Assembly (NCBI RefSeq): GCF_002736105.1
Contig: NZ_CP024123.1
Coordinates: forward strand, 240,001-304,000
DNA from: Solibacillus sp. R5-41
Lineage (GTDB): Bacteria > Bacillota > Bacilli > Bacillales_A > Planococcaceae
Reading direction: 5' to 3'
DNA length: 64,000 nt
Shown here: positions 1-64,000 of the stretch, piece by piece
How positions within the stretch are numbered: the stretch's first letter is position 1
Layout of the letters: each line of letters starts with the position of its first letter
Notes under the pieces: generated by a model
What the model was told of the DNA's origin: nothing
Seen by the model: the letters and a program-made list of their open reading frames with translations, nothing else
Databases searched by the model: none
Translations under genes and position numbers: made by a program

Positions 1-50
1 TTCATTTTACTGAACAATAAAGGTAAAATGAAATAAAAAATGCGGTTTAT

Positions 51-487
51 ATGAGTAAAACATCTCTATTTGCGTATATCCTATTTAGCGGAAATGATGA
101 TTCCCCACTAGATGTTGTAACAGAAAGGCTAGGAGTGCAACCTACGAAAACTTGGAAAATGGGAGGACGTGTTAACCCTAATCATCCAATAAATCATAGG
201 ATAAGGTCATACACTGGTTGGCGTTTCGAAATAGACACGGAAGAATCATTAGATACAGATGATGTATTATGTCCGCTTTTAAACGTGTTTAATTAAAGAC
301 AGATATGATAAATCAGTTAAAAGAGGAACTAACATTAGATGTTCAATTAGAGTTAGTTGTAAATATTTACGATGGATATACTCCGGCATTAGTAATTTAC
401 CCTGAGTTTAGTAAATTTGCTGCGGAGATAAATGCGATATTAGATATTGATATGTATGTGTATTCTTATAATGACCTAGATGAATAA
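51..487 (+). pseudogene. DUF4279-type protein, frameshifted
   Basis: Two consecutive reading frames, 51-296 and 305-487, together look like one small DUF4279-family protein of roughly 145 residues. The N-terminal half carries a 'LGVQPTKTW' motif. The C-terminal half ends in 'INAILDIDMYVYSYNDLDE', like the usual end of that family. The first frame stops at 294-296, and the second frame is open back to 293, so one base gained or lost in the AT-rich stretch near 288-296 explains the split. No clear ribosome binding site precedes 51. The family's function is unknown. The assignment is from memory of the family pattern, and a sequencing error is also possible. Confidence 0.55.
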
Positions 488-706
488 TTGTGTTATGAAG
501 GGCTATTTGTATGATTGTAAGTATGGATATATAGAAACAGGATGATAGTTTACAGATGAATGAAAAAATTGATTCGGTATTAACGAGCAGTAAGATTCCT
601 GTTTTCGGGTCTAAGCGAATTTGGAAGATTGCCCCCGACTGATTGGTAAAGACAAACAATCAAGGAGGATGACTATATAAGTTCCCCCACTGATTGATGT
701 TGTGTA

Positions 707-1762
707 TTATTTGGTTTTTAAAATGCCATTAAAGTTGGTTTCGCGTTGACGTGAGCTGTCGCAATCATGTTCAATCGTTTTAATAGCGTTATTTAGCTTT
801 TGGAACTCAATTACACAGCGTTCACCAGCGATCGTTTCGGATAGCATAGCTTTTTTATCTGATGTCACGGTTGCATAACCTTGAACAAAGCCGGTTGCAT
901 AGCCATCATAGGTTTCATATTCAACATAAAAATCCTTTTTTGAGCTAAAAGAAATCGTCAAATCACGAAGGCTTGAATCAGCTTCCCCTCGACCGTATTT
1001 ATAATAGTAGAAGTAATGGCCATCCCAAGAGTTTTCTTTTGATACGGTTGACCAATCTTTACCGATTCGTAAAGAAGTATCCACGGTTTTACGTGCGGCA
1101 TTGGCACGAACGTACAGTGGGAGCCCGTCTAAATTTTCATAGCTATCCTCTGCATCTTGAGAAATATAGAAGTAATTTTTATTTTGTAAATTGTAGAAAA
1201 ATGCAACGACTTGCGCGCGAGTTAAATTGTTTGAAGCACCAAAATACTTAGCTAGGTTAGTGTACTCATATTTTGGATTTTGCCCACTAGAAATACTATG
1301 GTCGAGTAAAAATTGAATTGATTGATTTAATGTAGCGTTACCGTCTGCTACATGGGTAATTGCTTGTGCGACGACGCCACGGGTCACGGCACGCTCGCGA
1401 ATGTCATTATGAAAATATCCGTTTAGTGGTACTTGATAGGCAGCGAGTGTATTGTAGTAATGATCTGAAGCGGTATTCTTTTTGGTGAATTTATCAAGTT
1501 CTTCTGTGTCCGCTTCTAACTCAAAATAGGTTACTAAAATTTTTGCAAACTGCTGCTCGGTTACCGGTTGATTTGGGCGAAATGTGCCATCCGGATACCC
1601 ACCTATAATGTCGAAATCATATGCCCATTTAATTGCGTCATATGCATAATGATGGGCTGGTACATCTTTAAATAATGCTTTTGCAGCAGATGTAGTCGTG
1701 CTTAATGAAAAGCTCATAACTAGGAACAATAAAGTTAGAATTAGGTAGCGTTTTCGCCTCAT
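707..1762 (-). CDS. Secreted SLH-domain protein
   Basis: A 351-residue exported protein. It begins with a signal peptide (MRRKR, then a hydrophobic core ending near 'TTSAA'). One clear SLH domain follows at about residues 30-90 ('FKDVPAHHYAYDAIKWAYD', 'IGGYPDGTFRPNQPVT'). More degenerate SLH-like segments lie at about 120-195 ('VTRGVVAQAITHV', 'NNLTRAQVVAFFYNLQ'). SLH domains bind pyruvylated secondary wall polymers, so the protein probably sits on the cell surface. The last 150 residues form an unrecognised beta-rich domain with two cysteines. The start has an AAGGAGGG ribosome binding site six bases upstream. It stands alone between the DUF4279 remnant and the divergent ABC-F gene. Confidence 0.85.
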   Translation of the reverse strand: MRRKRYLILTLLFLVMSFSLSTTTSAAKALFKDVPAHHYAYDAIKWAYDFDIIGGYPDGTFRPNQPVTEQQFAKILVTYFELEADTEELDKFTKKNTASDHYYNTLAAYQVPLNGYFHNDIRERAVTRGVVAQAITHVADGNATLNQSIQFLLDHSISSGQNPKYEYTNLAKYFGASNNLTRAQVVAFFYNLQNKNYFYISQDAEDSYENLDGLPLYVRANAARKTVDTSLRIGKDWSTVSKENSWDGHYFYYYKYGRGEADSSLRDLTISFSSKKDFYVEYETYDGYATGFVQGYATVTSDKKAMLSETIAGERCVIEFQKLNNAIKTIEHDCDSSRQRETNFNGILKTK

Positions 1763-1851
1763 TGAAAGCCCTCCTTAAAGTGATTAATAATAAATGGATT
1801 TATTTAACTGTAGCATGTTCCATTTATTCCCGCAATGAATGCCTAAAGTTC

Positions 1852-1880
1852 ATGACAACATAGTCCAAATTTGATATAGT
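1852..1880 (+). promoter_or_regulatory. Sigma-A promoter of the ABC-F gene
   Basis: ATGACA at 1852-1857 and TATAGT at 1875-1880 are separated by exactly 17 bases. This is the best match to a housekeeping promoter upstream of the ABC-F leader, and it places a transcription start near 1887, about 240 bases before the gene. Confidence 0.65.
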
Positions 1881-1910
1881 GAGTTACATAAATGATTGAA
1901 GGAGTGACGG

Positions 1911-1929
1911 GTGAACGATGATTAACTAA
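1911..1929 (+). CDS. Leader micro-ORF (MIN or MNDD)
   Basis: Two overlapping start choices follow the GAAGGAG site at 1898-1904. GTG at 1911 gives four codons (GTG AAC GAT GAT, stop at 1923-1925) with six-base spacing. ATG at 1918 gives three codons (ATG ATT AAC, stop at 1927-1929) with thirteen-base spacing. Either would place a ribosome over the 5' arm of the anti-antiterminator helix. Its role as a drug-sensing leader peptide is inferred from position. Confidence 0.5.
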
Positions 1930-2070
1930 TCTTATTTTTGAGTAATTGAAAAAATTTTTTCAAACAAAAAATAGGATTAGTATGCCCAAATTCCAATAAA
2001 TTTGTATAAAAAGCTTTTTGCTATACGCTTTTTTGGCGTCTTTTTTATACAAATATGAACAGCAGCTAAT

Positions 2071-2103
2071 CCTTCCAAATTAATTTTTTTGGGAGGTTTT
2101 TTT
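2071..2103 (+). terminator. Attenuator terminator before vmlR
   Basis: CCTTCCAAA (2071-2079) pairs with TTTGGGAGG (2088-2096), with one G-U pair, and seven T residues follow (2097-2103). It lies 26 bases before the ABC-F start codon, as expected for an intrinsic terminator that controls read-through. Confidence 0.75.
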
Positions 2104-2129
2104 CTTCCCAAATTGCGGAGGTAACACAT

Positions 2130-3770
2130 ATGAAAGAATTATTGAAATTGCAGCATGGAACGATTGAGTTAGCAGACCGGATCCTTTTTGAAAATGCCAA
2201 TGCCATAATAAAGCAAGGTGAAGTAATTGGTATTATCGGTCGGAATGGAAGCGGGAAATCTACTTTATTGAATGTAATTGCAGGTGTGCGGCCATTTACA
2301 AGTGGAAAGCGGAAATGGCTTCAACCAGATACTTCTGTTTATTTAGTTGAGCAGGAAGAACAGCATTTTCAGCCGGAGATGACAACGGAGGAGGAAGCGG
2401 TTTTACTCGCAAAATGGAAAGTTCCCGATGTTTTGTATGAGAAACTCAGTGGTGGGGAACGATTAAAGCGCCGATTAGCGAAAGGGTTTTCGCAAAGCCC
2501 ACAAATTTTATTATTAGATGAGCCGACCAATCATTTAGATGCGGTAAGTACGCAAAGTTTAATTGATAGGATTAAAGCGTATTCGGGAACTATTATTCTA
2601 GTCTCGCATGATCGTTATTTTTTGGATGAGGTGACTACAAAAATATGGTCATTGGAACAACAGCAATTCATCGAGCAGCAGGGCAATTACTCGCATTATA
2701 TGGATGTTCGTGAGCAGCGTCGTCTCGCACAGCAACGCGCCTATGAGAAACAGCAAAAGAAAATTGATATTTTGGAGCAACAAATGGATGCGCTGACGTC
2801 CTGGTCGCAAAAGGCGCACCGCGATTCTACAAAGCAGGAATTTCCGAAAGAATATTATCGCGTTAAGGCAAAGCGCATGGATGCCCAAGTGAAGTCAAAG
2901 AGAAAAATGCTGGAAAAGGAAATCGAGAAAAATAAAGTTGAGCAAGTGGCGAATGAACAGCCGGTCAATTTTAGATTGCAAGCGAATAACAAGGTAGGCA
3001 AACGATTTTTACAGGCGAAAAATGTATCGAAGTATTTTGGGGAGCGTCGTCTTTTTGAACAGGTAAATTTCACGATTTTGCATGGTGAGCGTGTGGCGTT
3101 AATAGGGGCAAATGGAAGTGGTAAAACAACCTTTTTAAATATGATTTTAGGGCGGGAATCCTTTGATGGAGAACTTTCGTTTTCACCGACGACGAATATC
3201 GGCTATTTAACCCAAGAAGTATTTGATTTGCCGGAGCATCAAACGCCCGCAATGCTTTTTCATCGTGATAATTTTACTGACCGTGGACTTGTGCAAAATT
3301 TAATGAGGCATCTTGGCTTTCATATGGAGCAGTGGAGAGAACCAATTGCCCACATGAGCATGGGGGAGCGCGTGAAATGTAAGCTGATGCAATATATTTT
3401 AGAAAATCGGGATGTGTTGATTCTAGATGAGCCGACAAACCATCTAGATTTACCATCACGAGAGCAGCTAGAGTCGACACTTGCTCAGTATAAAGGGACA
3501 CTGATCCTTGTGTCGCATGACCAATATTTCATCGACAAACTAGCAAATATGCATCTTGTCATTCAAGACGGCACCATTCAAAAAAAGGCGTTTGGTCAAT
3601 CGAATGCACAAAAAAATACAACAGAAGACCAGTTATTGCAGCTAGAAACCGCACGTCAGGAAGTGCTAGGGAAGTTGAGTTTCATGACATCGAAAGATAC
3701 AAACTATTCGATGCTTGATGCTCAATTTTTAGAGCTTACTCAGCAAATTAATGCGCTTAGGAAAAGATGA
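2130..3770 (+). CDS. vmlR: ABC-F ribosome-protection ATPase, VmlR type
   Basis: A 546-residue protein with two ABC ATPase domains and no membrane segments, which defines the ABC-F class. Walker A motifs are GRNGSGKST (residues 37-45) and GANGSGKTT in the second half. The signatures are 'LSGGERLKRRLAKG' and 'MSMGERVKCKLM', each followed by 'LLLDEPTNHLD' or 'LILDEPTNHLD'. The linker with 'LTSWSQKAHRDSTK' and the ending 'EVLGKLSFMT' closely resemble B. subtilis VmlR as I remember it. VmlR dislodges lincosamides, streptogramin A and pleuromutilins from the ribosomal peptidyl-transferase centre. The start has AGGAGG-like GCGGAGG upstream, and an elaborate attenuator precedes it. Drug resistance by this copy is inferred. 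Confidence 0.88.
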   Translation: MKELLKLQHGTIELADRILFENANAIIKQGEVIGIIGRNGSGKSTLLNVIAGVRPFTSGKRKWLQPDTSVYLVEQEEQHFQPEMTTEEEAVLLAKWKVPDVLYEKLSGGERLKRRLAKGFSQSPQILLLDEPTNHLDAVSTQSLIDRIKAYSGTIILVSHDRYFLDEVTTKIWSLEQQQFIEQQGNYSHYMDVREQRRLAQQRAYEKQQKKIDILEQQMDALTSWSQKAHRDSTKQEFPKEYYRVKAKRMDAQVKSKRKMLEKEIEKNKVEQVANEQPVNFRLQANNKVGKRFLQAKNVSKYFGERRLFEQVNFTILHGERVALIGANGSGKTTFLNMILGRESFDGELSFSPTTNIGYLTQEVFDLPEHQTPAMLFHRDNFTDRGLVQNLMRHLGFHMEQWREPIAHMSMGERVKCKLMQYILENRDVLILDEPTNHLDLPSREQLESTLAQYKGTLILVSHDQYFIDKLANMHLVIQDGTIQKKAFGQSNAQKNTTEDQLLQLETARQEVLGKLSFMTSKDTNYSMLDAQFLELTQQINALRKR

Positions 3771-3774
3771 TTTT

Positions 3775-3806
3775 AGGGGAGGGTAGATGTTTCTATCCTT
3801 CCTTTT
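3775..3806 (+). terminator. Intrinsic terminator after vmlR
   Basis: AGGGGAGGGTAGA and TCTATCCTTCCTTTT form a strong hairpin with a four-base loop and a trailing T tract, directly after the vmlR stop codon. Confidence 0.8.
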
Positions 3807-3953
3807 TTACAAATACATAAGAGAGGACTAGGTTTCATTTAATTGATTAATGTTTTCCAAAAGAAAAAGTTTAAATTCGTGCAATCTACTATTCTAAAAT
3901 TAACAATAAATGTCGATATAAAGGACAATGATATTATATTCAAAATCTGGATG

Positions 3954-3975
3954 CAATTACGTCGAGGCGTAATTG
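3954..3975. repeat. Dispersed palindrome, copy 1
   Basis: CAATTACG (3954-3961) and CGTAATTG (3968-3975) flank a six-base centre. The same palindrome core recurs near 19990 and 49622, always outside genes. It looks like a small dispersed intergenic repeat. Confidence 0.55.
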
Positions 3976-4017
3976 ATCCAATACATAGAGAAACTGAAGA
4001 GGAGATGTTTTAACTAG

Positions 4018-6027
4018 ATGAATCAATCTAAAAAATTGCTTGCCGCCATGCTAGCAATCCCTGCGACGGTAATTGTTGCTGGGCAAGTGCATGCGGAGGA
4101 AGTAACATCCACATTTGAAATTAATAATAGTTGTGTAGGCGCTTCAAATTCCGGAGAACGCCTAAGTTTACAGGCAAAAGAAAGCGAAGACGCAAATGCA
4201 ATTCAAAAAGCCATTGATGATGTAGATTGCTTAATCGAAGAACTTAATAATGATTCAACAAGGGGAAAAATTTTAGCTGCTCAAGCTGAATATTACAAAT
4301 TGCCAGAAGCTTCGCGTAAATTAGTAAAAGATTATAAAAAAACCGAAAACCTATTGGCTATTCTTGATGAGAAGGAGGCCCGTTTAGTAGAGGAAAAGAT
4401 TAATGCTTTGAATGATGAATCTACTCCTGTAGCAATTAAAGCAGTGCGTAATGCGTATGAGGCATTAAATGAAAATGCGGTAAAGTTAGTGTCTGAAAAG
4501 ATGTTAAAGTTGCTTGTAACTTATGAAACCATTATGAATAAGCAGGTTGAGCAAGCGGAAAAAGAGGCACAGGTAATTATTGATCGTATTAATCGCATTA
4601 CAAATAGCTATACAGAAGCTCAAATTAAAGACGTTCGACTTGCGTATAATAAGCTGAGCGAATTGGCGAAAAGTTATGTAACGAACATACAAAAATTAAT
4701 TAATGAGGAAGCCTATATTTTATATCAAAATTCAGTTGTCAAAGAAGCAAAATTACAAGCAGCCGCATTTGATGCGTACATGGCGAACATTACTCGGAAT
4801 TCGTCAACAGCAGAAATTGCGAAGGCGCGCGCGTATTACAACTCATTATCCTATGAGGCAAAGAGACAGGTTAAAATGTACGAAAAGTTGCGTCGACTTG
4901 AAACGATGTGGAATGATCCGGATTATTTAGGATTAATTTTCACGTACTACCCAGATTATATTCATGCGATAAAACCAGGGGGCATTGAAGTAGAGAAGCC
5001 GGTATATGATCCATTGTATATTCCAGATGATTCAAATTCCGACGAATATGTACCGCCGAATACTACGTGGTCGCCATATGAGGAAATGACGTATTATAAC
5101 GGTCGATACACAGCGACGATTACCTCCTCACAAATGACCAATGTGGCAGATAAGACGATGATGCTGAAGGCTGGAGATATTGAAATATTAATCCCGACAG
5201 CGGATATTAAAGGGACATCTGCAGCAATTGGTGTGTCAATGTCGACGAATAATAATAGATTAGACATTAGTTTCACAGAAGGTCATACAGCGAAAGCATT
5301 TTCGAGCGTTGTTGAAATTCGTATTCCGATGCGTTTACTAGGCGGAAATGCATCAATGGCTGTGCAACGCGTCGTTTATAATGGGACATCATCAGCAAGC
5401 TATAAAATCGAAGGTTCTAATTATGTGATTCGAACGAAAACAGGTGGGACTTTTACTGCGGGAACAAGTAAAACATCGTATTCGGACTTAACGGCATCGA
5501 GTTCAAGTACGACGGGTATACGCGAACTCGCAACGCGCGGTATTACATATCCGACGGCAGGGAAAGCGGTTATTCCAAATGAAAGTGTGACACGTGCAGA
5601 TGTCGCAACATTACTTGCAAAAGCAATTGACATTTCAAGCACACAGTCTACAAAATATAAAGATTTAGGGAATACAGTATCAACAAGCCAAGCGCAAGGC
5701 TTATTAGAGGCAGGCATTATGAGTGGTGTGACAACGCAGCAATTCGACCCAAATATAGCGATAACACGTCAGGAAGCAGCAATCATCATTGCCAATATGT
5801 ATCGCCACTTAAATCAAGATTTATCATTAGCTTATAATGAACTAAAAACAAAATTTGTGGATATTTCTGACTTATCTTATGAAGCACGTCAAAGTATTGC
5901 GATTTTAGAGCTGTTCGGTGTTGTGGATGGCACAGCTTCAAATCAATTTAACCCACAACAACAGTTAACGAGAGCACAGTTCGCAGAAATGCTTTACAGT
6001 GCATTAACAGCTATTGGGTATTTATAA
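4018..6027 (+). CDS. SLH-anchored helical-repeat surface protein
   Basis: A 669-residue exported protein. A signal peptide ends at about residue 26 ('GQVHA|EE'). Residues about 55-300 hold four diverged helical repeats of roughly 65-75 residues, each with a pattern like 'AIKAVRNAYEALNENAVKLV'. A central beta-rich region (about 350-500) resembles domains of other S-layer-associated proteins. Three SLH motifs close the protein (about 505-669: 'VIPNESVTRADVATLLAKA', 'FDPNIAITRQEAAIIIANM', 'FNPQQQLTRAQFAEMLYSA'). It is probably held on the wall through secondary polymers. The start follows an AGAGGAG site at a rather long distance (about 13 bases). No ligand or enzyme activity can be read from the sequence. 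Confidence 0.85.
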   Translation: MNQSKKLLAAMLAIPATVIVAGQVHAEEVTSTFEINNSCVGASNSGERLSLQAKESEDANAIQKAIDDVDCLIEELNNDSTRGKILAAQAEYYKLPEASRKLVKDYKKTENLLAILDEKEARLVEEKINALNDESTPVAIKAVRNAYEALNENAVKLVSEKMLKLLVTYETIMNKQVEQAEKEAQVIIDRINRITNSYTEAQIKDVRLAYNKLSELAKSYVTNIQKLINEEAYILYQNSVVKEAKLQAAAFDAYMANITRNSSTAEIAKARAYYNSLSYEAKRQVKMYEKLRRLETMWNDPDYLGLIFTYYPDYIHAIKPGGIEVEKPVYDPLYIPDDSNSDEYVPPNTTWSPYEEMTYYNGRYTATITSSQMTNVADKTMMLKAGDIEILIPTADIKGTSAAIGVSMSTNNNRLDISFTEGHTAKAFSSVVEIRIPMRLLGGNASMAVQRVVYNGTSSASYKIEGSNYVIRTKTGGTFTAGTSKTSYSDLTASSSSTTGIRELATRGITYPTAGKAVIPNESVTRADVATLLAKAIDISSTQSTKYKDLGNTVSTSQAQGLLEAGIMSGVTTQQFDPNIAITRQEAAIIIANMYRHLNQDLSLAYNELKTKFVDISDLSYEARQSIAILELFGVVDGTASNQFNPQQQLTRAQFAEMLYSALTAIGYL

Positions 6028-6036
6028 TTGATCAAC

Positions 6037-6066
6037 AAAGCACGGCGTATTGAGCGCTGTGCTTTT
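6037..6066 (+). terminator. Terminator after SLH protein
   Basis: AAAGCACGGCG and GCGCTGTGCTTTT pair around a short loop, just after the SLH gene, with a short T tract. Confidence 0.7.
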
Positions 6067-6077
6067 GTATTTTGCAT

Positions 6078-6107
6078 TTGGCTGATTATGAAAAACTGGG
6101 CTATAAT
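6078..6107 (+). promoter_or_regulatory. Probable promoter of AEC transporter gene
   Basis: TTGGCT (6078-6083) and TATAAT (6102-6107) are separated by 18 bases, 65 bases upstream of the transporter start. Confidence 0.5.
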
Positions 6108-6171
6108 AAATAGATAGAATACTATGTTAATTTGATGTGAGTGGGATGTTCATAAAAAAGGAGGGAGCATT

Positions 6172-7107
6172 GTGGTTTATTTATCAATGATTTTCTTTAA
6201 AATTGTTGCCCCTATTTTAATACTGCTTGTCATTGGGGCAATCTTACAGAAAAAATTCAATTTTAATTTAAAAGCATTATCACATTTAATTACATATTGC
6301 TTCATGCCGGCAGCGGTCTTTATTAATATTTATGAAACCTCGATTGAAGTGAGTGTCATTGGGGAAATTACCCTCTTTATCGTGCTTTTTATCGGAATTC
6401 AAATGTTATTAAGTCAATTTTTAGCAAAAGTGCTAAAGCTGGAACGAAAAGAATCGGCCGTGTTTAAAAATAGTGTCGTGCTCATCAACTCGGGAAATTA
6501 TGGCATTCCGGTTGCACAAATGATCTTTGCTACACAACCGATTGGCGTAGCAATCCAAGTCATTATGGTAATTTTTCAAAATATGGTGACGTATACATAT
6601 GGGCTGTACAATTTGATTTCTTCTACGAAGTCAGGAATTGCGATTGTCCGTGATTTTTTGAAGATGCCGATTGTGCATGCACTTATTTTAGGGGGCACGC
6701 TCAATTATTTTAATGTGCCCATACCTGAAACGTTTAGCATTCCGATGAACCATATTGCCAATGGATTTGTAGCGGTCGCATTAATTACACTTGGTGCGCA
6801 GCTTTCGCAAATAGAAATGCGTTCGATGTTTAATAAAACTATTTTCGTGAGCTGCTTTACACGCTTAGTTGTAGGGCCTTCTATAGCATTGCTTGTTATT
6901 TTTGCGCTTGGATTAGACGGTGTCGTGGCACAATCCTTATTTATTGCCAGTGCTTTTCCAACCTCACGAAATAGTGCAAGTCTCGCTTTAGAATACGATA
7001 TTGAATCAGACACGGCAGCGCAAACCGTTTTATTTTCAACCATTATTAGCTGTCTCACAGTAACGGTCGTTATTTACATGTCAAATTATTTATTTGTATT
7101 AAACTAA
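6172..7107 (+). CDS. AEC-family transporter (auxin efflux carrier/malate permease type)
   Basis: A 311-residue integral membrane protein with about ten hydrophobic segments in the two-times-five arrangement of the AEC family. Conserved features are 'LITYCFMPAAVFINIYE' near residue 40, 'VLINSGNYGIPVAQM' near 105, and 'LFIASAFPTSRNSASLA' near 265. Members export or import organic anions such as malate; the substrate cannot be told from sequence. Translation starts at GTG 6172 behind AAGGAGGG. It is a single-gene unit with its own promoter and terminator. Confidence 0.85.
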   Translation: MVYLSMIFFKIVAPILILLVIGAILQKKFNFNLKALSHLITYCFMPAAVFINIYETSIEVSVIGEITLFIVLFIGIQMLLSQFLAKVLKLERKESAVFKNSVVLINSGNYGIPVAQMIFATQPIGVAIQVIMVIFQNMVTYTYGLYNLISSTKSGIAIVRDFLKMPIVHALILGGTLNYFNVPIPETFSIPMNHIANGFVAVALITLGAQLSQIEMRSMFNKTIFVSCFTRLVVGPSIALLVIFALGLDGVVAQSLFIASAFPTSRNSASLALEYDIESDTAAQTVLFSTIISCLTVTVVIYMSNYLFVLN

Positions 7108-7130
7108 GGATTTTCTTCCTTAGTTTTTTT
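7102..7130 (+). terminator. Terminator after AEC gene
   Basis: AACTAAGGA and TCCTTAGTT pair around TTTTCT, followed by a run of seven T residues. The hairpin begins inside the stop codon region. Confidence 0.85.
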
Positions 7131-7228
7131 GTTGTGGAAAAGGGGGGCGTCCAATTGAAGGATAATTTTAAGTGATTTCGTATTTTCATAATTACGCGAA
7201 GATGATAACATGCCTGTATAGAAATGAA

Positions 7229-7263
7229 AGACGCCATGTCGATGTAAAAACAACATGGCGTCT
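7229..7263. other. Perfect hairpin in 7131-7514 intergenic
   Basis: AGACGCCATGT (7229-7239) and ACATGGCGTCT (7253-7263) form a perfect 11-bp stem without a strong T run. The rest of 7131-7280 shows no gene. The hairpin could be a weak terminator for transcripts coming from the katA side. Confidence 0.4.
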
Positions 7264-7280
7264 TCTAATGAAATCAATTG

Positions 7281-7474
7281 CTAGCCGCATTTTTCAAATA
7301 GCTCATAATCAGTTTTTTTAATTGGAATAGTTGTTACTTTGTTGGCGTTGGTACGATAATATTTGGTAATAACAAATTAAATACATGTTTTTTTATAGCT
7401 GTCCCAAACAGATTCATAATGGTAATGGCATTTATTTGTCCAGTAAGACTTAGTAAAATGGAGCCATCTCGCAT
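7281..7474 (-). pseudogene. Short frameshifted coding remnant downstream of katA
   Basis: On the minus strand, ATG at 7474 opens a frame of about 47 codons ending 'NLLLPNIIVPTPTK' and stop. A shift by one base near the stop continues as 'KVTTIPIKKTDYELFEKCG' and stops at 7281-7283. The joined 60-residue peptide reads like real coding sequence broken by a frameshift. I do not recognise the family. It lies within 40 bases of the katA stop codon, so it could be the tail of a lost neighbour. Confidence 0.3.
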
Positions 7475-7514
7475 TTAGAGGATCTTTACAGCTTCTTAAG
7501 TGGAAAGTGATACG

Positions 7515-9005
7515 TTATTTAGAATTTACTTCTATTGTATATGGGTTTGAAAGATCCATACCTTCTAATGAAAGACCCATCGCTTTTGCTACACCTTCAC
7601 CATAAGCTGGATCTGCTAAGTAGCAGTGTAAAATGTGACGACGTTTAATGAATTCTTCTACTGGAGCCATGTCAGCAGCCGTGTTATTGAATAACGTTTG
7701 TTTTTGCTCATCGTCCATTAAGTTAAATAACTTCCCTGGTTGTTCGAAATAGTTGTTATCATCTTCAGCGAAATCATAAATATCCGCAGGTCCATCTAAA
7801 GCAAGGGCAGGGTCTTTATATTGCGATTGACCTTGTAATGCACCATAGCTGTTTGGATAGTAAGTTGTTGCCGCACCACGGTTGCCATCTGCACGGCCAG
7901 CGCCATCTCGATGATAAACCATGAATGGACATTTTGGTGTGTTTACCGGAATTTGATGGTGGTTCACACCTAAACGGTAACGAGTTGCATCTTGGTAAGC
8001 GAATAAACGAGCCTGTAACATACGGTCTGGTGAGAAGCTAATACCAGGTACGACGTTTGATGGCGCAAATGCAGCTTGTTCAACATCTGCAAAGTAGTTT
8101 TCTGCGTTGCGATTTAATTCGAATTCACCAACAGGAATTAATGGGAATTCCGATTTAAACCAAACTTTTGTTAAGTCGAATGGGTTATCTTTACGTTGAC
8201 GTGCTTGTTCCTCTGACATTACTTGAATGTACATTTTCCATTTAGGGAAATCACCTTTTTCGATTGAGTCAAATAGGTCGCGTTGTGATGATTCACGGTC
8301 ATTTCCGATTAGTTCCGTAGCTTCAGCACCTGTTAAGTTTTTAATCCCTTGCTGTGTACGGAAGTGGAATTTCACGTAAACTCGTTCGCCAACGTCGTTA
8401 ATCATAGAGTAAGTGTGAGATCCGAAACCGTGCATATGTCGGTAGTCTTTTGGAATACCACGGTCAGACATCACGATTGTCACTTGGTGTAAAGCTTCCG
8501 GTAGTGATGACCAGAAGTCCCAGTTTGAGTTCGGGTTGTGCATATTTGTTTTTGGGTCACGCTTTACAACGTGGTTTAAATCAGGGAAGTGCAATGGATC
8601 ACGGAAGAAGAATACAGGTGTGTTGTTTCCAACCATGTCCCAGTTACCTTCTTCTGTATAAAATTTTAATGCGAATCCACGAATATCGCGCTCTGCATCA
8701 GCTGCTCCACGCTCACCTGCTACTGTTGAGAAACGAGCGAACATATCAGTCGTTTTTCCAACTTCTGAGAAAATCGCAGCTTTAGTATATTTTGTAATGT
8801 CATGAGTTACAGTGAACTTACCGAATGCACCTGAACCCTTTGCGTGCATACGACGTTCTGGTATAACTTCACGATTAAAGTTTGCTAATTTTTCAATTAA
8901 GAATACATCTTGTAAAAGGAGTGGGCCACGACGACCAGCTGTTTGAGAATTGTCATTGCTTACGACTGGTGCACCTGTAATCGTTGTTAAACGTTCATTT
9001 GTCAT
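7515..9005 (-). CDS. katA: Monofunctional haem catalase
   Basis: A 496-residue small-subunit catalase that converts hydrogen peroxide to water and oxygen in the cytoplasm. The distal-haem histidine is His54 in '[12 protein letters not shown]', and the catalytic asparagine is near 127 in '[17 protein letters not shown]'. The conserved '[20 protein letters not shown]' lies between them. The proximal tyrosine lies in '[14 protein letters not shown]' near 340. The length fits clade 3 catalases. TGGAGGT sits seven bases before the start. It is transcribed alone from a promoter overlapped by a PerR-like box, which fits peroxide induction. Confidence 0.97.
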
Positions 9006-9082
9006 TTTTCATACCTCCAAAATAAAATTAAAAATCTCTTCATAAATTACTATAACAAATACAAATAATAAATTCTACTAGA

Positions 9083-9113
9083 TTATAATAATTCTTTTTA
9101 AATAATTTGTCTA
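9083..9113 (-). promoter_or_regulatory. katA promoter with PerR-like box
   Basis: Read on the minus strand, TAGACA (9113-9108) and TATTAT (9090-9085) are 17 bases apart. The -10 overlaps TTATAATAATTCTTT (9083-9097), which matches the PerR consensus TTATAATnATTATAA perfectly in the left half and partly in the right. PerR control of katA is established in Bacillus; its use here is inferred. The remainder of 9114-9405 holds nothing I can support. Confidence 0.6.
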
Positions 9114-9405
9114 GTAATGTCTTTTTGGTGAATAAAAGCGAGAATATTCTTTGCAACAGTGTGGGATAATTTATTCTTAGGATAATTCGTTACAAAAAAT
9201 AGAATATAGTCGAATATATAGAGAAATACTGTACTGCGATTTGGATGGGGGTTTGAAAATAAAAATAAAGTACTTGGTATATGTGCTTTTGTTGTCGTGC
9301 TATTGAAAAAAAGAGGGCTAATTGAAAATGACTTATAAGTTATCCCCTTTTTCATGATGGTATCACCTATAATGTTATATGAGTATAGAAAGAAAGGGAT
9401 TTATT

Positions 9406-11250
9406 ATGGAATTAACTTTAACATTTATTATTTTAGCCGTAACAATCATCTTGTTTATGACGAATCGATTGCGTGGAGATTTAGTCGCGATGATGGCATT
9501 GCTTGCATTTGTCGTGTTTGAAATTTTAACACCCGCAGAAGCGTTAGCAGGTTTTTCAAATTCAGTCGTCATTATGATTGCAGGATTATTTGTCGTGGGA
9601 GCGGGCATTTTGAGAACCGGGCTTGCAGGAATGGCCGGGAACTTACTACTTAAATGGTCAGGAGATAGCGAACTACGCTTATTTATTTTATTGCTTGTCA
9701 TTGTTGCAACAGTTGGTGCGTTTATGAGTAATACAGGAACCGTTGCGCTCATGCTACCGATTGTTGTATCCATTGCGATTAGTATTAAAGTAAGCCCATC
9801 GAAATTTTTACTACCACTGTCTTATATTGCGAGTATGTCGGGTTTAATGACGCTCATCGCATCACCGACGAATTTAATTGCCTCGCAAACACTCGTTGAT
9901 CACGGATTTGAAAAGCTAGGGTTCTTTACGATTACACCAATTGGTATTATTGCGACGATTACGGTAATTACGTATTTAGTTTTAGTGCGCAATATACTGT
10001 TGCCTAATGATAAAAATCGTACACAATCTAGTGCAGGTTATAAGTTAGCGCCGAAAAAGATTGTCAAAGAATATAATTTACAAGATAAACTATTCCGTGT
10101 TGTCGTAGAGGAAAATTCATTAATCGTCAATGCGAAACTGGCGGATTTAAAATTGCCAGCAAATTATCAAATATATATTATGAAAATTAAACGTGGCGCG
10201 GCAGATGGCATGAATTTATTGCCGATAACGTACCAGGAAATGGCCGGTCCGACAAGTGTTATTTATAGTGGTGATGAATTGTATATGCAAGGAATGGCTG
10301 AGGATATCGAGCGTTTTGCAACGGATTACGGTGTACAAGTACAACCGTTTGAAGATAATGCAGAAGAGCTTGTTTCTAAGGCAATTGGTGTTGCAGAAGT
10401 ATTATTAACACCACAATCACGCTTAATTGGTGAGACGGTTAGTAAAATTGGTTTCCGAGAGAAATATAATTTAAACATTCTTGGAATCAATCGAAAAGGC
10501 GACTATATTTTGAAAAATATGGCGGAACAAAAACTACGTTTCGGGGATGCAATTTTAGTTCAAGGGAAATGGGAAGAAATTGAATTGTTATCGCGTGAAA
10601 CACAGGATGTAGTCGTTGTAGGTCAGCCGCTCGAGCATGCAGGAATGGCAGCGGCAAATGGCAAAGCCCCGATTGCAGGAATTATTATGGTGTTTATGAT
10701 TGCGCTCATGGTATTAGAAGTGTTCGACGCCGTCATTGCAGTGTTAATCGGAGCGGTGTTAATGATTATTACTGGCTGCCTGCGCAATATGGATGATGCG
10801 TATAGCAAAATGAATTTTGAAAGTATTGTTCTTGTTGCGGCGATGCTCCCGATGGCAACAGCACTTGAAAAAACAGGTGGGATGACATTACTGGCAGACG
10901 GCATTATTTCAGTATTGGGTGGGTTTGGTCCGTATGGTGTATTGATGGGGGTTTACTTATTGACCGTTGTATTTGGCCAGTTTGTAAGTAATACGGCAAC
11001 GGCTGTCTTGTTCTCACCGATTGCCATTACAGCGGCACTCGCAATGGACGTTAATCCTTACACCTTTATGATTGCTGTTGCAACAGCAGCGAGTATGGCA
11101 TTTGCTACGCCGATTGCTTCACCAACAAACTCACTTGTATTAACTGCAGGTGGTTATAAATTTATGGACTTTGTGAAAATAGGTGTTCCGTTACAAGTTG
11201 TGATGTTTATTGTCATGATGATCGCGGTACCATTATTATTCCCATTCTAA
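9406..11250 (+). CDS. SLC13-family permease with two TrkA-C domains
   Basis: A membrane protein of 614 residues. N-terminal transmembrane segments (about 1-190, 'LLLVIVATVGAFMSNTGTVA', 'SPTNLIAS') and C-terminal segments (about 420-614, 'FVSNTATAVLFSPIAITAAL') are the two inverted halves of a divalent-anion:sodium symporter. Between them lie two cytoplasmic TrkA-C (RCK_C) modules at about 205-375. Such proteins move sulfate, dicarboxylates or similar anions; the substrate is not readable. ATG 9406 is preferred over an in-frame ATG at 9379 because AGAAAGGGA sits directly before it. It is transcribed alone, divergent from katA. Confidence 0.85.
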   Translation: MELTLTFIILAVTIILFMTNRLRGDLVAMMALLAFVVFEILTPAEALAGFSNSVVIMIAGLFVVGAGILRTGLAGMAGNLLLKWSGDSELRLFILLLVIVATVGAFMSNTGTVALMLPIVVSIAISIKVSPSKFLLPLSYIASMSGLMTLIASPTNLIASQTLVDHGFEKLGFFTITPIGIIATITVITYLVLVRNILLPNDKNRTQSSAGYKLAPKKIVKEYNLQDKLFRVVVEENSLIVNAKLADLKLPANYQIYIMKIKRGAADGMNLLPITYQEMAGPTSVIYSGDELYMQGMAEDIERFATDYGVQVQPFEDNAEELVSKAIGVAEVLLTPQSRLIGETVSKIGFREKYNLNILGINRKGDYILKNMAEQKLRFGDAILVQGKWEEIELLSRETQDVVVVGQPLEHAGMAAANGKAPIAGIIMVFMIALMVLEVFDAVIAVLIGAVLMIITGCLRNMDDAYSKMNFESIVLVAAMLPMATALEKTGGMTLLADGIISVLGGFGPYGVLMGVYLLTVVFGQFVSNTATAVLFSPIAITAALAMDVNPYTFMIAVATAASMAFATPIASPTNSLVLTAGGYKFMDFVKIGVPLQVVMFIVMMIAVPLLFPF

Positions 11251-11343
11251 CGAAATGAATAAACGAAAGACATGATGCCACTTTTTAAGTAGGGCACTGA
11301 AAAACGTATGATTAAAAATTATTAATCATCTTCAAATAAAAAT

Positions 11344-11392
11344 AAGGCACTTTTTGTTCGATTTCGAATAGGAAGTGCCCTATTTCTTTAGC
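11344..11392. terminator. Hairpin between convergent genes
   Basis: AGGCACTT and AAGTGCC with an inner TTCGA/TCGAA helix form a long stem-loop after the permease gene. It probably ends transcription from one or both sides. Confidence 0.6.
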
Positions 11393-11450
11393 TATAAAAA
11401 TTGAACATATGAAATATCCCGAATATTAGAATGGAGATCTAACTAAGAAT

Positions 11451-11560
11451 CCGCCGCCTTTCACGATAGCGGCGCACAATATGCAGAAGGTTTCAGTATG
11501 CCTAACTTTATATGGCTGGCCTTGCACAAAGCTGTGCGACTCATGTGCTTGAGCCAGCCT
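11451..11560. other. GC-rich structured non-coding element
   Basis: In an AT-rich gap, CGCCGC (11452-11457) pairs with GCGGCG (11469-11474). GGCTGGC (11514-11520) pairs with GCCAGCC (11553-11559) and encloses a nested GCACA/TGTGC hairpin (11524-11537). No reading frame is present. The composition and nested hairpins suggest a mobile-element end or a small structured RNA. I cannot name it. Confidence 0.4.
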
Positions 11561-11634
11561 AACAAGTACAAACTTTATTAGACTTACATTAGCAGGAGGA
11601 ATTTTCTATTTCATCTTATATAGTTTGTTGCAAT

Positions 11635-13086
11635 TTACAATTGATACGTTTTTCGGTATTTATACGGTGTCAGGACGGTATGCTCTCGAAATACTTTAAT
11701 AAAATAATTACTATCGACAAAACCATTCATTTCAGCGATTTCTGAAATAGGGTAATCGGTTTCAAGTAGCATCTTTTCAGCTTGCTGTACGCGGTATTGC
11801 TGCAAGTACCTTTTAAACGTCACACCTTGCCTTTTTGAAAAGAGTTGACTTAAATAATTTGGTGTAATACGCAATTTTTCTGCAACTAATAAGAGGGATA
11901 AGGAGCTATTGGAATATAGTTTTTCAATTTGTTCAATGGCCAATTCACTATAATCTGTTAGCTGTTGCATACGTGCGGATTTGGCGAATGTTAAAACAGA
12001 CTGCGTGAAAAAAATCATCTCCTGCACGATTGTATAAAGAATAGGCTCATCTAAAATTAACGAAAATAATTGGCGGTAGTGATGTTCGACCTTTACTTGC
12101 TGCTGCAAATGGTGCTTTAGCATGAACCGGCGAATTTGTGCAAGCACGCTCGTGAGATGAATGCGCACTTCTTCCTGTGGATAAAAGCGATTTGGTTCTG
12201 ACAATTTATATAAAAATTGTTTCACCGCAGATAAATTCCCTTCTTCTAAAGAAGTAATCCAAAGCTGCTGCTGCTCGGGTGTTAGTAACGGATCCAAATG
12301 CGATAAGGAAATAGATTCCGATGTTAAAAAGACATGCTCATACCCTTTGTAAAAGCGTTGTGTCAGTACTTGCTTTGCCTCAGTATACATATCCCGCAAT
12401 GTTGCATCCATTCCATCATAAATGGCGATATTTAAAAATTCCCCGGTCATCATATGCCATTCTTGTATGACTAAGCGCAAATTTTTACCAAATTGTGCCT
12501 GCTCTTGCCCCGAGATTAAACATAAAATCCGCTTTTGCAATGGAAATGCTGTTAGCTCTGAAAAAATAGGTGACTGTATAAGCCAATGATAAAGCTGTAA
12601 GTTCGCATCAAAATTTGAAGGCTCGATTAAAATAAATTTTGATTGTGTCGAATGAATGATTTCTGGCGAATTTAAAAATAAATCTACATACATTTGGGCA
12701 TCGGTTTGCGTCTGATTGGCAAATGAAATTGTGCTTTCCGGTGTGGGTAGCGTCATCAACGTCGATTTTAACTGCTCTAAAGGAATAGGCTTTACAAATA
12801 ATTGTTTTGCTTGCAGCGAGATAGCTTTCATCGCGTGCTGAAAAAAAGGCTGTGCGGTAAAACAAATGATATGAAGCAACCTATTTTTTAAGAGTTTCTC
12901 AACATGTACCGTTACAAGCGCCACGTCGAGCATGAGGATTGTTGGTTCAAATGAATTGAGCATTCGCTCTAATTCCATTACATCCGTAAGCCCTGAAAAT
13001 TGCATTCCACTCGAAAAATAATTTTTTAAATACCACTCTATCCCCTGTATTTCTGCTTGGTCGCGTTCAAGTAATAAAATACGCAT
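11635..13086 (-). CDS. Response regulator with AraC-type DNA-binding domain
   Basis: A protein of 483 residues. Residues 1-115 form a receiver domain, with the acidic pocket in 'LLLERD', the likely phospho-acceptor Asp in 'TILMLDVAL' and the conserved Lys in 'LFVKPI'. A long middle region is typical of YesN-like regulators. The last 100 residues are two AraC helix-turn-helix motifs ('LLLVAEKLRITPNYLSQLFS', 'YPISEIAEMNGFVDSNYFIK'). The start is ATG 13086 behind AAGGTGG; an in-frame GTG at 13101 lies inside that site. No histidine kinase gene lies nearby. It is divergent from the YjiH-hutUIG operon and is probably its activator. Confidence 0.8.
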   Translation of the reverse strand: MRILLLERDQAEIQGIEWYLKNYFSSGMQFSGLTDVMELERMLNSFEPTILMLDVALVTVHVEKLLKNRLLHIICFTAQPFFQHAMKAISLQAKQLFVKPIPLEQLKSTLMTLPTPESTISFANQTQTDAQMYVDLFLNSPEIIHSTQSKFILIEPSNFDANLQLYHWLIQSPIFSELTAFPLQKRILCLISGQEQAQFGKNLRLVIQEWHMMTGEFLNIAIYDGMDATLRDMYTEAKQVLTQRFYKGYEHVFLTSESISLSHLDPLLTPEQQQLWITSLEEGNLSAVKQFLYKLSEPNRFYPQEEVRIHLTSVLAQIRRFMLKHHLQQQVKVEHHYRQLFSLILDEPILYTIVQEMIFFTQSVLTFAKSARMQQLTDYSELAIEQIEKLYSNSSLSLLLVAEKLRITPNYLSQLFSKRQGVTFKRYLQQYRVQQAEKMLLETDYPISEIAEMNGFVDSNYFIKVFREHTVLTPYKYRKTYQL

Positions 13087-13110
13087 AAACCGGCATCCCA
13101 CCTTATAAAA

Positions 13111-13176
13111 TTACTATTTAAAATAAAATTACTATTAATAATAGATAAATACGTCATTACTATAAAATTTTACTAT
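13111..13176. promoter_or_regulatory. Four TTACTAT direct repeats, candidate operator
   Basis: TTACTAT occurs at 13111, 13129, 13157 and 13170, all in the same orientation, in the 159-base gap between the AraC-type regulator and the YjiH transporter gene. Repeated direct half-sites are typical AraC-family targets. Binding by the adjacent regulator is inference. Confidence 0.45.
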
Positions 13177-13245
13177 AAAGGTGTAAGTTTTTCTATATAT
13201 TCCGAATTAAAAGACACTTATAGTGGAACTGAGGGGTGAGGGAAA

Positions 13246-14586
13246 TTGACAAATTACCAACAAGAACAAAATCAAGGGATTCAAAAAGTCGAAAAATTTG
13301 AACTATCCATATTTATGAAAATGATTATTTGTAGTTTCATAGGAATTTTTAGTTTCTTTGTTTCATTTGAATGGAACGGAAAAAAAACAATCTTAGTTGA
13401 CCACGTTGTTAATGCTATTTCTACTTACACACCAGCATTAGTAAACGGCTATGTCTTAATTTTACTAGTGCTCGGTGCATTCTATCCATTTGTCACAAAA
13501 AAATGGAAAACTTCTGCTGTAAATATGGTGCTATCTATTTTTAAGTTAGGTGGACTTGTAGCAGGTGTCATGCTTATTTTTGGCTTCGGCCCAGCTTGGT
13601 TATTTAATCCAGATATTGGTCCATTTTTACTAGAAAAATTAATTAAGCCAGTTGGTTTAGTTATTCCAATTGGATCTGTCTTTTTAGCCTTGCTTGTTTG
13701 TTATGGATTGCTTGAGTTTATAGGGGTACTCATGCAGCCAATTATGAAACCTGTTTTTAGAACACCAGGTCGCTCAGCGGTAGATGCAGTGGCGTCATTT
13801 GTAGGAAGTTATTCGGTAGGCTTACTTTTAACGAATCGTGTTTATAAAGAAGGGAAATATACAGCGCGTGAAGCGGCTATTATTGCAACAGGCTTCTCCA
13901 CAGTATCGGCAACATTTATGGTCATAGTCGCAAAAACATTAGATTTAATGGAGCACTGGAATACATTTTTCTGGGTAACGCTTATTGTGACATTCATCGT
14001 AACAGCCATTACTGCGCGTATTTATCCTTTAAATAAAATTAAAAATGAATACTATGATGGTGCGACACCACAGCCAGAAAAAATGGTGACAAAGGATCGT
14101 TTGAAAACGGCTTGGACAGAAGCAGTGGAAGCAACGAACTCCAATCCATCATTAGCAAAGAATTTATTCATCCATTTAAAAGATGGCTTAATTATGGCGA
14201 TGGGAGTTATTCCTTCTATTTTATCAATAGGTTTACTAGGCATGGTACTTGCCATTTATACTCCATTATTTGATTGGTTAGCGTATATTTTTGTGCCTTT
14301 CACGTATTTATTACAAGTTCCAGAGCCGATGTTGGCAGCGAAAGCTATGTCAGTATCAATTGCTGAAATGTTTTTACCAGCAATGATTGTAGCGGGCGCT
14401 GATATTATTACGAAATTTATCATTGCTGTTATTTCGATTTCGGCTATTTTATTTTTCTCTGCGGTAATACCAGTAATTTTATCAACAGATATTCCGTTAA
14501 CGATTCGCCAAATGATTATTATTTGGTTCCAACGTGTCGTATTAACACTCATAATCGTAACACCAATAGCATTTATCTTATTTTAA
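13246..14586 (+). CDS. YjiH-family membrane transporter of hut operon
   Basis: A 446-residue multi-span membrane protein with nucleoside-recognition (GATE) family features and about ten hydrophobic helices ('MKPVFRTPGRSAVDAVASFV', 'LLTNRVYKEGKYTAREAAII'). YjiH proteins next to hut genes are widely treated as histidine or urocanate uptake candidates, but the substrate is unproven. Translation starts at TTG 13246 behind GAGGGGTGAGGG. It is the first gene of the operon with hutU, hutI and hutG. Confidence 0.8.
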   Translation: MTNYQQEQNQGIQKVEKFELSIFMKMIICSFIGIFSFFVSFEWNGKKTILVDHVVNAISTYTPALVNGYVLILLVLGAFYPFVTKKWKTSAVNMVLSIFKLGGLVAGVMLIFGFGPAWLFNPDIGPFLLEKLIKPVGLVIPIGSVFLALLVCYGLLEFIGVLMQPIMKPVFRTPGRSAVDAVASFVGSYSVGLLLTNRVYKEGKYTAREAAIIATGFSTVSATFMVIVAKTLDLMEHWNTFFWVTLIVTFIVTAITARIYPLNKIKNEYYDGATPQPEKMVTKDRLKTAWTEAVEATNSNPSLAKNLFIHLKDGLIMAMGVIPSILSIGLLGMVLAIYTPLFDWLAYIFVPFTYLLQVPEPMLAAKAMSVSIAEMFLPAMIVAGADIITKFIIAVISISAILFFSAVIPVILSTDIPLTIRQMIIIWFQRVVLTLIIVTPIAFILF

Positions 14587-14602
14587 AAATGGTCCAACAC
14601 CG

Positions 14603-14626
14603 AAATATGCGGTTAAGCGCATATTT
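14603..14626 (+). other. Intercistronic hairpin before hutU
   Basis: AAATATGCG (14603-14611) pairs perfectly with CGCATATTT (14618-14626). Without a proper T run it is more likely an mRNA-stability or partial-termination element than a full stop. Confidence 0.5.
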
Positions 14627-14681
14627 TAGTAAAGATCCTTAAAAATAACGTTTTATTTAAAATTAAAAGGAGCGATTTAAG

Positions 14682-16343
14682 ATGGTATTTAAAACAAACA
14701 TTCGAGCACCAAGAGGAAACGAATTAACATGTAAAGGTTGGACACAGGAAGCAGCAATGCGTATGCTGATGAATAATTTGGATCCAGAAGTAGCGGAAAA
14801 TCCAGACGAATTAGTTGTTTATGGCGGTATTGGTAAGGCAGCACGTGATTGGGAAAGCTTTGAAAAAATGATCGATACATTAAAAGTATTAGAAGACGAT
14901 GAAACAATGCTTGTGCAATCAGGGAAGCCAGTTGCAGTTTTTAAAACACATGAAAATGCACCACGCGTATTAATCGCAAACTCAAACTTAGTACCAGCAT
15001 GGGCAAATTGGGATCACTTTTATGAATTAGAAGAACGCAACTTAATGATGTACGGTCAAATGACGGCAGGCTCATGGATTTATATTGGAGCACAAGGGAT
15101 TTTACAAGGGACGTATTTAAGTTTTGTAGAAGCAGGGAAAAAGAAATTTGGTACACCTGATTTACGTGGAAAATTCATTTTAACAGGTGGTATGGGCGGT
15201 ATGAGTGGTGCGCAACCACTTGCTGGAAAAATGGCGGGCGCGGTAATTTTAGTTGTCGAGGTAGATCGCACGCGCATCGAACGTAAAATTAAAGAGGGTT
15301 ACTGTGACTATATTGTTGAAACAGTGGATGAAGCGATTGAGCTTGTTAATAAGCTGACAGCTGCGAATGAACCTGCTTCAATTGGATTAGTAGGAAACTG
15401 TGCAGATGTAAACCGTGAATTATTAAACCGTGGCGTGATTCCGGATTTTGTAACGGATCAAACTTCTGCGCATGACCCAATAAATGGCTATATTCCAAAT
15501 GGTATGACGTTGGAGGAAGCGTTAAAGCTACGCAAATCAGATGTGAAAACATATGAGCGTCTTGCAAAAGAAACAATGGCAGAGCATGTTCGTACAATGC
15601 TTGAATTCCAGGGAAAGGGTGCAGAAACATTTGATTACGGAAATAATATTCGTGCTTACGCAAAAGAAATGGGCGTAGAAAATGCCTTTGATTTCCCAGG
15701 TTTCGTACCAGCTTATATTCGTCCGTTATTCTGTGAAGGAAAAGGACCATTCCGCTGGGCAGCATTATCAGGAGACCCTGAAGATATTTACAAAACAGAT
15801 CAACTTGCAAAGGAAATGTTTGCGGATGATGAAGGGTTAGTCAATTGGATTGATATGGCGCAAAAAATGGTGAAGTGGCAAGGCTTACCAGCACGTATTT
15901 GCTGGTTAGGCTATGGCGATCGTCATCGTTTCGCATTAAAAGTAAATGAAATGGTTGCTAGTGGCGAATTAAAAGCACCAATTGTTTTCGGTCGTGACCA
16001 TTTAGATTCGGGTTCAGTTGCTTCACCAAACCGTGAAACAGAAGCAATGATGGATGGCTCAGATGCAGTATCGGATTGGCCGTTATTAAACGCATTAGTG
16101 AATACAGCAGGTGGCGCAAGCTGGGTAAGCCTACATCATGGCGGCGGTGTAGGGATGGGTTATTCTCAGCACGCAGGTCAAGTATTAGTAGCGGACGGCA
16201 CACAGTTAGCAGCAGATAAAATTAATCGCGTATTAGTAGCAGATCCAGGAATGGGCGTTGTACGTCACGCGGATGCAGGCTATGAGATCGCAATTCGTAC
16301 AGCAAAAGAAAAAGGCGTTAATATGCCGATGCTAAAAGGATGA
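14682..16343 (+). CDS. hutU: Urocanate hydratase
   Basis: A protein of 553 residues, the usual length. It converts urocanate to imidazolonepropionate using tightly bound NAD+, the second step of histidine degradation. Recognisable segments are '[18 protein letters not shown]', '[15 protein letters not shown]' (NAD-binding glycine-rich loop, about 165-180), '[14 protein letters not shown]' and '[20 protein letters not shown]' near the C-terminus. AAAAGGAG precedes the ATG. It lies between the transporter and hutI. The pathway's first gene, hutH, is not in this window, so histidase must be encoded elsewhere or urocanate is imported. Confidence 0.97.
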
Positions 16344-16349
16344 TGAATC

Positions 16350-17618
16350 GTGGCAATTTTAATTAAAAATGCAAATGAAGTCATTACGATGCAGTCGAAT
16401 GTAGAAGGTCCCCGTCGCAAGGAACAGATGAGTGAGCTTGGACTGCTGAAGGAAGTTTGTGTACTTTTAGATGGCGAGCAAATCATTATGATTGCACCGC
16501 TTGAAGAGCTTGAAGCAAAATTTCCGCACTTAGTACAAAGTGCGGAAGTGATTGATGCAGCCGGGAAAATTATTATGCCTGGACTCGTAGATTGCCATAC
16601 ACATTTAGTGCATGGGGGGACGCGTGAGCATGAGTTGAATATGCGTCTTTCTGGAAAAACGTATATGGAAATTATGAATGCAGGTGGTGGCATTCATTAC
16701 ACGACAACAAAGACACGAGAAGCGAGCTTTGATGAACTGTATGACAAAACGTACAATCATTTAAATGATTTTTTACGCTACGGCATTACAACGGTCGAGG
16801 CAAAATCTGGTTACGGACTTGATTGGGAAACGGAAAAGAGACAATTAGAAGTTGCAAAAAAATTGCAAGAAACACATGCGGTAGATATTGTTTCAACTTT
16901 TATGGGTGCTCATGCAGTGCCAACTGAGTATAAAGGGAATGAGGAAGCGTTTGTTGAGTTAATCATCAATGACATGCTTCCAAAAGTTGCTGAGCTTGGA
17001 TTGGCCGAATTTAACGATGTGTTTTGTGAAAAGGGTGTCTTTGCACCGGAGCAATCACGCCGCATTTTAGAAGCAGGGAAAGCATACGGTTTAACACCGA
17101 AAATTCACGCGGATGAAATTGAACCGTATGAAGGTGCGGAATTGGCTGCCGAAGTAGGTGCTATTTCAGCGGAGCATTTACTCGTTGCTTCAGATGAAGG
17201 CATTGAGGCGATGGCAAAAGCCGGAACGATTGCCGTGCTATTACCGGGAACTGCCTTTTTCCTACGCGCACCTTATGCAAGAGGTCGTTTAATGGTGGAT
17301 AGTGGTGTACCAGTTGCTATTTCGACTGATTTTAATCCGGGCTCATCTCCTACGATTAGCTTGCCGTTCGTTCAAAATTTAGCTTGTATGAATATGGGCA
17401 TGACGATGGAAGAAGTGCTTTGTGCGACAACTGTCAATTCAGCGTATGCGATTAATCGGGGCAATGAAATCGGCACGCTGGAAAATGGGAAAAAAGCAGA
17501 CGTACTTATTTTAAATGTTCCGAACTATAAGCAACTACAATATTTCTATGGCATGAATCATACGGACACTGTGATTAAAGCGGGGAAAGTAGTTGTACAG
17601 GGGGGAACCTTATTGTGA
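16350..17618 (+). CDS. hutI: Imidazolonepropionase
   Basis: A 422-residue amidohydrolase that opens the ring of 4-imidazolone-5-propanoate to N-formimidoyl-L-glutamate, the third step of the pathway. The metal-site motif is 'DCHTHLVHGGTREHE' (about 77-91). Further ligands lie in 'FMGAHAVP', 'IHADE' and 'STDFNPGSSPT'. Translation starts at GTG 16350, only six bases after the hutU stop, with AAAAGGATG upstream inside the end of hutU. Its stop overlaps the hutG start, so the genes are translationally coupled. Confidence 0.96.
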   Translation: MAILIKNANEVITMQSNVEGPRRKEQMSELGLLKEVCVLLDGEQIIMIAPLEELEAKFPHLVQSAEVIDAAGKIIMPGLVDCHTHLVHGGTREHELNMRLSGKTYMEIMNAGGGIHYTTTKTREASFDELYDKTYNHLNDFLRYGITTVEAKSGYGLDWETEKRQLEVAKKLQETHAVDIVSTFMGAHAVPTEYKGNEEAFVELIINDMLPKVAELGLAEFNDVFCEKGVFAPEQSRRILEAGKAYGLTPKIHADEIEPYEGAELAAEVGAISAEHLLVASDEGIEAMAKAGTIAVLLPGTAFFLRAPYARGRLMVDSGVPVAISTDFNPGSSPTISLPFVQNLACMNMGMTMEEVLCATTVNSAYAINRGNEIGTLENGKKADVLILNVPNYKQLQYFYGMNHTDTVIKAGKVVVQGGTLL

Positions 17619-18583
17619 GTCAGTTTCTCATTTCACCTGCTACAACATGGAATCGTGTCAATCACGAGGATATGAAAGTAAAGGACTGGATTGAGCCAAG
17701 CTACGCACAATTAGAAAATCGATTTGATGTCGTGATAACGGGTGTACCGTTATCACGTTCTTCGATTAGTGCATCAGCTGCTTCAGAATATCCAGATAGC
17801 TTCCGTAAAAGTTGGAACTTCTTTACGACGTATTCTATTGATGAGGACGTTGATTTTCGTGCACTACGCATTGCCGATGTAGGGGATGTCAAAATGCATG
17901 GCACGAATATTTTACAATGTCATGAAAATATTGAGCATGCTATAACGGATATTCAAAAAAAATGCCCAGATAGCTTTTATGTTCAAATTGGTGGCGATCA
18001 TTCGATTACAGCGCCAATTATTCGTTCATTAGCAAAACATACAGGTAAACGAATTGGGATTGTACAATTTGATACGCATCTAGATTTGCGTTCTACTGAA
18101 AGTGATGGTCCGTCAAATGGTACGCCGATTCGCCAACTGCTGGATGCAGGAATTATTCGTGGCGAGGATGTTTATAACATCGGACTTCATGGATTTTATA
18201 ATGCACCAAGTTTAATGAAAGCTGCGAATCATTATGGTGTGAATCGCATTACGCTGAAGCAATTTCGTGAAAATGGTGCGGAAAAGCAAATTGCAGAAGT
18301 GATGAAGGCACTGCAGGACAAGGTCGATATTGTATATGTAACGGTTGACATGGACGTGCTAGATATTACATACGCACCGGGTGTGCCCGCTTCGACTCCG
18401 GGTGGGATGCGCACGGATGAGCTATTTGATTTATTGTATGAGGTAGGGAAATACGACATCGTGCGCGGCATGGACTTTGTATGTTTAGATCCGTATCGTG
18501 ATACACTTGAGCAACAAACAGTGAAAGCGGGAACGTATGCGTTTTTAACGGCGATGGTTTCTAGATATGTATATTTGAAATGA
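17615..18583 (+). CDS. hutG: Formimidoylglutamase
   Basis: A 322-residue ureohydrolase of the arginase fold that splits N-formimidoylglutamate into glutamate and formamide, the last step. Manganese-binding motifs are 'GGDHSITAP', 'FDTHLDLR' and 'DMDVLDITYAPG'. The GTG start at 17615 overlaps the hutI stop by four bases, and the AGGGGGGAA ribosome site lies in hutI. It is the last gene of the operon and is followed by a strong terminator. Confidence 0.95.
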   Translation: MSQFLISPATTWNRVNHEDMKVKDWIEPSYAQLENRFDVVITGVPLSRSSISASAASEYPDSFRKSWNFFTTYSIDEDVDFRALRIADVGDVKMHGTNILQCHENIEHAITDIQKKCPDSFYVQIGGDHSITAPIIRSLAKHTGKRIGIVQFDTHLDLRSTESDGPSNGTPIRQLLDAGIIRGEDVYNIGLHGFYNAPSLMKAANHYGVNRITLKQFRENGAEKQIAEVMKALQDKVDIVYVTVDMDVLDITYAPGVPASTPGGMRTDELFDLLYEVGKYDIVRGMDFVCLDPYRDTLEQQTVKAGTYAFLTAMVSRYVYLK

Positions 18584-18589
18584 ATTGAG

Positions 18590-18623
18590 AGCGTAACCGC
18601 TTAACTGAGGTTACGCTTTTTTT
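18590..18623 (+). terminator. Terminator of hut operon
   Basis: AGCGTAACC (18590-18598) and GGTTACGCT (18609-18617) pair perfectly, followed by a run of T. Confidence 0.9.
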
Positions 18624-18784
18624 ATATGTAAAGTGGGAATAATTTGAAACTTATCTTTACATTTTTCGTAAATAATAGCATGACTGTTTATGGGAAAGGG
18701 AAGAATGTATGCGAATTGTTATGTAAGTTTTATGAAGCACTTTATAATCGGATGGATAAAAATAATGCAAAGGAAGTGAAGGTA

Positions 18785-19990
18785 ATGATTGAAGTAAAAG
18801 GTCAGTACACGGATGCAGTGATTTATACAAATAACCCGCAAGAAGCTGCCATTTTGCAAATCAAGGAGCTCGTCAATCAATCCTTTATGCAAGGGGCAAA
18901 GGTACGCATTATGCCAGATTACCATGCAGGGAAAGGTTGTGTAATTGGTACGACGATTGTATTGAATGATCGGGTTGTGCCAAATTTAGTCGGTGTGGAT
19001 GTTGGCTGTGGTGTGCTCGTTTCAGAAATTGGCAAGGGAAAGGTTGATTTTAATAAGCTTGATGAAATCATTCGTAGCTTTGTCCCAAGTGGGAATGCAA
19101 TTCATGAAAACGTAGACAAGGCCAATCTAACCGAAACATATACAAATGAAGCTTTTATTGCACGCGGCTTACAAGATGATTATACGAATCGTTCGCTCGG
19201 TACGCTTGGTGGAGGCAATCATTTCGTAGAGATCGCACAAGATGATACAGGCATACACTATTTGCTCATTCATACAGGGTCACGTTATGTAGGTGCGAAG
19301 GTGGCAAGCTGGCATCAAAAACGTGCATTTGAGTCATTGCAGCGTGCGGATTTAACGGAAAAGATGAATCAGTTAAAAGAGGAAGGCCGTCATCAGGAAA
19401 TTCAAGAGATGATTCAAGCATTTAAGTTAGAAAATCCTGTTGTACCGAAAGATTTAGCTTATTTAGAAGGCGATTTGTTTACGGATTACATTGCAGATAT
19501 GAAACTAGCACAGCAATTCGCACGAGATAATCGCAAGGTCATTGCACAAATAATTGCTGAACATATGAAATGGGATTATCAATCACAGTTTGATTCAGTG
19601 CATAATTACATTGATACGGATTCGATGATTTTACGTAAAGGGGCTGTTCGCGCGGCAAGTGGGGAGCAGTTAGTCATTCCGATGAATATGCGTGATGGCT
19701 CATTAATTTGTGTTGGGAAAGGTAATGCAGAGTGGAACGAATCAGCACCCCACGGAGCAGGACGTATTTATTCACGAAAAGCAGCGATGAAAAACTTATC
19801 AATGGATGATTTTAATGAGACAATGAGTGGCATTTGGACGACTTCTGTATCAGAAGAAACATTAGATGAAGCCCCAATGGCATACAAGCCGATGCAAGAA
19901 ATTGTCGATCAAATTGGTGAGACGGTCGAAATCCAAAAGCATATTACGCCGGTATATAATTTCAAGGCGAGCGATAAATGGAAGAAATGA
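18785..19990 (+). CDS. rtcB: RtcB-family RNA ligase
   Basis: A protein of about 401 residues. RtcB joins RNA 2',3'-cyclic phosphate (or 3'-phosphate) ends to 5'-OH ends with GTP and manganese. Conserved motifs are 'GVDVGCGVLVSEIG', 'GTLGGGNHFVEI', 'HTGSR' and 'GKGNAEWNESAPHGAGRIYS', which carries the histidine that accepts GMP. The frame stays open upstream to TTG 18644, but ATG 18785 is preferred because the family starts there and AAGGAAGTGAAGG precedes it. No archease or RtcA gene lies beside it, so its RNA target is not suggested by context. Confidence 0.88.
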   Translation: MIEVKGQYTDAVIYTNNPQEAAILQIKELVNQSFMQGAKVRIMPDYHAGKGCVIGTTIVLNDRVVPNLVGVDVGCGVLVSEIGKGKVDFNKLDEIIRSFVPSGNAIHENVDKANLTETYTNEAFIARGLQDDYTNRSLGTLGGGNHFVEIAQDDTGIHYLLIHTGSRYVGAKVASWHQKRAFESLQRADLTEKMNQLKEEGRHQEIQEMIQAFKLENPVVPKDLAYLEGDLFTDYIADMKLAQQFARDNRKVIAQIIAEHMKWDYQSQFDSVHNYIDTDSMILRKGAVRAASGEQLVIPMNMRDGSLICVGKGNAEWNESAPHGAGRIYSRKAAMKNLSMDDFNETMSGIWTTSVSEETLDEAPMAYKPMQEIVDQIGETVEIQKHITPVYNFKASDKWKK

Positions 19991-20016
19991 ATTACACCTT
20001 GGCGTAATTGAGCCCG
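19990..20016. repeat. Dispersed palindrome, copy 2
   Basis: AATTACACC and GGCGTAATT surround a TT centre, followed by GAGCCCGGAG. The sequence starts in the rtcB stop codon. Copies 1 (3954) and 3 (49622) share the palindrome core, and copy 3 also shares the CCGGA tail. Confidence 0.5.
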
Positions 20017-20027
20017 GAGCAGATGAG

Positions 20028-20063
20028 CACACAGGCAGTGAGGTGATGCCTGTGTATTTTTTA
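20028..20063 (+). terminator. Terminator after rtcB
   Basis: CACACAGGCA (20028-20037) pairs with TGCCTGTGTA (20047-20056), followed by six T residues. Confidence 0.85.
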
Positions 20064-20217
20064 AAATAGCTTAACACCAAAATCTGTACTTGCGAAATAT
20101 TCAAGCTTATAACATATGCCGTCGAATGCATCATAGAAAACTTACATTAAGATGTTAGAATCATTTGTTTAACATAAATGAATTTTCTTCACTTATAGTA
20201 ACCTTCATACAATCCCT

Positions 20218-21492
20218 CTATTCGATTACGATAATTTGAGTAAAAAATCCATTTTCTACATTTGTATTTAACGTTACATTCGGATAATTATTCAAGATAC
20301 TTTTAACCGTGCTTAACCCTTTTCCACGATTTTGTCCCTTTGTTGAAAAGCTCTCTGTAAATATTTGCTCTATATTGACCGGTTCATCGACCATAGTATT
20401 ATCAATAATAATCATCAAGGAATCTGGAGTACTTTTAAAAAACGCAATACCAATGTCTTTTTGAGACTCCGTGCGATTATTCGCTTCAATTGCGTTATCA
20501 AAAAAGATGCCTAAAATTCTAGCGATATCAATTACATTCATATTGATTTCGTCAATTTCATCAGCTATTTCAAGATCGACTGATATGCCTTCTTTTTCAG
20601 CTTGCAACGTCTTCGTTAAAATGAGCCCTTTAATTCCTGGAATGTGCAACTTTGATATGTTCGCTAGCTGCTCATTTCTTTTTAATGTATCTTCTTCGGC
20701 TGTAAAAATATGCTTTTTGAAATATTTCTTTAAACCTTCAAAATCATCTAGCTCTATGTATCCCTGCATCGTAAATAAGATGTTCGCATGGTCATGACGA
20801 AACTTTTGCATATCATGATTGATTAACTCCATTGAATGCATATAGTCTGTAAACTGTTCGGTTTCAAATTTAATCTTTTGGATATTATTTTCCTTTTTTA
20901 TAGTTTTAGTTGTGAAATAAAGAACAAATAACATGATTGTAAAATAAATAAACTGTGTAATAATGTTGAATTTCAGTAGATTATCTTGTGAAAAATATTC
21001 TGTTAAGTAAATGTTGATATAGAAGGTGCTCATCGTCACAAATGCTATAAACATAATCAGTACATAGGCACTCTTCTTTTTACCAAACATTATATAAATC
21101 CGTCTTGTTACTAAATGATAAACGATGGTGTTAATTGAAAATAAAACAACAAATATACAATATTGTTCTAAAATTCCTGGCAGGAAATCATAAGGTAAGG
21201 ACTTCATCAAATATTGTGAAACGTTGTCTGATATAATACCGATAATCAAAACGAAACATAGATGTATAAGAGTAAGGTATCTTTTAGTTAACCAATAAAA
21301 ATAAAGAAAGAAACTTATGATTATGAAAATAATTCCTTGCCACTGACCAATCCAAAGGAAAATAAGAGTAGTAGGGCAAATAACCATTAAAACATAAACT
21401 AAAATATCCTTATGTTTAATATTTTTTTGTGTTATGAAGGTAATTGCCCAAAATATTAAAACAAACTCAATAATTAAAAATAAAAGCTCCAT
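20218..21492 (-). CDS. AgrC/ComD-like sensor histidine kinase
   Basis: A 424-residue kinase of the HPK10 peptide-sensing class. Residues 1-195 form six to seven transmembrane helices, as in AgrC. The phospho-acceptor is His233 in 'FRHDHANILF', an N-box lies in 'FFDNAIEANN', and a glycine-rich G-box in 'TKGQNRGKGL'. Such kinases sense secreted peptides and phosphorylate LytTR regulators. None of the usual partners (agrB, agrD, agrA) is intact here: upstream lies only a truncated membrane-protein fragment, and no response regulator follows before the convergent rtcB. It may be an orphaned relic or may work with distant partners. Confidence 0.8.
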   Translation of the reverse strand: MELLFLIIEFVLIFWAITFITQKNIKHKDILVYVLMVICPTTLIFLWIGQWQGIIFIIISFFLYFYWLTKRYLTLIHLCFVLIIGIISDNVSQYLMKSLPYDFLPGILEQYCIFVVLFSINTIVYHLVTRRIYIMFGKKKSAYVLIMFIAFVTMSTFYINIYLTEYFSQDNLLKFNIITQFIYFTIMLFVLYFTTKTIKKENNIQKIKFETEQFTDYMHSMELINHDMQKFRHDHANILFTMQGYIELDDFEGLKKYFKKHIFTAEEDTLKRNEQLANISKLHIPGIKGLILTKTLQAEKEGISVDLEIADEIDEINMNVIDIARILGIFFDNAIEANNRTESQKDIGIAFFKSTPDSLMIIIDNTMVDEPVNIEQIFTESFSTKGQNRGKGLSTVKSILNNYPNVTLNTNVENGFFTQIIVIE

Positions 21493-21510
21493 GTGATACC
21501 CCGTCTTAAG

Positions 21511-21669
21511 TTATTCTTTTGATGCTAGTGTAAAGATTAATGCTAACAGAATACTAGTACCTATGTATAAATAGGTTACTGGAAAAGTTATGTTTAAATC
21601 AGCTAAATAATTGACTGCTACAGGAATTACAATCCCGCGCCAAATAAGACAAGCATATAAACTATTGAG
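21511..21669 (-). pseudogene. 5'-truncated membrane-protein remnant upstream of kinase
   Basis: An open minus-strand frame without a start codon encodes about 50 residues ('LYACLIWRGIVIPVAVNY', then 'TYLYIGTSILLALIFTLASK') with two hydrophobic segments. It ends 18 bases before the kinase start. Its position matches that of an AgrB-like peptide protease in agr-type loci, but the sequence is too short to name. A stop codon and AT-rich DNA replace its N-terminus. Confidence 0.4.
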
Positions 21670-21940
21670 GTGTCACTTGTCGTATAAGAAAGAAGATAAT
21701 ATGTATAATTAAAGATGGAACAAAAATTTCCTCATTCAAGGACTGAATAATGTTCTGGATTCAAAAGATTAAATAGGGCAGTTTCTAGTCTATTACTCCA
21801 GTATTTCTCCCTCTAAAAATAGTAATTTACAAACAACCTCATATCCCCCAAAAACATTTTCCTAGTACAATTATATCATTATTTTACATATAAGGTTTAC
21901 TATGTGGATTTTATTATGCTTAATAAGCAAGTATTAAATT

Positions 21941-22048
21941 GCACATGAGTTGCACGAACACAACAGAGATTCAGTTGAAAGTCTTGAAAACAACTGGGTA
22001 AAAAATACAACACCTAAAGAAATAGTCAATATGTACAAGTTTCGCTGA
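21941..22048 (+). pseudogene. Coding fragment in kinase/sigma gap
   Basis: An open frame of about 36 codons without a start ('AHELHEHNRDSVESLENNW', ending 'PKEIVNMYKFR') has protein-like composition. No start or ribosome site precedes it, so it looks like the tail of a decayed gene. The rest of 21670-22165 shows no gene apart from the promoter described next. Confidence 0.25.
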
Positions 22049-22117
22049 ACGATTGAAAATTGTTTATTTCATTTTACATAGACAAACATATATTCTGGTA
22101 AAAACCTTTATAAATAG

Positions 22118-22146
22118 TGAAATTATTTCGTTCGCCAACCCGTTAT
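22118..22146 (+). promoter_or_regulatory. Candidate ECF-type autoregulatory promoter
   Basis: TGAAAT (22118-22123) and CGTTAT (22141-22146) are 17 bases apart, 20 bases before the sigma gene. This resembles the TGAAAC-N16-CGT pattern of Bacillus ECF promoters, as expected if the sigma factor transcribes its own operon. Confidence 0.45.
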
Positions 22147-22165
22147 AGTTAATGAAGGGGGGAAG

Positions 22166-22729
22166 ATGATGAACGAGCAATTGATTATAAAAAAAGTATT
22201 AGCAGGCGACAAAAGTGCCTTTGCCGCAATTATTCAAACCTATAAAAATCCACTTTACGCCACGATTTTACGCATGACTTATGATGCACAGCTTGCTCAG
22301 GACCTTGTGCAGGAAGCATTTATTAAAATATATGAGCAGCTAGCGCACTATAAAGCAACGGGCTCATTTAAAAGCTGGATGTACCGTGTAGCTATTAATC
22401 ATTGTTTGGATGAACTACGGAAAAAGCAGTATCAATATAAAAATGAGCCGATTGAGGATGAGCAACTTGTGGAAAAAAATCATCCTGAAGTAGTGTATTT
22501 GAAAAGAGAAAGGGAGCGGCAATTAGAACGGTTGCTAAGTCAATTACCCGAGCAGGAACGAATGATTTTATTATTACGCTATAACAATGAATGCAGCTAT
22601 GAGGAAATTAGTGAGCTGATGCATATATCAGTATCGGATGTTCGCAATAAATTACATCGTTCAAAGAAAAAGATGCGTCAGCAAGTAAAAGAAGGAGGCG
22701 ATTTTTATGAACTGTCCGAGCGTGGATAA
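22166..22729 (+). CDS. ECF-type RNA polymerase sigma factor
   Basis: A 187-residue sigma-70 family protein. Region 2 is at about residues 20-90 ('QLAQDLVQEAFIKIYEQLAH', 'FKSWMYRVAINHCLDELRKK'). Region 4 is at about 125-180 ('LPEQERMILLLRYNNECSYE', 'ISELMHISVSDVRNKLHRSK'). It directs RNA polymerase to a stress regulon. The ATG lies behind AGGGGGG; a second ATG at 22169 is equally possible. Its last 23 bases overlap the start of the anti-sigma gene, the standard coupling for such pairs. Confidence 0.92.
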   Translation: MMNEQLIIKKVLAGDKSAFAAIIQTYKNPLYATILRMTYDAQLAQDLVQEAFIKIYEQLAHYKATGSFKSWMYRVAINHCLDELRKKQYQYKNEPIEDEQLVEKNHPEVVYLKRERERQLERLLSQLPEQERMILLLRYNNECSYEEISELMHISVSDVRNKLHRSKKKMRQQVKEGGDFYELSERG

Positions 22730-24227
22730 GCTATCGCAATATGTGGATCACTTACTAAATCAAGAGGAACAGCAAGCTATTGCGGAACATCTGAAACAAT
22801 GTACGAGCTGTCAGCAAATTGTTACGTTATTTGAAGGAGAAGAGCAATTTCTAAAAGAAACGCTTCAAGCACCAACGTTACCAGATGATTTTGAAGCGCA
22901 AATTTTAGCGCAAGTAAAGCCATATAAGAAAAAACGAACTATTTGGATGATTAGCTCAGGTGTCGCTGCGGCAGCGGTTTTGTCAGTGGGGATTTTAACA
23001 GTAGTCAGTCCAAGCTTTGCGGAATTAATTGCCAGTTTCTTTTCAACTGAGCAGGTGGATTCAGGCTATCATGAGGCAGAAACGCTTGGTTTTGTTGAGC
23101 AAGTGAATTATGAAGTAACGGACAACGGGTTAACAGTTCGGGTCGATGAGGTGATGGCAGATACAACACGACTCGCATTCACGTACCAAATTATCGATAA
23201 AAATGGCAAGGTAAAGAATCCCTATATTGAGAATTGGCATGAAAAAAATAACATGAAGTTTATGAATAATGCGAATGAGGAATTGCCACAAGAAGATTAT
23301 GGTTCATGGCACTACAAAGAAGGCGATATCGGCTTTTTTGAATTGAGAACACCGAATGTTACAGAGGACGTTATATTAAAATGGCAAATACGAGACATCA
23401 ATGGCAAAGAAGGAAATTGGGATATGGAGATTCCGATTCCTATCGAAAAAGCACTGGCCTCTATGACAATATTGAATTTACAAAACGCGACGTATGCACA
23501 GCAAAATGTAAGCGTCACATTTGAAAAAGCGCGATTTTCACCATCCGCAATGGAAATAAGCTATACGACTGCATTTACAGAGCCGTTAAAGGAATCAAAA
23601 CTGTCAGCAAAGGCTTTTACACAACCTGATGTAGATGTCGCGTATATGATTAAAGATGAGAAAGGTGAGCTGCTTGCAACGAATTTCACTTATGGTAGTT
23701 ATTTTGGTGACGGTAAGGGGGCAATTTCTGCAATTGGTACTACTTCAGAAAACCAACAACAATTTAGTCATAAGGAAATGTTTGTCCCTATAAAAACAGA
23801 AAAGCCATCCCTTGTTGTTGCAGGTTTTTTAAATCACGAAACAGTTGAGGAAGCTGTAAAATTCCATCCTTCTGATTTGAAGAATAAGGAGAAAGACAAA
23901 CCAGCCCTTATATTTAATGGCGAGCCGATAACGGTAAAGTTCATGCAAAAAGTGACGAATACAGGTTTGCGAATGGATTGGCCATTTATACAGCGAGAGC
24001 ACTATGCGGAAATTATGATTGATTATGATCGTGAAAAAATAAAAGAGGAACTGGATAGCTGGGTTTTAGAGGATTCCAAGGGTGAGTTGTATACCGTTTA
24101 TAATAGTGGAGGCCGTTTGCTCGTTTACGGGGTGGATTCTTTAGATGAGGAATTTACGCTCCACCTTACGAAAGTTGTGAAATTTAATCCATTGGAAAAA
24201 CCTTGGCGCATTCCGCTTTATGAATAA
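22707..24227 (+). CDS. Membrane-bound anti-sigma factor, zf-HC2 plus DUF4179
   Basis: A 506-residue partner of the upstream sigma factor. An N-terminal zinc-finger-type anti-sigma domain shows the H-x3-C-x2-C pattern in 'AEHLKQCTSCQQ' (about residues 26-37). One transmembrane helix lies at about 78-100, and a large extracytoplasmic region with DUF4179 character follows. By family knowledge, the N-terminal domain holds the sigma factor at the membrane until a surface signal releases it. The start overlaps the sigma gene, with AAGGAGG upstream. The signal sensed is unknown. Confidence 0.85.
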   Translation: MNCPSVDKLSQYVDHLLNQEEQQAIAEHLKQCTSCQQIVTLFEGEEQFLKETLQAPTLPDDFEAQILAQVKPYKKKRTIWMISSGVAAAAVLSVGILTVVSPSFAELIASFFSTEQVDSGYHEAETLGFVEQVNYEVTDNGLTVRVDEVMADTTRLAFTYQIIDKNGKVKNPYIENWHEKNNMKFMNNANEELPQEDYGSWHYKEGDIGFFELRTPNVTEDVILKWQIRDINGKEGNWDMEIPIPIEKALASMTILNLQNATYAQQNVSVTFEKARFSPSAMEISYTTAFTEPLKESKLSAKAFTQPDVDVAYMIKDEKGELLATNFTYGSYFGDGKGAISAIGTTSENQQQFSHKEMFVPIKTEKPSLVVAGFLNHETVEEAVKFHPSDLKNKEKDKPALIFNGEPITVKFMQKVTNTGLRMDWPFIQREHYAEIMIDYDREKIKEELDSWVLEDSKGELYTVYNSGGRLLVYGVDSLDEEFTLHLTKVVKFNPLEKPWRIPLYE

Positions 24228-24256
24228 AAAGGCATTTAGTAAAACCACATAAAAAA

Positions 24257-24290
24257 AGACATAGTTTTTATCGAAGGTGAGCTATGTCTT
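24257..24290. terminator. Hairpin after anti-sigma gene
   Basis: AAGACATAG (24257-24265) pairs with CTATGTCTT (24282-24290). The T run is on the minus-strand side, so its efficiency for the plus-strand operon is uncertain. Confidence 0.5.
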
Positions 24291-24312
24291 GCTCGTATAT
24301 ATTAACCCGAAT

Positions 24313-24345
24313 TTGAACACTTTAAGTCATGTATGTAAAATACAT
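24313..24345 (+). promoter_or_regulatory. nos promoter with NsrR-like operator
   Basis: TTGAAC (24313-24318) and TAAAAT (24336-24341) are 17 bases apart. The -10 is embedded in ATGTATGTAAAATACAT (24329-24345), a 6-5-6 inverted repeat followed by CTT. The arms, spacing and trailing CTT match the known NsrR consensus (ATGTATTTTAAATACAT). NsrR is a NO-sensing Fe-S repressor. Its action here is inferred. Confidence 0.6.
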
Positions 24346-24419
24346 CTTTACTATGGAAAGGCTTTCATTGAGTTTGTTACAAAAACGCTTCAAAATGAAA
24401 GGGGTAGGGGGAATACAAC

Positions 24420-25463
24420 ATGAACGAACAAGAACTAAATTCATTTTTAGCTTTATATAAAAAAGAAACGAAACAAACAGATGCATGGCTAGAACGTCGC
24501 CTTAATCAAGCGGAAGACCCACAATTTAACTTTACAACAGAGGAATTAACATTTGGTGCGCGTGTTGCTTGGCGCAATAGTAATAAATGCATTGGTCGAT
24601 TATTTTGGAATAGCTTAACTGTGTTGGACCAGCGTCATTTATTGGATGAGGAAGAGGTTTTTGGAGCGCTACTAGAGCATATTGCCTTTGCTACAAACAA
24701 CGGAAAAATCCGGCCAGTCATTTCGATTTTTGCACAAAACCGTGTACATATTTGGAATCATCAGCTCATTCGCTATGCAGGCTATGAAACCGCAGATGGT
24801 GTAATTGGTGATTCAGATTCATTGGCCTTTACAAAAATATGTGAGGCATTAGGTTGGCGCGGGGCATGTACAAATTTTGATGTGCTGCCACTTGTCATTC
24901 AAATAGATGATCACCAACCAACGTTTTTTGAAATTCCGAAAGACTATATAGTCGAAGTACAAATCGAGCATCCACACTATGATTTCTCAAGCTTACAAAT
25001 GAAATGGTATGCCGTTCCGATTATTTCGAGCATGCGCTTTAATATTGGTGGAATGGACTTTCAAGCAGCGCCGTTTAATGGCTGGTATATGGGAACAGAA
25101 ATTGGCGCGCGTAATTTAGCTGATGAAGCACGCTATCATTTCTTGCCAAAGGTGGCACAGCAAATGGGGCTAGAAACAACTTCGAATGCATCACTTTGGC
25201 AAGATCGAGCACTTGTAGAATTAAATGTCGCGGTGTTACATTCCTATAAGAAATCGGGTGTGAGCATTGTGGATCATCATACCGCAGCACAACAGTTTCA
25301 ATTGTTTCAACAGCAGGAACAAAAAGAACAGCGCGAAGTAACGGGGAACTGGGTGTGGCTCATTCCACCACTTTCTCCTGCGACAACATCTATTTACCAT
25401 CAACCGATTCACAATAAAACGAATAAACCAAATTATTTCTACCAGCAGCTTCCTTATAAATAA
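24420..25463 (+). CDS. nos: Bacterial nitric oxide synthase oxygenase
   Basis: A 347-residue oxygenase-only NO synthase, the typical bacterial length without the reductase domain. It oxidises L-arginine to citrulline and NO using haem and tetrahydrobiopterin or tetrahydrofolate, with electrons from separate flavodoxin-type reductases. The haem-ligating cysteine is Cys57 in '[16 protein letters not shown]'. The substrate and pterin region is recognisable in '[20 protein letters not shown]' and '[15 protein letters not shown]'. AAAGGGGTAGGGGG precedes the start. The gene is monocistronic. NO made by Bacillus enzymes protects against oxidative stress and antibiotics. Confidence 0.96.
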
Positions 25464-25469
25464 ACAAAA

Positions 25470-25507
25470 AGTCCCCCTCATCCATGTAAAAGGGATAAGG
25501 GGGATAC
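25470..25507. terminator. Bidirectional terminator between nos and nuclease gene
   Basis: AGTCCCCCTCATCC and GGGATAAGGGGGATACT form a strong hairpin between convergent genes, with a T5 run on the minus-strand side. Confidence 0.8.
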
Positions 25508-25512
25508 TTTCG

Positions 25513-26064
25513 TTATTTATTCAAAATGATATCAATTAATTCGTCACGATCAATTAAATAAACATCATTAATGTCGGCCAGTTTTTTTGCCTGTTTTGTA
25601 AAATGGCTATTCGTCACAACCCAAGCTTCAGTCGCATTATACATTTTTACAGCACCGATAATTTCCTGCACTGCTTTCACACCAACAGTACTAGAATAGC
25701 GCTTTGCCTGTACAGCAATTACCTCTTTGCCATCTTTTAATAGAAGGTCAGCACCGTAATCTCCGCTTGTTGCTGTATAGCTCACTTTAAAGCCTCGGCG
25801 TTTAAATAACTCGCCTAAAAAGCGTTCGAAATCCTCTCCGCTCATTACATCGACTTCACGAATACCGGATTTGCGTAGCTTTGCTGTTTTTCGAGATTTC
25901 CACCAAATTTTAAAAGCTATTAATAATACAAAGTAAAGAAGAATCCCAATGCCGACACCTTGTAATGTTTTATTAAAATACCAGCCAGCTGCACCCGCCA
26001 GGACGATCATGAACAATGTGAAATTAGGCATTCTTTTCTTTCTTTGTCGGTTTCGTTTACGCAA
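25513..26064 (-). CDS. Membrane-anchored Mrr-type restriction endonuclease
   Basis: A 183-residue protein. A basic N-terminus (MRKRNRQRKKR) and one or two transmembrane helices at about residues 13-50 anchor it. Residues 75-175 form a Mrr_cat domain: 'GEDFERFLGELFKRRGF', the catalytic Asp in 'SGDYGADLLL' and the Gln-x-Lys in 'VIAVQAKRY'. These are the PD-(D/E)xK nuclease residues. Mrr proteins cut modified DNA; small membrane-attached versions are common in Bacillota and their role is not settled. It is monocistronic, convergent with nos. Confidence 0.85.
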   Translation of the reverse strand: MRKRNRQRKKRMPNFTLFMIVLAGAAGWYFNKTLQGVGIGILLYFVLLIAFKIWWKSRKTAKLRKSGIREVDVMSGEDFERFLGELFKRRGFKVSYTATSGDYGADLLLKDGKEVIAVQAKRYSSTVGVKAVQEIIGAVKMYNATEAWVVTNSHFTKQAKKLADINDVYLIDRDELIDIILNK

Positions 26065-26145
26065 CTTCTATGTACTCCTTTAAATTTCAATGTTGTGATG
26101 TTTCTTGTAATTAGAGTATACCATAAATGAGTACATACGTTTGCA

Positions 26146-27345
26146 TTAGACGAATTGTTTTTTCGCGCTTATAAAGGAAGCAGTAAATAATAATACGGAA
26201 GCGATTAAAAATAATAGAACCGGGATTGTCCAGCTATTCGTTGCATCGTGGACATAGCCAAATAATACAGGACCAATTGCTGCAACTAAATAACCGACAG
26301 ACTGTGCAAAGCCCGATAAGTCAGCTGCTTCAAAAGCAGTTTCTGTTCGTAATGTGAAAAACATAAGGACAAGACTAAATGACGCTCCTCCTGCAAAACC
26401 TAAAAACATCATCCATAAAACGGCCAAGCTTGTCCATTCCATTAACACACCAGTAAACCCGATTATGTAACAAATGGAAAAAAAGAGCACAATCGGACGT
26501 TGTGATGAAAGCTTTCCGGCAATAATTGGAACGACAAATGTTAGTGGAATTTGTGCAAGCTGCATGATGGAGCCCATCCAACCAGCAGCTTGTGCATCCA
26601 TCCCCTGGCTAATAAAGATGTCTGGTAGCCAAGCGCTTGAACAATAAAAAATGAGTGATTGTAAGCCCATCGTTGCTGCAATTGCCCATGCAAGAGGGGA
26701 TTTCCACATTTTCTTTTTCGGTTTGTTCGAGCTGGCAAAGTTCATTTCTACTTTTCGATCCTTTAATATTGGAAGCCAAAAGAGTAAGGTTAATATTCCT
26801 AAAATAAGTGAAAGACCAAGTGCTAGTTGCCATCCAGAAATCGATGCAATTGGATAGCTAAGTCCTGCTGCAAGTCCGGCAGAAATATTCATAGATACAG
26901 AATAAATACCTGTTAATAATCCAATATGAAGAGGGAATTTCAGCTTGAAATAACTAGGGATGAGCACGTTTCCAAAAGCGATAGCGACCCCGATTAGTAT
27001 CGTCCCAAAAATGAGAAGCGAAGTCGAGCCAACAGAACGAAGCGCAACACCCATACATAAAATGATAACCGAATAAAATAGTGTCCATTCCATTCCGAAT
27101 TTCCTAGCGATACGTGCTGCAAACGGCGATACTGCCGCAAAAGCAAGCAAAGGAATCGTTGTTAAAAATCCAGCAAGGACGTTTGAAATCCCTAGTCCAT
27201 CTCGTATGAACGAAATGATGGGTCCAACAACCGTTAAAGGCGTTCGAAGTGTTGTCGCAAATAAAATAATGGCCAGTGTAAATAGCCAAATAGATTTATT
27301 TGATGATAAATTTTTGTCTGTGTATGTAACTAATTTAGAATTCAT
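26146..27345 (-). CDS. MFS transporter, CynX/NimT family
   Basis: A 399-residue, twelve-helix major facilitator protein. 'LRTPLTVVGPIISFIRDGLG' near the N-terminus, 'GNVLIPSYFKLKFP' near 130, and 'GLQSLIFYCSSAWLPDI' near 235 are typical of the CynX/YeaN group. Members are annotated as cyanate or 2-nitroimidazole transporters, but most substrates are unknown. AAAGGACGTG lies before the ATG. It is transcribed alone, with a TATAAT -10 about 40 bases upstream. Confidence 0.8.
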   Translation of the reverse strand: MNSKLVTYTDKNLSSNKSIWLFTLAIILFATTLRTPLTVVGPIISFIRDGLGISNVLAGFLTTIPLLAFAAVSPFAARIARKFGMEWTLFYSVIILCMGVALRSVGSTSLLIFGTILIGVAIAFGNVLIPSYFKLKFPLHIGLLTGIYSVSMNISAGLAAGLSYPIASISGWQLALGLSLILGILTLLFWLPILKDRKVEMNFASSNKPKKKMWKSPLAWAIAATMGLQSLIFYCSSAWLPDIFISQGMDAQAAGWMGSIMQLAQIPLTFVVPIIAGKLSSQRPIVLFFSICYIIGFTGVLMEWTSLAVLWMMFLGFAGGASFSLVLMFFTLRTETAFEAADLSGFAQSVGYLVAAIGPVLFGYVHDATNSWTIPVLLFLIASVLLFTASFISAKKQFV

Positions 27346-27435
27346 TTTTTCACGTCCTTTATTTAAATCAATATTATTATAACAGATGAGATCAGTTGCG
27401 CGAATTATCTGAAGAGATAATAAAATTCGAATTGG

Positions 27436-27464
27436 TTGCTATCAAAAATTTGGTATGCTAGAAT
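27436..27464 (+). promoter_or_regulatory. Promoter of lysine-riboswitch leader
   Basis: TTGCTA (27436-27441) and TAGAAT (27459-27464) are 17 bases apart, about 45 bases before the riboswitch aptamer. Confidence 0.55.
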
Positions 27465-27495
27465 TTGAACCGTTATAAAAATTAAATATTACATT

Positions 27496-27737
27496 ACCTC
27501 ATGTCAAAATGAGGTAGAGGTCGCAAGCATTAAGAGTAGTTTAGTGGAGATTGAGAAAATCTGTGAAGCTAATATGAAAGGAATGATTGCCGAAGTGTCA
27601 TTTTGATTCTCAAAAAATGATGCTGGGGCTGTCTCCGAAAGGAACAGAACTGTCACATGTTAAAGCATGTGTTGAGCTATCTTTCAAGTTTGTCTGGTGT
27701 TAAATAAAGCCGTCACAAAAACTTGTGGCGGCTTTTT
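27496..27737 (+). ncRNA. Lysine riboswitch (L box) with terminator
   Basis: The leader carries the conserved L-box pieces in order: 'GAGGTAGAGGTCGC' (27511-27524), 'TTAAGAGTAG', 'GCCGAAG', 'CTGGGGCTG', 'AAAGGAACAGAACTGTCAC' and the closing 'CTATCTTTC' (27677-27685), which pairs with GAGGTAG to form P1. A terminator (AAAGCCG...CGGCTTTTT, about 27706-27737) follows. In addition, ACCTCAT (27496-27502) can pair with ATGAGGT (27509-27515) and would compete with P1. Lysine binding normally favours termination, reducing uptake when lysine is plentiful. The downstream gene is a LysP-type permease, which fits well. Confidence 0.93.
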
Positions 27738-27819
27738 ATCTTCATTTAACAGAAGAATTCAATCTGTATGGATGATTAGATTTGACCCTATTCAAATGAA
27801 ATAAAAAGGAGAATTTTTC

Positions 27820-29280
27820 ATGAGTGAAATAAAAACAGATCAACTGGGTAATAAAAATAAATTAAAAAGAAGCCTGAAAAGTCGCCACATAACGATGATT
27901 TCTTTAGGTGGTACGATTGGAACAGGGCTCTTTCTAGCTTCTGGTGGTGCAATTGCTCAAGCTGGTCCTGGTGGTGCATTACTTGCCTACGCATTAATCG
28001 GCGTGATGGTGTACTTTTTAATGACGAGCTTAGGGGAAATGGCCGCATATATGCCAACATCTGGTTCGTTCAGTACGTATGCAACGAAATTTGTCGATCC
28101 GGCGCTAGGTTTCGCATTAGGTTGGAACTACTGGTACAACTGGGCAATTACAATCGCGGCAGAAATCGCAGCCGTATCATTAATTATGAAATACTGGTTT
28201 CCAAATAGTTCATCGCTTACATGGACGATATTATTTATTATCGTTGTTCTATCGTTTAACTTACTTTCGGTTAAAGCTTACGGTGAAAGTGAATATTGGT
28301 TTGCGATGATTAAAGTAGTAACAGTTATTGTGTTCATTATTGTCAGTTTCCTGATGATTTTCGGGATTTTAGGTGGCAATGATCCGGTAGGCTTTACAAA
28401 CTTCTTTGTTGGAGATGCACCATTTAACGGTGGATTCCTAGCTATTTTTGGTATTTTCTTAGCTGCAGGTTTCTCATTCCAAGGGACAGAGATGCTCGGT
28501 GTAACGGCTGGTGAAACAGATGATCCAGCAAAAAATATTCCAAAGGCAGTACGTTCAGTATTTTGGCGTATCTTACTATTTTATATTTTTGCCATTGGTG
28601 CAATTGGATTATTAATTCCTTATACAGATTCACGTTTACTGTCAGAAGACATTGCGACAAGTCCGTTTACATTAGTATTTGAAAATTTAGGCTTTGCATT
28701 TGCCGCTTCCGTGATGAATGCAATCATTTTAACAGCGATGCTATCTGCAGGGAACTCTGGTTTATATGCAGCAAGCCGTATGCTATTCCAATTAGCAGTG
28801 GATGGAAAAGCACCAAAGTTTTTTGCAAAGGTGAATACGCGCGGAATTCCGGTGTATGCTTTATTGGCGACAATGGCTGTAGGTTGCGTATCATTTTTAG
28901 CTTCATTCTTCGGTGATGGTGTCGTTTATATTTGGTTATTAAACGCATCGGGGCTATCCGGATTCATTGCTTGGTTAGGGATTGCAATCAGTCACTACCG
29001 CTTCCGTCGTGCATATGTGGCGCAAGGGCATTCACTTAGTGATTTACCATATGTATCGAAGTTTTTCCCGTTTGGTCCATTATTCGCATTTGCGCTCTGT
29101 ATGATTGTTATTTTAGGGCAAAACTATATGGCATTCACAGGTGACACAATTGATTGGTACGGCGTTTTAGTGTCATACATTGGTTTACCATTATTCGCAG
29201 CACTGTGGATCGGCTATAAGTGGAAGCATAAAACAAAAATCGTGCCATTAAAGGATTGCGATTTAACAAATAAATATTAA
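27820..29280 (+). CDS. lysP: Lysine-specific permease, LysP type
   Basis: A 486-residue amino acid:cation symporter of the APC superfamily with twelve transmembrane helices. 'RHITMISLGGTIGTGLFLAS' at about residue 25 and 'GWNYWYNWAITIAAEIAAVS' at about 105 closely resemble E. coli LysP as I remember it. The lysine riboswitch directly upstream supports lysine as substrate. AAAAGGAG sits before the ATG. It is monocistronic, with a strong terminator. Confidence 0.9.
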   Translation: MSEIKTDQLGNKNKLKRSLKSRHITMISLGGTIGTGLFLASGGAIAQAGPGGALLAYALIGVMVYFLMTSLGEMAAYMPTSGSFSTYATKFVDPALGFALGWNYWYNWAITIAAEIAAVSLIMKYWFPNSSSLTWTILFIIVVLSFNLLSVKAYGESEYWFAMIKVVTVIVFIIVSFLMIFGILGGNDPVGFTNFFVGDAPFNGGFLAIFGIFLAAGFSFQGTEMLGVTAGETDDPAKNIPKAVRSVFWRILLFYIFAIGAIGLLIPYTDSRLLSEDIATSPFTLVFENLGFAFAASVMNAIILTAMLSAGNSGLYAASRMLFQLAVDGKAPKFFAKVNTRGIPVYALLATMAVGCVSFLASFFGDGVVYIWLLNASGLSGFIAWLGIAISHYRFRRAYVAQGHSLSDLPYVSKFFPFGPLFAFALCMIVILGQNYMAFTGDTIDWYGVLVSYIGLPLFAALWIGYKWKHKTKIVPLKDCDLTNKY

Positions 29281-29283
29281 AAA

Positions 29284-29318
29284 AAAGCAAAACCTCAAGC
29301 TGGGGTTTTGCTTTTTTT
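29284..29318 (+). terminator. Terminator after lysP
   Basis: AAAGCAAAACC and GGGTTTTGCTTTTTTT pair around CTCAAGCTG, immediately after the stop codon. Confidence 0.9.
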
Positions 29319-29348
29319 GTGATTTTAGGTTATTTCAAAAACTAAAAT

Positions 29349-29510
29349 ATGGATAGTAAAATTCGACTGATAACTGAGTTAATGAACGATTGATCTCGTA
29401 TTGAACAACTGATGTATTTATTGTGTGAAAGTTGGTATACATCGCACGATTTCGTTGAAGCTGCATTAACTGTTAGCACACTTATCGTTGGAGCTAATTG
29501 TAAAATTTAA
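29349..29510 (+). pseudogene. Small ORF interrupted by in-frame TGA
   Basis: ATG 29349 begins 'MDSKIRLITELMND', TGA follows at 29391-29393, and the same frame continues as 'SRIEQLMYLLCESWYTSHDF' and on to 'IVGANCKI', stopping at 29508-29510. Both halves look coding. The simplest reading is a small gene killed by one nonsense change. The family is unknown and no clear ribosome site precedes it. Confidence 0.35.
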
Positions 29511-29611
29511 CAAAAGAAATAGATATAAAATTTAGATATACTATGAGTTGCAAAATATGGGAGCCTCGAATCCAGTAGAAACAGCAAGTAGAAACAAAGG
29601 TTAATACTATC

Positions 29612-29716
29612 GTGTCCAGTGACAACATCTTCGAGAAAAAACAAGGTGTTTGGCCATTTGTAATGTCAGTTCATAAAAATCCACATAAAAAAAATTCATA
29701 TTGCGCCAAAAGATAA
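29612..29716 (+). CDS. Possible 34-residue ORF
   Basis: GTG 29612 opens 'MSSDNIFEKKQGVWPFVMSV' and runs to a basic end ('HKNPHKKNSYCAKR'). It has no good ribosome site and no recognised family. It may be another fragment in the gene-poor 29319-29785 stretch. Confidence 0.2.
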   Translation: MSSDNIFEKKQGVWPFVMSVHKNPHKKNSYCAKR

Positions 29717-29785
29717 ATAGGGATGGTATTATAAGAATATAATGAAAGAAATGAAAATAGCGTTGACAAAAGCTATTTACGATAA

Positions 29786-30499
29786 ATGAAAGTTAAGGAA
29801 GTGATGAAGGTGACTGTTTCAATAGGGTTTTATAAAAAAATTTACAACTGGATAATGAGTGAAGCAAAAAACGAAGTCATTTACCGACCGTTTATTTTGG
29901 ATGGAAATCCTTATAAATCACGTTTATTTTTAGTTGGTTCAAATGCCATTCCTTTTTTTAAGGTGGAGCAAGGCAGTGAAAAAGGGTTTGCTGATGCGTT
30001 ACTAAACAGGGATTTAATGGAAGATTTATATAATAGTGAAGTACAACATGCACCACGCGAATTTAAAGGATCTTTGCACTTTGCGAAATGGCTGCAAAAG
30101 GAATTAAATGAAACGGCTGTATATACATCTCTGAATACGTACCAAGTTGAAAGTGCCGATGAGTTAAAGGAAGTAAAAAAGGAAAATCCAGAAGCTTTTG
30201 CACGCGGGCAAGTTATTTTTGACGAGGTATTAAATGAGTTTCAACCAGAAATAATTGTGCTCCAAGGAACAGCTGCGTTGAATCAATTTAAAGCGATGTA
30301 TGCTGAACAATTAGTAATTTATAATTCTACAATAACAAAAGTGCAGCATTTAGAGGCAGAAGGCGCCTTTGCAGAAATGCTCGATCATAACGGTAAAAAG
30401 GTACATATTTTCGCAACACGTAGCATGTCTTATTTTGGGAAAGATGGTTCTAAATTCGAATGTTTTAAAAATAAAATTTGCGAAATTCTGGATAATTAA
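29786..30499 (+). CDS. Uncharacterised protein, possible UDG-like fold
   Basis: A protein of up to 237 residues with no signal peptide or membrane segment. I do not recognise it with certainty. The spacing of 'SRLFLVGSNAIPFF' (about 47-60), 'PEIIVLQGTAALNQFKAMYA' (about 154-173) and 'KVHIFATRSMSYFGK' (about 206-220) recalls the uracil-DNA-glycosylase superfamily, but the catalytic motifs of known UDGs are not evident. AAGGAA at 29795-29800 suggests a start at GTG 29810 rather than ATG 29786. It is a single gene between lysP and xpt. Confidence 0.6.
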   Translation: MKVKEVMKVTVSIGFYKKIYNWIMSEAKNEVIYRPFILDGNPYKSRLFLVGSNAIPFFKVEQGSEKGFADALLNRDLMEDLYNSEVQHAPREFKGSLHFAKWLQKELNETAVYTSLNTYQVESADELKEVKKENPEAFARGQVIFDEVLNEFQPEIIVLQGTAALNQFKAMYAEQLVIYNSTITKVQHLEAEGAFAEMLDHNGKKVHIFATRSMSYFGKDGSKFECFKNKICEILDN

Positions 30500-30585
30500 A
30501 GCAAAATCCGAACATTAACTTCTTTTTTGATAAAAATAACACCAGATTTCCGAATAATAAGAATAATTTTTTTATTTTAATTTTA

Positions 30586-30614
30586 TTGCTTTTCAAAATT
30601 GAGATGATTATAAT
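30586..30614 (+). promoter_or_regulatory. Promoter of xpt-pbuX
   Basis: TTGCTT (30586-30591) and TATAAT (30609-30614) are 17 bases apart, about 28 bases before the guanine riboswitch. Confidence 0.7.
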
Positions 30615-30642
30615 TGGAACATTCACATGACTTAAATAACTT

Positions 30643-31463
<821 letters not shown>

Positions 31464-31537
31464 TTTTCAGTAGAACAGTTAAACGAATCGATTTTTTACT
31501 CATCAAGAGTACACATAAATTGGGGGAAAACGTTTTT

Positions 31538-32824
31538 ATGAATAACACAAAAGCTACAATGCTTGGGATTCAACATTTACTTGCCATGTATGCAGGTGCG
31601 ATTTTAGTGCCATTAATTATCGGTGGAGCTCTTAACTTTACCCCTGCTCAAATGACGTATTTAGTCGCGATTGATATTTTTATGTGTGGTGTGGCAACAT
31701 TACTACAAGTATGGAAAGGTCGCTTTAGCGGGATCGGTTTACCAGTTGTGTTAGGCTGTACGTTCACTGCTGTAAGTCCAATTATTGCGATTGGTACTTC
31801 AGGTGGTTTAGGGGATGTTTATGGAGCAATTATTGCATCAGGTATAATTATTGTTATTATTGGTGGATTATTCGGTAAATTAATTCCATTTTTCCCGCCA
31901 GTTGTAACAGGTTCTGTCGTAACGATTATCGGAATTAGCTTAATTCCAGTAGCAATAAACAATATGGGTGGCGGTCAAGGTGCTCCTGATTTTGCATCTG
32001 GATCAAACGTAGCGCTTGCGTTCATTACATTAGTAATTATTTTAGTTGTGTACCGTTTTACTGTTGGGTTTGTTCGTGCCATTTCTATTTTACTAGGGAT
32101 GGTAGCAGGTACAGCACTTGGTATTTTCATGGATAAAGTTGATTTTACACCAGTAGCAGATGCTTCGTGGTTACACATTATGCAGCCGTTTTACTTAGCG
32201 ACACCAACATTTAATGCGTCCGCAATTTTAACGATGACATTAGTCGCGATGGTTTCATTAGTAGAATCTACAGGTGTTTACTATGCATTAAGTGATATTT
32301 GTAAAAAGAATTTAACTTCAAAAGATTTAGCAAAAGGGTACCGTGCAGAAGGTTTAGCGTCAATTATTGGTGGTATTTTCAACGCATTCCCGTATACGAC
32401 ATTTTCCCAAAACGTTGGTTTAATCCAAATGTCGGGTGTACGTGACCGCAAAGTGATTTTCATTACAGGTGGTATGCTTGTAGCACTTGGTTTCCTACCA
32501 AAATTAGCAGCGATCACAACAATTATTCCTACGCCAGTGCTTGGGGCAGCGATGTTAGCCATGTTTGGTATGGTTATTACACAAGGGATTCGCATGCTAG
32601 CACCAGAGATTGCAAAATCAATGGAAAATGCGATGGTTGCAGCAATAGCAGTTGGTTTAGGTGTAGGTGTTGCAGTAGTACCAGAAATTTTCGCTAACTT
32701 ACCAAAATCACTATCGATTTTGACTTCAAACGGAATTGTAGCTGGTTCAATTACAGCGATTTTATTAAATATTCTATTTAATATGATTGGACCGAAACGC
32801 AAAGATCCCATGCATGTAGATTAA
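31538..32824 (+). CDS. pbuX: Xanthine permease, 3' end replaced by an integrated element
   Basis: A 428-residue NCS2-family (uracil/xanthine) permease with about fourteen hydrophobic helices; 'LGIQHLLAMYAGAILVPLII' opens the protein and 'FSQNVGLIQMSGVRDRKVIF' lies near residue 290. ATG 31538 is chosen because GGGGGAAAA lies upstream; the in-frame TTG 31520 lies before that site. From 32402 to the stop, the DNA is repeated at 35665-36087 with 11 mismatches and two amino-acid changes. A mobile element has entered the gene here and supplies the present 3' end, so the reading frame stays intact. Confidence 0.95.
   Translation: MNNTKATMLGIQHLLAMYAGAILVPLIIGGALNFTPAQMTYLVAIDIFMCGVATLLQVWKGRFSGIGLPVVLGCTFTAVSPIIAIGTSGGLGDVYGAIIASGIIIVIIGGLFGKLIPFFPPVVTGSVVTIIGISLIPVAINNMGGGQGAPDFASGSNVALAFITLVIILVVYRFTVGFVRAISILLGMVAGTALGIFMDKVDFTPVADASWLHIMQPFYLATPTFNASAILTMTLVAMVSLVESTGVYYALSDICKKNLTSKDLAKGYRAEGLASIIGGIFNAFPYTTFSQNVGLIQMSGVRDRKVIFITGGMLVALGFLPKLAAITTIIPTPVLGAAMLAMFGMVITQGIRMLAPEIAKSMENAMVAAIAVGLGVGVAVVPEIFANLPKSLSILTSNGIVAGSITAILLNILFNMIGPKRKDPMHVD
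32402..32451 (+). repeat. attL-like end inside pbuX
   Basis: The first 50 bases of the duplicated pbuX segment are identical to 35665-35714. They begin with TTTTCCCAAAACGTTGG. The TTTT-CCC-AAAA core is a small inverted repeat suited to a tyrosine recombinase crossover. Sequence to the left is pbuX only. Confidence 0.75.
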
Positions 32825-32940
32825 CAAATACAATAAATAATTTAATAACGTTCATTAAAATACCCCACATATTTTGATGAAATGAATGTTGTCACCTACT
32901 TTTATCTATTGATTTAGATTTGAGGAGGTGGCATTTTTTT

Positions 32941-33942
32941 ATGCGGAAAAAGGGCTATTTAATGAGGGATGATATAAATGACGATACGGAATCTCTTACT
33001 TTACAGCAGGCTTATGACTATTTTTATTCAGCGAAAAAGGCTGAAAATATTCGAGAAAAAACACTTGTCACGTATGTAGAACATTTTCGCTTTTTCACTA
33101 ATTGGTTAGAAATCACGGATTATAAATTGAAAAGTGTTAATGGCTTATCTGGAGAAATTGTACGGGCTTATATTAACTATATGCGGGAAGAACATTACAA
33201 TTTTAAAACAGGCAAAAGAGGGTTATCCATTCAAACTATCAACGCTAGAATTAGGTTTCTGAAAACATGGTATTCCTTTTTAAAAAAGGAAAACTTAATA
33301 AAAGATAATATTTTGCTTAGAGTTAATTACTTAAAAGTAGATGAAAAGAATGTGACACTACTAACTGCTGATGAAATGCAAAGATTATTTGAAATACCAG
33401 ACCAAAAATATTATCCGCAATGGCGGGATTTTGTGTTGTTTCATGTACTCTACGATAGTTCATTACGAATTTCCGAAGCAATCAATCTTGATGTGGTGGA
33501 TATAGACTTAATGAGGAAACAGATTATACTTCCATCAGGTAAGGCGAAAGACAGACGATATAGGACAATTCCAATATCAAATATAACAGTACAGCTACTA
33601 ATTAAACTGATTGATGAAAATAAGAAAGTGTTTAAGGATGCGGAAGCGGTTTTCTTGAATTGGTACGGTGAAAGAATGGCGGTAGATACCTTTAGAAGGA
33701 ATTTAAAACGTTATCTTAAGAAAGCAGGGATAAATAAAGGTTACAGCTGTCATGACTTTAGGAGACAAGCAATTACAGACATGCTTAAAAATGGTGCTTC
33801 GGTATTTGTGGTACAAGCGATAGCTGGTCATTCACAAATAAGCACTACGAAAAAATACGTTCATTTTGATGATGAAACAATAAAAAATCAGCATGATTTG
33901 TATAGTCCACTTAATCAAATGGCGTACAAGAGACGTAGATGA
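32941..33942 (+). CDS. Tyrosine recombinase/integrase of the pbuX element
   Basis: A 333-residue XerC/D-like integrase. A SAM-like core-binding domain (about residues 20-125) precedes the catalytic domain. All catalytic residues are visible: Arg176 in 'DSSLRISEA', Lys201 in 'SGKAKDRRY', His271 and Arg274 in 'CHDFRRQAI', His297 in 'AGHSQISTT' and the nucleophile Tyr306 in 'TKKYVHF'. ATG 32941 follows GAGGAGGTGG; an in-frame TTG at 32920 lies before that site and is unlikely. It starts 116 bases after the pbuX stop, and by position drives integration and excision at the TTTTCCCAAAAC core. Confidence 0.92.
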   Translation: MRKKGYLMRDDINDDTESLTLQQAYDYFYSAKKAENIREKTLVTYVEHFRFFTNWLEITDYKLKSVNGLSGEIVRAYINYMREEHYNFKTGKRGLSIQTINARIRFLKTWYSFLKKENLIKDNILLRVNYLKVDEKNVTLLTADEMQRLFEIPDQKYYPQWRDFVLFHVLYDSSLRISEAINLDVVDIDLMRKQIILPSGKAKDRRYRTIPISNITVQLLIKLIDENKKVFKDAEAVFLNWYGERMAVDTFRRNLKRYLKKAGINKGYSCHDFRRQAITDMLKNGASVFVVQAIAGHSQISTTKKYVHFDDETIKNQHDLYSPLNQMAYKRRR

Positions 33943-33954
33943 TGTATTTAAGAT

Positions 33955-33986
33955 AAATAAAAAGAGAGTGCTGGAAACACCCTCTT
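33955..33986 (-). terminator. Minus-strand terminator downstream of the structured stretch
   Basis: AAGAGAGTG and CACCCTCTT form a nine-base stem with one mismatch. Its T run lies on the minus strand (the A tract at 33955-33963), so it would end a transcript coming leftwards from 34.0-34.6 kb rather than the integrase message. Confidence 0.6.
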
Positions 33987-34099
33987 GAAGAAATACACTA
34001 TATGTTTGACGACATAGTAGTGCAAAACCCATTAACAAATCGACTCAGCATCGATAACTGAATATGAGTTATATTGCCTTCATTTTACTTCAAAAAAAG

Positions 34100-34600
34100 C
34101 TAAAGTGCAAAGGTCTACTTTCCTATTGTCTTTTTTAGGTAAAACTCACTGGTGGAATGCCTACTAACACCAGCTAAATAAACTTGAAAGGTTATGACTT
34201 AGCCGCCGCAATAATTAAGTCTAGGATGCCATTACATACTTCCTTGTTGGTATGGGTATCTGAATTGGTGTTAGCGACCATTAAAGGCTAGGAGTGGAAG
34301 GTCTAAGGAGAATCAATTAATCTATATATACCTTCAAAGCGAATGAGAACGCTACTAAAAGAATATTTGGAGAGTGATGATATATAGCAATTGAATTAAA
34401 ATGGCTATCTCTCAATGATTAGATAATATCTGAAAGGTGGACTGCCCAATCTAACATCAAACCAAAGTACAACAATACAGTAAGACGAAATAGTGAAGGC
34501 GTGTATACATTCTGACTGCTTACAAAGAATACTAATTTTCTATTGTCACTATTTACTAAAGTATATGTCAAAGGTTAAAGGATGATAGTGCACATGAGAA
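34100..34600. ncRNA. Candidate large structured RNA in the pbuX element
   Basis: No convincing ORF lies in 33943-34827. Paired segments are dense: CTAACACC (34164-34171) with GGTGTTAG (34267-34274), enclosing GACTTA/TAAGTC (34196/34216); GAAGGT/ACCTTC (34297/34330); AGCG/CGCT (34338/34350); GAGAG and ATAGC (34370, 34384) with GCTATCTCTC (34404-34413); and CACTAT/ATAGTG (34547/34585). Such nesting over 450 bases suggests a large ornate RNA. Strand is unresolved: a good terminator exists only for the minus direction, while purine-rich loops favour plus. No known RNA family is recognised. Confidence 0.45.
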
Positions 34601-34827
34601 TTTAGAGATTTAATATTGTTATTATTTATATAATTATACATTGCTTGATTATGTTAAAATTTACTTAAAAACGCGGGTTTTTATAATGGTAAATGGTTTA
34701 TTATATATATTTTATGAGGCTAAATGATTAGATTGTAATATATTAGTAATATGTTAAAATAATAATGTGTTTCGATCTTATATATGGAAACTTATTTACA
34801 GAGTAGATTCGTAGGAGGAATTACAAC

Positions 34828-35463
34828 ATGAGTAACGCACCAATGAGTAAAGAGGAATTAAAGCAAGCAAAGAAGGATGCTAAAAACCTTCTGAAGAAAC
34901 CATTCTATAAAAAATGGTGGTTTTGGTTGATTATTGTTATTGTGTTTATTGCAATTGGTAGTGGTGGAGAAGATACACCTGTAACTAATGATAAAGCTGA
35001 AACACCTAAAACTGAAACTGCTGATAAAAAAGAACCAGCTAAAAAAGAAGAACCAAAAGTTGCTAGTATCGGTGAAGTTGTAACAGTTGGTGATGTAGAG
35101 TTTACTGTAAACGGAACTTCAACTGCTAAAAATGTTGGTGGTCAGTTTGGAAGTAATGCACAAGGCACGTACTTATTAGTTGATGTAACAGTTACTAATA
35201 AAGGCAATGAAGCAATTACAACTGATTCTTCTTTCTTCAAATTAAAAGTCGGTGAAAAAACTTATGAAGCAGATAGTACTGCTTCTATGCATACTGATAT
35301 GGAATTAAAGTTCTTCTTACAACAAGTAAACCCAGACTTATCAAACGCAGGTACGGTCGTATTTGATGTAACAGATGAAGTAATCGCAAACCCAGATTTA
35401 ATGCTACAAGTTCAAACAGGTTTCTTTGGTACTGAAACTGGTCTTATCAAGATTGCAAAATAA
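34828..35463 (+). CDS. Membrane-anchored DUF4352 protein
   Basis: A 211-residue protein. A basic N-terminus and one transmembrane helix (about 29-44, 'KWWFWLIIVIVFIAIG') are followed by a Lys/Glu/Pro-rich linker (about 50-78). An Ig-like DUF4352 domain (about 80-205) contains 'TYLLVDVTVTNKGNEAITTD'. It should face the outside of the cell. DUF4352 proteins are common near mobile elements and their function is not settled. GTAGGAGGA precedes the ATG. As the only cargo gene of the pbuX element it might protect the host or the element, which is speculation. Confidence 0.8.
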   Translation: MSNAPMSKEELKQAKKDAKNLLKKPFYKKWWFWLIIVIVFIAIGSGGEDTPVTNDKAETPKTETADKKEPAKKEEPKVASIGEVVTVGDVEFTVNGTSTAKNVGGQFGSNAQGTYLLVDVTVTNKGNEAITTDSSFFKLKVGEKTYEADSTASMHTDMELKFFLQQVNPDLSNAGTVVFDVTDEVIANPDLMLQVQTGFFGTETGLIKIAK

Positions 35464-35471
35464 TTAAAAGT

Positions 35472-35502
35472 GGTGGTGCTTAATTGCATCACCTTCTTTT
35501 TT
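35472..35502 (+). terminator. Terminator after DUF4352 gene
   Basis: GGTGGTGC (35472-35479) pairs with GCATCACC (35486-35493) around TTAATT, followed by a T-rich tract. Confidence 0.8.
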
Positions 35503-35590
35503 ATAGTCTAATTTCAGTAATTACTTGTAAATGTGAATCTAATAAAGTACAATTTTGAATAATATGATAGTAAATGTAGGTGACTATCAA

Positions 35591-35686
35591 ATGTGGGATT
35601 ATTACAATAATTATTTCAAGGAAATTAAAGAAGTACATATAGATGTTATTCAAAACAGGCATAGTTTTCCCAAAACGTTGGTTTAA
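35591..35686 (+). CDS. Possible 31-residue ORF crossing the right junction
   Basis: ATG 35591, eight bases after GTAGGTG, opens 'MWDYYNNYFKEIKEVHIDVI' and runs across the integration core, ending 'SFPKTLV' in shifted pbuX sequence. Because the core is shared, excision would leave the same C-terminus. It may be chance or a tiny accessory peptide. Confidence 0.3.
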   Translation: MWDYYNNYFKEIKEVHIDVIQNRHSFPKTLV

Positions 35687-35714
35687 TCCAAATGTCGGGT
35701 GTACGTGACCGCAA
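35665..35714 (+). repeat. attR-like end
   Basis: Identical over 50 bases to 32402-32451, starting exactly at TTTTCCCAAAACG. Sequences to the left of the two copies differ, which marks the right edge of the element. Confidence 0.75.
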
Positions 35715-36087
35715 TGTGATTTTCATTACAGGTGGTATGCTTGTAGCACTTGGTTTCCTACCAAAATTAGCGGCGATTACAACGATCATCCCTACGCCAG
35801 TGCTTGGGGCAGCGATGTTAGCCATGTTTGGTATGGTAATTACGCAAGGGATTCGCATGCTAGCACCAGAGATTGCAAAATCAATGGAAAATGCGATGGT
35901 TGCAGCAATAGCAGTTGGTTTAGGTGTAGGTGTTGCAGTAGTACCAGAAATTTTCGCTAACTTACCAAAATCACTATCGATTTTGACTTCAAACGGAATT
36001 GTAGCTGGTTCAATTACAGCGATTCTATTAAATATTCTATTAAATATGATTGGACCGAAACGCAAAGATCCGATGCATGTAGATTAA
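35665..36087 (+). pseudogene. pbuX: Displaced 3' end of host pbuX
   Basis: These 423 bases encode the last 140 residues of PbuX, differing from the active copy only by Lys-to-Asn ('RDRNVIF') and Phe-to-Leu ('NILLNMIG'). Most of the other nine base changes are silent, so it was under selection until recently. It lacks promoter, start and the first two thirds of the gene. It is most simply the original chromosomal 3' end pushed away by the element, and it keeps the operon's terminator behind it. Confidence 0.85.
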
Positions 36088-36104
36088 CAAATACGTAGCA
36101 TAAG

Positions 36105-36148
36105 GCTGTCCTTAAAGGCATGTAAATGACTTTAAGGACAGTTTTTTT
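36105..36148 (+). terminator. Original xpt-pbuX terminator
   Basis: CTGTCCTTAAAG (36105-36116) pairs perfectly with CTTTAAGGACAG (36130-36141), followed by seven T residues, directly after the displaced pbuX end. Confidence 0.9.
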
Positions 36149-36200
36149 ATCCTAGTGAATTATTGAAATAATTAAAAATGGTTTTCGGAGTGGTACTCTG

Positions 36201-36284
36201 ATGAAGGGATTTTTACTACAAATAGAACAAATTGAAAGAGAATGGGCTCAAACTGGAGAGACCATCCCTTTTAATAATGATTAA
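36201..36284 (+). CDS. Possible 27-residue ORF
   Basis: ATG 36201, with GGAG eleven bases upstream, encodes 'MKGFLLQIEQIEREWAQTGE' and seven more residues. It overlaps the end of the convergent amtB by four bases. The composition is protein-like but the family is unknown. Confidence 0.3.
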   Translation: MKGFLLQIEQIEREWAQTGETIPFNND

Positions 36285-37576
36285 GAAATATGTTCTTCAT
36301 GTATGCTTTGAGGTTTACCGAAATGTGTTAAACGTTGTGCAAATGTTTCGTTACGTAATGCTGAGCTTTTGAAAATTTCTTGATACTCATAAGCTGGTGT
36401 ACCGTGTTCAATTACGTCAAGACCAGCAATTTCTTCTTCTTTCGATACGCGAAGTGGCATAAATAATTTAATAAGGAATAGACCACCTGTAACAGTCACG
36501 CTAACCCATGCAATAGTAGCTAATACGCCAATAGCTTGCACGGCTAGTAAACCGATGCCACCGCCGTAGAATAAACCTTGACCACCAATGTCAAAAAGTC
36601 CAACTGCAAGTGTACCCCAAATTCCACAAATACCGTGGACCGCTACTGCACCGACTGGATCATCCACTTTTAGCTTCCATTCGATAAATCGTACCCCTTC
36701 AACAAGTAATGGAGCTGCGATACCACCGATACAAATCGCGCCGACAATACTTACATTTGCGGCACCTGCTGTAATTCCTACTAAACCAGCTAATGCACCA
36801 TTTAGTGTTAGAGAACCGTCAATATGACCATAACGGAATTTTGTATAGAAAACAGTTGCTACAACACCTGCTGCAGCTGCAAAGAATGTGTTTGCAATAA
36901 CACCAGGAACTGTTGCAGGATCTGCTGCTAAAGTGGAAGCGCCGTTGAAACCGAACCAACCTAACCAAAGAATGAATACACCTAATGCCCCAAGAGGAAT
37001 ACTATGCCCTTTAATAACATTCACTTTGCCATCCCCATATTTTCCAAGGCGAGGACCGATCATAATAGCAGCTACAAATGCAGCTACTGCACCAGTTAAA
37101 TGCACAACCGTTGAGCCTGCGAAATCCACAAACCCAAGATCCGTTAACCAGCCGCTACCACTCCAAATCCAGTGACCGACCACAGGATAAACGAATGATG
37201 TCATTAAAAAAACAATACCTATATAGGCCATAATATTCGTACGTTCAGCCACTGCACCAGATAGAATTGTAGCGCCTGTTGCTGCAAACATTGCTTGGAA
37301 GATGAAGAAACCGATATTTTCTACATCTATTAAAGCAAAACCACTTGTTCCGATAAGACCACCAGCAGTATCCCCAAACATAATGGCATACCCGCATAAG
37401 AAATAAATGATCCCACCAAGAGAAATTGTAATAAAGTTTTTCATAATAATGTTGACGGCATTTTTTGAACGTGTGAAGCCTGCTTCAACCATTGCAAAAC
37501 CTGCATGCATAAAGAACACTAAAATTGTTCCGAGCATAACCCACACTAAATTTACAGATAACATAACTTCTTCCAT
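36281..37576 (-). CDS. amtB: Ammonium transporter
   Basis: A 431-residue Amt channel with eleven transmembrane helices that conducts ammonium. Typical segments are 'FFMHAGFAMVEAGFTRSKNA' near the N-terminus, 'GHWIWSGSGWLTDLGFVDFA' with pore residues near 135-155, 'LWLGWFGFNGAS' and 'AVHGICGIWGTLAVGLFDIG', the last containing one of the paired pore histidines. GAGGGGGCG precedes the ATG. It follows glnK by 14 bases and is co-transcribed with it, so PII can gate it at the membrane. Confidence 0.95.
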   Translation of the reverse strand: MEEVMLSVNLVWVMLGTILVFFMHAGFAMVEAGFTRSKNAVNIIMKNFITISLGGIIYFLCGYAIMFGDTAGGLIGTSGFALIDVENIGFFIFQAMFAATGATILSGAVAERTNIMAYIGIVFLMTSFVYPVVGHWIWSGSGWLTDLGFVDFAGSTVVHLTGAVAAFVAAIMIGPRLGKYGDGKVNVIKGHSIPLGALGVFILWLGWFGFNGASTLAADPATVPGVIANTFFAAAAGVVATVFYTKFRYGHIDGSLTLNGALAGLVGITAGAANVSIVGAICIGGIAAPLLVEGVRFIEWKLKVDDPVGAVAVHGICGIWGTLAVGLFDIGGQGLFYGGGIGLLAVQAIGVLATIAWVSVTVTGGLFLIKLFMPLRVSKEEEIAGLDVIEHGTPAYEYQEIFKSSALRNETFAQRLTHFGKPQSIHEEHIS

Positions 37577-37590
37577 ACTTGTCGCCCCCT

Positions 37591-37932
37591 CTATTCTACT
37601 GCAATTGATCCGACTTCTTTAGTACGGATACGAATTGCCTGTTCTACAGAATAAATAAAGATTTTACCATCCCCAACTTTACCGGTTGCTGCATCACGTA
37701 ATAGGACTTCAACAATGGCTTCTACCTTTTCGTCATCTACTACCATTTCTAGTTTTAGCTTTGGTAAAAACTCAATTTCATACGCATTCCCACGGAATAA
37801 ACCTGTGCGCCCTAATTGCCGACCGCATCCAGCAATTTCAGAAATACTCAAACCTGAAATACCAATATCTGCAAGTCCGTCACGAACAAGACCAAAAACA
37901 TCTTGACGAATGATTGCCTCTATTTTTTTCAT
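37591..37932 (-). CDS. glnK: PII nitrogen-regulatory protein
   Basis: A 113-residue PII protein. The T-loop region is 'GLFRGNAYEIEFLPKLKLEM', with Tyr at the usual modification position, and the B-loop and ATP-binding 'AATGKVGDGKIFIYSVEQAI' are intact. PII trimers bind ATP, ADP and 2-oxoglutarate, block AmtB, and in Bacillus also interact with TnrA. The in-frame GTG at 37938 is too close to AAGGAG; ATG 37932 has nine-base spacing and is preferred. It is the first gene of glnK-amtB. Confidence 0.95.
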   Translation of the reverse strand: MKKIEAIIRQDVFGLVRDGLADIGISGLSISEIAGCGRQLGRTGLFRGNAYEIEFLPKLKLEMVVDDEKVEAIVEVLLRDAATGKVGDGKIFIYSVEQAIRIRTKEVGSIAVE

Positions 37933-38011
37933 CAGCACCAGCTCCTTACTTTAATGTAATTTAAATGTTAAAGCTACAAGGTGATGTACGCAATTCTTTT
38001 CCGTCTTTACA

Positions 38012-38028
38012 TGTTAGGAAATATAACA
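38012..38028 (-). promoter_or_regulatory. TnrA/GlnR-type box upstream of glnK-amtB
   Basis: TGTTAGGAAATATAACA matches the TnrA/GlnR consensus TGTNANAWWWTNTNACA at every fixed position except one. It lies 80 bases before glnK, a distance that fits TnrA activation in nitrogen limitation, as known for B. subtilis nrgAB. Confidence 0.65.
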
Positions 38029-38158
38029 TGAGTTATTTCGGGATTCGTGATAGTTTTCTAGAAAAGCTTTTATAAAAGGAATGAAAGCGGTACTAAAATA
38101 TATGTCTAAAATGTGAACGGTTCAAAATTTTCTGAAAACTAGAGTGTAGACATTTAAC

Positions 38159-38193
38159 TTTTAAGAATGTTTGGAGTAAGAACATTCTTAAAA
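38159..38193 (+). promoter_or_regulatory. Perfect 13-bp inverted repeat before a small ORF
   Basis: TTTTAAGAATGTT (38159-38171) and AACATTCTTAAAA (38181-38193) are perfect complements around a nine-base loop, with no T run. It lies 21 bases before a well-initiated 42-codon ORF. It could be an operator or a translational hairpin. Confidence 0.5.
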
Positions 38194-38214
38194 GGTATAT
38201 ACAGGGGGATAATT

Positions 38215-38343
38215 ATGGAAGTAAAAAAGGAAAATCTCATAAAATCAAATTATACAAATAATGAATCAAGATTACATACAGACATATTTCAACTAAATAT
38301 GGGAGAAACTTTTTGGGTGAGGGTATACATAATTGAAAAGTAA
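38215..38343 (+). CDS. 42-residue protein of unknown function
   Basis: ATG 38215 lies behind AGGGGGAT and encodes 'MEVKKENLIKSNYTNNESRL' and a C-terminal 'GETFWVRVYIIEK'. A strong ribosome site, an upstream inverted repeat and a downstream terminator frame it as a real unit. There is no signal peptide and no known family. It is the only coding sequence seen in 37939-38515. Confidence 0.5.
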   Translation: MEVKKENLIKSNYTNNESRLHTDIFQLNMGETFWVRVYIIEK

Positions 38344-38414
38344 TTTTGAAGTATACTAATATAATTAGGCTTAAACGCAAAAAATTGATGAATGTAGAGA
38401 TTAAAAACATAGCA

Positions 38415-38462
38415 AAAAGCTGTCCTTAAATTCATGAAAATGGCATATAGGACAGCCTTTTT
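38415..38462 (+). terminator. Terminator after the 42-residue gene
   Basis: GCTGTCCT (38419-38426) pairs with AGGACAGC (38449-38456), extended by A/T pairs, with a T-rich end. Confidence 0.7.
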
Positions 38463-38515
38463 AGTAGGAGGATAATTGGGGATTTTCGTATTATTTGATA
38501 GGGGGAGAAGCTTTT

Positions 38516-38740
38516 CTAATAATTTAAAATAACCTTTTCAAATGGATGGTTTGTCAAAAGCTCCTTTGTGGCCAACTCAACAACTTTTTGTTCTGAACTT
38601 GCAATGACTAAAATACGGTACAATTCAAAATCTTTATAATACGCTTCTCCTTCAATTACATAAAATTGAAACTTCGAATAAATCATAGGAATATCGACTA
38701 CAATTTCAAATCCATCCTCGATAAATTGAATTCTTTTCAT
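38516..38740 (-). CDS. Conserved-looking 74-residue protein, unknown
   Basis: A small soluble protein starting 'MKRIQFIEDGFEIVVDIPMI' and ending 'NHPFEKVILNY', rich in acidic residues with alternating hydrophobic positions that suggest a beta sheet. AACAGGAGG lies eleven bases before the ATG. It stands alone, downstream of fumC on the same strand but 204 bases away. No family is recognised. Confidence 0.65.
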   Translation of the reverse strand: MKRIQFIEDGFEIVVDIPMIYSKFQFYVIEGEAYYKDFELYRILVIASSEQKVVELATKELLTNHPFEKVILNY

Positions 38741-38944
38741 CCGATATAAAACCTCCTGTTGTCATATTGTGCTCCGCTAAAAAAGGAAGTATACGAATGG
38801 AAAATGAGGTTTTTTTGGTAGATTTTTTTACAATTATAACTAGCTGGAAATAAAAAATATGCGAATTTGACATAGTCAAACCCACATATTTATGTTGTAT
38901 ATAAAATTGATTTTTATTCTGTAGAAGCTATATTCAAAAGTCCC

Positions 38945-40336
38945 TTATTCTGCATTTGGGTAAATCATTGTTTTCGGATCAACATAACGGTCAAATTCCT
39001 CTTCTGTTAATAATCCCGATTGAATTGCAGCTTCTTTTAACGTCAAACCTTCTTTATGGGCTGTTTTTGCAATTTTGGCCGCATTTTCATAGCCGATATA
39101 TGGATTTAAAGCCGTAACAAGCATTAATGAATTTTTTAAATTGGCATCGAGCACTTCCGTATTCGGTTCGATTCCAATCGCACAATGATCATTGAAAGAC
39201 TTCATCGCATCGGCCAATAAGCGTGCAGATTGTAAGAAATTATAGATAATTACAGGCTTGAATACGTTTAGTTCAAAATTTCCTTGAGAGGCAGCAAATG
39301 CAATGGTCGCATCATTCCCGATAACTTGTGTTACGACCATTGTTAGTGCCTCACTTTGTGTCGGATTTACTTTTCCTGGCATGATAGAAGAGCCAGGCTC
39401 GTTTTCGGGAATTGTAATTTCTCCAATACCAGATCGAGGTCCACTTGCAAGCCAGCGCACGTCATTGGCGATTTTCATTAAGTCTGCAGCCAAAGCTTTT
39501 AACGCCCCATGTGCCGCAACAATTTCGTCATGACTTGTGAGTGCGTGAAATTTATTTTCAGCTGAAGTGAAATTTTTGCCTGTCAACGCACTAATTTCAG
39601 CGGCGGTACGGTCACCAAATTCAGGGTGTGCATTAATTCCCGTACCGACAGCTGTTCCACCGATTGCGAGTTCCTTCATAAATTGCGTGTTCACCATAAT
39701 AATTTTTTCGCATTTTTTAAGCATATGATGCCAGCCGCTAATTTCTTGACCAAGCGTTAACGGAGTAGCATCTTGTAAATGGGTGCGCCCGATTTTAATA
39801 ATATCTTTAAAGTTGATTGATTTTTCTTTTAATGTTGTCTGTAAAAGGTTCAAGCGTGGCATTAAATAATTTTCTACAATATCAACAGCCGCAATGTGAA
39901 GGGCAGTTGGGAATGTATCGTTAGAACTTTGCGATTTATTAACATCATCATTTGGATGAACTTGCTCGCTGGAACCTTGCGCCACTAATTTTTCATTCGC
40001 TAAATATGCAATCGCTTCGTTCACATTCATGTTCGTTTGAGTACCGCTACCAGTTTGCCAAACAACAAGAGGGAAGTGATCATCCCATTTTCCTGCGATG
40101 ATTTCATTCGCCGCTTCCACGATTGCATCCGCTTTAATGTTCGAAAGCTTGCCTAATTTTTGATTTGCTAATGCAGCAGATTTTTTTAAAATGGCCATAG
40201 CGCGGATTACTTCAATCGGCATTTTTTCTATTCCGATTTGGAAATTTTCTTTACTGCGTTGTGTTTGAGCACCCCAAATTTTATCTGCTGGAACGTTAAC
40301 GTTACCTAAAGTGTCCTTTTCAATACGATATTCCAA
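38945..40336 (-). CDS. fumC: Class II fumarase
   Basis: A 463-residue, oxygen-stable fumarase that interconverts fumarate and L-malate in the citric acid cycle. The family signature '[19 protein letters not shown]' (about 317-335) and the active-site segments '[19 protein letters not shown]' (about 96-114) and '[20 protein letters not shown]' (about 184-203) are intact. AAAGGAG precedes the ATG. It is monocistronic, and a putative Fur-controlled small RNA is encoded just upstream on the same strand. Confidence 0.97.
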
Positions 40337-40397
40337 TGTAAACGACTCCTTTTATTCAAATATGTTCAATCAATATAGTATTACCCGTTTTTAAATG

Positions 40398-40527
40398 AAA
40401 AAATGGCAAATCACGTAGGATATTTGCCATTTTTCTAATATAAATAAAAGTCATAAATTGCGTTTCGAACCTGAACTGGGGGGAACGGTTTCGAAAAGAT
40501 GTTTAAAACTAAGATGTATTCCTTACA
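40398..40527 (-). ncRNA. Fur-controlled small RNA, FsrA-like
   Basis: A minus-strand unit of about 130 bases without a credible ORF. Its promoter is overlapped by a near-perfect Fur box. It contains CCCCCC (40483-40478) in the loop of a stem made by TTTCGAA and TTCGAAA, and ends with a strong terminator (AAATGGCAAAT paired with ATTTGCCATTT, then T6, end near 40398). A Fur-repressed RNA with a C-rich single-stranded loop is exactly the design of B. subtilis FsrA, which pairs with ribosome binding sites of iron-using enzymes. Homology to FsrA itself is not shown, so no symbol is given. Confidence 0.7.
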
Positions 40528-40529
40528 TT

Positions 40530-40562
40530 GATAATGATAATCTTTATCAATTAGAATGTCAA
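40530..40562 (-). promoter_or_regulatory. Promoter with Fur box
   Basis: On the minus strand, TTGACA (40562-40557) and TATCAT (40539-40534) are exactly 17 bases apart. GATAATGATAATCTTTATC (40530-40548) overlaps the -10 and matches the classical 19-base Fur box at 18 positions. Iron-bound Fur should block this promoter. Confidence 0.8.
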
Positions 40563-40620
40563 TAAAAAAATGTAAGAAAAAATAGCACAAGAAAAAGTCC
40601 TTTCTAAACCATATAAAAAT

Positions 40621-40673
40621 AAACAACGCCTCATTTTAATCGTGCATAGCCGGTTAAAATAAGACGTTGTTTT
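40621..40673 (-). terminator. Terminator after 103-residue gene
   Basis: AAACAACG...ATTTTAA pairs with TTAAAAT...CGTTGTTT in a long imperfect stem. The T-rich side lies on the minus strand, behind the gene at 40711-41022. Confidence 0.75.
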
Positions 40674-40710
40674 GATTGGTATTCAATTAACTTGCCACCT
40701 CTTCGGATGA

Positions 40711-41022
40711 TTAAATAATTTTAACGTAAAAGTCGCGTCCATTTGTTAATTCTAAAATTTCACTATCTTTTTCCTGTTTATAGTAATCTGAAATAATATT
40801 TGCGAGTCCCGCATAGCCATTTAAAAATGTACCCGCTTTAATTTCTTTTGCAATATTATGAAACTCAAAATAGGCTAATGTGTCTTCATTCAGGCCGTTC
40901 AAAATTATTTCAATATCAGCAAGAGGAATGTGGACACCTCTTGTGTAACGGCATTCTCGTTTATACGTATGGTGTTGAATGTTGATTGGTGTAGCTTCTG
41001 TTACCATTGAAATTTGTTTCAT
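40711..41022 (-). CDS. 103-residue protein of unknown function
   Basis: A soluble protein beginning 'MKQISMVTEATPINIQHHTY' with a central 'YTRGVHIPLADIEIILNGLN' and a C-terminal 'LELTNGRDFYVKII'. ATG 41022 is preferred over TTG 41037, because TTG overlaps the GAGGAGG ribosome site. I do not recognise the family. It has its own terminator and lies 117 bases downstream of ypsA on the same strand. Confidence 0.7.
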   Translation of the reverse strand: MKQISMVTEATPINIQHHTYKRECRYTRGVHIPLADIEIILNGLNEDTLAYFEFHNIAKEIKAGTFLNGYAGLANIISDYYKQEKDSEILELTNGRDFYVKII

Positions 41023-41139
41023 TTTTTTCCTCCTCAATAACTAAAAATAATAGGGCATATAAAGTTATTATATCAAAAAACGAAAATAAGTAATCAGAAA
41101 ATTAAATAAATTAAAACATTGTTAAAAAGTGCAGTTTTT

Positions 41140-41697
41140 CTACCAATCGTCACCACGCTGAATTTCCTCTGCTACCATTTGAAGATCATAGGCATTAATT
41201 ATCAATCGTTTGTAATCGATTTGTTGCTCTTGATATTTTTCAATTAAGTTTAAAACATATTTAGGAGACCCTTCATTTTCCTCGTCATACACGAGTAACG
41301 CTCCATCCGTATTATCAATAATAAATTTATCTTTTTCAATAAATTGCCAAGGTGCTTCATATGGTCTTTTTGTTACGCTGGTCACAAAATCGGCCTCATT
41401 CATTATATGCATATAGGTAGCCTGTTTATGCTCATTCCAATTTTTTTCTTGATCTAAAAAAGGAGTAATAATGGAATATTTTAAATGTGGAAACTCTTCC
41501 TTGAGCTCAAGAACAATTTGAGCGGTCCAAGTTTCAACGCCTTGTTGACCGCTAATAATAACCCATTCTAAGCCGTCATCAATCAAAGTACGAAGCTGGT
41601 TTTCAACAGCCTTTTTTATGATGGCAATACCAGGATGTTTGTCGTTAAAAATACCAAGCTCATGTGGTCGATAACCTGTGACAAATAGTGATTTCAA
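41140..41697 (-). CDS. ypsA: YpsA/DUF1273 SLOG-family protein
   Basis: A 185-residue protein of the SLOG superfamily. 'LFVTGYRPHELGIF' at the start, 'WVIISGQQGVETWTAQIVLE' near 45-64, and 'ITPFLDQEKNWNEHKQ' near 75-90 match YpsA. SLOG proteins bind nucleotide-derived ligands in a Rossmann-like pocket. YpsA influences cell division in Firmicutes and protects against oxidative stress in B. subtilis. GGAATGAC upstream of the ATG is a modest ribosome site. Confidence 0.88.
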   Translation of the reverse strand: MKSLFVTGYRPHELGIFNDKHPGIAIIKKAVENQLRTLIDDGLEWVIISGQQGVETWTAQIVLELKEEFPHLKYSIITPFLDQEKNWNEHKQATYMHIMNEADFVTSVTKRPYEAPWQFIEKDKFIIDNTDGALLVYDEENEGSPKYVLNLIEKYQEQQIDYKRLIINAYDLQMVAEEIQRGDDW

Positions 41698-41752
41698 TGT
41701 TAGTCATTCCTTTAGTATAGATTATTGATGATACTTAATTATAATACAAAAA

Positions 41753-41787
41753 CTCACCAATTCACGAATGCATAGTGAATTGGTGAG
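41753..41787. terminator. Bidirectional terminator upstream of ypsA
   Basis: CTCACCAATTCAC (41753-41765) and GTGAATTGGTGAG (41775-41787) form a perfect 13-bp stem. T runs are on both sides (TTTTTG on minus, CTATTTTT on plus). Confidence 0.75.
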
Positions 41788-41810
41788 CTATTTTTCCAAA
41801 AATTTGTGAT

Positions 41811-41976
41811 ATCCGCCGAGGCATTTGGCCAACACGATGTTGGTCACTCAGGCGTTGCCGCACGATGCGGCGTTCTTAGCCCGAGTTCCTCTATTCAGCC
41901 GGGGGTTTGAACTCTCATTAAAGTAAGGGCATATTTGACATTCATCCTCCTCTTATAGAAGTGGAGGATGAATTGC
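41811..41976 (-). other. GC-rich structured element behind rocD
   Basis: Read on the minus strand, the DNA contains a hairpin from TTCATCCTCC and GGAGGATGAA (41942-41975), then GAGTTC/GAACTC, GCCGCA-TCG-TGCGGC and CCAACA-TCG-TGTTGG, ending 'CCTCGGCGGATATCAC'. There is no ORF. The first hairpin could act as a terminator for rocD. The rest looks like the structured right end of an IS200/IS605-type element without its genes. That origin is a guess from style, not a database match. Confidence 0.45.
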
Positions 41977-41980
41977 TGAG

Positions 41981-43174
41981 CTAGTTAAACACTTCTTTTA
42001 TTTGCGAAATGGCCCAGTCTAAATCTTCTTTCGAAATAATTAATGGTGGGGCAAAACGAATGACTGTATCGTGTGTTTCTTTACATAATAATTTACGCTC
42101 AGCAAGCTTCTCGCAATAAGGTCTTGCTGCTTCGTGTAATTCGACACCAATGAATAGTCCGCGCCCTCGAATTTCTTTAATAATCGGATTTTGAATGGTT
42201 TGCAGCTGCTCTATAAAATAATTTCCTAATTCGAATGAGCGTTTTGCAAGCTGTTCCTCTTCTAAAACCTCAAGTGCGGCAATTGAAACGGCACAGGCAA
42301 GTGGATTTCCACCAAATGTGGAACCGTGTGAGCCTGGAGTAAAAACGCCAAGAATATCATCGTTTGCGACAACTGCTGAGATTGGATAAACGCCGCCACC
42401 AAGTGCCTTACCTAAAATTAAAATATCAGGAATAATATTTTCCCATTCATAGGCAAACATTTTTCCGGTACGTGCGAGTCCAGTCTGAATTTCATCTGCA
42501 ATAAATAGTACATTATGCTCCTTACACAGCGCATAGGCCGCTTGAATGAAACCTTCTGGTGGAACGATAATACCTGCCTCACCCTGTATCGGTTCGACAA
42601 TAAACGCGGCTGTATTCGGAGTGATCGCTGCTTTTAACGCATCGATATCCCCGTAAGGAATGAGCGTAAATCCTGGTAGCATCGGTCCAAATCCACGTTT
42701 GTATTCTGCTTCTGAAGATAATGAAACGGCAGCCATTGTTCGTCCGTGGAAGTTTCCGTTACAGCCAATAATTTGAGCTTGCTCTGCTGGAATTTTTTTT
42801 ACGTCATAGCCCCAGCGACGAGCTGTTTTAATAGCGGTCTCAACTGCCTCAGCCCCGGTATTCATTGGTAGCACCATGTTTTTGCCTGTCAACGTGCATA
42901 ATTTTTCATACCATACACCTAATGTCGCACTGTGAAATGCCCGAGATGTGAGTGTTACGGAATCAGCTTGATCTTTCAGTGCTTGAATAATTTTAGGGTG
43001 GCGATGTCCTTGATTCAGTGCAGAATACGCAGATAGCATATCCATGTAGCGATTTCCCTCTGGATCTGTCACCCATACACCTTCTGCCTTTTCAATAACG
43101 ATTGGCAGTGGATGATAATTATGTGCGCCAAATTTTTCGGTTTGATCAATGTATTGCTGTGATCTTGTTATCAT
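41981..43174 (-). CDS. rocD: Ornithine aminotransferase
   Basis: A 397-residue PLP enzyme that converts ornithine and 2-oxoglutarate to glutamate-5-semialdehyde and glutamate in arginine/ornithine catabolism. Typical motifs are '[20 protein letters not shown]', '[20 protein letters not shown]', '[20 protein letters not shown]' and '[15 protein letters not shown]' with the PLP-binding lysine. GAGGGGG lies before the ATG. It follows the multidrug MFS gene by 55 bases on the same strand, so read-through from there is possible, although no functional link is obvious. No arginase gene lies in this window. Confidence 0.96.
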
Positions 43175-43229
43175 GATAATCCCCCTCGTAGGTTAATAGG
43201 AAAGTCATTTTACAAAAGAAAAAGCGTAA

Positions 43230-44396
43230 TCAAGATTTAATTGTGGATGGCTTCTTCCATATTAATGTTAACAGAATACCAAATGCTAATACAACTGCTG
43301 CAAAGTAATATGGGTAGTTAATATCAATATCGAATAGCATACCACCTAAAATCGGACCAAAAATATTCGCCAAACTCGTAAACATGGAGTTCATGCCACC
43401 AACAAAACCTTGCTCATTGCCTGCGATTTTTGATAAGTAACTTGTAACTGCAGGTCTAAATAAGTCAAAGCCAACGAAAACGATAAATGTTGTCAGTAAA
43501 ATCGCAAAATAAGAGTGAACGACTGTCATTAAAAAGACTAAAATTGCCGATAAAATTAAGCTGTATCGAATTAATTTGATTTCGCCCCATAAACGCGCAA
43601 GACGGTCGAATAACAAGATTTGTGCAGCCGCACCGAAAATCGCACCACCTGTAATGATAATCGCGATATCCATTGGAGTGAAACCAAATTTATGGTCCAC
43701 AAACAAACTAAAGAACGATTCGAATGCAGCAAGACCAAATGATGCAACGAAAATTAAAATGAAAGCAACAAAATACATCGGTACAAAAATACGTTTGAAC
43801 CCGGATTGTTGAACAGGCGCATTTTCAATATTTTCGGCATTACGCTCAGGCTCGCGTAGTAAAATAAGCGAGAGAATCCCAGCGATCGTACCAAGCGCTC
43901 CGGCAAAGAAGAATGGCACGCGTGTTCCGATGTCAGCCAAAAATCCACCAATGCCTGGTCCGATAATAAAGCCCGTACTAATCGCAGCAGACATGTAGCC
44001 AAGTGCTTTCGGACGTGTTTCCATCGTCGTAATATCCGCAATAAATGCCGTTACAGCAGGCATAATAAAGGCAGCACTAATTCCGCCTAAAATTCGTGAA
44101 ATAAATAGAACTTCAACCGTTGTTCCAAGCCCGAATAAAAACTCTGAAGCACCGAAAATAAATAATCCGAGGACAATCATAATTTTTCGTCCGTATTTAT
44201 CGGCAGCTCGACCAGCTAAAGGAGAGAAAATAAGCTGTGTAACCGCAAATGCTGCTGTTAAATAGCCAATTACCTGTCCGCTTAGTTGGAGCTCGTTCAT
44301 TAATGTAGGAAGTACTGGGATGATCAAACCAATACCTATAAAAGCAATGAACAAATTCATTAAAAGTAGTCCTAAGGTGACTCTTTGTTCTTTCAT
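43230..44396 (-). CDS. MFS multidrug efflux transporter, Bmr/Blt/NorA type
   Basis: A 388-residue, twelve-helix proton-driven exporter. 'FIAFIGIGLIIPVLPTLMNE' (helix 1), the motif A loop 'GRAADKYGRKIMIVLG', and motif C 'GYMSAAISTGFIIGPGIGGF' in helix 5 mark a drug:H+ antiporter. It is controlled by the MerR-type gene directly upstream, whose binding site lies in the 121-base gap. This is the layout of B. subtilis bmr/bmrR and blt/bltR. Substrates are likely cationic lipophilic drugs; which ones cannot be read. Confidence 0.88.
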   Translation of the reverse strand: MKEQRVTLGLLLMNLFIAFIGIGLIIPVLPTLMNELQLSGQVIGYLTAAFAVTQLIFSPLAGRAADKYGRKIMIVLGLFIFGASEFLFGLGTTVEVLFISRILGGISAAFIMPAVTAFIADITTMETRPKALGYMSAAISTGFIIGPGIGGFLADIGTRVPFFFAGALGTIAGILSLILLREPERNAENIENAPVQQSGFKRIFVPMYFVAFILIFVASFGLAAFESFFSLFVDHKFGFTPMDIAIIITGGAIFGAAAQILLFDRLARLWGEIKLIRYSLILSAILVFLMTVVHSYFAILLTTFIVFVGFDLFRPAVTSYLSKIAGNEQGFVGGMNSMFTSLANIFGPILGGMLFDIDINYPYYFAAVVLAFGILLTLIWKKPSTIKS

Positions 44397-44443
44397 AATA
44401 GTAATTCTCCTTAATTTGTTACAAATATTTTCCGTATCTTTCT

Positions 44444-44474
44444 AAAATAAACCCTATAGTAACTATAGAGTCAA
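44444..44474 (-). promoter_or_regulatory. MerR-type promoter of the MFS gene
   Basis: On the minus strand, TTGACT (44474-44469) and TATTTT (44449-44444) are separated by 19 bases, two more than usual. The spacer holds the perfect palindrome CTATAGTAACTATAG (44454-44468). Long-spacer promoters with a central dyad are the hallmark of MerR-family activation by DNA distortion. Confidence 0.8.
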
Positions 44475-44517
44475 TGAATCCCGCTTTCTTTTTTGTGAAA
44501 AAAGGGGAGATATATGG

Positions 44518-45348
44518 CTACTTTCGTTTAACTTTTAATTCCACAATAAATTCATCCGTTTCATTTGGTGCGTAATTTGTCGGCATGAAAATTTCGTACA
44601 CAATGGGAATGACTGCTAACTCGTTTTTTTCTATATAATGGCGTAATTTTATATATTGCTCAAAATACGTGAACACCGTAAATTTAAAGGCAATGCAAAT
44701 ATAGCGTCCTTCAGGTGTAGTTTGGACATCCATTTCCGGGGGTAAATTTGTAATATAACGATCGGTTAATAGTGGTGTGAAGATATGATTATACATGATT
44801 TCTTCAATGTTCTCATAAGCTGCGTATTTAAACATACAGCCATAACGGCTGCTAATTGTCGTATTTTCAATTTCTAGCGTTTTGAGCAAAGAGCTATAAT
44901 ACGAATTTGGAATATAACTCGGATTAAGCTGTTTAGGTGCAATTGTTAAAATACGTGTAGCTTCTTCATCTTTTTCATACACTTCATTAAAGACAGTAAT
45001 GGCGATTTGCTCTTGCATTTGCTTTTTAGATTTAAAAAGGCTTTGTTGAATTTCAACAAGACGATTAATCCGCTCCTCAATAACGGATTCTTGCTGTTCT
45101 AAAAAGGTTAATAATTGTGCGGGGGTAAACTGTTGGGCTTCTTTAATTTCGTCCAAAGAGGTTCCAACATATTTTAATGATTTTATAATATCTAAATAAT
45201 ATAATTGAGAGTCTTTATAATAGCGATAATTCGTTTTTTCATCGACATAGGAAGGTTTAAATAACCCAATTTGGTCATAGTAGCGCAATGTTTGAATCGA
45301 AATATTCGTCAGTTTCGCCACTTCGCCAATAGAATAAGTTTGTTCCAT
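44518..45348 (-). CDS. MerR-family drug-sensing regulator, BmrR/BltR type
   Basis: A 276-residue regulator. The N-terminal MerR winged helix is 'TYSIGEVAKLTNISIQTLRY' (about 4-23), followed by the wing 'KTNYRYYKDSQL' and a coiled-coil dimerisation helix (about 80-115). The C-terminal 150 residues form a GyrI-like effector-binding domain, as in BmrR, that should bind hydrophobic drugs. It precedes and probably activates the MFS gene at 43230-44396. AAGGAGTACAAG lies before the ATG. Confidence 0.9.
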   Translation of the reverse strand: MEQTYSIGEVAKLTNISIQTLRYYDQIGLFKPSYVDEKTNYRYYKDSQLYYLDIIKSLKYVGTSLDEIKEAQQFTPAQLLTFLEQQESVIEERINRLVEIQQSLFKSKKQMQEQIAITVFNEVYEKDEEATRILTIAPKQLNPSYIPNSYYSSLLKTLEIENTTISSRYGCMFKYAAYENIEEIMYNHIFTPLLTDRYITNLPPEMDVQTTPEGRYICIAFKFTVFTYFEQYIKLRHYIEKNELAVIPIVYEIFMPTNYAPNETDEFIVELKVKRK

Positions 45349-45396
45349 CTTGTACTCCTTATTAGTGATTTATTTTTTGATTAAACATAGAGAAAA

Positions 45397-45431
45397 GACA
45401 TAACTCGGCTCGTGTGAACCATCGTTATGTC
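45397..45431 (-). terminator. Terminator between YbfB-type MFS and MerR genes
   Basis: GACATAAC (45397-45404) pairs with GTTATGTC (45424-45431). The T run lies on the minus-strand side, behind the gene at 45446. Confidence 0.75.
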
Positions 45432-45445
45432 CTTCTATTGTAGCA

Positions 45446-46627
45446 TTATGAAAGGGTTTCAATTGTTCTAAGATTAATGCGCTGACTGCGTGCATACCCA
45501 ATGATTAAAACAACGAGCGCAAATGCCACAATGCTTCCTGCGAAAACAAGTGGCGCTTTGTACGAATTAAAATACGTTTCTAAGCGCCCCGCAAGAAGGG
45601 GACCGATAATTTGTCCGAGCGCATAAAATGTTGTGAGCATCGATACAACATAAGCACTTTGCTTTGGAAATAGCTGACGCCCATAGCCAGTTGTCATCGT
45701 AACGAGCCCAACAAATGTGAACCCATATAAAAAGGCAGATAAAAGTACACTCCAAACCGATTGAGAAAGAACTGGTAATAAAATACCAATTACTTGAAGA
45801 GCATAGGCAATCACCATCATTGAAATCGTAGAAAAACGCGACATGAGATGCATCCATAATGGAGCTGAAGGGATTGCTGCTAGTCCAACTATGACCCAGC
45901 TATAACCGGCATACGCTCGTAATGGTTCAATATTATAAATAATATCCACTAAAAATGTACCGGTAATAATATAGCCAAGCCCTTCAAAGCCATAAGCGAC
46001 AATAAGCCATGGCATAAAACCACGCCAAATATTTGTATCATCCGATTTTGTAAGCTTTTCACCATTTTGCACGTGGATATTGCGCCATAATAAAAGTGTC
46101 GTTAGTAAAAATAGGAGGGATAAGATGCCGAGTCCGATCCACGTACCTTGCCATGCAAAGGAAGCTTCTATGTAGGGAACAAATAATCCAGAAATGGCAA
46201 TGCCAAGGCCGATACCACTAAATACATAGCCACTCCAACGCGTTAATAAATTCGATGCTAAATAATCCATGACAATACTCGACGTTAATACGAAAATAAA
46301 GCCCCCTGTTGCACCTGCAATAAAGCGTAAAACAATCCATATACCATAGGAATCAATCCAACCCATTATTAAAATTGAGATAATATTGATCATGACATTC
46401 GCAATCACAAAACGCTTTTTATTCCGTAAAATAAAGCCTGCACCTAACGCACCAACAAAGTAACCGACATAGTTACTAGAAGCGAGCCAGCCCCCTTGTG
46501 AAAAGCTTAGCCCTTCATCAACGCGCATAAACGGTAAGATTGGCGTAAAAGCAAAACGGCTAATGCCCATTGCTATGACTAAAAATAAAATTCCCCCACA
46601 AATAACCCCTGCATGTTGCCGATTCAT
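45446..46627 (-). CDS. YbfB/YjiJ-family MFS transporter
   Basis: A 393-residue, twelve-helix protein. The N-terminal segment 'GISRFAFTPILPFMRVDEGL' and 'GWLASSNYVGYFVGALGAGF' are characteristic of the YbfB/YjiJ family, which lacks an assigned substrate. ATG 46627 has AAGGGGG at good distance; the in-frame TTG 46633 is too close to it. It has its own terminator and is separate from the MerR unit. Confidence 0.82.
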   Translation of the reverse strand: MNRQHAGVICGGILFLVIAMGISRFAFTPILPFMRVDEGLSFSQGGWLASSNYVGYFVGALGAGFILRNKKRFVIANVMINIISILIMGWIDSYGIWIVLRFIAGATGGFIFVLTSSIVMDYLASNLLTRWSGYVFSGIGLGIAISGLFVPYIEASFAWQGTWIGLGILSLLFLLTTLLLWRNIHVQNGEKLTKSDDTNIWRGFMPWLIVAYGFEGLGYIITGTFLVDIIYNIEPLRAYAGYSWVIVGLAAIPSAPLWMHLMSRFSTISMMVIAYALQVIGILLPVLSQSVWSVLLSAFLYGFTFVGLVTMTTGYGRQLFPKQSAYVVSMLTTFYALGQIIGPLLAGRLETYFNSYKAPLVFAGSIVAFALVVLIIGYARSQRINLRTIETLS

Positions 46628-46882
46628 GAACAAGCCCCCTTAAAATTCAGATTCTCATTAAACTTCATTGTAACATTTTGAAATTTCAGATTAAAAGGGT
46701 TGTTCTAAAATAAATGTTTGGGAACTTAATATGGAAAAAATAGTTTAAATAAAAAATCAAAATAAAGAATCAGAATTCCTTTGCTTAAGATTATTCTGTG
46801 AGAACGTTTTTGTATTTTACTAATAAAATTCTATGAAAGGAAAGTAAAGCAATGCCTCAAGATTCCCTTCACGTTTGCTATA

Positions 46883-46927
46883 AAAAAATAGTAGTACAAA
46901 CCATGGCCTTGGTCCGTACTACTTTTG
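46883..46927. terminator. Bidirectional terminator in 46634-47104
   Basis: GTAGTAC (46891-46897) and GTACTAC (46916-46922) are flanked by A and T tracts and form a terminator usable in both directions. On the minus strand it would end the Cys-repeat gene transcript, about 180 bases past its stop codon. The rest of this 470-base gap shows nothing else I can support. Confidence 0.7.
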
Positions 46928-47104
46928 TTAGTGTTTAAAAAAATAATACTAATTCTTCAACAATTCCATTAATGTATATAGAATTCAGCAAAGTTTGGAA
47001 ACACATAATTTAGTGTTATATCAAAGCCAATACATTGATAACGACCCGAAGTGTACTTGCGAATGGTAATTTTTTTGTTTCAGAAGCGTTTATTTTGCGT
47101 AGTG

Positions 47105-48316
47105 TTAGTCATTACATCGACAATTATAATGCCCACAACTATAGCAACAACGACAGCTTGTATAACCACATACTGTACAACATTGACATGGATGTGTTCT
47201 GCATTCTTTACAACATTGGCACGGGTAGCTTTTGCACTCATAGCAGCACTGACAAGGATGGCTCTGGCATTGTATACAACATTGACAAGGATAGCTTTTG
47301 CACTCATAGCAGCACTGACAAGGATGATTCTGGCATTGTATACAACATTGACAAGGATAGCTTTTGCACTCATAGCAACACTGACAAGGATGATTCTGGC
47401 ATTGTATACAACATTGACACGGGTGGTTCTTGCACTCATAGCAGCACTGACAAGGATGATTCCTGCATTGTGTACAACATTGACACGGGTAACTCTTACA
47501 TTCGTAACAGCATTGGCAATTTGATTCAAATTCGCCACAACCGCTACATCTCGACGTATATTTTTCATCCTCATAGTCTCGTTCTATACTATTACGTCCT
47601 AATGCATCATCTGCTTCGTCAATTTTCCATTGAGGATCTTCATGCTTTCTATAAAAGTAAGCTTGATCTTGTTTTTCATGACGATGTTGTTCATCAAGGC
47701 GACGATGTTCATCAAGTTGACGTTGTTCATCAAGGCGACGTTGTTCATCAAGCTGACGTTGTTCATCAAGGCGACGTTGTTCATCAAGTTGACGTTGTTC
47801 ATCAAGCTGACGTTGTTCATCAAGGCGACGTTGTTCATCAAGTTGATGCTGTTTTACAAGTCGACGCTCTTCTTCGGCATTTTTTTCAGCAAGCATTTTT
47901 TCAGATATGAGTTTATTATGTGCAAATAGATCTTCCTCTTCTTTTTTCGATACTTCAGCTAATAATTTGTTAAGATTATTCGAAAAAAATTTTTTTATAG
48001 AATCAACAAATGCATGTGCATTAAAAGAATCGCCATTCAATTTATTTGGATTCTTTTCGATATACCATACACTTAGCGCACCTAAAGTTAAGGAAATGTT
48101 TAATGTAAATAAACCAAATGCAACATTGGCCCATACGCTTTTTTGTTTTAAATAGTGCATTGATAAAATAATTACGATAATGACAATAAGGCTATAAAAT
48201 GGGCTATGTGTTTCCGTAGAAATAAATACAGCCAAACCATAAATAATCCAATGAATTGGTTGCATTTCATTTTTGTACCAGTTTTCAAATATATTTTTAA
48301 TATGATCTATATTCAA
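47105..48316 (-). CDS. Membrane protein with LDEQ-repeat helix and 13 Cys-rich repeats
   Basis: A 403-residue protein of unknown family. Residues about 22-100 contain two to three transmembrane helices. Residues about 125-155 are highly charged. Then a hexapeptide (R-[RQ]-LDEQ) is repeated about ten times (about 155-215), forming a long charged helix. After a hydrophilic spacer, residues about 257-401 are thirteen units of mostly 11 residues with the pattern C-x2-C-x4-C-x-C (for example 'CYECKSYPCQC'), giving about 52 cysteines. This suggests metal or Fe-S binding, or dense disulfides if it faces outside. Translation starts at TTG 48316 behind GAGGGG. Confidence 0.8.
   Translation of the reverse strand: MNIDHIKNIFENWYKNEMQPIHWIIYGLAVFISTETHSPFYSLIVIIVIILSMHYLKQKSVWANVAFGLFTLNISLTLGALSVWYIEKNPNKLNGDSFNAHAFVDSIKKFFSNNLNKLLAEVSKKEEEDLFAHNKLISEKMLAEKNAEEERRLVKQHQLDEQRRLDEQRQLDEQRQLDEQRRLDEQRQLDEQRRLDEQRQLDEHRRLDEQHRHEKQDQAYFYRKHEDPQWKIDEADDALGRNSIERDYEDEKYTSRCSGCGEFESNCQCCYECKSYPCQCCTQCRNHPCQCCYECKNHPCQCCIQCQNHPCQCCYECKSYPCQCCIQCQNHPCQCCYECKSYPCQCCIQCQSHPCQCCYECKSYPCQCCKECRTHPCQCCTVCGYTSCRCCYSCGHYNCRCND
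47108..47548 (-). repeat. Tandem 33-bp repeats encoding the Cys-rich units
   Basis: About thirteen units of 33 bases, arranged in part as 66-base pairs that alternate 'CYECKSYPCQC' and 'CIQCQNHPCQC'. Units stay in frame, and central copies are nearly identical in DNA, so copy number may vary by slippage. Confidence 0.85.
47690..47852 (-). repeat. Tandem 18-bp repeats encoding LDEQ units
   Basis: About nine 18-base units read on plus as GTTGTTCATCAAG plus a variable part, coding for R-[RQ]-LDEQ. Near-identity between units predicts length polymorphism. Confidence 0.85.
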
Positions 48317-48345
48317 AATGATTATCCCCTCATTAATAAAATGAT

Positions 48346-48402
48346 TTATTTATTGTCTCTGAATGAAATATTTATAGGCTGTTCCTCATAGTAATTTTCC
48401 AT
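48346..48402 (-). CDS. 18-codon ORF upstream of the Cys-repeat gene
   Basis: ATG 48402 lies behind a strong AAAGGAGAAAA site and encodes 'MENYYEEQPINISFRDNK'. It stops 29 bases before the TTG start of the Cys-repeat gene. The good ribosome site and tight spacing suggest a translated leader or a tiny partner peptide. No known family. Confidence 0.45.
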   Translation of the reverse strand: MENYYEEQPINISFRDNK

Positions 48403-48547
48403 CTGATTTTTCTCCTTTAATAATAATATAAGTTTCCGTCAGTTATTTATATCCATTTATTTTACTTTATAGAAAAATTTGGTATATAGTAAAAACGGAC
48501 TATTATAAAATATAAAAAAGATGGATGTTCTATACTAAACTTCCAGG

Positions 48548-48913
48548 GCGGGTATCTTACGAGAAGGGAAAGCTGCATTTAAGTTTTATAAGTTACTGGA
48601 TAATGGAGCTGAAGAAGACCCAGGTCACAAAGCTATTGAAATTTTGCTGAAATATATGGAAGACCATTGCGGTAAATTAATTGTTATTGTAGCCGGTAAT
48701 GGTAATGTAGAAAAATGGAGTCTTTCTTAGATAACAATGAAGGCTGACGTCGCAGATTTTCACGACATTTAAATTTTGACGATTATCAACCACAGGAGTT
48801 AATTTAAATTAGTAACAATTTGTAAACAAAACCAATATGAGCTAGAAGCAGAACAGGAATTATTATTTCACTTTACTAACTTGTATCAACGACGTGACCA
48901 AAGAAGAGTGTGC
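48548..48913 (+). pseudogene. Decayed SpoVK/CbbX-like AAA+ ATPase
   Basis: Plus-strand frames encode 'DPGHKAIEILLKYMEDHCGK', then 'LIVIVAGNGNVEKW'. This matches the sensor-1 region of CbbX/SpoVK ATPases, where 'EAI..LLK.MED....L.VIVAGY' is typical. A stop follows, and beyond frameshifts the pieces 'NFDDYQPQEL' and 'YELEAEQELLFHFTNLYQRR' continue the same domain. The Walker motifs and the N-terminus are missing, so this is a relic. The rest of 48403-49139 shows no gene. It lies next to the Cys-repeat gene, on the opposite strand. Confidence 0.65.
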
Positions 48914-49139
48914 TAAAATTAAAAAATATTAAACTTAATTGAAGATTTAGCAATAAAATCAATTTAATAATGACAAAAAAAAGAATGGATTTTTCCCATT
49001 CCTTTTGCTGTTTCATTGCTAAGTAGAAAATAAAACAGAATTTCCTGTAATATAATTCACGAACAAAAAAGATCTTTATAATGATTTAGTGGTAGTAACC
49101 GAACCTAACATCAAATTCTAGAGTAGGTTAGTTAGAACT

Positions 49140-49574
49140 CTACCAAAAATTCGGTTTAACGACCATTAACCACAGTAAAATCCCCATTAAAAAAATATAT
49201 TTCCACGTTGCGGTTTTTATCATAGAAATAAATTTTTCTTTAACAAACCCATCTGATTTTGAATAGGTCATAGCGGGTTTAAATGCACGTGCCATAAAAA
49301 ATAAAGAAGCAAACATGACGATAATCGTGAGGAGCACCCATGAAGTTTTCCATGACCAGCTACCAAACCAAATAAGTAATAGTCCAGAGGGGACAACAAT
49401 ATGTCCACCATTTGCAATTGCTCGTAAAATGCCTTGTATGGATTGAATATAGCCGCTAACCTGATCAGAGGATGCGTCGTTCATTCGATTAAGTAAAGGG
49501 AAAATAGCGAATAAAGGTCCCATTGAAATAATGGCGCTAAAAATATGTGTGTATAATATAATTGTATAAAGCAT
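49140..49574 (-). CDS. DUF2269-family membrane protein
   Basis: A 144-residue protein with four hydrophobic helices. 'LYTHIFSAIISMGPLFAIFP' at the N-terminus, with a histidine in helix 1, and 'ANGGHIVVPSGLLLIWFGSW' match the DUF2269 pattern of small integral membrane proteins of unknown function. GTGAGG lies before the ATG. It is monocistronic. Confidence 0.75.
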   Translation of the reverse strand: MLYTIILYTHIFSAIISMGPLFAIFPLLNRMNDASSDQVSGYIQSIQGILRAIANGGHIVVPSGLLLIWFGSWSWKTSWVLLTIIVMFASLFFMARAFKPAMTYSKSDGFVKEKFISMIKTATWKYIFLMGILLWLMVVKPNFW

Positions 49575-49621
49575 TTAAATACCTCACAAATTATTTGAAT
49601 TACTTTCATTCTAACATAAAT

Positions 49622-49650
49622 CAATTACGCCTCGGTTTATTGCGTCCGGA
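49622..49650. repeat. Dispersed palindrome, copy 3
   Basis: CAATTACGCCTCGG followed by TTTATTGCGTCCGGA is a partly decayed version of the palindrome seen at 3954 and 19990, with the CCGGA tail shared with copy 2. Confidence 0.45.
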
Positions 49651-49746
49651 ATCGGCTTATATGAGCGCAGAGTGATTGCGCATATTCGTCACAACTGTGC
49701 GATAACGGATAACTGATCAGCATCGTGCAGGCCGTAAAAAAGAGAT

Positions 49747-49785
49747 TAAAAAAAGCAAGCCATGCATGTTCGCACGACTTGCCTT
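49747..49785 (-). terminator. Terminator after OFA transporter gene
   Basis: AAGCAAG (49753-49759) and CTTGCCTT (49778-49785) form the base of a stem-loop, with a seven-base T run on the minus strand. Confidence 0.7.
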
Positions 49786-49806
49786 TACCTTTTATGAAGA
49801 AACCCC

Positions 49807-51075
49807 TTATGAATGAACCGGTGTTTTCTTATCCGCTTTTGATTTTTCACGCTCTATCGCTTGTTGTTTTTTCAACTTATTAACATCAGAGCGAAGTAAT
49901 AATGAAATACCAAACGAAATCGCAATTAAGAAACTAAATACGTAGAAAACTGGTATATAGCTATTTGTTGCTTCTTTAATAGCAGACACAATGATTGGTC
50001 CGAAAATACCACCAAGTGACCATGTTGTTAATAAATAACCATGAATGACACCAAGCTGCTTCGTACCAAATAAGTCACTCGCAAATGCTGGTAAGTTTGA
50101 GAAACCACCACCGTAACAACTAACAACTAGGAAAATAAATAGTTGGAATATAATAACGTTAGTCGTAAATGGTAATGTTAGGAACGCGATTAATTGGATC
50201 GCAAAGAAAATAACGAATACGTTTGAACGTCCAATATAATCCGATGCAGCGGCCCAAATTAGGCGTCCACCACCGTTAAATAATCCCATAAGTCCTACCA
50301 TTGTTGCAGCAGATGCTACGGAAAGTCCAACGATTTCTTGTGCCATTGGTGAAGCAACTGAAATCATCATAAGACCTGAAGTAACATTGATTAAGTGCAT
50401 GCCCCAAAGCATCCAGAAATGTTTTGTACGAACTGCTTCACGTGCAGACAATTGAGCAATTTCTTGTGGTTTTTTATTGCCTGTTGCGATGGATTCTTCT
50501 ACATCACCTGGTTTAGGTGGTGCAATATAAAGCGCGCCCAAAATCATAAATGTAAAGTAACTGATCCCTAAAATGAAGTACGTATTAGCAATACCGACAG
50601 ATTCCATTAAGAATACTGCCACAGGTGCAGTAATTAATGCGCCTGATCCGAACCCTAGTACAGCCATACCCGTTGCTAAGCCACGTTTATTAGGGAACCA
50701 TTTTACAAGTGTCGAAACTGGTGAAATATAACCGATCCCCATCCCTAAACCACTAAGTAAACCATATGTGAGCCAATATAAAACAACAGAATCCATTGAA
50801 ATGGCTAGTCCTGCGCCACCTTGACCTAAACCGAAAAGGACAGCAGCGACCATGGCAGCTTTTCGTGGACCTAATTTTTCTACGATTCCACCGAATAATG
50901 CTGCCGAAAAACCAGCTAATCCCATCATTATTGTAAACGCAATTGTAATTTGCGATGCTTCCCAACCTAATTCAGTAGCAATTGGATTTTTATACACACT
51001 ATATGCATAAGCGCCCCCAATTGAAAGGTGAATGGCAACTGCAGATAAAGCAATAAGCCAACGATTCTTTTTCAT
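49807..51075 (-). CDS. OFA-family MFS transporter (oxalate/formate antiporter type)
   Basis: A 422-residue, twelve-helix protein. 'HLSIGGAYAYSVYKNPIATE' in helix 1 and 'LLSGLGMGIGYISPVSTLVK', 'WFPNKRGLATGMAVLGFGSG' in the first half are hallmarks of the OFA family. The prototype exchanges oxalate and formate, but most members have other or unknown monocarboxylate substrates. The C-terminal tail is strongly charged. GGGGGAAAATC lies before the ATG. It is monocistronic. Confidence 0.87.
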   Translation of the reverse strand: MKKNRWLIALSAVAIHLSIGGAYAYSVYKNPIATELGWEASQITIAFTIMMGLAGFSAALFGGIVEKLGPRKAAMVAAVLFGLGQGGAGLAISMDSVVLYWLTYGLLSGLGMGIGYISPVSTLVKWFPNKRGLATGMAVLGFGSGALITAPVAVFLMESVGIANTYFILGISYFTFMILGALYIAPPKPGDVEESIATGNKKPQEIAQLSAREAVRTKHFWMLWGMHLINVTSGLMMISVASPMAQEIVGLSVASAATMVGLMGLFNGGGRLIWAAASDYIGRSNVFVIFFAIQLIAFLTLPFTTNVIIFQLFIFLVVSCYGGGFSNLPAFASDLFGTKQLGVIHGYLLTTWSLGGIFGPIIVSAIKEATNSYIPVFYVFSFLIAISFGISLLLRSDVNKLKKQQAIEREKSKADKKTPVHS

Positions 51076-51299
51076 GATTTTCCCCCTAATTCAAAAGAAA
51101 ACAGCGATACTGCAATAATTTTCTCTTTCAAGTAGATATGTCTAAACTATGAACGTTCATGACAATAACTTAACATCAAATTATTATGTTAGGCAAGTGA
51201 AAATTGAAAAAAAGTTATCTCGAAAAAACATAAATTTCTGTTTTTGCGTATAAAAATTGTACTTGGTGAACTAATTATATGGATAGATAAATCTCTGGT

Positions 51300-51319
51300 A
51301 ACGTTGATAAATCAACGTT
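51300..51319. promoter_or_regulatory. Perfect 20-bp palindrome in 51076-51891 gap
   Basis: AACGTTGATAAATCAACGTT is a perfect 9-2-9 inverted repeat. A half-site-like ATCAACG recurs near 51556. It is a candidate operator, but the regulated gene is unclear. Apart from this and the hairpin at 51455, this 816-base gap shows no gene I can support. Confidence 0.45.
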
Positions 51320-51454
51320 TTGAATAATATTTAAGGAAAGTAAGTGATTGGGAAGTAAAATGAGAGGTGAAAATGAAAATAATTTAAAAAAAGCGATAAA
51401 TTTCTACTTGAATAATAAAAATATCTAATTTATTTCTATTTTCTCTAAAAATGG

Positions 51455-51487
51455 GTAATGGGATAAGGATGGGTTATTACTTTTTTT
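51455..51487 (+). terminator. Terminator-like hairpin in gene-free stretch
   Basis: GTAAT (51455-51459) and ATTAC (51476-51480) enclose a G-rich loop and are followed by seven T residues. It could end a short untranslated transcript from the palindrome region. Confidence 0.4.
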
Positions 51488-51891
51488 ACGATAGTATAAC
51501 AGTTACTAATACACAGGAAATTAAGGGGAAGTAGTATTATACATTGATATATCAACGGGTTTAACGAGAAATCTGAAAATTACTAGTCATATTTGAGGTA
51601 TCCTAGCTATAAAATGCGAACTGTTTATAACAGTTTAAATAAAATGATATTTTTGCTGTTTCGAGATGTAAGTTTTGATTGCGTAGAAAATATATTGGTT
51701 TATTCGAATGGAGAATTAGGTCAATTATTTTTAAAATTATTTAATTTATAATCATAAAAGTTATGGGGAAACAGTTGTGGAGATAGCCGTATAATCATAC
51801 ATATTGAATTGTTGACTTTTCAGCAAACTATTTGACGCGTTGGGGAGAGTTCTATAAAGTCGAATTAATGATAGAAAGGGGTAAAAAACTA

Positions 51892-52503
51892 ATGCGCGCA
51901 ATTGATCCTAAAAAATTAACAGAACGAGATAATTATAAGTTACTAATTGGCTCAATCATCCCACGTCCGATTGCATTTATCACGTCAATGTCAAAGGAAG
52001 GTGTTGTCAATGCAGCGCCGTTTAGTTTCTTTAATATTGTTTCATCGAATCCACCGATGATTTCAGTGAGCATACAAAGGAAACAAGGTGAAATGAAAGA
52101 TACGGCACGTAACATAAAAGAAAATCGCCAATTTGTCGTGCATATTGTTGATACTGATAATGTCGAGAAAGTAAATGGAACCGCAGCGAATTTAGCACCA
52201 GATGAAAGTGAAGTTGAAAAGGTTGGGCTGACGTTAATTGATAGTACAACGATTCGAGTGCCAGGTATTAAAGAGGCGAAAATTCGAATGGAATGTGAGC
52301 TTGAAACAACTTTAGAACTTGGAGGTGTTGGTGAAAACAAAGGTTGTGATTTAATTATTGGTAAAGTAACCAAATATTATATAGAAGAAAGTATTTACGA
52401 AGATGGGCGAATCGATCCAGATGGACTGGCTGCTGTTAGCCGTTTGGCAGGGAATGACTATGCAAAAATCGGCAAGCAATTTACAATAGAGCGCCCACTG
52501 TAA
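51892..52503 (+). CDS. Flavin reductase-like FMN-binding protein
   Basis: A 203-residue split-barrel flavoprotein. 'LIGSIIPRPIAFITSMSKEG' near the N-terminus and 'AAPFSFFNIVSSNPPMISVS' are the FMN-binding signature of the flavin reductase-like family (reduction of flavins or use of FMN in oxidoreduction). ATG 51892 is favoured: AAAGGGG lies ten bases upstream and the family starts here, although the frame is open to TTG 51832. It is followed after 14 bases by the epimerase gene, so both are probably one operon. Confidence 0.82.
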   Translation: MRAIDPKKLTERDNYKLLIGSIIPRPIAFITSMSKEGVVNAAPFSFFNIVSSNPPMISVSIQRKQGEMKDTARNIKENRQFVVHIVDTDNVEKVNGTAANLAPDESEVEKVGLTLIDSTTIRVPGIKEAKIRMECELETTLELGGVGENKGCDLIIGKVTKYYIEESIYEDGRIDPDGLAAVSRLAGNDYAKIGKQFTIERPL

Positions 52504-52517
52504 TTATAGGAGGAAAA

Positions 52518-53633
52518 ATGATGTTACAAATAAAAACAATAGAAATTTTTAATATTGAATTACCATTAATCGAGCCATTTATTGTCAGCTACGGTACATA
52601 TCCAAATATGCCATCAATTATTGTGAAAATGACGACGCAATGTGGAATAATCGGTTGGGGAGAAGCCGTTCCAGATGAGCATGTAACAGGTGAAACATTA
52701 GAGGGGACTTATGCGGTATTAAAGCATACACTAGCACCCGCAATGATTGGTGAAAATCCAATGAATTTTGAGGCGCTTCATGCAAAAATGGATGCGCTTA
52801 TTTATAGTGCACCGGCAGCAAAAGCAGCCATTGATATTGCATGCTTCGATCTTGTAGGTAAAAAACTAAATGTGCCGGCGTATCAATTAACAGGTGGTCG
52901 CTATCATGAAAAATTCCCGATTACGCATGTGTTAAGTATTGGTACACCAGAAAAAATGGCCAATGAAGCAGCAGAGCGTGTGGAAATGGGCTATCAATCA
53001 TTCAAAATGAAAGTTGGGCGTGATGTGACAAGTGACGTCGCACGAATTCAAGCAGTCCGTGAACGTATTGGCAAGGATATTGCGATTCGTGTCGATGTAA
53101 ATCAAGGGTGGGTAAACAGTTCTACAACAATGCAAGCAGTCCGTGAATTAGAGCAGCTAAATATTGATTGGCTTGAGCAGCCTGTGCGTGCAGATGATAT
53201 TGATGGCATGGTAGAAATTAAATCAAAAACATCAATACCAATGATGATTGATGAGGGTTTACGTGGTTTCCGCGACATGCGTGAAATTATCGCAAAACGT
53301 GCAGCAGATAAAGTAAATATTAAATTGATGAAATGTGGGGGAATTTACCCTGCTATGAAGCTTGCTCATATGGCCGAAATGGCCGGTATTGAGTGTCAAA
53401 TCGGCTCCATGGTGGAATCTTCTGTTGGTTCAGCAGCAGGATTTCATGTGGCATTTTCAAATAAAGCATTTACAAGTGTTGAGCTAACAGGACCACTTAA
53501 ATTTTCAAAAGATATTGGTAATCTACAATATGATGTTCCGTTTATTCAGTTAAATGAAAAACCCGGCTTAGGTATTGAAGTGGATGAAATGATTTTAGCC
53601 GAATTAACACGTGAAAAAGATGTGGTGCAGTAA
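52518..53633 (+). CDS. Enolase-superfamily dipeptide epimerase
   Basis: A 371-residue enzyme of the muconate-lactonizing subgroup. The acid/base pair lies in 'FKMKVG' (Lys163, Lys165) and 'NIKLMKCGG' (Lys269). Metal ligands are Asp193 ('RVDVNQGW'), Glu220 ('WLEQPV') and Asp245 ('MIDEGL'). These are typical of L-Ala-D/L-Glu epimerases and related dipeptide epimerases in murein-peptide recycling. Specificity cannot be fixed from sequence. AGGAGG lies four bases before the first ATG and seven before a second ATG at 52521, which may be the true start. It sits between the flavin reductase and GNAT genes. Confidence 0.83.
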   Translation: MMLQIKTIEIFNIELPLIEPFIVSYGTYPNMPSIIVKMTTQCGIIGWGEAVPDEHVTGETLEGTYAVLKHTLAPAMIGENPMNFEALHAKMDALIYSAPAAKAAIDIACFDLVGKKLNVPAYQLTGGRYHEKFPITHVLSIGTPEKMANEAAERVEMGYQSFKMKVGRDVTSDVARIQAVRERIGKDIAIRVDVNQGWVNSSTTMQAVRELEQLNIDWLEQPVRADDIDGMVEIKSKTSIPMMIDEGLRGFRDMREIIAKRAADKVNIKLMKCGGIYPAMKLAHMAEMAGIECQIGSMVESSVGSAAGFHVAFSNKAFTSVELTGPLKFSKDIGNLQYDVPFIQLNEKPGLGIEVDEMILAELTREKDVVQ

Positions 53634-53634
53634 A

Positions 53635-54312
53635 ATGATTGCAACTGGTTTTTTAGGTGAAACACCATATGAAGTGGAAGCGTTAACAGAGGCACATATT
53701 CCTCAGTTGATGGTTTTACAGCAAGAAGTTGTGGAGGCATTGCCAGATAAAGCGATTTTACAGCCGCTAGATGAGGATGAGCTAAGTAATATTTTACAAG
53801 GAAACGGCTTAATGGTCGGTGTTTTTGTGGAAGGCTCACTAATGGCTTTCCGTGCGTTGCTTAAGCCGCAAATGGATGCGGAACACCTTGGACTGGATGT
53901 AGGTTTAACGACGGATGTGCAGTTAAAACAGGTGCTTTATCAAGAAATTTCAAATGTGCACCCACAATTTCGAGGTTACGGTTTGCAACGAACAATGGCG
54001 GATATTATTATGCAGCAAGTGAATACAACGGAATTCAACGTCATTTGTGCGACAGTGATGCCGTTTAATATCGCGAGCTTAAAGGATAAATTTTCACAGG
54101 GGATGCATGTCGCAGCTTTAAAGTATAAATACGGTGGAAAGTTACGTTATGTATTTGCGAAGTTTTTAAACGAGGAAGTACGAAATTTCGAAAGTGAGAC
54201 GGAACTTTCAATGGCGGATACAGAAGGTCAACAAACACTACTCAAAGAAGGTTATATAGGCATTTCAATTCGTCAACATGAGTCGGTCTGGCTCGTGAAA
54301 TATGTGAAATAA
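53635..54312 (+). CDS. GNAT-type acetyltransferase
   Basis: A protein of about 225 residues with the GNAT acetyl-CoA loop in 'VHPQFRGYGLQRTMADIIM' (about 108-126) and the following beta-strand 'FNVICATVMPFNIASLKDKF'. The substrate is unknown. ATG 53635 starts one base after the epimerase stop, so it is translationally coupled. The in-frame GTG at 53611 lies inside the epimerase gene and is less likely. Neighbouring an epimerase, it may acylate amino acids or dipeptides, which is only context-based. Confidence 0.75.
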   Translation: MIATGFLGETPYEVEALTEAHIPQLMVLQQEVVEALPDKAILQPLDEDELSNILQGNGLMVGVFVEGSLMAFRALLKPQMDAEHLGLDVGLTTDVQLKQVLYQEISNVHPQFRGYGLQRTMADIIMQQVNTTEFNVICATVMPFNIASLKDKFSQGMHVAALKYKYGGKLRYVFAKFLNEEVRNFESETELSMADTEGQQTLLKEGYIGISIRQHESVWLVKYVK

Positions 54313-54316
54313 TAGC

Positions 54317-54363
54317 AAAAAGGATGGGGCGCGTAAATTACAACGTTAGCCACATCCTTTTTT
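54317..54363 (+). terminator. Terminator of the reductase-epimerase-GNAT operon
   Basis: AAAAGGATGGGGC pairs with GCCACATCCTTTT around a 20-base loop, ending in a T run. Confidence 0.75.
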
Positions 54364-54397
54364 GTTTTTTTGCTTCCATGAAATTGTGAGCTCCCTA

Positions 54398-54505
54398 TTA
54401 AATATCGTTGTCGTCAAAACCATCTAAATTAAAGAAGTCTTGATCATCTTCGTACAAGTAAGAAACATCATTTTCGTCAGAGTCTAAATAAGTGTAGTTT
54501 GTCAT
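54398..54505 (-). CDS. 35-residue acidic protein
   Basis: ATG 54505, behind a strong AAAGGAGATGA site, encodes a peptide starting 'MTNYTYLDSDENDVSYLYED' and ending 'FNLDGFDDNDI'. Thirteen of 35 residues are Asp or Glu and no residue is Lys or Arg. There is no signal peptide or hydrophobic helix. The ideal ribosome site and the convergent terminator argue for a real gene. Function unknown; a very acidic small protein may mimic nucleic acid or bind metal, which is speculation. Confidence 0.65.
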   Translation of the reverse strand: MTNYTYLDSDENDVSYLYEDDQDFFNLDGFDDNDI

Positions 54506-54590
54506 TCGTATCATCTCCTTTTTTTAATGATACAATAGTCGGAATATTTTTAAAAGTGTTTTGTACTGAGTAAAATTTGAGGTAAAAATA

Positions 54591-54605
54591 TTGGAAACGC
54601 TTTAA
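54591..54605. promoter_or_regulatory. Possible cre (CcpA) site
   Basis: TTGGAAACGCTTTAA fits the cre consensus WTGNAARCGNWWNCA with one mismatch. It lies 86 bases upstream of the small acidic gene, on no obvious promoter. The rest of 54506-55113 is AT-rich and shows nothing else. Confidence 0.3.
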
Positions 54606-55113
54606 ATATACATATATCTGCATTGGTCACGTTTTCAAATTTCTATAAAAATTTATTAAGCATTGAAATGCAATGATTAATTGAGAAAATTCATGAATTG
54701 TAACGCATTAAAGGAAAAATTGTTCATTTTTCAGTTGGGTACCTTCCCTTCTTTGCAGGAGGTTTCAAAACAATTCTCATACAGCACATTATTAGATCCT
54801 TGCCAAAGTAACTTAAAGGTTAGAAATATTTAATTAAAATCTGGGGATTGCAATTTATATAGGACTTTCTTCGTTTATATAAGGAAATTAGCTAGCAGGA
54901 AACATAATTAAAATGTAATTAATAAAAATTTTAGGAACTAATGTATTTTTCTGCAAACAATATATGGAATTAAAATGGTTCTGTAGTATAAAATTTCCAG
55001 TAATTATTGAATTTTATCCGATTAGTAGATTAAAATATCAACAGGTCCTAAATTTTCCACATAAAGGGAGTTGAGTCCTGAATTTATTGTTAGAACATCT
55101 TTGGAGGGTAAAA

Positions 55114-56385
55114 ATGAAAAGAAATTTAATTGTGTATTTTTCGTTATTAATGATTACTGTACTAATGGTTAGTGGCTGTGCAGGAAGTGAAGAAGAAACA
55201 AAAAAAGAAGTTTCAGCTAATGTAGATCAAGAAAAACCAGACGAAGCAGATAAAGAAGCCAAGGAAGAGAAAGAAGAGGATAATAAAGAAACTGCCAGTG
55301 CGAATGACTTTTCTTCATTAATTCAATATATGGAGAAAGAAACGCAAGGGACAACGAAAGTTCTTTACGAGAACAACACGCCACAAGCACATAAAATGGA
55401 GAATGTTTCTATATCGTTAGATGCATATACAATAGTAGAATTAAAGGATTTCCACACAGATTTCAGTATACCGTTTGGAAGTGAAACAGATGGTGGTGTC
55501 ATTTTAGCTAAGTATACGGTGAAGAATGATATGGAGAAAGATGTTTATTACATGCCTAGTGAATATATTACCTTTACGGGTGCAGAAAAACATTATTCGC
55601 ATAATAGATATTTAATTCCAAAAGAAGATCAATTATCAACAAAGTTGCCTTTTGATAAAGATTATTTGCTAAAAGCGGGTGAAGAAGTGATAGGGTACGC
55701 CGCTTATTCTTTCGGCGCAACTGACTTAAAGAAAATTAATGAGCTAGAAACTGTGACAGTAATGGTGCCAAAGGTGTTTACAGAAAAAGGGGATTTTAGT
55801 ACATCGACATCGCTTGGTTCAGAGGGGAAATTTGAGCTTGCCATGAATGAAGGTGGTGTAGAAAAAATAGCAAGTAACGCAGTGTTTTATCAAGATAGAG
55901 CAACAGTGGACAACTGGGGTGATAAGGAGATGCTGAAGGAAAAAAGCGGCATCAATGACAGTAAGCAATTGGGTGATGTGAATGTCACATTAGATGGTTA
56001 CCAATTTACCTCATTTACACCAAATGAGGTAGAAGCACCTCGATTTTCTAATTTCAAGAATGGTATTGTAATATTAACAGCGAAGTTTAAGCTAGATAAT
56101 AAAGCATCTAGTGAAATTGGCATGCCATTCATGACTTCAAGACTAACTGTTAATGACGGTTCTCAATATTTATTAAATGATAATATGCTACTAAAATATC
56201 GTGAGGCTGACAACATTAAGCCTGGAGAATCTGGGGAGTTATTACAAGTATACGCTTTTGATCAAGAACAATATGAAAAGATATGGAAAGATAAAGCTTT
56301 TGAAATTGAACTTGGTCCAATTAAAGATAAAGAAGCAAAAGATACTTCTAAAGGTAAAAGATTAATGTTTACTTTACCAAATTAA
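55114..56385 (+). CDS. Lipoprotein, DUF5068-like
   Basis: A 423-residue exported lipoprotein. The signal peptide ends in the lipobox 'VSGC' (Cys22), followed by a very acidic Glu/Lys/Asp-rich linker (about 25-65). Two related halves follow, with 'TEKGDFSTSTSLGSEGKF' between them and a recurring 'VSISLDAYTIVELKDF' / 'VNVTLDGYQFTSFTPN' pattern, which suggests an internal duplication of an Ig-like unit. It resembles DUF5068 lipoproteins of Bacillus from memory. ATG 55114 is chosen because GGAGGG lies directly upstream. It is monocistronic with a strong terminator. Function unknown. Confidence 0.75.
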   Translation: MKRNLIVYFSLLMITVLMVSGCAGSEEETKKEVSANVDQEKPDEADKEAKEEKEEDNKETASANDFSSLIQYMEKETQGTTKVLYENNTPQAHKMENVSISLDAYTIVELKDFHTDFSIPFGSETDGGVILAKYTVKNDMEKDVYYMPSEYITFTGAEKHYSHNRYLIPKEDQLSTKLPFDKDYLLKAGEEVIGYAAYSFGATDLKKINELETVTVMVPKVFTEKGDFSTSTSLGSEGKFELAMNEGGVEKIASNAVFYQDRATVDNWGDKEMLKEKSGINDSKQLGDVNVTLDGYQFTSFTPNEVEAPRFSNFKNGIVILTAKFKLDNKASSEIGMPFMTSRLTVNDGSQYLLNDNMLLKYREADNIKPGESGELLQVYAFDQEQYEKIWKDKAFEIELGPIKDKEAKDTSKGKRLMFTLPN

Positions 56386-56396
56386 AAAAGACAGTC

Positions 56397-56435
56397 GGAC
56401 TGATTCCATGCTTTATCGATGGAATCAGTCCTTTG
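56397..56435 (+). terminator. Terminator after lipoprotein gene
   Basis: GGACTGATTCCAT (56397-56409) and ATGGAATCAGTCC (56419-56431) pair perfectly over 13 bases, followed by TTT. Confidence 0.85.
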
Positions 56436-56621
56436 CTTTTAATAGAATAGCCATTGTCTTCTATTGAAAAAAACTTTCATATAAAGCAAGTTATTATGGG
56501 TAATTCAGGAAAACATAAACTAACTTTAAATCGAATAATATTATTTATAATTACTTAATTAAAAAGATAGAGTGTCTTTTTTATGTTAAACTATTCTGAA
56601 AATAGAGTGGAGGTGGGGCAT

Positions 56622-59600
56622 ATGGAACAGCATATTTTTGTATCGAAATTGATTCCGCCAACACCTGTACAAAACTATTTACGAAGAGCGAATTTGTTGA
56701 AAAAGCTTTCGGAATGGGAGCAGGCAAAGTGCATTATTTTAACAAGTAGCGCGGGCTACGGAAAAACATCATTGATTAGCCAATTCGTTCATGATCAAAA
56801 AATAGTTTGTACTTGGTACCAAATTACGAGTGACGATGATGCGATTTTCCCATTTTTAAGACATTTAATCGTTAGTGTACAACAGCAATTTCCTACGTTT
56901 GGACAAGGCATGACAGGCTGGGACGCTAAGTTAAAATTTCATAACGTAGAGGAACTTTTACAGCTTTCAAAGCAGCTAGTAAATGAATTTCATAAAATTA
57001 ATCAACCAATTTTAGTTGTGCTGGATGATTATCACTATGTGTCGCACGTCTTCTCTATTAATTATGTATTAAATCAATTATTGCAATTTTTGCCGAAAAC
57101 AATTCATCTTATGGTGGCCACACGAAAAATGCCCGAGTGGAATTGTTTACTGAAGTTGCGCATGAATAATCAATTAATTGAATGCGTAGAACAGGAGTTT
57201 ATTTTTTCCGAAGAAGATATTCAGTTTTTATTTGAAGCTTATTTTGAACGCAGTCTGTCTGATGAGGAATGTGAGTTTGTGATGCAAATGACGGAGGGTT
57301 GGGCAATGGCTGTGCTTTTACTTGCATATCAAGCGAAGCATACGGATAAACAATTGATCGATATAGCAAATGGTTCTGTGACCAACTTCTTTGCGTTTTT
57401 ATCAGAGGAAGTGTTTGATAAGCTTGAATCCAATGTACAGCAACTTTTATTGAAGCTGAGTGTACATCAATTAATTTCTCTAGATGTGCTAACGGATATT
57501 TACGGAGAAAAATGGGGAGAAGATGTTCAAAATCAGCTTTCTAAAATAGCCTTTGTCATTCCGCTTGCAGGGGGAAGGAAATATCGTTTCCATGCATTGT
57601 TTCAACAATTTTTACAGCAACATTTAAAAGCATGTTCACCTGAAACGTTTGAACAGCTTCATGAAGATGCGGCCATTTATTATGCGAACGGGCAATTAGG
57701 GATTTTAGCGGTGACACATGCAACTTACTTATCCAATTCTCAATTATTAGAGAGGCTATTGCTTCAATTTGCCCCGCAATTTATCGAAGCAGGTCAGTTT
57801 GATTATTTAATAGAGCGCATAAAAGATATTCCATATGCAAATAAAGGCTATCAGCTTCTTTATTATGAAGGGGAAAGTCAGCGTTATCGCGCGCATTATG
57901 AAAAGGCAAAAAATGCATATTTGGCGTGTTATGAATTGGCGCAAATTCAGCAAGACTCTGTGTTTATGATGCGTGCGCAATTTGGCTTGGCGAATATATA
58001 TTTAGATACATTGCAGCCTGTTTTTGCAGAAGGTCATTTGCAACATGCCATTCTCTTATTAGAGGAGGCAAAAGTAAGTGATGAAGAACGCCAAAAAATT
58101 AATATTTATTATACAGAAAATCTTGTGAATTTAGGGAGAGCAGGTGAAGCGCAGCGGTGGAGTGAAGAGCAACAATTGTCCTTAAAATTAAATAATATTG
58201 ATGCCCGTCTTTACTTACGCCAAGGACAATTGGAACTGGCAAAAGAAACGTTAAAACATCGTGTAGCGAAGCCATTTCAATGGGAAGAGGCTCACCGAAC
58301 GACCGATTTATTATTAGTGTTAATTGATGTATTAACGGGTGAAAATGAACAAGCGTATCAGCGAATTATTGAAAGTGATAAGGAGCAGTTAATAGATCTG
58401 CCTTTTACACTAGCTATTACAAAGCTCCGCAAAGGGTTAGCGCTACTCAATATGGAATTGAGTGATTCGACATTAGCAAAAAGATGCTTTGATGAAACGC
58501 TCGAGCTAATGAGCCAAATTCATGTAAAACGTGTAAAAGCGGAATGCTATATGGGGTTAATCTTGTACTATCGTGAAAATGTAAAAGAGGCGAAAAGATA
58601 CGCACAACTTGGACTGAAAGAAACGAACAAGGTGCAAGATTACTGGATGTCTGCACTGTTACTCAGCGCTTTGACGAAAGTTTTAGTGGAAGCGGGTCAA
58701 CATGAGGAAGCGATTTTACATGGAAAACTAGCCTATACGTATTTTGAGCGTAGTGAAGATGTATATGGACAAATGGTCATTTCGTTTTGGTTGACGACCT
58801 GTTTTTATGAAATGCAGGATGTAGAAACGGCACAACAATACTATAACGTGTATTGGGAATTTTGTCGTAATGACTATCCATTTTTCATGAAAAAGCGAAC
58901 GTTATTTGGTCCGCAAAGGCCTTTAGCGTTCCTTCATCTAGCAAAAAATGTAGGTAGACAACAAGAGGTGCTCGATTTTTTACAACAAGCAATGCATCCA
59001 GATGAATCTTTAAAACTAGCGTTGTTTGGGCCTGTTCAGATTATGCATGAAAATCACTCGATACAAGATAAAGAGTGGAAGCGTATGAAGGCAAAGGAGT
59101 TATTTTTATATTTATACATGCACCGTCGGCAATTTGTTTCCAAGCAGCAGCTATGTGAAGCGATTTGGCAAAATGATGAAGAAGCGATGACAAGGGATTT
59201 TAAAGTTGTGTATAATGCGATGTTGAAAACGTTGGAACCTGCGAGAACAGCACGGGAAGAAAGCAATTTTATCATTCGTCGTCAACAACTATATAAATTA
59301 GATAGCACGTGGATTCAAAGTGATGTCGCATTATTCGATTATTATGCACAAAAAGGGTTAGAAGAAAAGCGACCGAAAGTTTCAAATGAATGGTTGAAAA
59401 TAGCGATGTCATTTGCAATTGCTCCATTTTGTTCAGACAATGAACGTGATTGGATTTTACCAATGCGGAGTTTTTATGATGAGCAAATAGTTAAGGTGAG
59501 CGAAAAAATTGCTCAAAACTATGTGCGTTTAGAGCAATTTGAGCAGGTCATTTTTTGGGCAGAGAAACTATTATTAGTGGACCCAGGGCATGAAGAAGGC

Positions 59601-59753
59601 TATCGCTTAATGATGCTAGCAAACTATTATAAAGGAAATCGTCGTGAAGCATTGAAAGTGTATGACAATTGCGTAAAAGCATTAGATGAGCAATACCAGC
59701 TAGCACCAATGGAAACAACGGAGCAACTTTATGATCTACTATTAAAAATGTAA
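56622..59753 (+). CDS. MalT-like STAND ATPase with SARP/BTAD C-terminus
   Basis: A 1043-residue regulator. The N-terminal STAND ATPase has a P-loop ('SSAGYGKTSLISQF', about 42-55) and 'ILVVLDDYHYV' as Walker B. Residues about 350-790 are TPR-like helical repeats. Instead of MalT's LuxR helix-turn-helix, the C-terminus carries a winged helix ('MKAKELFLYLYMHRRQFVSK', near 820) and a bacterial transcriptional activation domain ('GHEEGYRLMMLANYYKGNRR', near 1000), as in SARP regulators. ATG 56622 follows GTGGAGGTGGGG. It precedes the liv operon, which it probably controls in response to a small ligand. Confidence 0.82.
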   Translation: MEQHIFVSKLIPPTPVQNYLRRANLLKKLSEWEQAKCIILTSSAGYGKTSLISQFVHDQKIVCTWYQITSDDDAIFPFLRHLIVSVQQQFPTFGQGMTGWDAKLKFHNVEELLQLSKQLVNEFHKINQPILVVLDDYHYVSHVFSINYVLNQLLQFLPKTIHLMVATRKMPEWNCLLKLRMNNQLIECVEQEFIFSEEDIQFLFEAYFERSLSDEECEFVMQMTEGWAMAVLLLAYQAKHTDKQLIDIANGSVTNFFAFLSEEVFDKLESNVQQLLLKLSVHQLISLDVLTDIYGEKWGEDVQNQLSKIAFVIPLAGGRKYRFHALFQQFLQQHLKACSPETFEQLHEDAAIYYANGQLGILAVTHATYLSNSQLLERLLLQFAPQFIEAGQFDYLIERIKDIPYANKGYQLLYYEGESQRYRAHYEKAKNAYLACYELAQIQQDSVFMMRAQFGLANIYLDTLQPVFAEGHLQHAILLLEEAKVSDEERQKINIYYTENLVNLGRAGEAQRWSEEQQLSLKLNNIDARLYLRQGQLELAKETLKHRVAKPFQWEEAHRTTDLLLVLIDVLTGENEQAYQRIIESDKEQLIDLPFTLAITKLRKGLALLNMELSDSTLAKRCFDETLELMSQIHVKRVKAECYMGLILYYRENVKEAKRYAQLGLKETNKVQDYWMSALLLSALTKVLVEAGQHEEAILHGKLAYTYFERSEDVYGQMVISFWLTTCFYEMQDVETAQQYYNVYWEFCRNDYPFFMKKRTLFGPQRPLAFLHLAKNVGRQQEVLDFLQQAMHPDESLKLALFGPVQIMHENHSIQDKEWKRMKAKELFLYLYMHRRQFVSKQQLCEAIWQNDEEAMTRDFKVVYNAMLKTLEPARTAREESNFIIRRQQLYKLDSTWIQSDVALFDYYAQKGLEEKRPKVSNEWLKIAMSFAIAPFCSDNERDWILPMRSFYDEQIVKVSEKIAQNYVRLEQFEQVIFWAEKLLLVDPGHEEGYRLMMLANYYKGNRREALKVYDNCVKALDEQYQLAPMETTEQLYDLLLKM

Positions 59754-59756
59754 AGC

Positions 59757-59789
59757 AGGCTACGAGTGAAAACTTGTAGTCTTTTTTTT
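59757..59789 (+). terminator. Terminator after the MalT/SARP-like gene
   Basis: GGCTACGAG (59758-59766) pairs with CTTGTAGTC (59773-59781), with a T run behind it. The regulator and the liv operon are therefore separate units. Confidence 0.75.
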
Positions 59790-59872
59790 ATGTAACTCAT
59801 TTGTAACTTGCTCTTAGTAAAGTAAGGTAAGGCAGAAATCTATGCTGAAATTATTGCTAGGAGGGACAATAA

Positions 59873-61135
59873 ATGAAAAAGCATTTATGGTGGGTTTTCG
59901 TAGTATGTGCATTATTTCTATTAGTTGCTTGTAATAGTGACTCAAGTGAACCTGAAGATACAACAGGAAGCACAGATTCAGGTGTTAAAGATGAAAGCGG
60001 AACAACCTCTTCTGGAGATGAAGGTGAAAAAGGAACGATTAAAGTTGGGGTGCTTGCATCATTAACAGGAGCACTCGAATCTTATGGAAAACAAACACAA
60101 AAAGGTTTTGAATTAGGTTTAGAGTATGCAACTGAAGGAACAATGGAAGTTGCGGGTAAAAAAATTGAAGTGGTATGGGAAGATACAGAAACAAAACCTG
60201 AAGTAGCTGTGCAAAAAGCAACAAAATTATTAGAGGATGACAAAGTAGATTTTTTAGTTGGTTCATCAAGCTCTGGTGATACATTAGCTGTTTTACCTTT
60301 AGCAGAAGAATACGAAAAAATTATGATTGTTGAACCAGCTGTTGCTGATAGTATTACAGGTTCGGAATTCAACCCATTTATTTTCCGTACAGCGCGTAAC
60401 TCATCACAAGATGCATATGCAGCGGCAGCAGCCATTGCAGGTGACGGCGTAAAAATCGCAACATTTGCACCAGATTACTCATTTGGATGGGACGGTGTAG
60501 CAGCCTTTAAGACAGCGGCAGAAAAATTAGGGGCGGAAATTGTTTTAGAAGAATTTGCAGATCCAGCAGCAACAGATTTTACATCGAATTTACAAAAGAT
60601 TATTGAGGCAAAACCAGATTTCCTTTTCGTAGTGTGGGCAGGTGCGAACTCTCCTTGGAATCAAATCGCAGACTTAAAGCTACAAGAAAAAGGAATCAAA
60701 GTTTCGACAGGAGCACCGGATATTATCGCACTTCAATTTATGGAGCCTTTAATTGGGATGGAAGGGTTCACTGTATATCACCATACATTACCTAAAAATA
60801 AAGTGAATGATTGGTTAGTAGAGGAGCATAAAAAACGATTTAATGGCGAAGTGCCAGATTTATTCACACCAGGCGGATTCTCGGCAGCAGTGGCGATTGT
60901 CGAAGCACTAAAAAAATCTGAAGGGGAAGCAGATGGCAATACGCTTATTCCATTAATGGAAGGCATGTCATTTGAAACACCAAAAGGCACGATGACATTC
61001 CGTAAAGAAGATCATCAAGCATTACAACCAATGTATTCAATTAAGCTAGAAAAAGTTGCTGAATTTGATTACCCAGTTCCAGTATTAATTCGTGAGTTAT
61101 CCCCAGACGAAACAGAGCCGCCAATTTTAAATTAA
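59873..61135 (+). CDS. Branched-chain amino acid-type substrate-binding lipoprotein
   Basis: A 420-residue type I periplasmic-binding fold lipoprotein. The signal peptide ends with lipobox 'LVAC' (Cys20), followed by a Ser/Glu/Asp linker. 'KVGVLASLTGALESYGKQTQ' (about 61-80) and 'DFLVGSSSSGDTLAVLPLAE' match LivJ-type receptors, which capture amino acids, amides or urea outside the cell. The true ligand is not readable. AGGAGGGAC lies before the ATG. It is the first gene of the ABC operon. Confidence 0.9.
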   Translation: MKKHLWWVFVVCALFLLVACNSDSSEPEDTTGSTDSGVKDESGTTSSGDEGEKGTIKVGVLASLTGALESYGKQTQKGFELGLEYATEGTMEVAGKKIEVVWEDTETKPEVAVQKATKLLEDDKVDFLVGSSSSGDTLAVLPLAEEYEKIMIVEPAVADSITGSEFNPFIFRTARNSSQDAYAAAAAIAGDGVKIATFAPDYSFGWDGVAAFKTAAEKLGAEIVLEEFADPAATDFTSNLQKIIEAKPDFLFVVWAGANSPWNQIADLKLQEKGIKVSTGAPDIIALQFMEPLIGMEGFTVYHHTLPKNKVNDWLVEEHKKRFNGEVPDLFTPGGFSAAVAIVEALKKSEGEADGNTLIPLMEGMSFETPKGTMTFRKEDHQALQPMYSIKLEKVAEFDYPVPVLIRELSPDETEPPILN

Positions 61136-61148
61136 AGCGTAATAAGCG

Positions 61149-61211
61149 CAGATGACGCATATGTCATCTGTTCTTCTTAACAACTTTCTGCGGAAGGTTG
61201 TTAAGAAGAAC
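61149..61211 (+). other. Two tandem intercistronic hairpins
   Basis: CAGATGAC/GTCATCTG (61149-61170) is followed at once by GTTCTTCTTAACAAC (61170-61184) paired perfectly over 15 bases with GTTGTTAAGAAGAAC (61197-61211). No T run follows; the ribosome site of the next gene does. This probably stabilises the binding-protein message and lowers downstream expression. Confidence 0.7.
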
Positions 61212-61227
61212 AAGGAGGAGGGATAAG

Positions 61228-61986
61228 ATGGAACCTATTTTAAAAACAGAAAATTTATCCATTAAATTCGGTGAACATAGGGCTGTTGATCGTGTGAACT
61301 TTGAAATGCCTCATAAGCACTTTAAATCCATTATTGGTCCAAACGGCGCGGGAAAAACAACCTTCTTCAATTTAATTAGTGGTGAGCTAGAGCCAACTGA
61401 AGGGGAAGTGTTTTTTAAGGGCGAGTCATTAAAAAAGAGAACCGCTGTTGACCGCACAAGGCTAGGCATAGGGCGATCCTTTCAAATTACAAATGTATTT
61501 CCTAATTTAACAGTATTAGAAAATGTTAGGTTAGCTGTGCAATCAAAAAGAAAAGTGCGATTTGATGTATTTCGTCATTTTTTACAATATAAAGAGTTAA
61601 CAAATGAAGCTATGCAAATATTAGAGCAAGTATTACTAACGGACAAAATGAATCAAGTGGCTAATCAATTGTCACATGGTGAAAAAAGGAAGCTTGAAAT
61701 TGGAATGTTGCTCGCGTTAGATACCGAAATATTATTGCTCGATGAACCAACAGCTGGAATGTCTTTAGAAGAAGTGCCTGCCATTTTAGATGTGATTCGT
61801 TCGATTAAAGCGCGTGGAGATAAGTCAATTTTATTAATTGAACATAAGATGGACATGATTATCGACTTATCTGATTCAATTATGGTGCTCTTTAATGGTG
61901 CGCTTTTAGCAGATGGCACACCACAGGACATTATGAAAAATGAAACGGTGCAACAAGCGTATTTGGGAGGGCTATCCAATGTCTAA
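61228..61986 (+). CDS. ABC transporter ATPase, LivG type
   Basis: A 252-residue ATPase. Walker A 'GPNGAGKTT' (about 36-44), signature 'LSHGEKRKLEIGMLL' and Walker B 'EILLLDEPTAGMS', with the His-loop in 'LLIEHKMDMI', are intact. 'GIGRSFQITNVFPNLTVLEN' is typical of LivG. ATG 61228 follows GGAGGAGGG; the in-frame TTG at 61198 lies inside the hairpin. Its end overlaps livF by eight bases. Confidence 0.92.
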   Translation: MEPILKTENLSIKFGEHRAVDRVNFEMPHKHFKSIIGPNGAGKTTFFNLISGELEPTEGEVFFKGESLKKRTAVDRTRLGIGRSFQITNVFPNLTVLENVRLAVQSKRKVRFDVFRHFLQYKELTNEAMQILEQVLLTDKMNQVANQLSHGEKRKLEIGMLLALDTEILLLDEPTAGMSLEEVPAILDVIRSIKARGDKSILLIEHKMDMIIDLSDSIMVLFNGALLADGTPQDIMKNETVQQAYLGGLSNV

Positions 61987-62686
61987 CATTTTATTACTAG
62001 AAAATGTAGAAACGTATATTTCACAATATCATATTTTACAGGGGATTTCATTTGAAGCAAAGAAGGGGGAAGTGTCTGTATTGTTAGGACGAAATGGTGC
62101 TGGAAAGACGACGACATTACGTACGATTATGGGGCTAACACCTGCTGCGAAAGGTTCGGTTATTTTTGATAATCAAACGATTACAAAACGAGCACCGTAT
62201 GATATTGCGAATAGTGGTATTGGCTACGTGCCGGAAGATCAAGGGATTTTTGCTCATTTAACGGTAGAAGAAAATATGCGTGTTGCGATTCGAAAAGAAA
62301 CGGAATCCGTGATGGAAAAGCAAGCGTACATTTTAGAGCTATTCCCCGATTTGAAAAGGTTTTGGAAGAAAAACGGTGGGAATTTATCCGGTGGGCAAAA
62401 ACAAATGTTGGCTATGGCGAGAGCGTTTGTGAACGATAGTAAGCTGTTATTAATTGATGAACCATCAAAGGGACTTGCACCAATTGTCGTGGAGAAGGTA
62501 ATGGAAGCGATAACAGAAATGAAAAAGCATACGTCGATTTTATTAGTTGAACAAAACTTTATGATGGCCAGTAAAATCGGCGATACGTATACATTGATTG
62601 ATGACGGGCGTACAGTCCAATCGGGTGCAATGCAATCACTTATTGAAGATGAAGTGCTAAAGCGTAAATATTTAGGAATTGGCTAA
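61979..62686 (+). CDS. ABC transporter ATPase, LivF type
   Basis: A 235-residue ATPase paired with LivG. Walker A 'GRNGAGKTT', 'GIGYVPEDQGIFAHLTVEEN', signature 'LSGGQKQMLAMARAF' and Walker B 'KLLLIDEPSKGLAP' are intact. ATG 61979 overlaps the livG end and uses GGGAGGG inside it. The open frame upstream to 61940 is only overlap with livG. Confidence 0.92.
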   Translation: MSNILLLENVETYISQYHILQGISFEAKKGEVSVLLGRNGAGKTTTLRTIMGLTPAAKGSVIFDNQTITKRAPYDIANSGIGYVPEDQGIFAHLTVEENMRVAIRKETESVMEKQAYILELFPDLKRFWKKNGGNLSGGQKQMLAMARAFVNDSKLLLIDEPSKGLAPIVVEKVMEAITEMKKHTSILLVEQNFMMASKIGDTYTLIDDGRTVQSGAMQSLIEDEVLKRKYLGIG

Positions 62687-62700
62687 AGGAGGGAACAGTC

Positions 62701-63564
62701 ATGGAATTAATCGTAAGTCTAACGATCAATGGATTAGCAACGGGTATGCTTATCTTTTTATTAGCTGCAGGATTGACGCTCATTTTTGGCTTAATGGATG
62801 TATTAAACTTTGCGCATGGTGGGCTTTTCGTGTGGGGTGCATATACGGGTGTTTTCTCTTATGCATGGAGCAATAGCTTTTTAATTGGCATTATTGCGGC
62901 CATTTTAACAGGTATTACTCTTGGATTTGTTACGGAAAGACTAATCATTACCCCGGTATATGGAAATCATGTGCAGCAAATTTTAATTACACTTGGCTTT
63001 ATGTTGGTGTTGCAGGAAATGATTAAAGTTGTATTCGGTCCAAATGGTGTTCCAGTAAAAGTGCCTACTTATTTAGCTGGGAGTTGGGAAATCGGCAATT
63101 TAACGATTATTAAATACCGTATTTTTATTATTGTCGTTGGTCTCATATTATTTTCAATTTTACAGTTCATTTTAAAACGAACAAAAGTGGGGTTAATTGT
63201 TCGTGCGGGTGTGATGAATAAGGAAATGACACAAGCGCTAGGTATAAATATAAAGCGTGTATTTTTAATCGTCTTTATGTGTGGTGCCGCACTGGCAGCA
63301 TTAGGCGGTATGCTAATGGCGCCATACTCAGGTGTCGTGTATGCCGAAATGGGGATGGAATACGCAATTTTAGGTTTTATTGTTGTTGTAATTGGCGGAA
63401 TGGGCAGTTTCCAAGGATCTTTAATGGCGGCCATTCTTGTAGGGCTTGCGGGCAGCTTTATGGCGTACTATGTACCATTTCTATCAATGGCAGTGAATAT
63501 GATTCTGATGGTTATTGTCTTAATTTTCCGTCCGCAAGGCTTATTCACGTTGGCAAAGGGGTGA
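62701..63564 (+). CDS. ABC permease, LivH type
   Basis: A 287-residue permease with about eight transmembrane helices. 'LIFGLMDVLNFAHGGLFVWG' (about 29-48) is the LivH signature, and 'GFIVVVIGGMGSFQGSLMAA' (about 222-241) lies in the cytoplasmic loop that touches the ATPases. AAAGGAGGG precedes the ATG, 14 bases after livF. It forms the channel together with the next gene. Confidence 0.92.
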   Translation: MELIVSLTINGLATGMLIFLLAAGLTLIFGLMDVLNFAHGGLFVWGAYTGVFSYAWSNSFLIGIIAAILTGITLGFVTERLIITPVYGNHVQQILITLGFMLVLQEMIKVVFGPNGVPVKVPTYLAGSWEIGNLTIIKYRIFIIVVGLILFSILQFILKRTKVGLIVRAGVMNKEMTQALGINIKRVFLIVFMCGAALAALGGMLMAPYSGVVYAEMGMEYAILGFIVVVIGGMGSFQGSLMAAILVGLAGSFMAYYVPFLSMAVNMILMVIVLIFRPQGLFTLAKG

Positions 63565-63569
63565 AATGA

Positions 63570-64000
63570 ATGTTGAAACAACCAACATTATTATCAAGAA
63601 CAAATGCGGTTTATTCAGTGCTATTACTTGCCATGATTGCTTTTCCGCTCGTCATGGATTCACGTACATTAACGATTTTATTAACACAATTTTGTATTTT
63701 TGCGATTTTAGCAATGAGCTATGATATTTTACTAGGCTATACGGGAATTATTTCATTCGGGCATGCGATGTTTTTCGGAATTGGCGCCTACATGACAGCA
63801 ATTATGTTGAGCCGCTTTGAGCCGACAGTTGGTATCTTTTTAGCTTCTATCGTAGCAGGGATTTTCATCTCTGTTTTAATAAGTATCATAAGTGGCGCCC
63901 TAACATTACGCTTAAAAAATCACTTCTATGCGATGTTTACAATGGCGATTTCAGGCTTATTTTTAGTCGTCGCAGAAAAATGGCGTACCGTGACAAAAGG
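63570..64000 (+). CDS. ABC permease, LivM type (partial)
   Basis: ATG 63570, five bases after the livH stop and behind AAGGGGTGA, opens a frame that stays open to the window end (143 codons). The product is hydrophobic, with 'DILLGYTGIISFGHAMFFGI' (about 52-71), the LivM/LivH-type motif. An overlapping ATG at 63566 is out of this frame and not coding. The C-terminal half lies outside the window. Confidence 0.9.
   Translation, partial: MLKQPTLLSRTNAVYSVLLLAMIAFPLVMDSRTLTILLTQFCIFAILAMSYDILLGYTGIISFGHAMFFGIGAYMTAIMLSRFEPTVGIFLASIVAGIFISVLISIISGALTLRLKNHFYAMFTMAISGLFLVVAEKWRTVTK

Follow-up and report, generated by a model that had tools for sequence, protein, structure and literature searches.

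The locus raises the question of what a membrane protein does with cysteines packed into its C-terminal end at a strict interval. The gene in question is present as a single copy in its own genome and lies on the minus strand of the window, by which we mean the whole stretch of 64,000 nucleotides that was analysed. Its start codon is TTG, and the open reading frame from 47105 to 48316 is unbroken. The gene and its parts are as follows:

47105-48316, minus strand: Cys-array gene, an intact 403-aa open reading frame with, from the N- to the C-terminus, membrane segments, a hexad helix and a Cys4 array
48317-48332, minus strand: ribosome-binding site GAGGGG, 9 nt 5' of the TTG, read from the sequence
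48053-48259, minus strand: membrane segments, weak at residues 20-32 and stronger at residues 39-57 and 61-88 (hydropathy and AlphaFold2 helices)
47681-47842, minus strand: nine LDEQRx hexads (residues 159-212), with an 18-bp tandem in the DNA
47510-47548, minus strand: cap unit CSGCGEFESNCQC (residues 257-269), 13 residues spaced C-x2-C-x6-C-x-C
47108-47548, minus strand: Cys array (residues 257-403), the cap CSGCGEFESNCQC followed by twelve 11-residue C-x2-C-x4-C-x-C units and then ND
46890-46923, minus strand: strong terminator-like hairpin of 14 pairs followed by ATTTTTTT, 3' of the Cys-array gene

The open reading frame bears out the architecture that a sequence-only reading of this DNA had proposed (membrane segments, an LDEQ hexad helix and an array with 52 cysteines), with the array measuring 147 residues. 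All 52 cysteines fall within residues 257-403 and none within residues 1-256, and the mean cysteine content of the other long open reading frames in the window is 0.68%. The same reading had counted thirteen repeats: there are indeed thirteen Cys4 groups, but only twelve are 11-residue units, the first being the 13-residue variant. The regular units, each exactly 11 residues long, abut one another over residues 270-401. The spacing C-x2-C-x4-C-x-C matched 12 times in the real protein; 20,000 composition-preserving shuffles averaged 2.0 matches and never exceeded 9. Tyr or His followed by Pro ([YH]-P) precedes the third cysteine in 10 of the 12 regular units, the final two (CTVCGYTSCRC and CYSCGHYNCRC) being without it. 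The DNA of the array repeats 5.1 times with a period of 66 bp, or two units, a higher-order pattern which shows that unit pairs were duplicated.

The sequence-only reading had itself noted that its interpretation would fail if the real coding strand were the opposite one. We ran this test with Nei-Gojobori-type counts for each frame. Between the twelve units, pS was about 1.0 and pN 0.20-0.24 in the minus coding frame, and among the five A-type units the values were 0.97 and 0.03; in the remaining frames of both strands pN was near or above pS, save for one plus frame full of stops. Since pS far above pN together with an open frame was found in the minus frame only, opposite-strand coding was ruled out. 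All 48 cysteines of the twelve regular units are retained despite mixed codons (30 TGT and 18 TGC), in keeping with selection on cysteine. Because nearly all synonymous sites differ between units while every cysteine is kept, the array is, on these substitution counts, a selected protein repeat and no accident of recent DNA slippage.

The surroundings of the gene show how it may have reached this genome. Two further features are needed here:

46705-49140, no strand assigned: segment of about 2,436 bp without a counterpart in congeners, with the Cys-array gene and the AAA+ remnant inside
48549 to about 48933, plus strand: AAA+ remnant, the broken C-terminal AAA+ module of a beta-helix and double-AAA (SpoVK/CbbX-like) protein

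In seven congeners (G062, G120, G144, G013, G032, G114 and G108) an MFS gene and a small membrane-protein gene adjoin with a gap of ~100-140 bp. In the window, 2.5 kb separates the MFS gene (45446-46633) from the small membrane-protein gene (49140-49574), which has a sub-threshold match to DUF2269. Homology with the closest congener, G062, ends at 46704 and resumes at 49141, leaving about 2,436 bp in the window versus 67 bp there, and in this comparison no target-site duplication was evident at the segment edges. The Cys-array gene looks acquired, loss from all congeners being the less simple reading of the same alignment. Other genera of the family have intact relatives of the AAA+ remnant, with a beta-helix and two AAA+ modules in 1162-1213 aa, and the best identity of the remnant to them is 63% over 39 residues. 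An AAA+ protein as partner of the Cys-array protein was considered and rejected: only in G166 does the AAA+ gene have a divergent neighbour with membrane segments and a charged helix, similarity to the window protein was not detected, and the pattern is unrepeated at other loci.

An acquired segment with a decayed AAA+ remnant beside the gene, and a gene with no relatives in congeners, would also suit a by-product without a role, in which a species-specific orphan with slipped repeats is merely tolerated. The codons of the hexads, nearly identical from copy to copy, fit this as well, and because of this near identity the LDEQRx hexads look recently expanded. The Cys array behaves otherwise, its synonymous divergence and invariant cysteines arguing against recent slippage, and the open reading frame, ribosome-binding site and terminator are all intact. 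We therefore regard a gene without a role as very improbable.

Searches for relatives were made at increasing taxonomic depth. The whole protein gave low-complexity matches only in 15 congeners and 200 genomes of the family, those of the family at E<=0.001 being rejected as other low-complexity proteins or tandems, not homologues. The N-terminal domain alone gave nothing convincing in 261 genomes of the order (weak hydrophobic matches, best E 0.003). The two-unit pattern in 399 class and 398 phylum genomes, and a module profile in 398 genomes, returned the window's own genome only, and plasmids and cultured phages yielded no convincing match. The expectation that an 11-residue-repeat search across the order would uncover a family was thus disappointed, with no relatives in the 261 order genomes. 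For the same reason, the conservation of cysteines that had been predicted for homologues could be compared on distant modules only, there being no close homologues in that set. Since the searched sets yielded the Cys-array gene from one species only, its role may be minor or recent.

Two other kinds of repeat protein turned up in the family. In one genus, L002, L004-L007 and L013 encode membrane proteins whose charged helix is of the LEEQKK type and whose C-terminal domain is LysM-like; their helix resembles that of the window protein in style, whereas the ends are unrelated. In another genus, L003 (about 1500-1900) and L017 (about 1500) carry 33-bp tandems reading PCSCGYSSQRE in one frame, of which the other strand reads RRVTAGAWFPL, and L018 has such tandems too; the cysteine spacing differs from that in the window, and the tandems are possibly non-coding.

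No family in Pfam, NCBIfam or PHROGs matches the array, and Pfam returned 0 families for it at E up to 1, which agrees with the earlier statement that no known family has this architecture. Nothing on this spacing motif came up in the literature search; the Cys repeat of rusticalin has a spacing different from that of the window unit (PMC6339383). Cys4 metal-binding repeats are of a known kind, and what is new here is the unit, the cap and the 13-fold membrane-tethered array.

Since the family searches were negative, look-alike modules are described here from collection-wide scans with degenerate patterns, in which many matches were discarded as poly-Cys low complexity; the resulting set comprises at least those listed. 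Abutting C-x2-C-x4-C-x-C pairs occur in open reading frames of viral contigs (L275, L346/L350, L348, two in L349, L571, L573 and L574) and in the bacterial L095 and L143. On the viral contigs, the abutting modules sit in 2-4 copies on unrelated proteins (RIIB-like, E2-like and small open reading frames). L275 encodes a 1080-aa protein with three units close to its end, and the product of 2177-3319 in L573 is a RIIB-like protein (phrog_609, E 1e-63) that bears Cys4 modules close to the C-terminus. In L349 the open reading frames 3921-4820 and 4820-6055 adjoin and both carry Cys4 arrays, with one weak UQ_con match below the cutoff (E 0.0083); both also have HPH...C, a stretch that recalls E2 enzymes. 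L573 and L349 thus share with the window protein the cap and/or the 11-residue modules, mostly near the C-terminus, but differ in their unrelated main domains and in having 2-4 units versus 13. The bacterial L095 (WRLD01000010.1) is a BspA-like protein of 2,402 aa from Defluviitaleaceae with 18 units; L088 and L401 have weaker repeats of other composition. Among those listed, the window protein has the longest abutting array.

The look-alikes were compared with the window array in several details. CPxCG or CxxCG knuckles (CPNCG, CPECG, CPDCG, CIQCG) are present in several related modules. The arrays of L348 and both of L349 open with a 13-residue C-x2-C-x6-C-x-C cap, for which the scan pattern did not ask, and the cap is absent from those of L275, L346 and L143; the viral contigs L462 and L494 have a cap plus a unit but were selected by a cap-containing pattern. 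In alignment A1, whose 14 rows (from the window, L095, L143, L275, L346, L348 and L349) were picked for this cysteine spacing, eight Cys columns over 22 residues are invariant, and the Pro before the third Cys is nearly so. A test profile built from eleven unit pairs, the window excluded, scored the window array at 25.7 bits for the best unit pair and 85.0 bits for the whole array. The maxima of 2,000 shuffles with Cys fixed were 24.7 and 42.8 bits, so that the real array stood above all of them, by a small margin for the best pair; it also outscored all of 2,000 full shuffles under the same profile. Because the window-free profile scores the array above every Cys-fixed shuffle, the similarity exceeds the cysteine spacing, mainly via [YH]-P. 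Short Cys motifs can converge, and the modules may be shared either by descent or because a short metal site arose independently more than once.

On which side of the membrane does the array lie? AlphaFold2 predicted a long continuous helix at residues 100-221, with the LDEQRx hexads inside (pLDDT up to 94), and predicted the linker between this helix and the Cys array poorly. It also drew a strand every 11 residues of the array, as in a beta-solenoid. We did not trust this solenoid: with the array alone only 1 of 5 models exceeded pLDDT 42, a Foldseek search with the array model found nothing at E<=0.001, and AlphaFold2 has been shown to produce spurious beta-solenoids when given perfect repeats (PMC11795689). 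The topology itself is ambiguous, as two strong membrane segments favour a cytoplasmic C-terminus, and three, by the positive-inside rule with KQK inside, favour an outside one. Exported proteins of Bacillota usually avoid cysteine. Because they rarely carry free Cys, we lean modestly towards a cytoplasmic C-terminus.

Were the C-terminus outside, as charges and hydropathy with three segments would have it, the helix could span towards the wall and disulfides could make the array a rigid surface rod. The BspA-like L095, probably secreted, carries the same units, in CxxCxxYPCxC arrays that partly abut as CC; unlike the window protein, it is repeat-rich, with Cys units set between other repeat domains and several spaced by extra residues. 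Such an extracellular disulfide-rich stalk is nonetheless unlikely: besides the avoidance of cysteine in exported Bacillota proteins, the related modules include at least one, that of the RIIB-like L573, on a phage protein that should stay inside the cell, and several related modules have zinc-knuckle CPxCG signatures.

We propose instead, at what we judge an even chance, that this is a membrane-anchored protein whose charged helix presents thirteen tetrathiolate metal modules, forming a multivalent rod that is an amplified accessory tail. The membrane segments would anchor the protein, and the long charged helix would present the string of modules. In each module, two cysteines from C-x2-C and two from C-x-C would hold one closed-shell metal ion, Zn2+ in the first place, so that the module would be a minimal zinc-knuckle-like unit abutting its neighbour through Cys-Cys. 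Held at the membrane and stabilised by metal, the array would act as a multivalent binding rod that buffers thiophilic metals only incidentally, and it would be the amplified form of a tail borne in 2-4 copies by phage and other proteins. Four thiols per unit in close pairs, the CPxCG knuckles of related copies and the abutting units argue for tetrathiolate sites with Zn2+ as the most likely metal, and by this analogy we favour Zn over Cu(I) and Fe in the modules. The units are thus most likely tetrathiolate, zinc-knuckle-like metal-binding units, amplified here. Metal binding by the Cys4 units, already suggested by the sequence-only reading, remains plausible and is strengthened by the viral modules with a CPxCG signature, the metal itself being assigned by analogy. 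The argument is one of analogy because no solved structure or annotated family was found to contain the module.

In zinc-knuckle and zinc-ribbon half-sites, too, a second Cys pair comes after C-x2-C(G), and several related modules have exact CPxCG; the window unit differs in that its second pair, C-x-C, follows four residues on and its units abut without a linker. Neither the window protein nor the related open reading frames scanned gave a match to a zinc-finger or zinc-ribbon family in Pfam, and the modules of the latter match no Pfam or PHROGs family. The CXC (Tesmin/TSO1) Zn3Cys9 domains also have closely spaced Cys pairs, with other spacing than the window array and no Pfam match to it. 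Their likeness makes bridged clusters in the array conceivable, and the Cys-Cys junctions could permit them. It is possible, though doubtful, that the unit and cap form an undescribed metal-binding repeat, a modular tail passed on chiefly by phages that has become a 13-unit membrane-tethered rod here, perhaps with bridged clusters. If so, profile libraries have missed a short, portable Cys4 module found on phage RIIB-like, E2-like and bacterial surface proteins, and a bacterium has turned it into a membrane-held poly-metal rod. At 150 residues, and with a metal stoichiometry that is directly measurable, the window array offers a ready test object.

The high cysteine content would also fit a membrane-tethered, metallothionein-like sponge that acts close to the membrane as a buffer for Cu(I), Cd or Zn or as a means of detoxifying them. 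The 52 thiols in 147 residues are strictly conserved, and such a density (about 35% Cys, with no hydrophobic core expected) is typical of metallothioneins. The window array differs from these in its strict 11-residue period, membrane anchor, helix arm and His/Tyr-Pro before the third Cys, and metallothionein profiles in Pfam and NCBIfam do not match the protein. Since unrelated proteins bear the unit in 2-4 copies, a use ill suited to bulk storage, a structural or binding module is preferred over a sponge, and we consider the sponge rather unlikely. The context lends no support to the metal-sponge role suggested earlier: among the flanking genes examined no metal exporter or regulator was identified, and Zur and Fur boxes are at chance level. 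At the start codon lies a Fur-like site with 3 mismatches (48313-48327), of a class with 14 found and 12.9 expected in the window, and for Zur sites 5 were found and 5.3 expected; a metal-responsive promoter was therefore dropped. An RNA element was sought and not found. Elsewhere in the window, two overlapping Fur/PerR-box-like sites at 40529-40549, TGATAATGATAATCT with 2 mismatches and TGATAATCTTTATCA with 1 mismatch, precede a fumarase-like gene on the minus strand (38945-40336) by ~190 bp.
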